Made by a program: the position numbers and the translations under genes | Notes under the pieces: model-generated | Told to the model about the DNA's origin: nothing | Database searches by the model: none | Seen by the model: only the letters and a program-made list of their open reading frames with translations | Assembly (NCBI GenBank): GCA_014378525.1 | Contig: JACMNL010000129.1 | Location: 1-33,696, forward strand | Direction of reading: 5' to 3' | Source of the DNA: Bacteriovorax sp. | Lineage (GTDB): Bacteria > Bdellovibrionota > Bacteriovoracia > Bacteriovoracales > Bacteriovoracaceae | DNA length: 33,696 nucleotides | Shown: piece after piece, positions 1-33,696 of the stretch | Layout of the letters: the number at the start of each line of letters is the position of its first letter | How positions within the stretch are numbered: position 1 is the stretch's first letter

Positions 1-212
1 TCAATTGCAGTTTTTGCATCCCCGCGCGTTCCAGAATCATAGGTATCCCACGATACAGTAGCGTAGCCATAGTCGGGAGACAGTTCAACTTTAGTGACAG
101 AGACTCGAGCGAGTCTTACGTCGTTAGTTCCACTTCTAAGAAGGCCGTTGATTTCATTCAACAGCCTTTCTTCGTATTTTTCTTTCTTAAAATTGTTAGC
201 TTTTTTTACCAT
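1..212 (-). CDS. rbfA: Ribosome-binding factor A, N-terminal part (truncated by window edge)
   Basis: RbfA binds the 30S subunit during late 16S rRNA maturation. The ATG is at 212-210 and the frame stays open to base 1, so about 70 N-terminal residues are visible and the C-terminus lies outside the window. The segment VSVTKVELSPDYGYATVSW matches the family's conserved strand (V..V..S.D...A.V). The start lies only 4 nt after the infB stop, and infB-rbfA adjacency is the usual order in bacteria, which supports the call. The first residues are Lys-rich, as in other RbfA proteins. The gene is almost certainly translated from the same mRNA as infB. Confidence 0.88.
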   Translation of the reverse strand, partial: MVKKANNFKKEKYEERLLNEINGLLRSGTNDVRLARVSVTKVELSPDYGYATVSWDTYDSGTRGDAKTAI

Positions 213-216
213 AATA

Positions 217-3102
217 TTAAAGAGTCGCTCTCGCTTCCTTTGATCCAGATTGGCTCATTCCCGCAGTGTCTTCAAGAGTTCTTTTCTTTTGAACCATTAA
301 GTAAGCTTCGAAAATATCACCTTGTTTCATTTCAGAGTACCCTTCAAGAGAGATACCACATTCATAACCATTCTTAACTTCCTTAACATCGTCTTTGAAA
401 CGTTTAAGTGAAGAAAGTTTCCCGTCGTGCATGATCTTCCCGTTACGAAGTAAACGGATCCCGCAACCTTGTGCGATTTTCCCGTCGATAACGTATGAAC
501 CGGCAATAACACCAGCTTTAGGAATGTTGAACACTTCGCGAACTTCTGCGCGACCAATAAACTCTTCCACGAACTCAGGGTCAAGAAGACCTTCAAGAGC
601 AAGTTTCACGTCATTGATCAACTCATAGATGATCGAGTAGTTTTTAATATCGACACCTTTATCTTCTGCAAGTTTACGAGCTGAAGTTACCGGTCTCATG
701 TTGAATCCGATTAAGAATCCATTTGCCGTCGCTGCCATGTTTACATCTGAATCAGTAATTGGACCAACACCACCAGCAACAACTTTTACTGCGACTTCAG
801 CGTTTCCTAATGACTCAACTGCAGACTTGATCGCTTCATATGAACCTTGAACGTCAGAGCGAATAATAAGGTTAAGCAGCTTCTGCTCCTCTCCTTCCTT
901 CGCAGCACTCGAGAAGAAATCTTCCAGAGATACTTTTTTCTTTTCCGGAGTTGCCTGAAGAAGCTTTCTTTCGTTGATACGGTTTTCAGCAATCTTCTTC
1001 GCTTCCCTTTCTGATTTAACAATATTTAATCTGTCTCCCGGAGCTGGAGCTTCTTCAAGACCCAGGATTTGAACCGGAGTCGAAGGCCCTGCAGAATTTA
1101 ACTGAACACCAAGGTGATCGTTAAGTGATCTTGCACGTCCAAAAGTTTCACCTACAACCAGGTAGTCACCTTTATTTAATGTTCCCGACTGAACCAGAAT
1201 CGTTGCCATAGGCCCGCGTCCTTGCTCAATTTTTGATTCGATAACAACACCTTCGATGGGCCCTTTAGGATCAGCACGAAGATCTAGTATCTCAGCTTGT
1301 AATAAAATCGCTTCAAGAAGCTCATCGATCCCTTGAGATTTTAATGCAGAAACGTGAACGTATTGAGTTGTCCCACCCCAGTCTTCCGGAAGTAAGTTAA
1401 ACTCAGTTAATTCTTGTTTTACTTTATCCGGATTCACACCCGGTTTATCCATTTTGTTAACAGCGATGATGATGGGAACACCAGCATTCTCGCAGTAACG
1501 AATAGATTCTTTTGTCTGAGGCATAACACCGTCGTCAGCTGCAACAACTAAAACAACAATGTCCGTAGCATTAGCTCCACGCTGTCTCATAGCTCCGAAG
1601 GCCGCATGTCCTGGAGTATCTAAGAAAGTGATTGTTTTATCGCCTTCCACTTTTACAGAGTAAGCACCGATGTGTTGAGTGATACCACCCGCTTCACCCG
1701 CTGCTACTTTGTCTTTTCTGATTGTATCAAGAAGTGTTGTTTTACCATGGTCAACGTGACCCATGATCGCAACAACCGGCGGTCTAATCGGGAATTTGCT
1801 TTTTTCTTCTTCAGAATGAACAGCTTTACCGATAATTTTTTCTTCATTGAATGCTTTATCTTCAACTCTGTAACCAAAAAGAGCAGACATTTGAGCTGCT
1901 AGTTTTGGACCAACATAATCTGTTTCTTTAACAAGAAGATTGAGTTTTAAACACTCATCAAGAAGGTCTTTGAATTTTACACTTAACTTATGTGCAAGAT
2001 CTGAAAGTAAAACCCCTTTATGGATTTGAACAACACGTTTAGATTCTTTCACTTCAGTGATTTCAGTTTGCTGAGTTTGCCCCACGTAATCCTTTTTGCG
2101 AAGGATTTGTGTGTAAATCGGACGCCCTGTACCACTTAGCGCAGTATATGATTTAAGTTCTTCTTCAGCACGTGACATTGTAATGGCCTGAGCTTTACTT
2201 GCGATAACTTTTTTACCAGTCATCATCGAAGCTAGACCGCCCATGCGTTTTTTATTTTCTTCTTCTTTTTTATCGTTCTCAGCATCTTCAGCAGCGTTTC
2301 CAGTTGAAACGTAAGCTTTCGGAGCGGCATTCGCTGCTGCTGCGTTTTTCGCTGCAAGTTTAGCAGCTGCTTCTTTTTCCTGATTTTCTTTAAAAAGAGG
2401 ATCTTTAGAAGGAGTGTAAATCGGAGTGAATCTATGAGGTCTATCGATTGAGCTTGCTTGTTTACGCTCTTCTGCTTTTTCTGCAGCGATTGCTTCTTTA
2501 TCAGCAGCTTTTCTCGTAATAACACCTGATTCATTCGGCGTATCTTTTTTAACTGGTTTTGAAACGACTCTCAGTCCACCTGTTGCTTCCTGAGCTTCTG
2601 GAGCTGCTGGAGCTGCTGCTTCGATTACCGGAGCTGCTGCTTCTTCTTCTTCATTATCTTCAAGCGGAGCTGTATAAGATGTTTCTTCTGCTTCATCAGC
2701 ATCAGACATCTGCATGTCGTTTTCATTTTCTTCAGCTTCATCTTCATCTGTCTTACGACGGATAACAGTAGCTTTCTTTTTTACAGTCGAAGTTTTTTTC
2801 GTAGTTTTCTTTTCTGCTTCAGAGTCGTCTTCAACAGGTGCTGCTGCTTTCTTCTCTACAGTTTTTTTAACAACAGTCTTTTCAGCTGATGCTGCTACTT
2901 TTTTTCTTACGACTTTTTTCTTAACAGACGCATCTTCTTTGACTTCGTCTTTTTTGACAGCAGCAAGATACGCTTCAACATCAACATCTGATAATTCAGA
3001 CATGTGATTTCGAACAGCGACACCTTTTGCTTTTAGCGCTTCGACCAGGTCGAGTGGCGCCATATCTAATTCTTTTGCCAGTTCAAAAACTTTTCTAGGC
3101 AT
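217..3102 (-). CDS. infB: Translation initiation factor IF-2
   Basis: IF-2 is the GTPase that delivers initiator tRNA to the 30S subunit and promotes subunit joining. The 961-residue product starts with an IF2_N module (residues 1-50). A long Lys/Ala/Glu-rich low-complexity linker follows (about 50-330), then a second IF2_N-like helical module (about 355-425) and the G domain. G1 GHVDHGKT is at 448-455, G3 DTPGH at 495-499 and G4 NKMDKP at 549-554. Domains II to IV follow and end with the usual fMet-tRNA-binding region. The start has a GGAG site 6 nt upstream. It lies 25 nt after nusA and 4 nt before rbfA, the classic nusA operon. The long charged linker explains the length relative to E. coli IF-2 (890 aa). 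Confidence 0.98.
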
Positions 3103-3127
3103 TATTAACTCCGTTTATCTTCTCTAC

Positions 3128-4534
3128 TTACTTCAATTTAAAGGCCGCTAGCTCTTCTCTTAGGCGTCTTTCAGCATCAGAGAATTTATCTTTTTCGTCA
3201 ACCGGGCCATCCTTATGCTTATCAAGAAGGCCTTTATAAGCTGGAACAGCTGAAGCTGAAACCAATTCTTCTTCATCGTCATCAAGGTTGATAGTCCCTT
3301 GCTCGATAGCGTCGTGTGTATCTTTTAGAATTTGAGTTGCGTCTGCAGTGTTTCCTGAAAGGATTCCTGCAAGTGTTTCAGCTTCTGTCGCCGCAAGATC
3401 AGCAATCGACATAATTCCGTTTTGAACCATCATTTGTGCGCGTGCATCTGAAACAGAAACAATTTGCATAAGGCTCGTAACAGATTTTTTGATTTTCTCT
3501 TGAAGCTTAGTTTTAGAAATGATGTTGATTTTGTATCCGGTTAACATCGCTGCCAGACGAACGTTTTGTCCGCGTCTTCCGATTGCTAATGATAACTGGT
3601 CTTCTTCAACAACTACGTCCATCGAGAAGTTCGAGTGATCAACCTGGATGTTTGAAATTTCAGAAGGAGCAAGTGCTGCTCTTGCGAATGTTTCAATATC
3701 TGAGTTCCAGCGAACGATATCGATTTTTTCACCTTGAAGTTCGTTAACAACGTTTTGAACGCGAGATCCTTTCATACCAACGCAAGCTCCAACCGGATCG
3801 ATTTCGCGATCAGATGTGAACACAGCGATTTTCGCGCGTTGTCCCGGCTCTCTGGCTGCAGATTTAATTTCGATGTTTCCATCCAGAATTTCCGGAACTT
3901 CAACTTCGAATAATTTGACAAGGTACATTGGTGATGTTCTTGATAGACGAATTTCAGGTCCTCTGTTTGTCATTACAACTTCAGATAAATAGGCCTGGAT
4001 TCTGTCACCAGTTTTAAAATTTTCACCAGGAATGATTTCTTTACGTGAAAGAATGGCATCTGATTTTCCAAGGTCAACGATAACGTTTCCTCTTTCATAT
4101 CTTCTAGCGATACCTGTAACAAGTTCGCCTTCTCTGTGTTTGAAATCAGAGAATAGAATTTCTCTTTCTGCGTCTCTTACTTTCTGGAAAATAATCTGAC
4201 GAGCAGTTTGAACGTCAACGCGTGTGAAGCTTGGATTTTCAATTCTGATCCCTAACTGGTCACCAACTTCAACTTCGCTATCAAGGTTTCTTGCTTCGTT
4301 GATTGTAATTTCGATGATTGGATCTTTAACAGCTTCTACAACGTTTTTGTATTGGTAGATTTCGATTTCATCTTCGACGTCATTATAACGAGTTTCGTAT
4401 TCACCTTGAATACCGTATTTTTTTCTAGCTGTTACTAAGAACGCCTGCTCAATAGCACGCACGACTACGCGTTTATCAATCCCGCGGTCCTTTCCAAGTG
4501 TTTCGATCATTCTGCCTAATTCTGAAAAATTCAT
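3128..4534 (-). CDS. nusA: Transcription termination/antitermination factor NusA
   Basis: NusA binds RNA polymerase and nascent RNA and modulates pausing, intrinsic termination and antitermination. The 468-residue protein has the RNAP-binding N-terminal domain (1-125), an S1 domain (about 136-200), KH1 (about 230-280, DPVGACVGMKGSRVQ) and KH2 (about 300-345, SLAIGRRGQNVRLA). A single helical C-terminal region (about 355-415) resembles one acidic-repeat/HhH-like unit, and the tail is charged. A strong AGGAAGG site precedes the ATG. It sits 55 nt after rimP and 25 nt before infB. A terminator-like hairpin before rimP makes NusA-dependent autoregulation of the operon plausible (inference). Confidence 0.98.
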   Translation of the reverse strand: MNFSELGRMIETLGKDRGIDKRVVVRAIEQAFLVTARKKYGIQGEYETRYNDVEDEIEIYQYKNVVEAVKDPIIEITINEARNLDSEVEVGDQLGIRIENPSFTRVDVQTARQIIFQKVRDAEREILFSDFKHREGELVTGIARRYERGNVIVDLGKSDAILSRKEIIPGENFKTGDRIQAYLSEVVMTNRGPEIRLSRTSPMYLVKLFEVEVPEILDGNIEIKSAAREPGQRAKIAVFTSDREIDPVGACVGMKGSRVQNVVNELQGEKIDIVRWNSDIETFARAALAPSEISNIQVDHSNFSMDVVVEEDQLSLAIGRRGQNVRLAAMLTGYKINIISKTKLQEKIKKSVTSLMQIVSVSDARAQMMVQNGIMSIADLAATEAETLAGILSGNTADATQILKDTHDAIEQGTINLDDDEEELVSASAVPAYKGLLDKHKDGPVDEKDKFSDAERRLREELAAFKLK

Positions 4535-4589
4535 TTGAACCTTCCTCTCTCTTTTGTTTATTTATAATTTAACTTTCGTTATTAATTCT

Positions 4590-5180
4590 TTATTCGTCTT
4601 CTTCGTCCACTTCAACTTCAGGCAATCCAGCTTCTGCTTCACCATCAGCTTGCATTTGTTTAACTTTGCTGATGTCTGTTTCCAGGTTTGCTCTCTTGAT
4701 CTGCTCGTATGGAATTTCGATTTTCACTCCACCTTTTGCATCTACAATGAGTCCGGTGTCCGTCGCTTTATCTAAAAGCACTTTCAGCTTTAAATTGTTG
4801 CGAAGAACTTTCGGAAAATCCGGGTACTTCACTTCATCGATTTTTTTCAAAAGATGCAGCATCACTTCTTCGCCTTCTACACTTTTAAAATGCTCGATTT
4901 TTGTCAGCACTCTATAAAGACCTGGAGAAGAAACTTCCAGCGTGAAGTTATCCGGGATCCATGTTTCAGTTTCCATGTATGGATTAAAACCGCGGTCTAT
5001 TTTTACACAGTCTTCAAGTACGGCCGATTTCGTTTTCGGGTTTTGAATATAAACAACCAGACCACCAGATGAAGCATTCCACTCCATCTCGTATAACTCT
5101 AAATTGTTTTCGCTCACAATCTTCTGAGTTAATTCTAAAAGTTTTAATTCCATTCCCTGGCGAGGGCCTTTAAGAACCAT
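4590..5180 (-). CDS. rimP: Ribosome maturation factor RimP
   Basis: RimP acts in 30S subunit maturation. The family signature is visible as LEVSSPGLYRVL (about residues 81-92), followed by the C-terminal SH3-like domain and an acidic tail. The frame is open upstream to a start at 5309, but that extension would be translated through a terminator-like hairpin. I therefore place the start at ATG 5180, which has GGGA 7 nt upstream and gives 196 aa. ATG 5153 (187 aa), where family homology begins, is the alternative. The gene is first in the rimP-nusA-infB-rbfA operon. It is longer than E. coli RimP (about 150 aa) mainly through the acidic C-terminal tail. Confidence 0.92.
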   Translation of the reverse strand: MVLKGPRQGMELKLLELTQKIVSENNLELYEMEWNASSGGLVVYIQNPKTKSAVLEDCVKIDRGFNPYMETETWIPDNFTLEVSSPGLYRVLTKIEHFKSVEGEEVMLHLLKKIDEVKYPDFPKVLRNNLKLKVLLDKATDTGLIVDAKGGVKIEIPYEQIKRANLETDISKVKQMQADGEAEAGLPEVEVDEEDE

Positions 5181-5196
5181 TTTTTTATCCCATAAT

Positions 5197-5228
5197 AAAA
5201 AAAAAGGGCGGAATAAAAATCCACCCTT
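5197..5228 (-). terminator. Intrinsic terminator-like hairpin between the operon promoter and rimP (candidate attenuator)
   Basis: On the minus strand, AAGGGTGGA and TTCCGCCCTT form a stem of about 9 bp with one G-T wobble around an AT-rich loop, followed by a run of nine T (5205-5197). It ends only 16 nt before the rimP ATG at 5180. No promoter fits between hairpin and gene, so rimP transcripts must read through it. It could serve as the rimI terminator with leaky read-through, as a regulated attenuator, or both. Confidence 0.75.
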
Positions 5229-5282
5229 AATATTTTGTACATTTAATACTACATTTCGGAGGTAATGCAGTTTCATAAGCTT

Positions 5283-5300
5283 TTTCAAGAATTCTTGAAA
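5283..5300. repeat. Perfect 18-bp palindrome in the rimP leader
   Basis: TTTCAAGAATTCTTGAAA is a perfect two-fold palindrome. It lies between the predicted -10 box at 5330-5335 and the terminator-like hairpin at 5197-5228. In RNA it could form a short hairpin, and in DNA it could be a dimeric repressor site. Which, if either, is real cannot be told from sequence. Confidence 0.5.
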
Positions 5301-5329
5301 CCTGGGCAAATAAAAATCATTACGGGGTT

Positions 5330-5358
5330 ACTATAGCGAAAAATTCTATCAAATGCAA
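5330..5358 (-). promoter_or_regulatory. Predicted sigma-70-type promoter for rimP-nusA-infB-rbfA
   Basis: On the minus strand, TTGCAT (5358-5353) and TATAGT (5335-5330) are separated by exactly 17 nt. The -10 matches consensus at 5 of 6 positions and the -35 at 3 of 6. Transcription would begin near 5323, leaving a leader of about 145 nt that contains the palindrome and the terminator-like hairpin before rimP. Confidence 0.5.
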
Positions 5359-5370
5359 ACATTTACACTG

Positions 5371-5832
5371 TCATACATCTAGCGTCATAATCAAAGCAGT
5401 GGCACCTGAGCTGTAGAAATGCTTTTTTTTGTGGATTATTTTGAAGCCTAAACTTTCATATAATCTGATCGCATGGGTGTTGTATTCCTCAACTTCGAGG
5501 AAAATTTTTTTAATGTCGCGCTCTTTCAAAACCTTAAGAGCTTCAATCAAAAGATTTTTTCCAATACCCTTACCTCTTACGTCAGGAGTCACAACTATTT
5601 TAAATAAATGAGCAAAGGAATCTGCGGACACAACGTCAAAGAGAGCAAATCCTAAAATAATTTTATTTTCTTCGACAGATATTAGTAAACGCTGCCCCGC
5701 GGATAAAACGTGATCCCAGTCTTCTTTACTCCATGGAGTCGGAAAATGATTTTGATCCATCTCAGATAAAACTAAAAGGGCCCCGGAAGTTAACTCCGAG
5801 GCCCTTTCTATAATTTGAAATTTTTGAATCAT
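5371..5832 (-). CDS. rimI: Ribosomal-protein-alanine N-acetyltransferase RimI-like (GNAT)
   Basis: This is a GNAT-fold acetyltransferase of 153 residues, the length of E. coli RimI (148 aa). The acetyl-CoA pyrophosphate loop is VRGKGIGKNLL (R86-G91 core). The segment HFPTPWSKEDW (29-39) matches the RimI substrate-side motif F.PW. ERDIKKIFLEVEEYN...LYESLGF is the usual GNAT beta4 to alpha4 region. RimI acetylates the N-terminal Ala of ribosomal protein S18, and this target is assumed from the family. The start is 7 nt after the upstream regulator's stop, with only a weak AAG site. Strikingly, codons 9-19 encode a terminator-like hairpin (5771-5807). An internal ATG at 5760 would avoid it but would remove beta1 and alpha1 of the fold. 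Confidence 0.85.
   Translation of the reverse strand: MIQKFQIIERASELTSGALLVLSEMDQNHFPTPWSKEDWDHVLSAGQRLLISVEENKIILGFALFDVVSADSFAHLFKIVVTPDVRGKGIGKNLLIEALKVLKERDIKKIFLEVEEYNTHAIRLYESLGFKIIHKKKHFYSSGATALIMTLDV
5771..5807 (-). terminator. Terminator-like hairpin inside the 5' coding region of rimI
   Basis: Bases 5795-5807 and 5775-5787 pair over 13 bp on the minus strand (one T-G wobble) around a 7-nt loop. TTTTAGTTTT follows on the transcribed side. It begins 33 nt downstream of the regulator's stop codon (5840) but 25 nt inside rimI. It may end most transcripts of the regulator gene while limiting expression of rimI. Confidence 0.65.
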
Positions 5833-5839
5833 CTTAAAA

Positions 5840-7111
5840 CTAAACTGGAGAACTTAAATCAACGTTTCCGATTGAGCGCTCTGAATTTGTTTTAACTTCC
5901 ATATGGAATCTGATTTTTGCCAGAGGGTTAAATGTATAACCGTCTTTTCCACGGATGATGTATTTGCGTTTTGAATCAGCATCAGTTGGCTCGATAAGTT
6001 TTCTTAAGCGGGAAACAGATGTGTAGATTAGTTTATCGTGGATTAACGGATTGTATTCGTCTTTCCAGATCATCTTAGCAAGTTGTTCTTTATCGAAGTA
6101 TGTTCCTGGATTTTTTGAAAGAAGAAATAGAATTTCAAGCAGAACGAATCTGTGTTTGAAATCGATTGTTCCCAATGATCTTTCAACAATCTTTCTGTTT
6201 GTGCGATCAAGGTATAAATCTACAGTTGAATCATTAACATCATCAATTTCAGCTTCAATCAAATGATTTAAGCGTCTGAAAATTGTCGTATCGATAGATT
6301 CCTGAGCAAGGTGGAACATGCTTAGAGCTTCATCAAAGTTTCCTGCTTTTTTAAGAGCAGTTGCTTTTCCAAAAAGGATGTAACCGTAAAGGTTCCAGCA
6401 TTTTTTTGATTGAAGATATTCGTTAGCTAATTTGTAGTAGTTAAGCGCTTTATCATTCTCATTCATTTCGATGAAAATTTTCGCGTAATACGTATACATT
6501 GCACCTGAAAGGTAGAATTTTTTGATGATTTTAAGCAGGTCGTTTAACTGGTCAAGGTATCTAAGAGATAATTCTAAATCTTTTCTGTAGAAAGCGTTTG
6601 TCGCCAGAGAAAGAAGGCATTTAGAAAGAAGTTCCGGTTCATTTTCTTCAGAAGATTTTTTGTAAGCTAACTCAAAGTTAGTCTTAGCTTCTTCAAATGA
6701 TCCCGAATAATTTTTTACAACACCAAGGTTATAAAAGAATTCCGAAGTTAGAGTTGGAAGAGCTCTTGAAAGTGCGTCCATTAACTTTTCACTTTCGCCG
6801 ATATATTTTTGTGCTTTTGTATCTTCTAATTTTTCTGACGCTATACGAATAAGAAATCCGTAAGTCTTAAGTACCGAAAACCCGTCTTTAATCGGATCTG
6901 CAAATGTAAGAGCTTTCACGAAAGACTCTTCAGCGCAAACCAGATCTGCCTTGTCATAATACACTTTTCCAAGCTGATAATATGAACGTGCAACTTCAGT
7001 TTTAGTTACAACTTGATCAAGTTTTACATCATCTTGTAAAAGACCGATATAGGGTGTGATTTCATTGGGGTTTGTTCCAACTGATAATCCTAAATCTTGA
7101 CTTGTAACCAT
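5840..7111 (-). CDS. TPR-repeat protein with C-terminal OmpR/PhoB-type winged helix (predicted transcription regulator)
   Basis: The 423-residue protein has no signal peptide. Residues about 40-275 form paired helices with TPR-like spacing (for example YYQLGKVYYDKADLVCAEES and FYNLGVVKNYSGSFEEAK). Residues about 297-397 resemble the trans_reg_C winged helix: a short strand (LDRTNRKIVE), L-E-I-L-LL-S-NPG, then EQLAKMIW, a recognition-helix-like segment YTSVSRLRKLIE and the wing YIIRGKDGYTF. The order (TPR first, DNA-binding last) is the reverse of SARP-type regulators. There is no receiver domain, so signalling is probably by protein or peptide binding to the TPRs. A GGAG site lies 8-9 nt before the ATG. 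It is transcribed divergently from thrS. Its target is unknown. Confidence 0.8.
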   Translation of the reverse strand: MVTSQDLGLSVGTNPNEITPYIGLLQDDVKLDQVVTKTEVARSYYQLGKVYYDKADLVCAEESFVKALTFADPIKDGFSVLKTYGFLIRIASEKLEDTKAQKYIGESEKLMDALSRALPTLTSEFFYNLGVVKNYSGSFEEAKTNFELAYKKSSEENEPELLSKCLLSLATNAFYRKDLELSLRYLDQLNDLLKIIKKFYLSGAMYTYYAKIFIEMNENDKALNYYKLANEYLQSKKCWNLYGYILFGKATALKKAGNFDEALSMFHLAQESIDTTIFRRLNHLIEAEIDDVNDSTVDLYLDRTNRKIVERSLGTIDFKHRFVLLEILFLLSKNPGTYFDKEQLAKMIWKDEYNPLIHDKLIYTSVSRLRKLIEPTDADSKRKYIIRGKDGYTFNPLAKIRFHMEVKTNSERSIGNVDLSSPV

Positions 7112-7169
7112 AAGGTTTTCTCCGTTTATATAAACACTTTTTTGCTCTCAATTCATCGAAGGCACCAAG

Positions 7170-7198
7170 GTCATATCATGCGACTCTTACAGCGTCAA
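7170..7198 (-). promoter_or_regulatory. Predicted promoter of the TPR/winged-helix regulator
   Basis: On the minus strand, TTGACG (7198-7193) and TATGAC (7175-7170) are separated by 17 nt, matching consensus at 5 of 6 and 4 of 6 positions. It lies about 60 nt before the regulator start codon and overlaps one of the TGTAAGA elements. Confidence 0.4.
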
Positions 7199-7230
7199 AA
7201 GCCCATTGTAAGATTTTTTCAACTGTAAGA
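7185..7230. promoter_or_regulatory. Three TGTAAGA elements in the divergent intergenic region (candidate operator)
   Basis: TGTAAGA occurs at 7207-7213 and 7224-7230 in direct orientation, the second pair extended to TGTAAGATT. It also occurs at 7185-7191 in inverse orientation. The two direct copies start 17 nt apart. OmpR-family winged helices often bind tandem direct repeats, so autoregulation by the adjacent TPR/winged-helix protein is possible (inference). Confidence 0.3.
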
Positions 7231-7239
7231 TTCAAGTCG

Positions 7240-7268
7240 TTGATTTGTATAGTTTTGATTGATATTAT
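7240..7268 (+). promoter_or_regulatory. Predicted promoter of thrS and downstream genes
   Basis: TTGATT (7240-7245), a 17-nt spacer and TATTAT (7263-7268) form a good sigma-70-type match about 45 nt before the thrS ATG. The short leader leaves no room for a T-box or other long riboregulator. Confidence 0.5.
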
Positions 7269-7316
7269 AGCAGTGTAAAAAAGTAATTATCGCCCCAATA
7301 TATTTCGGAGAATGGA

Positions 7317-9065
7317 ATGGCCAAGTACGATCTGGACACTATACGTCACTCAACTGCCCACTTAATGGCCCAAGCGGTGGCCCGTGTTTATAAAGGCCAC
7401 AACCCTCAATTCGGGATTGGACCTGTTATTGAAAACGGTTTTTATTACGACATCGATCTCGACGTCAAAATCGGCGACGAAGATTTAGAAAAAATCGAAA
7501 AGACCATGCATGAAATTATCGACGAGAAGCTGGCGATTACAAGACAGGTTATGTCTCGCGATGAATCTGTGGAGTTCTGGAAACAAAAAGACCAGCCATT
7601 AAAAGTGGAAGTGGTTTCTGACATCCCTGCTACTGAAGATATCTCTCTTTACACTCAAGGGGAATTTACTGATCTTTGCAGAGGACCTCACGTAGAAAAT
7701 ACCGGACACCTTCCAAAATTCTTTAAGCTTCTTCACACGACTGGTGCATATTGGAAGGGAGATTCAAACAATAAAATGCTTCAACGTATTTACGCTGTAA
7801 GCTTCACGACTAAAAAACAACTTGAAGACCATTTGATCTTTTTAGAAGAAGCCAAAAAACGCGACCACAGAAAAATCGGTAAAGAGATGGAGCTGTTTCA
7901 CTTTGAAACTGTTGCTCCTGCTTCTCCGTTTTTCATGCCGAAAGGAACAACTGTCTATAATGAACTTGTTCAGTTCATGAGACGCATTTACGTAAAGTAC
8001 GGGTATGATGAAGTTATCACTCCAATGCTTTTGGACTCTGAACTTTGGCATACATCAGGGCACTACGCTCACTACAAAGAAAATATGTATTTTTCTCAAG
8101 TTGATAAACGCGAATTCGCATTGAAGCCAATGAACTGCCCATGCCACATGTTAATGTTTAAGCATTACAAATACTCTTATAGAGATTTGCCAATGAGATA
8201 CGCCGATTTCGGCCGCCTTCACCGTTACGAAAGTGCGGGAGCTGTCGCGGGTCTGACTCGTGTAAGGTCTTTTTGTCAGGATGATGCTCACATTTTTATT
8301 TCTCTTGAAGGAATTCAGGAAGAAATTATCAAACTTATGGAAATGTTCTTTATTTGTTATGACCACTTCGGGTTCAAGCAAATTAAGATTGGTTTATCAA
8401 CTCGTCCTGAATCAAAAGCTGGTGACGATGCGACATGGGATGTGGCGGAAGCTGCTCTTAAAGGAGCTCTTGATAAAACAGGTCACGCTTATCATGTAAA
8501 CGTTGGTGATGGTGCTTTCTACGGGCCGAAAATTGATATTCAAATTGCGGACGCTATCGGCAGGTGGCATCAATTGGGAACGATTCAGCTGGATTTCCAG
8601 CTTCCTGATCGTTTCGACTTAAAATATACGAATGAAGAAGGTAAAGATGTCCGCCCGGTTGTCATCCACCGAGCACTTCTTGGATCTCTTGAGAGATTCA
8701 TCGGAGTTTACCTGGAGCATATCTTTGGGGTCTTTCCATTCTGGCTTTCTCCAGAGCAAGCAGTGATCGTTCCAGTTTCTACAGATAAACATTTAGCTTT
8801 CTGTAAGTCTCTGGCGCTTGATTTACGCGCCCTTGGGTACAGAATTAAAGTTGATGAGAGAAACGAAACAATGGGTTACAAAACCCGTCAGATTCAGCAG
8901 TCAAAAGTTCCATATATGCTGGTTATCGGTGATAAAGAAATGGAAAACCTGTCTGCTAGTATCCGCGGTTACGGTGACACTGCAGCAAGAGTTCTTTCAA
9001 TCGTGGAATTAAAAGAGCATTTTGCTAAGCTAAATTTGGATAGAGTTCCAGAAAAACTAAGATAG
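7317..9065 (+). CDS. thrS: Threonyl-tRNA synthetase lacking the N-terminal TGS domain
   Basis: ThrRS charges tRNA-Thr. The 582-residue protein starts directly at the N2 editing domain: TIRHSTAHLMAQAV carries the HxxxH metal/editing motif, and TDLCRGPHV follows. The class-II core has motif 1, motif 2 around RYADFGRLHRYE, the zinc ligand C274 in MNCPCH, motif 3 (HRALLGSLERFIG), and the C-terminal anticodon-binding domain ending near residue 575. E. coli ThrRS is 642 aa. The missing 60 or so residues are the TGS/N1 domain, and no upstream in-frame start exists that could restore it, since GGAG sits 6 nt before this ATG. The residue after Cys-Pro is Cys276 where E. coli ThrRS has Gly. Ddl follows after 48 nt without a terminator. 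Confidence 0.96.
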   Translation: MAKYDLDTIRHSTAHLMAQAVARVYKGHNPQFGIGPVIENGFYYDIDLDVKIGDEDLEKIEKTMHEIIDEKLAITRQVMSRDESVEFWKQKDQPLKVEVVSDIPATEDISLYTQGEFTDLCRGPHVENTGHLPKFFKLLHTTGAYWKGDSNNKMLQRIYAVSFTTKKQLEDHLIFLEEAKKRDHRKIGKEMELFHFETVAPASPFFMPKGTTVYNELVQFMRRIYVKYGYDEVITPMLLDSELWHTSGHYAHYKENMYFSQVDKREFALKPMNCPCHMLMFKHYKYSYRDLPMRYADFGRLHRYESAGAVAGLTRVRSFCQDDAHIFISLEGIQEEIIKLMEMFFICYDHFGFKQIKIGLSTRPESKAGDDATWDVAEAALKGALDKTGHAYHVNVGDGAFYGPKIDIQIADAIGRWHQLGTIQLDFQLPDRFDLKYTNEEGKDVRPVVIHRALLGSLERFIGVYLEHIFGVFPFWLSPEQAVIVPVSTDKHLAFCKSLALDLRALGYRIKVDERNETMGYKTRQIQQSKVPYMLVIGDKEMENLSASIRGYGDTAARVLSIVELKEHFAKLNLDRVPEKLR

Positions 9066-9113
9066 AATAATAAATAGCGATTGAGACATTAAAACCTAAG
9101 GATAGGGTGAAAA

Positions 9114-10127
9114 ATGAGCAAGAAAAACATACTTCTACTTTGCGGTGGAAGTGGAACAGAACATGAAGTTTCGTTGGTTTCAGCAAAGTTTGTTGAAAAA
9201 AATCTTAGAGAGATCGGTCTCTACAACGTCATTGTTGTCGAGATCGGTGCACCTAAAACAAATGATAAAACTTTTCGCATCTTAAACGCCGACGGATCTC
9301 ACGGCGAAACTGTAGAAATAAATTCTAAACGACAACTCATAGGTAAGGCAGTCATTGCTGATCTTAACTATGTTGTTCCCTGTATTCACGGGCCACCGGG
9401 AGAAACTGGAGAGATTCAAACTTATCTTGAACTCATTTCACTTCCCTATTTTGGCTGCGGCCCTGAAGCATCGTTAGTATGTTTTAATAAAGTAACATCG
9501 AAACTCTGGTTTAATGCGATTGATATTCCCAATACTCCTTTTGAATTTTTAACAAGTATTGAAGATGCTCCAAAAGCTCACAAACTTTTTGATGAACATG
9601 GAAAAGTTTTTGTTAAAGCTGCTTCTCAAGGATCAAGTGTCGGGTGTTATCCGATATCAAAAAAATCAGAACTGGATAATGCACTTAAAAATGCTTTTAC
9701 TTTTTCTGAATATGTTCTGGTTGAAAAGATGGTGACTGCCCGTGAGCTGGAAATTTCCACTTATGAGTTTGAAGGGAAAGTTCACGCAAGTGTTCCTGGT
9801 GAAATCAATTGCCCTTCTGCTTTTTATTCTTACGAAGAAAAATATAATCCAAACAGCAAGACTACAACTGAAATTGTAGCACCGGGGCTTTCAGCTGAAG
9901 TCGTATCAAACATGCGCGGATTTGCAATCAAAGCATTTAAAGCGCTGAAGCTTCGCCATCAATCACGCATAGATTTTTTCTACACTGATGACGGGAAAAT
10001 TTATCTCAACGAGATCAATACATTTCCCGGGGCAACACCAATATCGATGTTCCCGAAGATGATGGAAAATAACGGACACTCATATTTAAAATTTATTAGC
10101 GATATCATTGCAAAAGATATTCTTTAG
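9114..10127 (+). CDS. ddl: D-alanine--D-alanine ligase (ATP-grasp)
   Basis: Ddl joins two D-Ala for peptidoglycan synthesis. Family features in the 337 aa include the N-terminal GGSGTEHEVSL (H17-E18-S20), HGPPGETGEIQ (92-102), the ATP-grasp loop ASQGSSVG (170-177), and the metal/substrate end with D287 and LNEINTFPG (298-306). Mg ligands are D287, E300 and N302. The length is normal. It follows thrS after 48 nt and precedes the giant aminotransferase fusion by 11 nt, so it may be transcribed with the catabolic cassette. A different ligase activity in that pathway cannot be excluded, but the active-site motifs are those of standard Ddl. Confidence 0.9.
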   Translation: MSKKNILLLCGGSGTEHEVSLVSAKFVEKNLREIGLYNVIVVEIGAPKTNDKTFRILNADGSHGETVEINSKRQLIGKAVIADLNYVVPCIHGPPGETGEIQTYLELISLPYFGCGPEASLVCFNKVTSKLWFNAIDIPNTPFEFLTSIEDAPKAHKLFDEHGKVFVKAASQGSSVGCYPISKKSELDNALKNAFTFSEYVLVEKMVTARELEISTYEFEGKVHASVPGEINCPSAFYSYEEKYNPNSKTTTEIVAPGLSAEVVSNMRGFAIKAFKALKLRHQSRIDFFYTDDGKIYLNEINTFPGATPISMFPKMMENNGHSYLKFISDIIAKDIL

Positions 10128-10138
10128 TCGAGGCCTTT

Positions 10139-13100
10139 ATGAAATTACCCTTAATTAATAAAAATGATTCTGAATTCGGCCATGATATTTTAAAAAAATA
10201 CTACGCTGAAAATATGATTCCAGCAGAAAAGAAAACTTATCTGACTAAGCTTCGCCATTCAATCGGGCCATACATGGGGATTGAATCAAGTGACGGTTCA
10301 ACTCACTACATGCTGGATGCCGCTTCACAAATTGCAACTCTCGGTCACGGATTTAATCCGGCCGTATTTTTCGGGTCTGCAGAATTTCTTGAAAGCTGGA
10401 CGAACGATGCTACGACCAAAGAATTTAAAGACACGAAAACGGCCTATATAAATTTCTTCAATAGAAAACTGGGCTGGAAAAAAACTCATATGACGATCAC
10501 TCACTCGGGTGCTGAAGCCAATGAGACAGCACTAGGGTACTCTTACCTCTCTCGCGTAAATCCCGATGCTAACAAAGTGCTGGCCTTCGAAGGATCGTTT
10601 CATGGGCGTATGTTGGTGACGTTAGCTGCTACATGGAATAAAAGTAAACGTGAACCTTTTGAGTGGAAAAATTATCTCGCTGAGTATGTAAAATACCCCG
10701 AGCTTGAAGACAGCAAAATAAATGTCCGCTTTCCTGAATTATGGAGAGAGACATGGAATGAAGCTTCATTAATAAATTTCATGATCCCTTCGATCTGGAA
10801 TTCAGATCCGATGGTAAAAAAAGAAGTAGAAGTACTACAAAGTGTACGCGCTCAACTTTTATCAAAAAAGATTTTTGCAATTTTAGTCGAGCCTATGCAA
10901 TGTGAAGGTGGAGACTGTTATTCATCTGACAGATTTCATACTGCACTTTTACTTATGGCCAGAACTTTTAAAGTTCCAGTTATTCATGATGAAGTTCAAA
11001 CTGGATTTCACCTGGGACGTGAATTCTTCTGGCACCGTCAGTTGAATCTTAAGGGTGTTAACGGCGAGCAGATTAATCCAGACTACGTTGTCTGCGCAAA
11101 AAAAGCACAGGTTGGAATTGTATTATCTCACAAAGAAACTAAAAATATTTTTAAAGGTGAAGAGTTTTCTGTGGCCTCTACACTAAGAGGTTACGCTCAC
11201 GCCATCAGTCTTGATCAATGTCAGGCGCGCATCCTCGATATCGAGAAGCATATTGTCCCTAGAGCAAATGCTTTAATAAAAAAACACTCCCAACACATCA
11301 AACGCCTGCGCGCAAACGGATTAGCTTTTGCTTTTGACGTTGTCGATCCTGCGATGATGAATAAATTTGTCGATCTAAGATTCAAACACGGACTGCTTTA
11401 TTACCCTGCAGGAAGCCAGACATTAAGATTCAGACTTTCAACTGCATTTGGAACAAAAGACCTGGACTTTTTATTCGACAGACTCGATGCAATTTGCCGC
11501 GAACTATTTTTAAATGAACATAGTTCACTTCCTACTCATGTTGATACAGATGCTCATACTGCAGACGACAGCTATGAATGGCATCAATTATTGATTCAGA
11601 CAAAACTTTCACGAGCTCTGGGGCAGAAACTTGATATCAAGCATGTCTTCGATAAAGTGAATTCACTTTTAAGTAAAAGCGTTGAGGCCGCACAGGTAGA
11701 GCTGATGGAGATTAATGCTTCGAACTTTCTGACTTACCGTCAGGAAATCATCAATATGCAAAAAGCTGTATATGAACCTGCTCGCCAGACAGATATTGAA
11801 AAATTTGAGCACACAGTTCTGGATAAAAGTTCGTTATGTCTTGGTCTCTTAAATAAAAAGAAAAAATTAATGGGGCTGGCGTTTGCAGGTCCATTACATC
11901 TTTATCCGCTTGAGCGCGGCGTTCGTATGGACCCGCATTACAACGATAACGATACTCTTTACATGCTCGACGTAACAATAGATCCGACTCTGCGTCACTC
12001 TGGTCTTGGCAGGTCATTAAAATATGCACTTTCCGCGATGGCGATTGTAAAAGGAATCAAACGTATTCAGGGAAGAAATAGAGACCGTCTTGCAGGTGCT
12101 ATGCTCAACATCAACCTGTCACTGGGCTCTGTTGAACAAACTTATATTCGTGAAGACTATCCTGATTTTGAAGCACATAGAGATGTTTTTTATTACACAA
12201 CTAAAGTTGACTGGAAAAAACCAGCAGTTCATTTAAGTCGCGCTATCAATATTCCACTTTCTATCCAGAGTCTGGATAATACTTACATTCATTTCCAGCT
12301 TCCTTACCTGGTGAACAAAGTTTGTCTTTCTAACTTCGTGAGTGAACCATTTTTAAAAGGTATTAAGGACTTCTTGTCAGCATTGCCGGAAGATCTTCGT
12401 CATGGATATACCACTTCAGGGCAGTCTGAGTGTGTAGATAAAGTTGCAAAGGCCATTTGGGTAAAATCAGACCCGGCCACGAGAGAAAAAAACGTCAACA
12501 AAATGCTGACATTCAAAAATCATTATTTTGGTAACGGCTCGATGCTTGCGCGCTCTCTTAGTTACGAAAACGATCCGTACTTTAAAGTCACACGACTTCC
12601 GATGCCGGGTGAACTTGATTTCAGGGATGTGTTGAAGTCATGTGAAAAAGAATTCGCCACAGGTGAATACCTGGCAGTATGGGTAGAGCCTATGTTACAG
12701 AAAACGATGGAAAAAATGCCATACGAATTCCTGCGTGAACTTCGCGCTCTTGCAACTCAATATAAAGTCGCATTAATTTACAATGAAACGGCAGCTCAGA
12801 TGTACAGGTATTCAACGAAGCAATTTACCGCTTCATGCTTTCCTGAAATAGCACCTGATGCAGGAATGATTTATTTCTCAGGACAATCTGGTATCGCCTA
12901 TACGTCATCAAAATATTATTTTGAAACACCATTGATGATGATCAGTACCTGGGATGGGGATGAATTCCATTTCTTAAGCTACCACCATGCTTTTAAAAAT
13001 ATGATGGCCAATACAGACGAATACAGAGCTACAGCAAAAGCATTTCACGATAAACTGGTGGATAAACTTTCACATTATGAAATTGATGTCATTAAACTTG

Positions 13101-13225
13101 ATAATGGGTTTGGTTATTTCAAAGGCTCAATACCTGCTTCAATGAGTAAAATGTTTGTCCAGCATAATGGTATGTATCTGGTGTGCCCGAGTTTCGATGC
13201 CATGAAGGAGTATTTAGAGTCATGA
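10139..13225 (+). CDS. Three-part fusion: class-III aminotransferase, GNAT acetyltransferase, degenerate class-III aminotransferase
   Basis: This 1028-residue protein begins with a complete class-III PLP aminotransferase (1 to about 455): HSGAEANETALG, LVEPMQCEGGD, PLP-Asp D284 in VIHDEVQTG, and Schiff-base Lys K321 in VVCAKKAQVG. The EP.Q.EGGD / DEVQTG / KK.QV set resembles lysine-epsilon- and GABA-aminotransferases. Residues about 540-690 are a GNAT domain with the acetyl-CoA loop RHSGLGR (619-625). Residues about 700-1028 repeat the aminotransferase pattern (SGQSECVDKVA, WVEPMLQKTM). Here the PLP Asp is Asn882 (IYNETA) and the Lys position is Gly915/Gln916, so this copy should be inactive. 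The stop overlaps the next gene's ATG by ATGA. Likely role: acetylation plus transamination of a diamino or omega-amino acid (inference). Confidence 0.85.
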   Translation: MKLPLINKNDSEFGHDILKKYYAENMIPAEKKTYLTKLRHSIGPYMGIESSDGSTHYMLDAASQIATLGHGFNPAVFFGSAEFLESWTNDATTKEFKDTKTAYINFFNRKLGWKKTHMTITHSGAEANETALGYSYLSRVNPDANKVLAFEGSFHGRMLVTLAATWNKSKREPFEWKNYLAEYVKYPELEDSKINVRFPELWRETWNEASLINFMIPSIWNSDPMVKKEVEVLQSVRAQLLSKKIFAILVEPMQCEGGDCYSSDRFHTALLLMARTFKVPVIHDEVQTGFHLGREFFWHRQLNLKGVNGEQINPDYVVCAKKAQVGIVLSHKETKNIFKGEEFSVASTLRGYAHAISLDQCQARILDIEKHIVPRANALIKKHSQHIKRLRANGLAFAFDVVDPAMMNKFVDLRFKHGLLYYPAGSQTLRFRLSTAFGTKDLDFLFDRLDAICRELFLNEHSSLPTHVDTDAHTADDSYEWHQLLIQTKLSRALGQKLDIKHVFDKVNSLLSKSVEAAQVELMEINASNFLTYRQEIINMQKAVYEPARQTDIEKFEHTVLDKSSLCLGLLNKKKKLMGLAFAGPLHLYPLERGVRMDPHYNDNDTLYMLDVTIDPTLRHSGLGRSLKYALSAMAIVKGIKRIQGRNRDRLAGAMLNINLSLGSVEQTYIREDYPDFEAHRDVFYYTTKVDWKKPAVHLSRAINIPLSIQSLDNTYIHFQLPYLVNKVCLSNFVSEPFLKGIKDFLSALPEDLRHGYTTSGQSECVDKVAKAIWVKSDPATREKNVNKMLTFKNHYFGNGSMLARSLSYENDPYFKVTRLPMPGELDFRDVLKSCEKEFATGEYLAVWVEPMLQKTMEKMPYEFLRELRALATQYKVALIYNETAAQMYRYSTKQFTASCFPEIAPDAGMIYFSGQSGIAYTSSKYYFETPLMMISTWDGDEFHFLSYHHAFKNMMANTDEYRATAKAFHDKLVDKLSHYEIDVIKLDNGFGYFKGSIPASMSKMFVQHNGMYLVCPSFDAMKEYLES

Positions 13226-14319
13226 GTACAAATTGTAATTTTCCCTACATTCAATATCAGGCAGGAAAAACCAGCTACGACTGGGGACTTTATCACGGTG
13301 AAGAATTCAGAAGTGCTATTGGAGAGCTGACAGAAATCAGAAGAAACCTGATGCTGGCAAAAAATCCCAAACTCGCAAGTAAACTTGATGAGCTTGCAAT
13401 GGAGCAGTTTGAATTTTCCAGAAAATTTGCACCGAATCTTGCGAAAGAAATTGAAGGAATTGCCAAAGGTGCGGGCCTGTCTATTTCTGACCTGGTGGTT
13501 TTAAATAACTATACCGACTTTAGGGATATTATTCTTCCGGAAGAAGGATGTTCTACTGTTCACATCCAGACTCCTTCTGAAGTTCTGGCGGGACAAACAT
13601 GGGATATGCACAGGTCTGCAAAGAACTATATGTGTCTTATTCATGTACCAAAAACAAATGAGCATACAGCACAACTGGTTTTATCACTGGTTGGATGTGT
13701 CGGTCTTATGGGTGTGACAACTGATAATACTTTAATCGGCGTTAACAACATCAATACGACGAATGCAAAAACAGGACTAATTTGGCCGGTGCTTGTCCGT
13801 AAAACTCTTGAACAAAAAAGTTTAGGACTAATGAGATCTACGTTACTAAATGCTCCGGTGACTTCAGGGCATAATTATATTATTGCTTCGCCTGAAGGAG
13901 GAGAGCATTTAGAAATCACTCCAACGGTATCTGAAAAAGTTTCGGCACTTCAACAAGGACAGGTGGGAAGTATTTTTCATACGAATCACTGTGTAGGGTA
14001 TGAAGTTGAAAAACTGGAAGATAAAACTTCCATGAGCTCAACGACTTTTAACAGATGGAAGTTACTTTCAGATAAAACTTTTTTAGTTGGTGACCTTGAA
14101 GATTTTAAAAATCTTTTAACTGACCATGATGAATTTCCAAAATCTATATGCTCACACTTTGAAAACGGCGCTCAGGATCCTTCTTTTACATGTGGTGGCG
14201 GAGTCAGTGATTTAAAACGCGGACACCATATTTTCTGGCGCGGATGCCCTGCCCACGACAGTGATTATCGCGAATTTGAATTCTTTCTGGATGGATTAGA
14301 TTTTAAAAAGGTAAAATAG
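13222..14319 (+). CDS. C45-family autoproteolytic acyltransferase/amidohydrolase
   Basis: The protein (365 aa) resembles acyl-CoA:6-aminopenicillanate acyltransferase and related Ntn hydrolases. The expected self-cleavage point is Gly-Cys in PEEGCST, with Cys110 the new N-terminal nucleophile, matching Cys103 of the fungal enzyme in position. The segment AGQTWDMHRSAKNY just after it is the family's conserved QNWD/QTWD block, and GVNNINTT is the Asn-containing oxyanion region. ATG 13222 overlaps the upstream TGA and is preceded by AAGGAG. An open frame from 13183 lies inside the preceding gene and lacks support. No signal peptide, so it is cytosolic. In this cassette it would most simply remove or transfer the acyl group added by the GNAT domain (inference). 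Confidence 0.82.
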   Translation: MSTNCNFPYIQYQAGKTSYDWGLYHGEEFRSAIGELTEIRRNLMLAKNPKLASKLDELAMEQFEFSRKFAPNLAKEIEGIAKGAGLSISDLVVLNNYTDFRDIILPEEGCSTVHIQTPSEVLAGQTWDMHRSAKNYMCLIHVPKTNEHTAQLVLSLVGCVGLMGVTTDNTLIGVNNINTTNAKTGLIWPVLVRKTLEQKSLGLMRSTLLNAPVTSGHNYIIASPEGGEHLEITPTVSEKVSALQQGQVGSIFHTNHCVGYEVEKLEDKTSMSSTTFNRWKLLSDKTFLVGDLEDFKNLLTDHDEFPKSICSHFENGAQDPSFTCGGGVSDLKRGHHIFWRGCPAHDSDYREFEFFLDGLDFKKVK

Positions 14320-14320
14320 T

Positions 14321-15508
14321 ATGAGCACACTTCCCTATTATATTTCATGGGCAAAACAAAAAGGTGCAGACACTTTTAATATCAAATCTGTTGATGGAGT
14401 GAAAGTCATCACAGATGATGGTCTTGAACTTTTTGATATGACATCAATCAGCTATCAGGCCCATTTCGGACAAAATCATCCGACGATTATAAAACATATG
14501 AAGGCCCAGCTCGACTCGATTCCCATGAGTTCTCCAAAAGGAATTTATCCGGGAAAAAACGAAGCGACCTATGAACTTCTGCAATACATGGGAAAACTCG
14601 AAGGAAAAATCTTCTACACAACAGGTGGTGCTGAAACCGTTGAGAATGCCCTTAAAATCGCCCGCGATATAACGAAGAAGAAAGTCATCCTTGCCCGCAA
14701 AAATTCATATCACGGGGCCACACAAGGTGCTCTGGTTGCAACCGGTGACTGGAGACACGACTCTCATCAGCTTCCTGAAGACTGGGTCGTAAGAATTCCC
14801 GAGCCAAATGATCCGGATGCTTTGAAAAAAACAAGAGAGATCATCGAAAAAGTCGGTGGAAATAATATTGCGGCCATCATCATTGAAACAATCACCGGTG
14901 GTAACGGAGTTTATTACGGTGACCAGGCATGGTGGGACGGCCTCTCAGCTCTGTGCAAAGAATTTAAAATGCTTTTAATCATGGATGAAGTTGTCTGTGG
15001 TTTTGGCCGGACAGGGAAACCATTCGGTTATATGCACTACAATGTTCATCCGGATATTATCTGCCTTGCTAAAGGTATTACCGGCGGCATGGTTCCGTTT
15101 GGAGCTTTGTGGACAAGTGCTGCGATCGCTGAGCACTACGAAGAAAATATTCTTTCATGCGGACTTACTAATTATGCCCATCCATTGGGAATGGCCGCGA
15201 TGAAAGGTGTGCTGGAAATTGTTAAAGACCAGAAATTTCTGGAAAATCTGACTACCGTAGAAAAAGTATTTTTAGACGAACTGGAAAAAATAAAAACTCT
15301 TAAAAACGTAAAAGCTGTAAGGGTTAAAGGAATGCTGGCGGCCGTCGACCTGACGTCTTCCGTTGAAGGAAAAAAATTCTTCAAAAAAGGACTCTATCTG
15401 GTTTCTCAAACCAACAGGATTATTTTAGCTCCTCCATTAATTATTAATGCGAATGAATTAAAGACTGCTATGAAAGCCGTCTTTGAAGTTTTACAAGATG
15501 CTAATTAA
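14321..15508 (+). CDS. Class-III PLP-dependent aminotransferase
   Basis: This single-domain, 395-residue fold-type I aminotransferase has all class-III features: TGGAETVENALKIAR, the substrate/cofactor segment NSYHGATQGAL, PLP-Asp D222 in LIMDEVVCGFGRTG and Schiff-base K251 in CLAKGITGG. It starts 1 nt after the upstream stop and is followed by the CoA-transferase genes after 12 nt. It belongs to the broad omega-amino-acid transaminase group, as does YodT of the Bacillus kamA operon. Substrate candidates are 4-aminobutyrate or an acetylated beta-amino acid, and sequence alone does not decide. It is clearly distinct from the aminotransferase half of the upstream fusion, so the cassette holds two active copies and one dead one. 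Confidence 0.9.
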   Translation: MSTLPYYISWAKQKGADTFNIKSVDGVKVITDDGLELFDMTSISYQAHFGQNHPTIIKHMKAQLDSIPMSSPKGIYPGKNEATYELLQYMGKLEGKIFYTTGGAETVENALKIARDITKKKVILARKNSYHGATQGALVATGDWRHDSHQLPEDWVVRIPEPNDPDALKKTREIIEKVGGNNIAAIIIETITGGNGVYYGDQAWWDGLSALCKEFKMLLIMDEVVCGFGRTGKPFGYMHYNVHPDIICLAKGITGGMVPFGALWTSAAIAEHYEENILSCGLTNYAHPLGMAAMKGVLEIVKDQKFLENLTTVEKVFLDELEKIKTLKNVKAVRVKGMLAAVDLTSSVEGKKFFKKGLYLVSQTNRIILAPPLIINANELKTAMKAVFEVLQDAN

Positions 15509-15520
15509 GGAAATATTTCT

Positions 15521-16225
15521 ATGAAAAGTAACTCTCCTAAAGTTTTTAAAGACGCGGCCGCTGCACTTCACGACATTAAATCTGGAATGACTTTAATGAG
15601 CGGTGGATTCGGTCTGTGTGGTATCGCAGAAAACTGCATTGATGCCCTTACTTTAATCGATGTTAAAGACCTTACAGTCATTTCCAATAACATTGGAAAC
15701 TCAGGACGTGGTCTCGTTAAAATTCTTATTCAGGATAAAATTAAAAAAGCTTACTGTTCTTACGTCGGCGGAAATCCTGACCTCGAAAAAAGACTTCTAT
15801 CAAAAGAAATTGAAGTAGAACTGGTTCCTCAGGGCACTTTTTCAGAACGTATACGTGCTGCAGGAATGGGCGTCAGAGCTTTTTATACTCCGACAGGATA
15901 TGGAACTCTTATCGCTGAAGGAAAAGATGTAAAGATGTTCGACCGGCCTTGTATTTTAGAGACGGCCCTTCACGCTGACTTTGCTATTATTAAGGCACAA
16001 AAAGGCGATACATACGGAAACCTCTGGTTTAAAGAAACTGCGAGAAATTTTTCACCACTCATGGCCATGGCCGCAAAGATTACAATAGTGGAAGTGGAAG
16101 AGTTGGTTGAAGTTGGAGAAATTCCTGCTGAAGATATTCACCTGCCTGGACTTTTTGTTCAGAGAATTTTTCAGGGTAAAAATTATAAGAATGATATTGA
16201 ATTCTTGATAACGGAAGGTGTTTAA
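15521..16225 (+). CDS. scoA: 3-oxoacid CoA-transferase subunit A
   Basis: This is the alpha subunit of a family-I CoA-transferase (succinyl-CoA:3-oxoacid or acetate:acetoacetate type). The 234-residue sequence has the N-terminal GGFGLCGIAENCIDAL (GGFG..G), the YVGGNPDLEKR segment, GTFSERIRAAGMGVRAFYTPTG and FIKAQKGDTYGN-like region. Together with subunit B it moves CoA from succinyl-CoA or acetyl-CoA onto a 3-oxoacid, allowing thiolysis. It follows the aminotransferase by 12 nt and precedes subunit B by 1 nt, so equal synthesis by coupling is likely. YodR and YodS hold the same place in the Bacillus kamA operon. No thiolase is encoded in this window. Confidence 0.93.
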   Translation: MKSNSPKVFKDAAAALHDIKSGMTLMSGGFGLCGIAENCIDALTLIDVKDLTVISNNIGNSGRGLVKILIQDKIKKAYCSYVGGNPDLEKRLLSKEIEVELVPQGTFSERIRAAGMGVRAFYTPTGYGTLIAEGKDVKMFDRPCILETALHADFAIIKAQKGDTYGNLWFKETARNFSPLMAMAAKITIVEVEELVEVGEIPAEDIHLPGLFVQRIFQGKNYKNDIEFLITEGV

Positions 16226-16226
16226 A

Positions 16227-16853
16227 ATGAGCTGGACTAATGAACAGATGGCCGATGAAGTTATCACATTTTTTAAACCTTATAGTTCCGTTAATCTGGG
16301 AATTGGAATGCCGACAGTAATTGCAGAGAGAATGCCTGCAGATCTAAACGTCATGATCCATTCGGAAAACGGTGTTCTGGGTGTTAGCGGTAGACCAAAA
16401 AAAGATTCTGTCTCTCCTACTTTAATCAACGCCGGAAAAGAAACTGTTCAAATCGGCCCTGCGGCAAGTTTCTTCGACAGTGCAATGAGCTTTGGAATGA
16501 TCCGCGGAGGACACATCGATTATTGTGTTTTAGGCGGAATGGAAGTTGATGTTGAAAGAGGTCTTGCCAACTGGATGGTCCCTGGAAAAAAAATAACCGG
16601 AATGGGTGGGGCCATGGATCTGGTTAACGGATCAAAACAAGTCATCATCATGATGAATCACTTCAGTAAAGACGGAACAGCAAAACTTCTCAAAAAGTGT
16701 GTGCTGCCATTAACAGGAAAAGAAGTCGTCGATATCGTCGTTACTGAAATGGGTGTCTTTAAACCAACAGGTTCATCGTTCAAAGCTCTTAAACTTGCTC
16801 CGGGTGTAAGTTTAGGTGACTTAAAGATGGATTCCTCACTTCTCAGTAATTAA
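16227..16853 (+). CDS. scoB: 3-oxoacid CoA-transferase subunit B
   Basis: The beta subunit (208 aa) carries the catalytic glutamate in SENGVLG (E47 with this start), which forms the glutamyl-CoA thioester. Other signatures are GIGMPTVIAERMP, GPAASFFDSAMSFGMIRGGH, LGGMEVD and GLANWMVPGKKITGMGGAMDLV, close to succinyl-CoA:3-oxoacid transferases. A GTG start at 16218 would overlap scoA. ATG 16227 has GGAAGG 8 nt upstream and starts 1 nt after the scoA stop, so I prefer it. No terminator is visible in the 60 nt before the next gene, which may be partly co-transcribed. It closes the cassette that begins at 10139. Confidence 0.94.
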   Translation: MSWTNEQMADEVITFFKPYSSVNLGIGMPTVIAERMPADLNVMIHSENGVLGVSGRPKKDSVSPTLINAGKETVQIGPAASFFDSAMSFGMIRGGHIDYCVLGGMEVDVERGLANWMVPGKKITGMGGAMDLVNGSKQVIIMMNHFSKDGTAKLLKKCVLPLTGKEVVDIVVTEMGVFKPTGSSFKALKLAPGVSLGDLKMDSSLLSN

Positions 16854-16913
16854 ATGTAAGTTGTAGAAGCCAGCAGTGAAAGGGATGATTTAAGAAAAAT
16901 CAAAGGATGATTT

Positions 16914-17753
16914 ATGCTTAAAATTTTCGTGGCACTTGCTCTTGCAACGACAATAATGTCTGCGCACGCTCTTACCAATTCTGTTGTTGCAGAATCTCCT
17001 GACTGGTCTTCAGTTGCACTCATTAAAAGCGAAGCTCCTGACTCTCACGGCGATACCACTCCAGGTTACTGTAATGCTACTTTCATCGGTAGAAATATGA
17101 TGGTCACTGCAGCCCATTGTGTAGTGCTAGCTTATATTTCTAAAGACAACCTGATCACAATTCAGACTGGTTATTATAAATACATTACACGCCCTTCTGA
17201 CGGCGCTACAGTTCGTATCGGTTATGTGAAAAAAGATTCTTTCGATAGACACGTCAACATTGAACTTCCTAAAATACTTACAGATAAAATTGCCAGACAA
17301 GGTGAAAAAGCAGAACTAGGGCCTACGGATGATTTTGCTATTTTATGGTGGAATGATGACACTCCTGAGATTAAAGACATGAAGTTTGCTGAAGTCACTA
17401 CTCCAGCGGAATCCTCGCTTATTTCAAAAAATATTTCTGCTTATCCACTAAAAGCTGTGACGATTAATTTTTTTAATGAAATGAGCACTGACACAAAACG
17501 TATGGCCGATTTAAACAGCTACAAGTGGAATAACGGATATGTATATTCAAAATCAAACTCACGAGTTGAAGAAGGCGACAGCGGATCTCCTCTTTTTGCA
17601 AAAATAAATAATACAATGAAGATCTTCGCAGTTGTTAAAGGTAAGGCGACAACAATTTTTGATAACTGGGATGTCTATCCGGCAGTTAACAATAATATTT
17701 GCGACTTAAATAAAAGAATGCCTTCTGATATGAAGATAAAAAGTTGTAATTAA
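16914..17753 (+). CDS. Secreted trypsin-like serine protease (S1 family)
   Basis: The 279-residue protein has a signal peptide (KIFVALALATTIMSAHA, likely cut near residue 20) and a chymotrypsin fold. The catalytic His68 lies in VTAAHC, Asp140 in DDFAILW, and Ser223 in EEGDSGSPLF, so the triad is complete. There is no long propeptide. The first mature residues are not the classical IVGG activation sequence, so zymogen activation may differ from trypsin. An AAGGA site lies 6 nt before the ATG. A strong terminator follows 26 nt after the stop. Such proteases are common in predatory bacteria, where they can digest prey protein. That role is an inference. Confidence 0.93.
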   Translation: MLKIFVALALATTIMSAHALTNSVVAESPDWSSVALIKSEAPDSHGDTTPGYCNATFIGRNMMVTAAHCVVLAYISKDNLITIQTGYYKYITRPSDGATVRIGYVKKDSFDRHVNIELPKILTDKIARQGEKAELGPTDDFAILWWNDDTPEIKDMKFAEVTTPAESSLISKNISAYPLKAVTINFFNEMSTDTKRMADLNSYKWNNGYVYSKSNSRVEEGDSGSPLFAKINNTMKIFAVVKGKATTIFDNWDVYPAVNNNICDLNKRMPSDMKIKSCN

Positions 17754-17778
17754 AAATGAGATTTAGATTTTAGGCATA

Positions 17779-17813
17779 AAAAAGGGGCCCCCTGCAAAGG
17801 CCCCATTTTTTTT
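17779..17813 (+). terminator. Intrinsic terminator after the serine protease gene
   Basis: GGGGCC (17784-17789) and GGCCCC (17799-17804) form a GC-rich stem around a 9-nt loop, flanked by an A-run and followed by eight T (17806-17813). It closes the plus-strand transcription unit that may start at thrS. Confidence 0.88.
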
Positions 17814-17881
17814 GGCATCCTGCCACTAGTAAAGCGACATCCTGTCCCTTACACTTATGATTATAACCTCATTTAATTTTT

Positions 17882-17910
17882 TTGTAGCAAAATATTTTCG
17901 TGGGTAAAGT
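17882..17910 (+). promoter_or_regulatory. Weak predicted promoter of the orphan lipoprotein operon, with a direct repeat
   Basis: TTGTAG (17882-17887), 17 nt and TAAAGT (17905-17910) form a weak sigma-70-like pair. The sequence TGGGTAAAGT overlapping the -10 recurs about 37 nt downstream (from 17938) as TGGGTAAAGTGTCC. The rest of the 17754-17996 gap holds the protease terminator and nothing else I recognise. Confidence 0.28.
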
Positions 17911-17996
17911 TTTCCACAAACGTCATTTGGGTTATCATGGGTAAAGTGTCCCAATACAAAAATGTTCTATCAACTTTTGAAAGGATTAAGCTTACG

Positions 17997-18365
17997 ATGA
18001 ACCGCCTATTCACCTTCTTTAAATCACTTATAAGGGCCCAAAAGGACTACAAAATCCAGTCTTTTACCTTTTTCATTCCCTCACCTCCCTCGCGTGCTAC
18101 AGGTTACAGGGAAAAGCAATTTGATAAGCTTTTTTATGAATTTATCAACCGGGGTTATAAGATTTTAAATTTTACGACTCAGGCATCTTCTTCCGGAGGA
18201 AATCACTCGGGAATGTGGATACTTTGTCTGGTTCAGGCCACCAACGCAGAAGCAGAAAAATTAAATCTTGAAGATGTTTTTGCAGAACAGATGAAAAGTA
18301 AGTCTCAAGTAAAAGAAGAGGTTGAAGGACTTTATTATATCGACGATAGGGCCAATGAATTATGA
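17997..18365 (+). CDS. Small conserved-looking cytosolic protein of unknown function
   Basis: I do not recognise the family. With the ATG at 17997 the product is about 122 aa. A start at 17937 (142 aa) is possible but has no better ribosome site, while AAGGA lies 11 nt before 17997. The sequence alternates beta strands and helices: IQSFTFFIPSP, a helix EKQFDKLFYEFINRGYKIL, then strand-rich ILNFTTQASSSG and GMWILCLVQAT. This resembles small one-domain proteins with a ferredoxin-like or DUF4177-like layout. No signal peptide or membrane helix. Its TGA overlaps the next gene's ATG, so the two are translationally coupled and probably act together. Confidence 0.65.
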   Translation: MNRLFTFFKSLIRAQKDYKIQSFTFFIPSPPSRATGYREKQFDKLFYEFINRGYKILNFTTQASSSGGNHSGMWILCLVQATNAEAEKLNLEDVFAEQMKSKSQVKEEVEGLYYIDDRANEL

Positions 18366-19672
18366 TGAAATTTTTTTCATTCATCTTTTTCATTTTTACA
18401 ATCTCCGGATGCTCATATCTTTCGAATAAATTTGAATCAATGGCGGAGAGAAAAGAAACATCTGTTAAAGCAACTGTTTCTACTCTCAAAAATAATTTCT
18501 GTCCTGCCGGATCAAAAATTCAATATATCAGCGAAGATGAAGCTCTTTTAAAATTTTATAAAACATTAAATCCATCCATCTTTGAAAATAAAAATATTTC
18601 TTTTATTCAAAAAGCAGTCATGTTCACGCTTATAGAAATGAGCAGACGGCCGGATGAATCTTCTCCCTATGCACGTCTTCAGGTTTATTTAAAATTGAAC
18701 GGGAAAAGTTATTACTTCGATTTCCGTCCTAAAAAACTCGAAGATGATACTAAGATGTCTTCGCTGAAAGGACTGGATTATCTCACTAAAAAATTTCTTC
18801 CTAATCAAACCCTTTCCGGAATTGCTGCCGGCCTGGACAAAATTGTCCCCAACAATATTAATGTCAGCACAGAGTTTGAAAACTTTCTTCATGATAACAG
18901 AGAAGATCTGTTGAAAAACGAGACACTGACTGCACGTTTTTTTAAGGGTGATGAAAATCTTACGAAATACGAAACATATGAACGAATGAGTTTTAAATCC
19001 CTCGTGCAACAATATCAGTCTCCACTTTATTCTAAAGATTCTGATTATGAATTTGATAGAAACGGTCTTGATGCCAATAAATCAAAGAATGATAATTATC
19101 AGGCGAACTGCAATTATGATATTAGTAAAGAGTTTTCACTTCGTGATGAACTGCTTGCTTCCGAGTCTAAAAAATCTCATACCATCGGCATCAGTGATGG
19201 AGATGATTTTTTTCTTGCTGCTACTTCAGGAGCGCTTTACAGGCCCTTTAAAACAACACCTAAAATGTCTTACTTCATGAAGGCAAGACCTTCACCAATC
19301 CCCCTTCCTGTGTGTGAATTAAAAGGTAAATCACAGGACATCGTTTTATTCTCCAGCGATGGCAGAAACCCGGTACAACATTTACAGCATTTGATTTCTT
19401 ACGACATAGATCAGGTTGATTCGTCTTATACATTAAATGAGTTGCTGAATTTTTCCCGCCATCTTTTTTTAAGCAACCCTGACCGTATTTTATATGAATC
19501 TAAAAGAGGACGGAAAGCTCAACTGGATTTTTTCCTTGCAATGAATTTTCCTATTTATCATGTAGAGTCTCTGGGGAATGTTTTTGGACACGCCTCTTTC
19601 AAAACTGATAATAAACAACAAAGCAGCCTTCATATTGATGATAGAAGTAAAACCAGACTATGGTGTAAATAA
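18362..19672 (+). CDS. Lipoprotein of unknown function
   Basis: The 436-residue product starts with a lipoprotein signal peptide: Lys then a Phe/Ile-rich stretch and the lipobox ISGC with the lipidated Cys17. After that it has no further membrane segment and no domain I can name. It is charged, Ser/Lys-rich, and has scattered Cys (for example near the C-terminal LWCK). The start ATG overlaps the upstream stop (ATGA). A second ATG at 18365 is equally possible. Its stop shares one base with the start codon of the ferredoxin-like gene. It is likely anchored in the outer or inner membrane facing the periplasm. Confidence 0.75.
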   Translation: MMKFFSFIFFIFTISGCSYLSNKFESMAERKETSVKATVSTLKNNFCPAGSKIQYISEDEALLKFYKTLNPSIFENKNISFIQKAVMFTLIEMSRRPDESSPYARLQVYLKLNGKSYYFDFRPKKLEDDTKMSSLKGLDYLTKKFLPNQTLSGIAAGLDKIVPNNINVSTEFENFLHDNREDLLKNETLTARFFKGDENLTKYETYERMSFKSLVQQYQSPLYSKDSDYEFDRNGLDANKSKNDNYQANCNYDISKEFSLRDELLASESKKSHTIGISDGDDFFLAATSGALYRPFKTTPKMSYFMKARPSPIPLPVCELKGKSQDIVLFSSDGRNPVQHLQHLISYDIDQVDSSYTLNELLNFSRHLFLSNPDRILYESKRGRKAQLDFFLAMNFPIYHVESLGNVFGHASFKTDNKQQSSLHIDDRSKTRLWCK

Positions 19673-19932
19673 TGAAGAAGCTGATTATTTATGGTGAAGC
19701 CTCACAAAAAGTAGTCAAAGAAATTGATGTCTCTTATAGAGACTTCGAAATGACTCTCATGAATTTTCTGCTAGCTAATAATATTCCTGTCGCCTCAAGC
19801 TGTGGCGGAGATGGAATCTGCAAGAAATGCACAGTCACAATGCACTATCAAAAAATACTTACTTGCCAGAAAACTATCCGCGAACTTTTTGCTGATTTCA
19901 GTGAGCAAACTCTGTCGTTTTCTTATTTGTAG
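19672..19932 (+). CDS. Minimal 2Fe-2S ferredoxin-like protein
   Basis: The 86-residue protein has the four cysteines of a 2Fe-2S cluster, C44, C50, C53 and C65 (CX5CX2CX11C), in CGGDGICKKCTV and LTCQ. The CGG.G.C.KC...LTCQ pattern is that of plant/corrinoid-activator-type ferredoxin domains, but the gap before the fourth Cys is only 11 residues, against about 30 in many free ferredoxins. It starts on the last base of the lipoprotein stop codon and has no separate ribosome site, so its synthesis should depend on translation of the upstream gene. It would carry one electron for an unknown partner. No reductase is in the window. Confidence 0.82.
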   Translation: MKKLIIYGEASQKVVKEIDVSYRDFEMTLMNFLLANNIPVASSCGGDGICKKCTVTMHYQKILTCQKTIRELFADFSEQTLSFSYL

Positions 19933-19988
19933 ACAAGATTCCCAACCTATTTTAGCATTGAATTCAAACAACAAAACCTAAGGTATTT

Positions 19989-20585
19989 ATGCGTTATTTA
20001 TCTATTGATATTGAAGCTACAGGTCTCGCTGAAAACGATTACATGATCGAGTTTGGAATGGTTCCTTTTTGTACAGAAACTATGAGAGTTGAAGATTCTT
20101 TAGCTAGAAATTATTTCATCAAATGCCCTTCGTTCGAAGAATTAAAACCCAGATTAGATAAATGGGTGATCGATCACAATGAAATGCTGATTCATAAAGC
20201 GCATGTTACAGGTCTGCATATGGATAGCTTTAAAGATGAGCTTGAAACTTATCTCATCAGCAAAGAAGTAAAAAGTTACTTTAAAAATGATAAGAATGAA
20301 AAAATAATTCTTTTCGGGAAATCGATGAGTGCCATCGACCTTCCATTTTTAACCCGCGATCTTTCATGGGAATTCATGAGAAAACATTTTCACCATAGAA
20401 ATCTGGACCTCTCTTCTACGGCGAATACAATGATTGATTTAAAATTTATTCCACCTGAATGCTCTTCGGGCTCAAAACTTATGAGTTATCTAGGAATGGG
20501 TGAAGTGAAGCACACAGCGCTTGAAGATGCTAAGAATACGGCGTTGATGTATTTGAAGCTTTTAGAGATGAATTCGAAAAAGTAA
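19989..20585 (+). CDS. DnaQ-fold 3'-5' exonuclease (DEDDh type)
   Basis: The 198-residue protein has Exo I as SIDIEATG (D7 and E9), Exo II around D117 in MSAIDLPFL, and Exo III as KHTALEDA with H175 and D180, so all DEDDh metal/acid-base residues are present. It is single-domain, with no polymerase or helicase part, and resembles RNase T/oligoribonuclease-sized members more than DNA polymerase epsilon. Whether RNA or DNA is the substrate cannot be told. AAGG lies 5-6 nt before the ATG. It is separated from the ferredoxin gene by 56 nt, so it may belong to that operon. It converges with the nlpD-like gene with 3 nt between stops and no terminator. Confidence 0.88.
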   Translation: MRYLSIDIEATGLAENDYMIEFGMVPFCTETMRVEDSLARNYFIKCPSFEELKPRLDKWVIDHNEMLIHKAHVTGLHMDSFKDELETYLISKEVKSYFKNDKNEKIILFGKSMSAIDLPFLTRDLSWEFMRKHFHHRNLDLSSTANTMIDLKFIPPECSSGSKLMSYLGMGEVKHTALEDAKNTALMYLKLLEMNSKK

Positions 20586-20588
20586 AAT

Positions 20589-21248
20589 TTAGTTTGCTGC
20601 AAGGAAACTAGTTGGGTCAATCGCTTGACCGTTTTTACGGACTTCAAAATGCAGATGCGGCCCGTACGTTCTACCCGTCAGACCAATTTGAGCAATAACC
20701 TGGCCGCGATAAACCCGCTGACCTTGTTTTGTGAAATTAACTTTTGCATGAGCATAAACAGAAAAATATCCATCTTTGTGAGCAATGACAGTTATGTTTC
20801 CATATCCACCAATCTCATCTCCTGAATAAACAACAACACCTTCAGCGGCCGCAACGATATGCGATCCAACACGTCCAGGAATGTCGACACCTTCGTGTTT
20901 TTTACCCCACCGTGAACCAAAGCCTGAACTCATTTTATTGCTTGAAGGAACCGGCCATAGGAACTCTCCGGTTTGTAACAGATGATTAGGGTCGAATGGA
21001 CGAGCTTCCATATCCTGATCGTGATCAAGAACTCCGCGCTTTAACGGAATAAAAACCCATTCACCAGGTTTGATATGTTTGTCTTTGTTTGAAGCGATGA
21101 TTTTTTCTTTTGGAACATTGAACTCTTTAGCAAGAGTGTCTACAGTATCGGTTTCTTTGATCATTACATAGTGTCCGCTTTTAACTGAAGCACAGGCGAA
21201 ACTTAGGAGTAATGTAATCAATAATAGTGCATTTTTTGTATAGGTCAT
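20589..21248 (-). CDS. nlpD: LysM and M23 peptidase lipoprotein, NlpD/EnvC-like
   Basis: The 219-residue product has a lipoprotein signal with lipobox LSFAC (Cys19), a LysM peptidoglycan-binding domain (about 26-70) and an M23 metallopeptidase domain (about 95-215). The zinc ligands H118 and D122 (KKHEGVDIPG), H198 and H200 (GPHLHFEV), plus H167 in YAHAK are present. E. coli NlpD is enzymatically dead and acts as an amidase activator, but this copy looks catalytically complete, so it could cut peptidoglycan itself. It is downstream of surE by 39 nt, the same pairing as surE-nlpD in gamma-proteobacteria. Confidence 0.92.
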   Translation of the reverse strand: MTYTKNALLLITLLLSFACASVKSGHYVMIKETDTVDTLAKEFNVPKEKIIASNKDKHIKPGEWVFIPLKRGVLDHDQDMEARPFDPNHLLQTGEFLWPVPSSNKMSSGFGSRWGKKHEGVDIPGRVGSHIVAAAEGVVVYSGDEIGGYGNITVIAHKDGYFSVYAHAKVNFTKQGQRVYRGQVIAQIGLTGRTYGPHLHFEVRKNGQAIDPTSFLAAN

Positions 21249-21287
21249 TTTGAAATTATCATCCTTGAATCCCTCCGCCTAAAATAG

Positions 21288-22097
21288 TTAGCGTGGAAAA
21301 ATATCTTGTAGAAAGCCTTTTAAACTTTCCATCAATTCATCCTGTGATCGTCCGTAATCACAAAGCTTAACAGGAGCGACTGAGATCATTTTATCTTCCA
21401 CTGCCTGGCAATCAGAATCGGGAAACTTTTCGAACCCCTTATAAATCCCGCCAATCCAGTAGTATTTTCGTCCTCGGAAATCAATTCTTTCGTCGATTTC
21501 TTCGGAGTACTTTCGTAAACCCGTTTTAGTGACTCTTGCCCCTAAAATTTCCGCTTCAGAACACCAGGGAACATTCACGTTCAATAGTGACATCGGCGAT
21601 ATTTGTTTCGATATATTTGATTGTACAAGAGTTTTGATAAAGTTTGAAGCACTATAATAATGCTGATTATTTTTATCTGGATTTCTAAAATCCATACACG
21701 AACTTACAGCGATCGCGGGGATTCCATGAAACGCGGCTTCTCTTGCAGCAGCGACTGTGCCTGAATAAAAAACATCCTGACCCAAATTAGCTCCGCGGTT
21801 AATTCCGGAGATAACCAAATCAATTTTTTGACCGTAATATTTTGATTGGGGATTTTTAAAAAGATGTCCGATGGCCATCAAAGAACAATCTGCAGGGAAT
21901 CCATTACAGCTGTAAATATTGTTTTCAAGTTCTTCAAGTCTTACAGTCGTGTCGAGAGTTAATGTATGTCCGGTAGTCGATCGTTCAGTCATGGGTGCCA
22001 CGATAATTACATTGGCAATTGATGAAAGAGTTTCTTTAAGAATATTGATGCCGGGAGCATTCACCCCGTCATCATTGGTAAGCACGATATTAAGCAT
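21288..22097 (-). CDS. surE: 5'/3'-nucleotidase SurE
   Basis: SurE is a metal-dependent phosphatase of nucleoside 5'- and 3'-monophosphates, linked to stationary phase survival. The 269 aa begin with the metal site LTNDDG (D9-D10), then APMTERSTTGHTLTL and DLVISGINRGANLGQD, followed by SGTVAAAREAAFHGIPAIA, all standard. It starts 14 nt after the TrpF-like gene and sits upstream of the nlpD-like gene. The C-terminal region (about 200-260) is the usual oligomerisation arm. Confidence 0.97.
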   Translation of the reverse strand: MLNIVLTNDDGVNAPGINILKETLSSIANVIIVAPMTERSTTGHTLTLDTTVRLEELENNIYSCNGFPADCSLMAIGHLFKNPQSKYYGQKIDLVISGINRGANLGQDVFYSGTVAAAREAAFHGIPAIAVSSCMDFRNPDKNNQHYYSASNFIKTLVQSNISKQISPMSLLNVNVPWCSEAEILGARVTKTGLRKYSEEIDERIDFRGRKYYWIGGIYKGFEKFPDSDCQAVEDKMISVAPVKLCDYGRSQDELMESLKGFLQDIFPR

Positions 22098-22111
22098 CTG
22101 CTGGTCCCTTA

Positions 22112-22783
22112 CTAAAATCTATCTGCGGAATTCTTGTTTTTTTCAACGAAGGCCATCTCGGACGTTAGCTTTTTCAAGTCTACATTCCGGTAGCAGATTT
22201 CAATCTTTGAATTGATCGGAAAACTCATCAGATCAAAGTCAAAATAATCAAAGAGTGATGGAAAAACATTATTGCTCCAATCGACTCTTAATATAATTTT
22301 CTTTTCGTCATTTAATAGATTATTAAAATTCGTATAAAAATTCGTGATGAAGTTATTAAGAATTCCACGTTTGTGAAGATCTTCAAAAAAAGAAAATTCA
22401 AAAATCATTCCTGAAAATAATTTGCTTTTGCAAAAACTTAAATCAATTTCAGGATAATAATTTAAATAATACTTTGCACCTGTAGCTGCAGGCGCCTCAC
22501 TCCATTCATCGCAATTAATGTATACACGATCACTACTGACTCCATTCTTTTTTAAATCAAAAATGACTTTTGCAATCATTGGATCATTTGATCTTGTAAA
22601 ATGCAGGTGTATATTATCGCTTTCATCAAGAAGTGGAACTAGTTCATTCAAAAAGACGTGCTCCTGAATAAAGTTAAAACTTCTCGGTGAAAAATCGAAC
22701 CCAAAATCTTTAAGGCCTTCGGCCTTTAAAAGTTTTAAAGTTCTTTGATCGTAAATGCCTTCGATTTTGAAATTGTGGGCCAT
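22112..22783 (-). CDS. Degenerate TrpF-fold (phosphoribosylanthranilate isomerase-like) protein
   Basis: The 223-residue protein aligns by eye along its length with TrpF. Its N-terminus FKIEGIYDQRTLK, GFDFSPRSFNFI and a later INCDEW parallel TrpF's KICGI, GF.F.P.S...I and QLHG(D/E). The C-terminal FDYFDFDLMSFPINSKIE parallels VD.SSGVE. The catalytic Cys of KICG is Glu here, and the phosphate-binding Gly-Gly is replaced around RVDWSN. Isomerase activity is therefore unlikely. No signal peptide. It sits 54 nt after a glutamine-amidotransferase gene, which hints at a relic or repurposed tryptophan-pathway pair. Confidence is moderate for the fold and low for any function. Confidence 0.68.
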   Translation of the reverse strand: MAHNFKIEGIYDQRTLKLLKAEGLKDFGFDFSPRSFNFIQEHVFLNELVPLLDESDNIHLHFTRSNDPMIAKVIFDLKKNGVSSDRVYINCDEWSEAPAATGAKYYLNYYPEIDLSFCKSKLFSGMIFEFSFFEDLHKRGILNNFITNFYTNFNNLLNDEKKIILRVDWSNNVFPSLFDYFDFDLMSFPINSKIEICYRNVDLKKLTSEMAFVEKNKNSADRF

Positions 22784-22837
22784 ATCCCATTAGGATACCT
22801 CAAAATTAAATTTGCATTTTGATTGCACAGTTATTGC

Positions 22838-23368
22838 CTACTTCTTTTTTAAAAATGCCAGTAAGTCTTCAAAAAAGATATAGTTATTACAAGTCCCTAT
22901 AGATTCCGGATGAAATTGATAAGATATTCCATTGTCATAAATACATATATCTTTCTCAATATTTTGCTCAAAGACGGCGAGAGAATTATATCTTTGTACG
23001 ATCTCAGTCTTTCCTTTAAATTCCACTTCAACAGTCTGACCATGCATTTGATTGTGCGATTTTAAAATTTCTTTACCAGAGACTCTACCCATTATCTGAT
23101 GGCCGAGGCAAATTCCCATAATATAAATATTTTTATAATCTAATAATTTTTTAACAGATAAAAAATAATTTTCATACTGATCCGGATGTCCGGGACCTGG
23201 GCCCAAAATAATGGCCATTTTACTTGAAGAAGAAATGAATGTCTCAAAATTTCTAAAAAACTCCTGATGAGTTATAACTTTGCAGTTTTTTTCAAAAGGA
23301 AAAATAATATTTGAAATATTGTATGTAAAGCTGTCTTCAAAATCGATTATGAGTATTTTATCTGACAT
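22838..23368 (-). CDS. trpG/pabA: Class-I glutamine amidotransferase, PabA/TrpG type
   Basis: The enzyme hydrolyses glutamine and passes ammonia to the partner aminodeoxychorismate or anthranilate synthase. Signs in the 176 aa are ILGPGPGHPDQ, the nucleophile Cys87 in MGICLGHQ, MHGQTVEV, and the His153/Glu155 pair in YQFHPES, a complete triad. The frame is open to a start at 23431, but homology begins at ILIIDFEDSFTYN and the ATG at 23368 overlaps the lptD stop by 11 nt, so I start there. Neighbouring folC points to folate (PabA), whereas the next gene's TrpF likeness points to TrpG. The synthase component is not in this window. Confidence 0.87.
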   Translation of the reverse strand: MSDKILIIDFEDSFTYNISNIIFPFEKNCKVITHQEFFRNFETFISSSSKMAIILGPGPGHPDQYENYFLSVKKLLDYKNIYIMGICLGHQIMGRVSGKEILKSHNQMHGQTVEVEFKGKTEIVQRYNSLAVFEQNIEKDICIYDNGISYQFHPESIGTCNNYIFFEDLLAFLKKK

Positions 23369-25760
23369 TAATTGAAGCAAAATTGCTGGCGTTATAATTA
23401 ATATAAAGAAGCAGTCCGAATTTTTTATCAATTAAATCTTTGGTATAATTAAATTCAATTTTCCAACAATTATTGATCGGTGAGTAAAGAAATGAATAAC
23501 TACTTTCTGAAATCAACTTACTGACCAGGTTATAATCGACATGGTTTTTGATGGTAAAAAGATCTGTTAAATTTACACTTAAATCATACCCTGCAAGTTT
23601 TGTTACTGGTGTGTTTACAGAATTGTAAGAGTTGTATTTAAAATCTCCTGCAAGTGAAAAGCGGTCGTGATTATAAGTCATAGCAGAAGTCAGTTTATGT
23701 TCCTGAGATTTATAAAAATAAAATTCTTCAACTGAGAAGGCTAAACGGTCAAAATTTACGCCGGTATTAATATATAATCTGGTTAATTTATCTTCCCAGT
23801 GATTAGAATCAACTGTCAGGTCTACACCTTGAGACACATTAAAAAACGTAATATCTGAATAATCAAAGTTATCTTTTAAATACTGACCATCTTTATAGGG
23901 ATCAAATTTTCGGGAAACTTTTTTAATAAGGTTATTGTTCCATTGGAGTTCGAGTGTGTTGCTGACCGGCAACGAGTCTTGGGCCGTATTCAGACTTGTT
24001 AGATGTTCACGGTCCCTTAAGGCATCCAGATAATCGAATTGTCCGTCATCATTTTCAATTTGTGTCCTGAATTTCTGGTTTCCTTTATAATTCTGCTCAC
24101 CTAAAAAATAATGTTTCAATTTGAACTGTTGCCAGTGGCGATAACTATTGTTGTAAATTAATGAAGTTTTTTCATCCAGATTTTTTCTAATATTTGGCAG
24201 CGTCCCGATTGTTGTGTTCAACACTGTTGGCGCAATTTTTTTTGCTTTTCCGTCTTTATCAACCTCTGAAACTTCAGAATCTATGATGATAGGTTTTTCT
24301 TCAACATAGGCCAGCCCGTAAATTTTTTCAAGTTCGATTCGTGCTTCAGTTTTATAAACAAGGCCTTGCTTTGAAAAATTCTGCTGATTGTCTTCTGTTG
24401 ATAAATGATAATTTTGGTAATCAAGTTTCAACTGATGTGAAAAAGCGATAGGCCCGATATTACCAAGTTGCCAGTCTAAATAAGGTGCCAGATTTAATCT
24501 TCGTGCATTTCTTATTGGAAGATTGGGATCATCGATTGGTTTATTCTGCTTGAAAATCACATAATCAGCATTGAGCCCTAAGGAAATATTTTTTAACAGG
24601 AAAAAATCTGTATGGACAACGTTGTAAGGAACGGATGATAAAGTTATTTTGGGTAAGAGCTGAACATATTGATTATCAAATAGATTTGGATCACTAACAA
24701 CCATGTTCTGGTTATAATAACTTTGCACTCCAAGTGTAAATAGAGACGATCTTCCTTCTAAAAATCCGCCGCCTCCGACTTCAGTTCCGCGAATTTTTTC
24801 TTTCGCAAAAAAATCGAAGTCACGAATCGTATCCATATCGGAGGCGTTGTTAAAATAAAGGTGTCCATTAATTTTATTATTTTGGATAAAATGAGCTTCA
24901 AAATCAGAAAATTGCCTGAACTCCTGCGTACCACTTAAAGATTTATCAATTTTATAAGGACGGTAAACCTTATCATTCAGATCCATAGTATTTAATTCAA
25001 TCCACGTTTTCTCTTTAAAGTTTTGCCGGTATTGAAGCTCGCCACCAAATCCCCTGTCACCAAACCTGGACGGAGTGAGAGTTAAATCTTTGTGATCATC
25101 TATCGCAAAGAAATAGGGTTGTTGATATTTAAATCCGTCTTTTGAACTGAAACCAATAATCGGAAACAGAAGTCCCGACTCTCTTTTTTGTTTGATGGGA
25201 AAAACCAGATAAGGAAAATACATTGCCGTGACACCTTTCACTTTTATGAATGCATGCTGGATTCGAACATACTGTCCGACAGTAATGGTTATTTTTTTTC
25301 CGAAGATACTCCACGACTCGGGACAATCTTTACATGTCGTATACTCTGCTTCTTCTGCATAAATGACTTCAGGGGAAGTTTGCAAAATTTTTTTACCTGT
25401 GATCACATAATTATCTGACAACACGCGGGCATTATCGAGATCGATTGTTTTAGTTATAAAATTATAACGAAGTTTAGTTCCGTATAAAGTCATCTCTGGT
25501 GCGATATATCTGACGTTACCTTCAACTTCTGTTTCACCAGTTGTAAAATTGATTGTTGCTTTCTCACCATAGATGGAATTTTTTAAATGGGTAATAACCA
25601 CATTACCTACGGCCTGAAATTCGTTTTCACTGGATTTTCTGAAAGCTTTATCAGAAAGAATATTAACTTTCTGTCCGAGATTAAATTCGAAAGTTTCACG
25701 CGCAAAAAGGATTGAAGAACGAAAAAGGAAACTAAGAGTTAATAAAACGCTGAACTTCAC
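23358..25760 (-). CDS. lptD: LPS-assembly outer-membrane protein LptD
   Basis: LptD is the outer-membrane barrel that inserts LPS into the outer leaflet with LptE. Using GTG 25760 gives 800 aa beginning with a signal peptide (KFSVLLTLSFLF...SSILFA). A LptA/OstA-like beta-jellyroll follows at about 25-160 (GNVVITHLKNSIYGEKA, LYGTKLRYN), then the conserved TTCKDCPESW, PYLVFPIKQKRESGLLFP and DLTLTPSRFGDRGFGGE. The last 600 or so residues are the amphipathic-strand barrel. The frame continues upstream to 25838, but that part would come before the signal peptide, so GTG is preferred. Its 5' end overlaps folC by 29 nt and its stop overlaps the amidotransferase start. No good ribosome site is visible, so coupling is likely. 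Confidence 0.92.
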   Translation of the reverse strand: MKFSVLLTLSFLFRSSILFARETFEFNLGQKVNILSDKAFRKSSENEFQAVGNVVITHLKNSIYGEKATINFTTGETEVEGNVRYIAPEMTLYGTKLRYNFITKTIDLDNARVLSDNYVITGKKILQTSPEVIYAEEAEYTTCKDCPESWSIFGKKITITVGQYVRIQHAFIKVKGVTAMYFPYLVFPIKQKRESGLLFPIIGFSSKDGFKYQQPYFFAIDDHKDLTLTPSRFGDRGFGGELQYRQNFKEKTWIELNTMDLNDKVYRPYKIDKSLSGTQEFRQFSDFEAHFIQNNKINGHLYFNNASDMDTIRDFDFFAKEKIRGTEVGGGGFLEGRSSLFTLGVQSYYNQNMVVSDPNLFDNQYVQLLPKITLSSVPYNVVHTDFFLLKNISLGLNADYVIFKQNKPIDDPNLPIRNARRLNLAPYLDWQLGNIGPIAFSHQLKLDYQNYHLSTEDNQQNFSKQGLVYKTEARIELEKIYGLAYVEEKPIIIDSEVSEVDKDGKAKKIAPTVLNTTIGTLPNIRKNLDEKTSLIYNNSYRHWQQFKLKHYFLGEQNYKGNQKFRTQIENDDGQFDYLDALRDREHLTSLNTAQDSLPVSNTLELQWNNNLIKKVSRKFDPYKDGQYLKDNFDYSDITFFNVSQGVDLTVDSNHWEDKLTRLYINTGVNFDRLAFSVEEFYFYKSQEHKLTSAMTYNHDRFSLAGDFKYNSYNSVNTPVTKLAGYDLSVNLTDLFTIKNHVDYNLVSKLISESSYSFLYSPINNCWKIEFNYTKDLIDKKFGLLLYINYNASNFASINVR

Positions 25761-26979
25761 CAATGAAGTAATATGACCCGCAAACCAGAATGGTTTTTGA
25801 TTTTGAATTTGTAAGTTCTGATTTCCAGTCGAAAACAAAATTTAACATTCCCTTGTTAACTTTTAAACTTGCCTCCCTGATTGATTTTTCATCCAGGGCC
25901 TTTGGGTGATCAAAACTAGTAAGCGCGATTGAGCTTCCTTTATCTTTAAAAAAATCCACCAGCGATTTGAGCATGACCTCAACTTCATTTAATGGCCTTT
26001 GAGAAAAACTAACCAGCAAACTTTCCGGCACAATCACGTCAGTAGATTCCAGATAGCTCTGCAACATTCTACGAACACCGTCTATATTATGGGCACCTAT
26101 AAAGATAAGGGACTTCCCTAGAAAAGTCATCATTTCTCGTCGGCCTTTATAGAGAGGCAGAAGCGCAATTCCTTCTTCAAAAGTAAGATGGGATTCCGGT
26201 ACAAAATGTTGAAAAATTTCCCAGGCCATCTGTTGATTTTCTACAAAATAATTGGGATGAATTTTGTTTGATGTGAGTTTTCTCCAGTCAATTTTATACC
26301 TTTTCACATATACTTCAGTCAGAGAGTTGAGATATTCCAGTTGAAAATTTGTAAAAAGTGGCTTACCAACTCTCGAAACAGCGATTTTTTCAGAAAGTAT
26401 TTCACTGTACCTGTGTCCCAAAATACTTTGATGATCGCGTGATATGGAAGTAATGCAAGTACAGTCTGCATCAAAATGGTTAACAGCATCAAGACGACCA
26501 CCAAGGCCCACTTCTAATATCAGATAATCCATTTCAGATTTATTTTTTGCTATAATTAAAAAAACCAAGAATAAAAACTCGTAAAAAGAAACTTTCACGC
26601 CACTTAAATCTTCTTTTAAAATCCTTTGCCCTTCTCTCATGGCCATTTTTAATTCTTCATAGCTCGCTTCATTAAGTTGCCCACATTTAGCAAATACAAA
26701 ACGCTCGCGGAGACTGAGAATATGCGGAGAAGTCCATAGAGCAATTTTATTTTTTTCTGAATTTAAAAAGGAAGAAAGCGTGTGCGCTGTCTGCCCTTTT
26801 CCGTTAGTCCCCGCCACGATGATGACTCTGGTTCCTAATTTTTTAAAATATTCGATGTAGGGAAGATAAACTGGACGGGTTCTATCTAGCCCTGGAGTGA
26901 AAACTTCGAACCCAAAGTTCTGGGTTAAAAAGCTCATGAGCTCATTTTCTATGGGTTGGTTAAAATCCTGATTAGACAT
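25732..26979 (-). CDS. folC: Folylpolyglutamate/dihydrofolate synthase FolC-like
   Basis: FolC adds glutamate to folates and in many bacteria also makes dihydrofolate from dihydropteroate. The 415 aa include the P-loop VAGTNGKGQTAHTL (Gln where most have Ser), SPHILSLRERF, the metal-site segment ILEVGLGGRLDAVN, SISRDHQSILG, and GRREMMTFLGK. The open frame has an earlier ATG at 26985, but AAGGA lies 6 nt before ATG 26979, so I use 26979. It is the first gene of the minus-strand operon through the nlpD-like gene, and it diverges from the repeat-protein gene. Confidence 0.93.
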   Translation of the reverse strand: MSNQDFNQPIENELMSFLTQNFGFEVFTPGLDRTRPVYLPYIEYFKKLGTRVIIVAGTNGKGQTAHTLSSFLNSEKNKIALWTSPHILSLRERFVFAKCGQLNEASYEELKMAMREGQRILKEDLSGVKVSFYEFLFLVFLIIAKNKSEMDYLILEVGLGGRLDAVNHFDADCTCITSISRDHQSILGHRYSEILSEKIAVSRVGKPLFTNFQLEYLNSLTEVYVKRYKIDWRKLTSNKIHPNYFVENQQMAWEIFQHFVPESHLTFEEGIALLPLYKGRREMMTFLGKSLIFIGAHNIDGVRRMLQSYLESTDVIVPESLLVSFSQRPLNEVEVMLKSLVDFFKDKGSSIALTSFDHPKALDEKSIREASLKVNKGMLNFVFDWKSELTNSKSKTILVCGSYYFIGEVQRFINS

Positions 26980-27045
26980 CCGCATTCCTTGGAGCTTCCT
27001 ATTTGGCCATTATTATTGGCAGTTGAAAAGACATAAAAAAAACCT

Positions 27046-27072
27046 ACTTGAGTCTTTTTCTCAAGTTTTATT
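27046..27072 (+). promoter_or_regulatory. Hairpin in the leader of the repeat-protein gene
   Basis: ACTTGAG (27046-27052) and CTCAAGT (27060-27066) form a 7-bp stem around TCTTTTT, followed by TTTTATT. It resembles a weak terminator or leader hairpin 55 nt before the repeat-protein start. No clear promoter is seen between folC and this gene. Confidence 0.35.
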
Positions 27073-27124
27073 AAGCTTTAGCCGATTAGCCTTTGTAAGA
27101 ATTCATTATGGGCACAGAATAAGT

Positions 27125-29419
27125 ATGAAAATGAAATCGACAACCTTGAAATTTTTGACCGCATTATTGGGAATTCCATTCCTGATTGCGACTCAATCAA
27201 GCTCGATGGCCGCAGAAAAAAAACATGCCCATGCAGCGACTCCGGCCATAACAGGTCCTAGTTGTGCTAAAGAAAAAGCTGATTTCAAAAAACTTTATAT
27301 AGAATTACAAAAATCCCTTAACTATGAAGGGAAAGATGCCTACCTGGATTCTAAAGGTGCAGTGGCCTTAAAAGCTCACACAGGTAATGAGTATGAAGGA
27401 AAAGTTTTTGAAGAAGCTCTCTTCAAAGAGTACCAGAATTCACTTCGTAAAGTTGCATTGATGTACCAGGCAGCAAAATTTGATTCATCAGCACCTGCTG
27501 AATTTAAATCAAACCCTGAACTTGTAAATTTCATTCAGGCCATTGATGGTAACGATGGCGCAAAATACATTTCTTCTAACAATGTAAACTCTGTTATCGA
27601 CGGCCTTCAAAAAGCAAGTATTGCTAAATACCCTCCAGATTCAAAATTCAGAATAAACGACAATGATAAATATCTTCTTAAAAAATTGTTAACACACGCT
27701 CAAGACCGTTTGTGTTCAATTGAAAAATTTCAAGAGACTGGAAAACGCGACAAAAATTTTACAGCAGAAGAACTGGAAAAAAAGAAAAACGCACCACTCA
27801 ATCAGCTGATTCTTGCAGTTAAAGACGCAAAAATCACAAAAGACTCTGACATAAAACTTGAACCAATTGTCGATGAAAAAGTGGCAATCAATTCTGCAAT
27901 TGCGGCCAACATCAACGCCCTTACAGAATGGATGAAAAAAAATAAGTCATGTCTTCCTGTGATTAAAAGTACAGGCTTCATGAACTCTATTCAGGCCGGC
28001 ATTCAGCAATGTAATTACAGAAAATTCGTCGATGCTCTAAGCGATGAAAACGTAACAAACATTGAATCAATCCTCCACTTTATTAATTCCAACGAAAAAT
28101 TCCTAAAGGGATCACAAGCAAAAGCTGAAACAGCAATGGATGAATTAAAACTTCAGGCATATGTTGATAGAACTTTTGCGAACCTTGGTAATAAGATCAA
28201 CTGTACTGAAATCACAAATTCAAGCAAAGACGGCAAACGCCTCTTCGTTAGAAATCTTCCGTACAACGATGCTACTAATAAATTTGATACATCAAAAATC
28301 TCTTGTAAGATAAAAACAAAAGTCACAAAAAAGACTCCTATTGCTACTGAAAAAGTTCTCACAGAACAAGAATGCTCTCAAAAAATCGAACTAATCTCTG
28401 ATGAGTTAGGACGTGGTCTTGAAGTTAAACAAAAAAATCCTAATGAAGCTATCGTTTCATTTTCAATTAAAGACAATCCCGATTGTACTGATATTGATTT
28501 AATTCCTTCACTTACTGAAGCTGTTAAACCTGACATGACACCAGCAATGTGTAAAAAGGAAGGAGAAGCGCAAACTCCTAAAAAAGATCTAATCCCAAGC
28601 ACTGATAAAAAATCCTGCGTAGATAATGCAGTTAAAACTGATGAAATTTGTAAAGCTGAAGGGCTAAAAGAAGTCCCTACTCGCGACTTAATCGCTGACA
28701 AAGATGGAAAAACTTGTATCCTTGTCATCGTCATCTTAAAAACTGAAGTTATCTGTAAAGCTGAAGGTGAAGCACTACAACCACCAAAAACATTAGTGCC
28801 CAGTGACGATAAAAAATCTTGTATCGAAAAGTCAGTAGATAAAACTGATGTTATCTGTAAAGCAGAAGGTGAATCTCAAAAACCTCCAAAAACGTTAGTG
28901 CCTAGTGACGATAAAAAATCTTGTATCGAAAAGTCAGTAGATAAAACTGATGTTATCTGTAAAGCAGAAGGTGAATCTCAAAAACCTCCAAAAGCTTTAG
29001 TGCCTAGTGACGATAAAAAATCTTGTATAGAGAAATCAACAGATAAAACTGATCAGATGTGTACTGATGAAGGAAATGCAAAAAATCCAAAACAAGTGCT
29101 GGTTCCTGGTGATGATAAAAAATCATGTGTAGAAAAGAAAAAAGAAGAAGATAAAAAAGAAGAAAACTGCCTTGAACAAAATGCTAAAAAAGCAAAGGAA
29201 CTAGGTAGAGATGAGAATGATCCACTTCTGACTGACTTTGAAATGGTTAAAGGTGTTTGCGTAGATAAAAAAGATAAAGGTGGATCAAGAGCTCGCGACA
29301 CTGTAAAAGAAGAACCGGAAGTTAAAGCGAAAGTTGAACAACCTTATTCAGTCCCTGCCCGTTTTGTACCAATTCAGATTCCGACAAGACAGATGTACAT
29401 TCTTCCCGGGATGCCATAG
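27125..29419 (+). CDS. Secreted protein with Cys-containing 34-residue tandem repeats, unknown function
   Basis: With the ATG at 27125 the product is about 764 aa. It has a signal peptide (KFLTALLGIPFLIATQSSSMAA) then His-Ala-rich EKKHAHA. An upstream open frame to 27023 would put 34 charged residues before the signal, so it is rejected. Residues about 40-440 are Lys-rich and mainly helical. Residues about 470-675 hold six repeats, each with two Cys: TD.ICKAEGE......L.PSDDKKSC.EK. The C-terminus is Pro/aromatic-rich (YSVPARFVPIQIPT). The paired Cys in each unit suggest disulfide-stabilised repeats in the periplasm or on the surface. I cannot name a family. One repeat has a run of hydrophobics (ILVIVIL) where others are charged. 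Confidence 0.75.
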   Translation: MKMKSTTLKFLTALLGIPFLIATQSSSMAAEKKHAHAATPAITGPSCAKEKADFKKLYIELQKSLNYEGKDAYLDSKGAVALKAHTGNEYEGKVFEEALFKEYQNSLRKVALMYQAAKFDSSAPAEFKSNPELVNFIQAIDGNDGAKYISSNNVNSVIDGLQKASIAKYPPDSKFRINDNDKYLLKKLLTHAQDRLCSIEKFQETGKRDKNFTAEELEKKKNAPLNQLILAVKDAKITKDSDIKLEPIVDEKVAINSAIAANINALTEWMKKNKSCLPVIKSTGFMNSIQAGIQQCNYRKFVDALSDENVTNIESILHFINSNEKFLKGSQAKAETAMDELKLQAYVDRTFANLGNKINCTEITNSSKDGKRLFVRNLPYNDATNKFDTSKISCKIKTKVTKKTPIATEKVLTEQECSQKIELISDELGRGLEVKQKNPNEAIVSFSIKDNPDCTDIDLIPSLTEAVKPDMTPAMCKKEGEAQTPKKDLIPSTDKKSCVDNAVKTDEICKAEGLKEVPTRDLIADKDGKTCILVIVILKTEVICKAEGEALQPPKTLVPSDDKKSCIEKSVDKTDVICKAEGESQKPPKTLVPSDDKKSCIEKSVDKTDVICKAEGESQKPPKALVPSDDKKSCIEKSTDKTDQMCTDEGNAKNPKQVLVPGDDKKSCVEKKKEEDKKEENCLEQNAKKAKELGRDENDPLLTDFEMVKGVCVDKKDKGGSRARDTVKEEPEVKAKVEQPYSVPARFVPIQIPTRQMYILPGMP
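28535..29146 (+). repeat. Coding tandem repeat, period about 102 bp (six units)
   Basis: Units start near 28535, 28634, 28739, 28841, 28943 and 29045. The last four are spaced exactly 102 bp (34 codons), while the earlier spacings are 99 and 105 bp. A stretch of about 90 nt from 28802 is identical to that from 28904, indicating a recent duplication by slippage or unequal recombination. All units stay in frame. Confidence 0.9.
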
Positions 29420-29487
29420 AAGAAGTCCTCTGCAGCGAATGGCCGAACTCAAATACATCGTTAATTATTTTAAATTTTCAATCATAA

Positions 29488-29516
29488 TAAAAAAGCTCCT
29501 TCGGTAGCTTTTTTTC
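29488..29516. terminator. Bidirectional terminator between convergent genes
   Basis: An A-run, AGCT, a short loop with TTCG, AGCT and a T-run form a symmetric hairpin with A/T flanks on both sides. It lies between the stop of the repeat-protein gene (29419) and the stop of the minus-strand hydrolase gene (29528) and can serve both. Confidence 0.8.
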
Positions 29517-29527
29517 GGTCAATTAAA

Positions 29528-30292
29528 CTAAAACACATAACTCGTATCACTCGATCCCAAAATCGTAATCCTCTCATTCTCTAATTCGGCAATCTCTTTA
29601 AAAAGTTGCGACTGAAAATTCGGCTTCAAATGCCCCAGAAAAATCGGAACATCTTTCGGCATTTTTTTGATCTCTTCTTTAATCGTAGCAGGAGTATGAT
29701 GCTGGCTATCCGTTGCTACTTTTGAAAGAGCATTCGGAAAACTGACTTCGCTAAAAATTGCTTTTAGATTTTTCACCGACTTTGCATATTCCCAGATCGC
29801 ATCCGTGGGCCCTGTGTCCTGGGTAAAAATAACTGTCGAATTTTTTCTTTCAATAATAAATCCCAATGCACCTGTTGAATGGTTCACCGGAATCGGCAGA
29901 ATACGATAATCCCCTAACACTAATTGCATTTCTGGTTTGATATCATGAAATCTTAATGTCGGATTTTCTTTCGACGGAAGTTTGCTGAAGTCCGGCCAGA
30001 TAACATCATTTAACAAATGTGTTTTGATGGCATCTTTCACAGGTGCATTTGCATAAATCTCAAACGGCTTTCCTTTCATTCCAAAACAGTTGTCAGCAAG
30101 AAAAGCTAAATCCGAAATGTGATCGAGGTGTGCATGAGAAATCAGAATGTAGTCGATATGCGACTGCTCTTCAATTTGAATGCCTGAAGCAACTGAGCCT
30201 GCATCAATAAGTAATTTTCCATCAATTAAATATGATGTCGCTTTATAGCCGGGAGAAACTCCGCCATGTCCGCCAATAATCCTAACCAGCAT
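29528..30292 (-). CDS. Metallo-beta-lactamase-fold hydrolase, class-II cyclic-nucleotide phosphodiesterase-like
   Basis: The 254-residue protein has the MBL metal motif HAHLDHISDL (H53, H55, D57, H58), an earlier LIDAGS strand, PVNHSTGALGF, FTQDTGPTD and the last-strand LGHLKPN, so both metal sites look complete. The H-x-H-L-D-H-I pattern is that of class-II 3',5'-cyclic nucleotide phosphodiesterases (yeast PDE1/CpdP), but RNase Z-type and other MBL enzymes share much of it. No signal peptide, so it is cytosolic. The start has only a weak AGAGA site. It lies 94 nt downstream of rsmI on the same strand. Substrate, possibly cAMP or another cyclic nucleotide, is inferred. Confidence 0.82.
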   Translation of the reverse strand: MLVRIIGGHGGVSPGYKATSYLIDGKLLIDAGSVASGIQIEEQSHIDYILISHAHLDHISDLAFLADNCFGMKGKPFEIYANAPVKDAIKTHLLNDVIWPDFSKLPSKENPTLRFHDIKPEMQLVLGDYRILPIPVNHSTGALGFIIERKNSTVIFTQDTGPTDAIWEYAKSVKNLKAIFSEVSFPNALSKVATDSQHHTPATIKEEIKKMPKDVPIFLGHLKPNFQSQLFKEIAELENERITILGSSDTSYVF

Positions 30293-30386
30293 ATAAAATC
30301 TCTTTTAAAAAATATTTAAATTACTACTTAATGATAAACAATTTTCAAAGAGATTGGTAATTATGATGATGTTCGGACAAAATTTC

Positions 30387-31217
30387 TCATTTCACCGAGC
30401 GGGATAGTTGGTCATATACTGTTTTGGTATCAGTACTAAGAATTTTTGAAAATACTTTCGCAAGCTTTTTTGTGCTTCCGCCATTGTCCAAATAGTCGCG
30501 AACTAGCTCTAATACTTCTTCCTGATCGGCCCCTGCTTTAATCTCAGCATTATGAAATAAAACTACGAATTCACCTTTATCCATGACAATTTCTTTCACT
30601 CTAGGCAAATCACTTTTCACCAGTCGATAAACAGACTCATAAGTTTTTGTCAGCTCTCTGCCAATCACTAACGTTTTTTCCGGATGAACTTCAAAAAAGT
30701 TTTCAATTGTTTCAAATATGCGATGGGGAGATTCAAAGAATATGTGTGTTCCACTTGTCTTATTCAGATCCTTAAAAAAATCTTTCTTCTCACCTTTTCC
30801 GCGGGCGATGAATCCCCAGAAGTGAAATGGATGCGGAGGAAGCGCAGACAACTCCAGTGCTGTAATAACGGCCGTAACTCCAGGTAACGTTCGTATTGAT
30901 ATTCCTTCTTCCTGAAGTTTCTTTAAAAGCGGATAGGCAGGATCAGAAACCATCGGGCTTCCTGCATCTGAGACGAGATATACAGTTTCACCATTTTTTA
31001 TTTTCGCATGAATAACTTCAATTTTTCCGACACTTTGGTCATGGAAAGAATCGATGAATTTATCCTGATAAGTGATCCCCAAAGAATTTAGAAGTTCCTT
31101 AAATACTCTAGTATCTTCGGCATAAAATGTTTTACCTGACTTCAAGGCTTCAAGGGCCCTCAAAGTGATATCGCCTGTATTACCAATAGGTAAGGTCACA
31201 AGAATTATTTCTGACAA
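30387..31217 (-). CDS. rsmI: 16S rRNA (cytidine-1402-2'-O)-methyltransferase RsmI
   Basis: RsmI uses SAM to methylate the 2'-OH of C1402 in the 16S decoding site. The 276 aa show LVTLPIGNTGDITLRALE at the N-terminus (usual ATPIGNLGDIT), YAEDTRVF, VSDAGSPMVSDPAYPL (82-97), LPGVTAVITAL and the HFWGFIARGKG segment. The C-terminal GGSTKKLAKVFSK is the small helical domain. All are family hallmarks. It is divergent from the STAS gene, and the gap 31218-31335 likely holds promoters for both, but I see none that stands out. Confidence 0.95.
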   Translation of the reverse strand: MSEIILVTLPIGNTGDITLRALEALKSGKTFYAEDTRVFKELLNSLGITYQDKFIDSFHDQSVGKIEVIHAKIKNGETVYLVSDAGSPMVSDPAYPLLKKLQEEGISIRTLPGVTAVITALELSALPPHPFHFWGFIARGKGEKKDFFKDLNKTSGTHIFFESPHRIFETIENFFEVHPEKTLVIGRELTKTYESVYRLVKSDLPRVKEIVMDKGEFVVLFHNAEIKAGADQEEVLELVRDYLDNGGSTKKLAKVFSKILSTDTKTVYDQLSRSVK

Positions 31218-31335
31218 TTTTAGTCCTTTTATTTCGTCACTGGTCTTCCGGCAAAAAAGTGATGCGCGCGAAATGCAAATGAATCGGTGCTAAAATTATT
31301 CTAGCATATTTAACCCGTAAAAAGGAACGTTCAAA

Positions 31336-31722
31336 ATGGCCATGAAAGCTCAAATCCATACCGACTCTCACGGAAATATTATTGTCCACATGTCTGGCGG
31401 TCTCGATTATGAGAACTCAATTCCATTAAGACTAGAATTGCAGGAATTATCAATAAAGAATCCGGCCAGCACAATCACTCTTGATATGCACTCTCTGGAT
31501 TTCGTAGGCTCTAGCGGGATTGGTATTTTTGTTGAAACACTTCACATTCTTAACAAGAACAAAGCTCAAATAAAACTTTCAAATGTAAAAACTGAATTCT
31601 TAAAAGTCTTCAAACTTTACAACTTTGACGCTTTTAAATTGATGGAAGAACAATTCGACACAGACGAAACAGAAAACCTAAACCAAAAGTTTGGTAACAG
31701 AAAGCAGACTTTCCAGAACTAA
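31336..31722 (+). CDS. STAS-domain protein, anti-anti-sigma factor-like
   Basis: The 128-residue protein consists of one STAS domain like SpoIIAA/RsbV. The conserved phosphorylation loop is DFVGSSGIGIF (S59-S60), where RsbV/SpoIIAA have DSSG. Helices follow the expected order. Such proteins bind anti-sigma kinases, releasing the sigma factor when unphosphorylated. No kinase or sigma factor gene lies in the window, so the partner is unknown. AAGGA lies 9 nt before the ATG. The C-terminal tail beyond residue 105 is charged and probably disordered. Its stop codon overlaps the stop of the convergent membrane-protein gene. Confidence 0.9.
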   Translation: MAMKAQIHTDSHGNIIVHMSGGLDYENSIPLRLELQELSIKNPASTITLDMHSLDFVGSSGIGIFVETLHILNKNKAQIKLSNVKTEFLKVFKLYNFDAFKLMEEQFDTDETENLNQKFGNRKQTFQN

Positions 31723-32168
31723 AATTCCATCTTCAAAAAATTCATAAAAAATAGAGGATCCGATTTCGGGTCCTTTTTATTTTCAAACTGTGCCAGACGA
31801 TAATCTTGAAGCTCAACTTTCTCAATTGAACCTCTGTCATTATTTTCATAAGGACTATTGCTCTCAGGGTAATAATCTCCTTTCGATTCCTGATACCCTC
31901 TTTTCTTCATTTCATAGTTAAATATAATATATCCACCGAAAATTAACCCAGCATAAAGCCCAAGAGAAGCGCCTTTTGCAATTGATCTTCCACCAGCTCC
32001 GAACGCCAATGTTGCTGTTCCAAGTAATGCTCCACCAACAACACCGTAACCTGCCATCGTTGCCATCATTTTAAGTTTTGGATCAAATCCACCGCCGGCC
32101 GCTGCTTGAGAGACAGACGAAAACAGAAGTGTAAAACATACAACAGTTGCAATAATTATTTTTTTCAT
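31719..32168 (-). CDS. Small exported or membrane protein with a glycine-rich hydrophobic pair
   Basis: I do not recognise this 149-residue protein. It starts with a signal peptide (KKIIIATVVCFTLLFSSVSQAA). Residues about 33-85 contain two hydrophobic Gly-rich segments (MAGYGVVGGALLGTATLAFG and SLGLYAGLIFGGYIIF) that look like a membrane hairpin. The rest is charged and polar (MKKRGYQESKG...). It may insert in the inner membrane or pack against it. The start is 1 nt from the yraN-like gene's stop, and its TAG overlaps the STAS gene's TAA. A terminator for the STAS gene lies inside its 3' coding region. Confidence 0.75.
   Translation of the reverse strand: MKKIIIATVVCFTLLFSSVSQAAAGGGFDPKLKMMATMAGYGVVGGALLGTATLAFGAGGRSIAKGASLGLYAGLIFGGYIIFNYEMKKRGYQESKGDYYPESNSPYENNDRGSIEKVELQDYRLAQFENKKDPKSDPLFFMNFLKMEF
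31756..31778 (+). terminator. Terminator of the STAS gene, inside the opposite gene's coding region
   Basis: GGATCC (31756-31761), a 6-nt loop, GGGTCC (31768-31773) with one wobble pair, and five T form a short intrinsic terminator 34 nt after the STAS stop. It lies within the last codons of the convergent gene at 31719-32168. Confidence 0.6.
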
Positions 32169-32169
32169 A

Positions 32170-32478
32170 CTAAAAGGATAATGTGGGATCGACTTTTTGG
32201 CAAAACTTTACTTCAAGTTTTGCAGGCATCTCTAAAACCCGACTGAGATAGTCCTGTGTTTTTCGAAGTCGTTTCATCTGATGAACGGAAGGATAGTGAG
32301 AAGATTTCGTTTCGATAATATTGAGAACCCAGGTTTTATCAGTCCGTCTTTCAAGAAAAGCTATATCTATTTGTCCAAGATTATGTGAACGAAGAACCAT
32401 GGGAGAAACGAGGGCAGGAACTCCCATCTTATGAAATGAAATAGAACTATCCGATTCGAGAATATCCCCTTTCTTCAT
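32170..32478 (-). CDS. yraN: YraN/UPF0102-like putative endonuclease
   Basis: The 102-residue protein matches the restriction-endonuclease-like UPF0102 family in its core: HNLGQIDIAFLERRTDKTW followed by IIETKSSHYPSVHQMKR. The pattern D...(E)xK in GQIDI and IETK is the PD-(D/E)XK catalytic set, with Q in place of the usual E of GEID. The gene overlaps rnhB by 32 nt, and yraN next to rnhB is a common arrangement, which supports the call. It is somewhat shorter at the N-terminus than typical members (about 115-125 aa). Family function (DNA repair or uptake) is not settled. Confidence 0.75.
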   Translation of the reverse strand: MKKGDILESDSSISFHKMGVPALVSPMVLRSHNLGQIDIAFLERRTDKTWVLNIIETKSSHYPSVHQMKRLRKTQDYLSRVLEMPAKLEVKFCQKVDPTLSF

Positions 32479-33184
32479 AAATTTCTTTCACTCCCTTAAA
32501 TGTCAGTCGGTGCATTTCAGTAACACCCAAAAGCCCGATGGCCTCAAGATGCATTTTCGTTGGATAACCGGCATTGTGTTCCCAACCATATCCTGGATAT
32601 TTTTCACCCAGATTTTTCATCAGCTGATCACGATATTCTTTCGCCGCAATTGAAGCGAGCCCGATTAAAAGTGATTTTGAATCCCCTTTAATAATCGCTT
32701 CCATATGCAGATGCGCATGCTCCTGCTTTATTTTTTTATTCCCATCAATAAGAACAGTGCCCGGCAAATGTACTGGACAACTTTCCAGCATCGCACGTTT
32801 CATAGCTTCCAATGATGCTTGAAGGATATTAATCTCATCAATCACAGAGGCCTGAATTTCTTTAATTAAAATTTTGATTGTTATATTTTCTGAATGAGCA
32901 AATGTATAAATTTGATCAGCGAAAAGTGAAGTGAGCGAAAGCTGCTCTAAGATTTCCAGACGAGCGTCTGATTTTAATTTTTTGGAATCTGTAATCCCAA
33001 GTTTTTTCCATTTCTTCAAAAGAGTCTTAACTTCTTTCAAATCAAATTTTTTAATTTCAATTGAAGCACATGCCGCAACTACCGGCCCGGCAAGAGGACC
33101 TCGCCCTACTTCATCACAACCAGCGATGAAAAAATCACCACCTGATTCTGCTGCTCTTAAATTAAAAAAACCGATATCAACCAT
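32447..33184 (-). CDS. rnhB: Ribonuclease HII
   Basis: RNase HII cuts RNA in RNA/DNA hybrids and starts removal of single ribonucleotides. The 245 aa show the DEVGRG motif (D24, E25), TDSKKL, the internal acidic VLIDGNKK and ASIAAKEYRD, the standard four metal-binding positions. The C-terminus ends GVKEIYEERGYSR. No ribosome site is evident before the ATG, and a strong terminator lies 15 nt upstream, so expression relies on read-through from rplS. Its 3' end overlaps yraN by 32 nt. Confidence 0.96.
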   Translation of the reverse strand: MVDIGFFNLRAAESGGDFFIAGCDEVGRGPLAGPVVAACASIEIKKFDLKEVKTLLKKWKKLGITDSKKLKSDARLEILEQLSLTSLFADQIYTFAHSENITIKILIKEIQASVIDEINILQASLEAMKRAMLESCPVHLPGTVLIDGNKKIKQEHAHLHMEAIIKGDSKSLLIGLASIAAKEYRDQLMKNLGEKYPGYGWEHNAGYPTKMHLEAIGLLGVTEMHRLTFKGVKEIYEERGYSRIG

Positions 33185-33198
33185 TATAAAATTTTAGC

Positions 33199-33230
33199 AA
33201 AAAAAAGCCCCTCTTACGAGGGGCCTTTTA
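33199..33230 (-). terminator. Intrinsic terminator between rplS and rnhB
   Basis: On the minus strand GCCCCTC arms (33218-33224 and 33207-33213) form a perfect 7-bp GC stem with a 4-nt loop, followed by eight T (33206-33199). It lies 22 nt after the rplS stop and 15 nt before the rnhB start, with no promoter in between. Confidence 0.9.
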
Positions 33231-33252
33231 ATTAAATAATTTCTTATAAGAA

Positions 33253-33624
33253 TTACTCAGCGTCTTTACGATCGTAATCGATAGCAATACGAGCTGACTT
33301 ACCAGATCTCTCACGAAGGTAGTAAAGTTTTGCTTTACGTGCCTTACCTTTCTGGATGATTTCTACTTTTTCAACGTTTGGTGAGTGGAAAGGAAATACT
33401 CTTTCTACACCAGTACCGTTAGAAACTTTTCTCACGCGAAAGTGACCGTTGATGTCGCCTTTTTGTTTGAAACCAATACATACACCTTCGAAAATCTGAA
33501 TACGTGACTTAGCACCTTCTGTAATTTTTGTGTGTACAGCAATAGTATCTCCAGATTGGAAAGCTGGAAGATCTTTAGCTTTTGGATTTAAGTGATCCTT
33601 GTTAACAATGTCGATTAAGTTCAT
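33253..33624 (-). CDS. rplS: 50S ribosomal protein L19
   Basis: L19 sits at the subunit interface. The 123 aa match the family along their length: MNLIDIVNKDHLN, FQSGDTIAVHTKI, RIQIFEGVCIGFKQKG, FRVRKVSNGTGVERVFPFHSP and the Lys/Arg-rich VRRAKLYYLRERSGKSARI-like end. AGGAG lies 6 nt before the ATG. Upstream bases 33625-33696 show only the leader and perhaps the tail of another gene; no frame there can be supported. A strong terminator follows. Confidence 0.98.
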   Translation of the reverse strand: MNLIDIVNKDHLNPKAKDLPAFQSGDTIAVHTKITEGAKSRIQIFEGVCIGFKQKGDINGHFRVRKVSNGTGVERVFPFHSPNVEKVEIIQKGKARKAKLYYLRERSGKSARIAIDYDRKDAE

Positions 33625-33696
33625 ATGAACTCCTGTATCAATAGCTACTCCCAGAGGACCAACGTTGTGTTGTTCTTAATCAGCAGACTGTATAAA

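Follow-up and report, generated by a model that had tools for sequence, protein, structure and literature searches.

A five-gene cassette of Bacteriovorax encoding a probable one-site aminotransferase-acyltransferase fusion: a candidate for lysine breakdown without vitamin B12

A compact run of five genes in Bacteriovorax sp. (assembly GCA_014378525.1, contig JACMNL010000129.1, of which the 33,696-nucleotide stretch analysed here is called the window) encodes a fusion protein (FUS), a C45-family acyltransferase/hydrolase (C45), a class-III aminotransferase (AT2) and the two subunits of a 3-oxoacid CoA-transferase (ScoAB). Together with KamA, a relative of lysine 2,3-aminomutase, this cassette probably provides a vitamin B12-free breakdown of lysine via beta-lysine. 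FUS itself probably forms a pseudo-heterodimer within a single chain and has one active site; an aminotransferase domain (AT1) and a degraded aminotransferase domain (psiAT) flank its GNAT N-acyltransferase domain. What appears to be new is the predicted split, within one chain, of the catalytic residues (in AT1) from the threonine motif (in psiAT).

If the one-site model is true, FUS would be a naturally occurring PLP enzyme whose dimer symmetry is lost inside one polypeptide that also houses a second enzyme. The cassette would also supply gene candidates for the breakdown of beta-lysine by acetylation, a pathway described biochemically decades ago, and a testable example in which two alternative pathway halves follow a shared KamA step and one has replaced the other. 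Moreover, it points to a way in which lysine could be used by some Bdellovibrio-like bacteria that does not depend on vitamin B12.

The cassette and its conservation

The five-gene cassette is real. A compact run with gaps of 12 nt or less or overlaps had been proposed from the letters of the window, with a fusion, a C45 protein, a second aminotransferase and CoA-transferase subunits A and B, and the reading frames, junctions, profiles and folds all agree with this (Table 1). The C45 reading frame is open from 13183, with the ATG at 13222 as the better start, overlapping the FUS stop as ATGA; the remaining junctions are 1 nt (C45/AT2), 12 nt (AT2/scoA) and an 8-nt overlap (scoA/scoB). The end of ddl lies 11 nt from the start of FUS and thus the run may start at thrS-ddl. 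A role for this ddl as a ligase dedicated to the cassette was ruled out, because a search of the genome gave no other ddl. Scans for promoters and terminators across positions 7000–17000 gave matches at shuffle level only, and no lysine riboswitch was found in the window or in loci L149, L060 and L239, where the only match above gathering score was a tRNA in L060.

Table 1. Features of the cassette and its surroundings (positions in the window; residue numbers are those of FUS)
Feature	Position	Strand	Basis
thrS and ddl, housekeeping genes directly upstream of FUS	7317..10127	+	family profiles, genome search
FUS, 1028-aa fusion AT1-GNAT-psiAT	10139..13225	+	ORF, family profiles, predicted structure
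AT1, class-III aminotransferase domain, residues 1-456	10139..11506	+	lysine aminotransferase (LAT) / eukaryotic GABA-AT type
Codon of K322, predicted PLP lysine of AT1	11102..11104	+	conservation and alignment to LAT
GNAT N-acyltransferase domain, residues 475-705	11561..12253	+	profile, predicted fold
psiAT, degraded class-III aminotransferase domain, residues 700-1028	12236..13222	+	alignment, profile comparison
Codon of T937 in ISTWDGD	12947..12949	+	counterpart of the class-III threonine binding the partner subunit's PLP phosphate
C45-family autoproteolytic acyltransferase/hydrolase	13222..14319	+	family profile, alignment; ATGA overlap with FUS
Codon of predicted C45 nucleophile Cys (EEGC-S)	13549..13551	+	present in 26/26
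AT2, class-III aminotransferase	14321..15508	+	family profile; closest solved relative 6jix
ScoA-like 3-oxoacid CoA-transferase subunit A	15521..16225	+	family profile
ScoB-like 3-oxoacid CoA-transferase subunit B	16218..16853	+	family profile

A comparison across related genomes, as the original prediction had suggested, found the order FUS-C45-AT2-scoA-scoB kept in 27 of 30 distinct loci (28 of the 31 fetched, L036 and L062 being one contig), a count that takes in L055, where FUS runs off the contig, and L058, where scoB reaches the contig end. The exceptions are L043, in which FUS is cut off by the contig end, and the loci L060 and L061, which hold FUS-C45 only. FUS-C45 also occurs in three families besides that of the window, and in every one of the four families the two genes are adjacent in the loci that were read. 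In two of these genomes (G328 and G329) linkage is limited to FUS-C45; in another (G064), a 15.8-kb contig carries FUS-C45 with a class-III aminotransferase, a thiolase and a CoA-transferase pair, and the genome also encodes a KamA. The nearest structure to the G064 aminotransferase, which is YodT-like, is 3i4j, the structure named for YodT in one paper (PMC6522883). Among plasmid records 18 matched FUS, none over more than 80% of its length, and the ten matches listed of these 18 cover AT1 only, within FUS residues 41–456.

The C45 protein scores 141 bits against the proenzyme model NF040521 (cut-off 85) and has a cysteine conserved throughout an alignment of 26 proteins; it is predicted to be matured by self-cleavage at that residue and would act as a deacetylase; a YodQ-type deacetylase was not found among the five cassette genes. 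By sequence, the best solved relative of AT2 is a taurine:2-oxoglutarate aminotransferase. The CoA-transferase subunits are above the cut-offs of TIGR02429 and TIGR02428, the models of the PcaIJ/ScoAB subfamily, and their best solved relatives are succinyl-CoA:3-ketoacid transferases.

An intact and a degraded aminotransferase half

The class-III aminotransferase family PF00202 spans FUS residues 52–451, and the closest fold to the predicted FUS structure (pTM 0.93) is lysine epsilon-aminotransferase, with GABA aminotransferase nearly as good. In an alignment of 29 FUS proteins, 11 of them from the window's genus (excluding the truncated L043, the duplicate L062 and L063; the L055 row is incomplete), AT1 residues R157, E256, D284 and K322 are conserved in all 29; among these are the Schiff-base lysine (K322) and the aspartate facing the pyridine nitrogen (D284), whilst R157 and E256 match an arginine and a glutamate with functional roles in GABA and lysine aminotransferases. 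The interface threonine motif STWxG[DN] is found in 0/29 AT1 domains versus 29/29 psiAT domains, the latter having lost the catalytic residues. In class-III enzymes this threonine contacts the PLP phosphate of the partner subunit, as stated in two papers (PMC9309667, PMC6502798). Since AT1 has K322, D284, R157 and E256 and psiAT has only the Thr motif, the two ends of the chain would together build one active site, the GNAT lying in the middle, and psiAT is probably the other half of the AT1 site. The earlier reading of the third domain as a pseudoaminotransferase stands as regards its lost catalytic residues and is corrected here to a probable partner half.

The window's psiAT and GNAT domains are both under their Pfam gathering scores (13.9 vs 30.5 bits and 19.1 vs 20.7 bits, respectively); across the family at E≤1, Aminotran_3 matches psiAT in 19/24 and Acetyltransf_1 matches GNAT in 27/29. 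When the AT1 and psiAT profiles (23 and 24 rows) were aligned, T937 was not paired with an AT1 residue of that loop. A threonine at position 348, outside the motif, is present in four of the 29 AT1 domains, that of the window included.

The GNAT fold was confirmed by the predicted model (pLDDT 89.2) and a Foldseek match to RimI (5isv, E 1.3e-10). That this domain shows no clear AblB-like end motifs had been remarked before; the AblB model TIGR03827 has no match anywhere in the window's genome at E≤0.001, and comparison of the GNAT and AblB profiles by hhalign gave a probability of 24.7%, which together rule out an AblB identity. A separate AblB above cut-off occurs in five FUS genomes.

KamA, KamD and the distribution of FUS

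Neither kamA nor a thiolase is present in the window, as the original prediction had it, and both were to be looked for in the rest of the genome, where the lack of a lysine aminomutase would have counted against the route. The search found five thiolases above cut-off and a KamA relative, KamA1, encoded on another contig (G000:C36, the cassette being on G000:C70) and unlinked. Aligned to lysine 2,3-aminomutase 2A5H, KamA1 matches D293, D330, R134, K337 and the CxxxCxxC motif, which are functional residues of that enzyme. It scores above the subfamily model TIGR00238, and at 290.4 bits is under the cut-off of the lysine-2,3-aminomutase model TIGR03820 (525.4). The two aspartates are kept in all 62 KamA-family proteins compared and so cannot tell a lysine mutase from an EpmB-like protein. 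A second KamA-family gene of this genome (L002) is nearer to EpmB-like models, under their cut-offs. There is no KamA match in the 31 cassette loci, and in none of the loci read, those of the other families included, does KamA1 adjoin the cassette. A look for EF-P beside kamA in other families gave three small neighbours (L210, L215 and L216) without a Pfam match.

FUS is present in 32 of the 59 genomes of the window's family, and all 32 carry KamA1 (E 2.8e-206 or better), which is found in four of the 27 without FUS. Three of these four carry KamD (PF09043). In G050, FUS is scored as present from a match of 124 residues at the edge of a contig. Any KamA at E≤1e-40 is found in 42/59, made up of the 32 FUS genomes, nine with KamD and a single genome, 84% complete, that lacks both; the 17 KamA-negative genomes all lack FUS and KamD. 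Among 97 genomes searched, KamD is absent from that of the window and from all 34 with FUS, and in genomes with KamA it occurs in 0/33 with FUS versus 16/28 without. In one genome (G037), kamA is clustered with kdd, kamB, kamC, kamD and kamE. A further 24 FUS-positive family genomes include 20 with KamA1, the other four being at most 84% complete; KamA1 without FUS was seen in G122 (56% complete) and G123 (84%), both outside the KamD search.

In the KamA tree (62 rows, the G085 locus having yielded no usable ORF), the KamA proteins that accompany FUS fall into two distant clades. The NusA tree, which covers 54 of the 59 family genomes (there was no NusA match in G010, G013, G014, G026 or G042), holds one contrast on strongly supported branches, with which a sign test cannot reach significance. 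The FUS-KamA association is therefore clade-wise, with few independent events, and Fisher values overstate it.

A proposed route and its alternatives

We propose, with moderate confidence, that the cassette encodes the later steps of a lysine breakdown independent of B12, in which acetylated beta-lysine is converted to 4-aminobutyrate, with a one-site FUS, and that related genomes would have lysine 5,6-aminomutase in its place. This reading is drawn from sequence and model comparisons. KamA, whose gene lies elsewhere, would convert L-lysine to L-beta-lysine, and the FUS GNAT would acylate its terminal amine, most likely with acetyl, because later products then cannot cyclise. An aminotransferase, most likely AT2, would give 3-oxo-6-acetamidohexanoate, which ScoAB would load with CoA and a thiolase encoded elsewhere would cleave to acetyl-CoA and a 4-acetamidobutyryl unit. 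The self-cleaved C45 would then release 4-aminobutyrate, to be transaminated by AT1, bearer of the residues of GABA and lysine aminotransferases; each aminotransferase is placed at its putative step by resemblance only. The original prediction of an acetylated beta-lysine route fits with the KamA, the thiolases, the FUS/KamD split and the gene set of G064, but less well with a GNAT that is not AblB and a KamA1 under cut-off.

It is unlikely, in our view, that the cassette serves another diamine or diamino acid (ornithine, diaminobutyrate or putrescine) by acylation, transamination and deacylation, with the link to KamA reflecting shared ancestry. The clade-wise association, the unlinked kamA and a 90% complete genome (G078) with FUS-C45 and no KamA-family match are in its favour, but the exclusion of FUS and KamD among KamA genomes and the presence of FUS alongside two distant KamA clades argue against it. 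We think it rather unlikely that GNAT places the acetyl on the 3-amino nitrogen of beta-lysine instead, AT1 turning the 6-amine into an aldehyde, an aldehyde dehydrogenase giving 3-acetamidoadipate, C45 deacetylating it, AT2 forming 3-oxoadipate, and ScoAB with a thiolase yielding succinyl-CoA and acetyl-CoA. Gene order would then match reaction order, and we know of no such route. The top fold match of FUS is consistent with it, but that of GABA aminotransferase nearly equals it; likewise the CoA-transferase models are those of PcaIJ/ScoAB, but the best solved relatives act on succinyl-CoA and 3-ketoacids. The separate AblB of five FUS genomes may point to a different regiochemistry for the FUS GNAT. 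A thiolase adjoining an aldehyde dehydrogenase does exist in the window's genome (G000:C88), but this cluster, which also has what is presumably a 3-hydroxyacyl-CoA dehydrogenase-like gene and which we take to resemble phenylacetate genes, is also in the FUS-negative G033, and its genes were dropped as candidates for dedicated pathway genes.

Known C45 relatives can transfer as well as hydrolyse acyl groups, and acetyl is recycled in this way by ornithine acetyltransferase in arginine synthesis. A closed acyl shuttle of C45 with a one-site FUS, in which C45 would hand the acetyl of the last intermediate to incoming beta-lysine in an unrecognised B12-free branch displacing KamDE, seems quite unlikely. 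Very improbable is synthesis, with KamA and the cassette making acetyl-beta-lysine as an osmolyte or modifying EF-P: a KamA-AblB pair does occur in the phylum (L148) and AblB in the five FUS genomes, but synthesis would have no use for a CoA-transferase, two aminotransferases and a hydrolase, and the separate L002 is the gene nearer to EpmB-like models. SSADH-like genes (E≤1e-100) are in 22/22 sampled family genomes with FUS versus 5/13 without, an association given little weight since none of 57 genomes passes the SSADH cut-off and such genes are absent from G064 and G078.

The closest known systems each share part of this scheme. The Bacillus cluster kamA-yodP-yodQ-yodR-yodS-yodT likewise combines a class-III aminotransferase, a CoA-transferase pair, a GNAT, a deacylase role and a KamA in the genome. 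Here, however, the GNAT is not of AblB/YodP type and is flanked within its own polypeptide by an active aminotransferase on one side and a dead one on the other, kamA is unlinked, and the deacylase role would go to C45. KamA and YodT of the Bacillus cluster are treated in PMC6522883. The lysine fermentation pathway (KamA, KamDE, Kdd, KamB, KamC) also starts with beta-lysine made by KamA and uses a CoA-transferase and a thiolase, but has no acylation step, and its KamD is absent from the 34 FUS genomes searched. Beta-lysine degradation in Pseudomonas reportedly runs via acetyl-beta-lysine and 4-acetamidobutyrate with two transaminases (Barker and co-workers); it would share the proposed reactions, two separate transaminases and a deacetylase, although in FUS a single chain carries both the acyltransferase and one transaminase. 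We know of no genes for it. Among open-licence papers, searched by titles and the starts of abstracts, we found none that deals with an AT1-GNAT-psiAT fusion or with how these bacteria break down beta-lysine.

AT1 resembles lysine epsilon-aminotransferase Rv3290c and GABA aminotransferase in fold and in its FHGR, EGGD, DEVQ and KK motifs. Those enzymes are homodimers with two sites, whereas in FUS an intact half and a dead half share a single chain. In this the FUS model is like serine palmitoyltransferase, in which the active PLP subunit is completed by a dead homologue (LCB1/LCB2), although that enzyme belongs to another PLP group, is made of two chains and has no GNAT.

Cassette, fusion and a putative composite active site

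The host genome (G000) is 3.6 Mb in size, and those of its near relatives that carry a name (11 loci) are MAGs assigned to Bacteriovorax or Bacteriovoracaceae. The cassette (see table) has thrS and ddl as its 5' neighbours, and no other ddl was found in G000. ThrS (window 7317-9065) is short, at 582 amino acids, with Pfam matches to the SAD, core and anticodon domains and no TGS domain match; its length is similar in most relatives among the fetched loci. Directly 3' of scoB lies a gene for a trypsin-like protein (window 16914-17753), matched in some same-genus loci only.

Cassette genes and domains of the fusion protein FUS
Feature	Position or size	Description
Five-gene cassette	10139-16853	FUS, C45-family Ntn protein, AT2 (class-III aminotransferase), 3-oxoacid CoA-transferase subunits (ScoA, ScoB)
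FUS	1028 aa	First cassette gene
C45	Start ATG 13222	ATGA overlap with FUS
AT1	FUS residues 1-456	Class-III aminotransferase domain
GNAT	FUS residues 475-705
psiAT	FUS residues 700-1028	Degraded class-III domain

The whole-chain AlphaFold model of FUS (pLDDT 92.6, pTM 0.93) has lysine epsilon-aminotransferase (LAT) and GABA aminotransferase as its nearest folds. Comparison of psiAT with AT1 using hhalign gave 97%, and Aminotran_3 matches psiAT at E<=1 in 19 of 24 proteins. Residues were counted across 29 aligned FUS proteins, 11 of them from one genus. R157, E256, D284 and K322 of AT1 are kept in 29/29, whereas the psiAT position of the Asp is occupied by Asn (27), Gly (1) or His (1), and the psiAT block 905-922, which matches the PLP-lysine region, has no Lys; if the block is begun at 903, Lys appears in two rows. 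In class-III enzymes a Thr of the partner subunit serves the PLP phosphate, given as T297 of E. coli GabT in PMC9309667, and the class-III interface Thr is Thr323 in PMC6502798. By alignment, LAT T330 (numbered from the title of the T330S structure entry) sits in an NSTWGGN segment. The STWxG[DN] motif is found in 0/29 AT1 and 29/29 psiAT domains, and AT1 residue 348 is Thr in 4/29 rows, including that of the window, being A, F, L, M, V, S or I in the others. As read from the alignment, the losses in AT1 and psiAT are thus reciprocal, and the simplest explanation would be a single active site formed by AT1 and psiAT of one chain.

Conservation of FUS and gene order

FUS is present in 34 of 97 genomes, G000 included, with 32/59 in the window's family (f1) and two in f7. 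A search of 368 phylum genomes, using the FUS protein of f7 as query, found it in 59; of these, 55 belong to f1 and two to f7, and f26 and f27 have one apiece. The order FUS-C45-AT2-scoA-scoB occurs in 28 of 31 loci, or 27 of 30 distinct ones, a count that takes in L055, where FUS runs off the contig; the exceptions are L043, whose contig ends inside FUS, and L060 and L061, which have FUS-C45 only. FUS and C45 are also adjacent in G328 (f26) and G329 (f27), with the other three cassette genes not nearby. Since FUS and C45 are paired in four families, the pairing suggests that addition and removal of an acyl group belong together.

The genes around FUS-C45 in G064 (L060) encode a class-III aminotransferase, a thiolase and the two subunits of a CoA-transferase. 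The nearest solved structure to this aminotransferase is 3i4j, listed for B. subtilis YodT in PMC6522883; the thiolase and both CoA-transferase subunits of this locus share 34-42% identity with their counterparts in a lysine-fermentation cluster of G059 (L218). In the nusA region of 17 FUS-negative f1 genomes, none of the five cassette genes was matched; thrS or ddl is visible in 14 of them, in one case on a contig that stops within ddl.

KamA and KamD across genomes

Under the original prediction, lysine 2,3-aminomutase and thiolase genes should be looked for outside the window. Candidates for both were found: G000 has five thiolases above the cut-off and two KamA-family genes. KamA1, encoded on contig C36 (the cassette is on C70), matches the lysine 2,3-aminomutase structure 2A5H at D293, D330, R134, K337 and the cluster cysteines, yet scores below the TIGR03820 cut-off. 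The second protein (L002) is nearer the AblA-like-2 and EpmB models, below both cut-offs.

Within f1, KamA1 (E 5.6e-202 or better) occurs in 32/32 FUS genomes and 4/27 others (Fisher p 1.2e-12; p values for this association take no account of ancestry), and in 20 of 24 further f1 FUS genomes, the remaining four being <=84% complete. Lysine 5,6-aminomutase (KamD) is found in 17/97 genomes, in 0/34 with FUS; all of these KamD genomes except G075, thus 16, also match KamA. At KamA E<=1e-40, f1 divides into 32 genomes with KamA and FUS, nine with KamA and KamD, one (G010, 84% complete) whose only match is KamA, and 17 that lack all three. KamD is present in three of the four f1 genomes with KamA1 but without FUS, and a KamA from the other clade of the KamA tree in 6/9 f1 KamD genomes. 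KamA1 without FUS also occurs in G122 (56% complete) and G123 (84%), both outside the KamD search. G078, which carries FUS-C45, gave no match to KamA and is either an exception or a MAG gap; its AblB-like gene scores just below the cut-off.

In a NusA tree of 54 f1 genomes, 14 of the 15 that have neither FUS nor KamD cluster together, along with a single KamD genome (support 80). Six changes are required for FUS and seven for KamD, of which starred branches force one and two, respectively; there is one contrast only on starred branches, and a sign test is impossible. In the KamA tree (62 proteins) FUS genomes occupy two distant clades; explaining the FUS label takes six changes, and starred branches make four of them unavoidable. 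As the two trees force few changes, the exclusion between FUS and KamD has been repeated a few times, not dozens.

Proposed route and kamA neighbourhoods

From the observed gene contents and residues we infer every reaction of the route that we judge the more probable. KamA would convert lysine to beta-lysine, which the GNAT of FUS would acylate; AT2 would transaminate the product, ScoAB transfer CoA and a thiolase encoded elsewhere carry out thiolysis, after which C45 would deacylate and AT1 transaminate 4-aminobutyrate. The same genes would be needed for N3-acetylation followed by aldehyde oxidation and a 3-oxoadipate route, whose steps would run in the order of the genes, and we keep this as an unlikely alternative.

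The Bacillus yod-type and Pseudomonas acetyl-beta-lysine routes serve as comparison. The proposed beta-lysine route would work like both, although the C45 hydrolase and the fusion set the cassette apart from them. The predicted kamA-yod likeness would concern how the route works and not operon membership: the cassette lies outside the yod operon type, as it is not linked to kamA and its GNAT is no AblB.

AblB above the cut-off is encoded in five FUS genomes (G015, G018, G023, G042 and G050; L139, L140, L141, L146, L147), at sites apart from both kamA1 and the cassette; the AblB gene of G042 has a further KamA-family gene close to it. G081 has a KamA-AblB gene pair (L148 4869-7003), probably for acetyl-beta-lysine as an osmolyte. 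Lysine-fermentation genes were unexpected within this phylum: in G037 kamA adjoins kdd, kamB, kamC, kamD and kamE (L135 8150-16122), and in G059 (L218) kamA, kdd and kamE occur with CoA-transferase and thiolase. A ketol-acid reductoisomerase-like gene also adjoins kamA in G037 (L135 7156-8148), as does its homologue in G031. In G328 and G329 the genes 3' of kamA are a small one that matches no Pfam family and one for a protein kinase (L215 5706-11332, L216 2-3993), with a FeoB gene 5' of kamA in L215.
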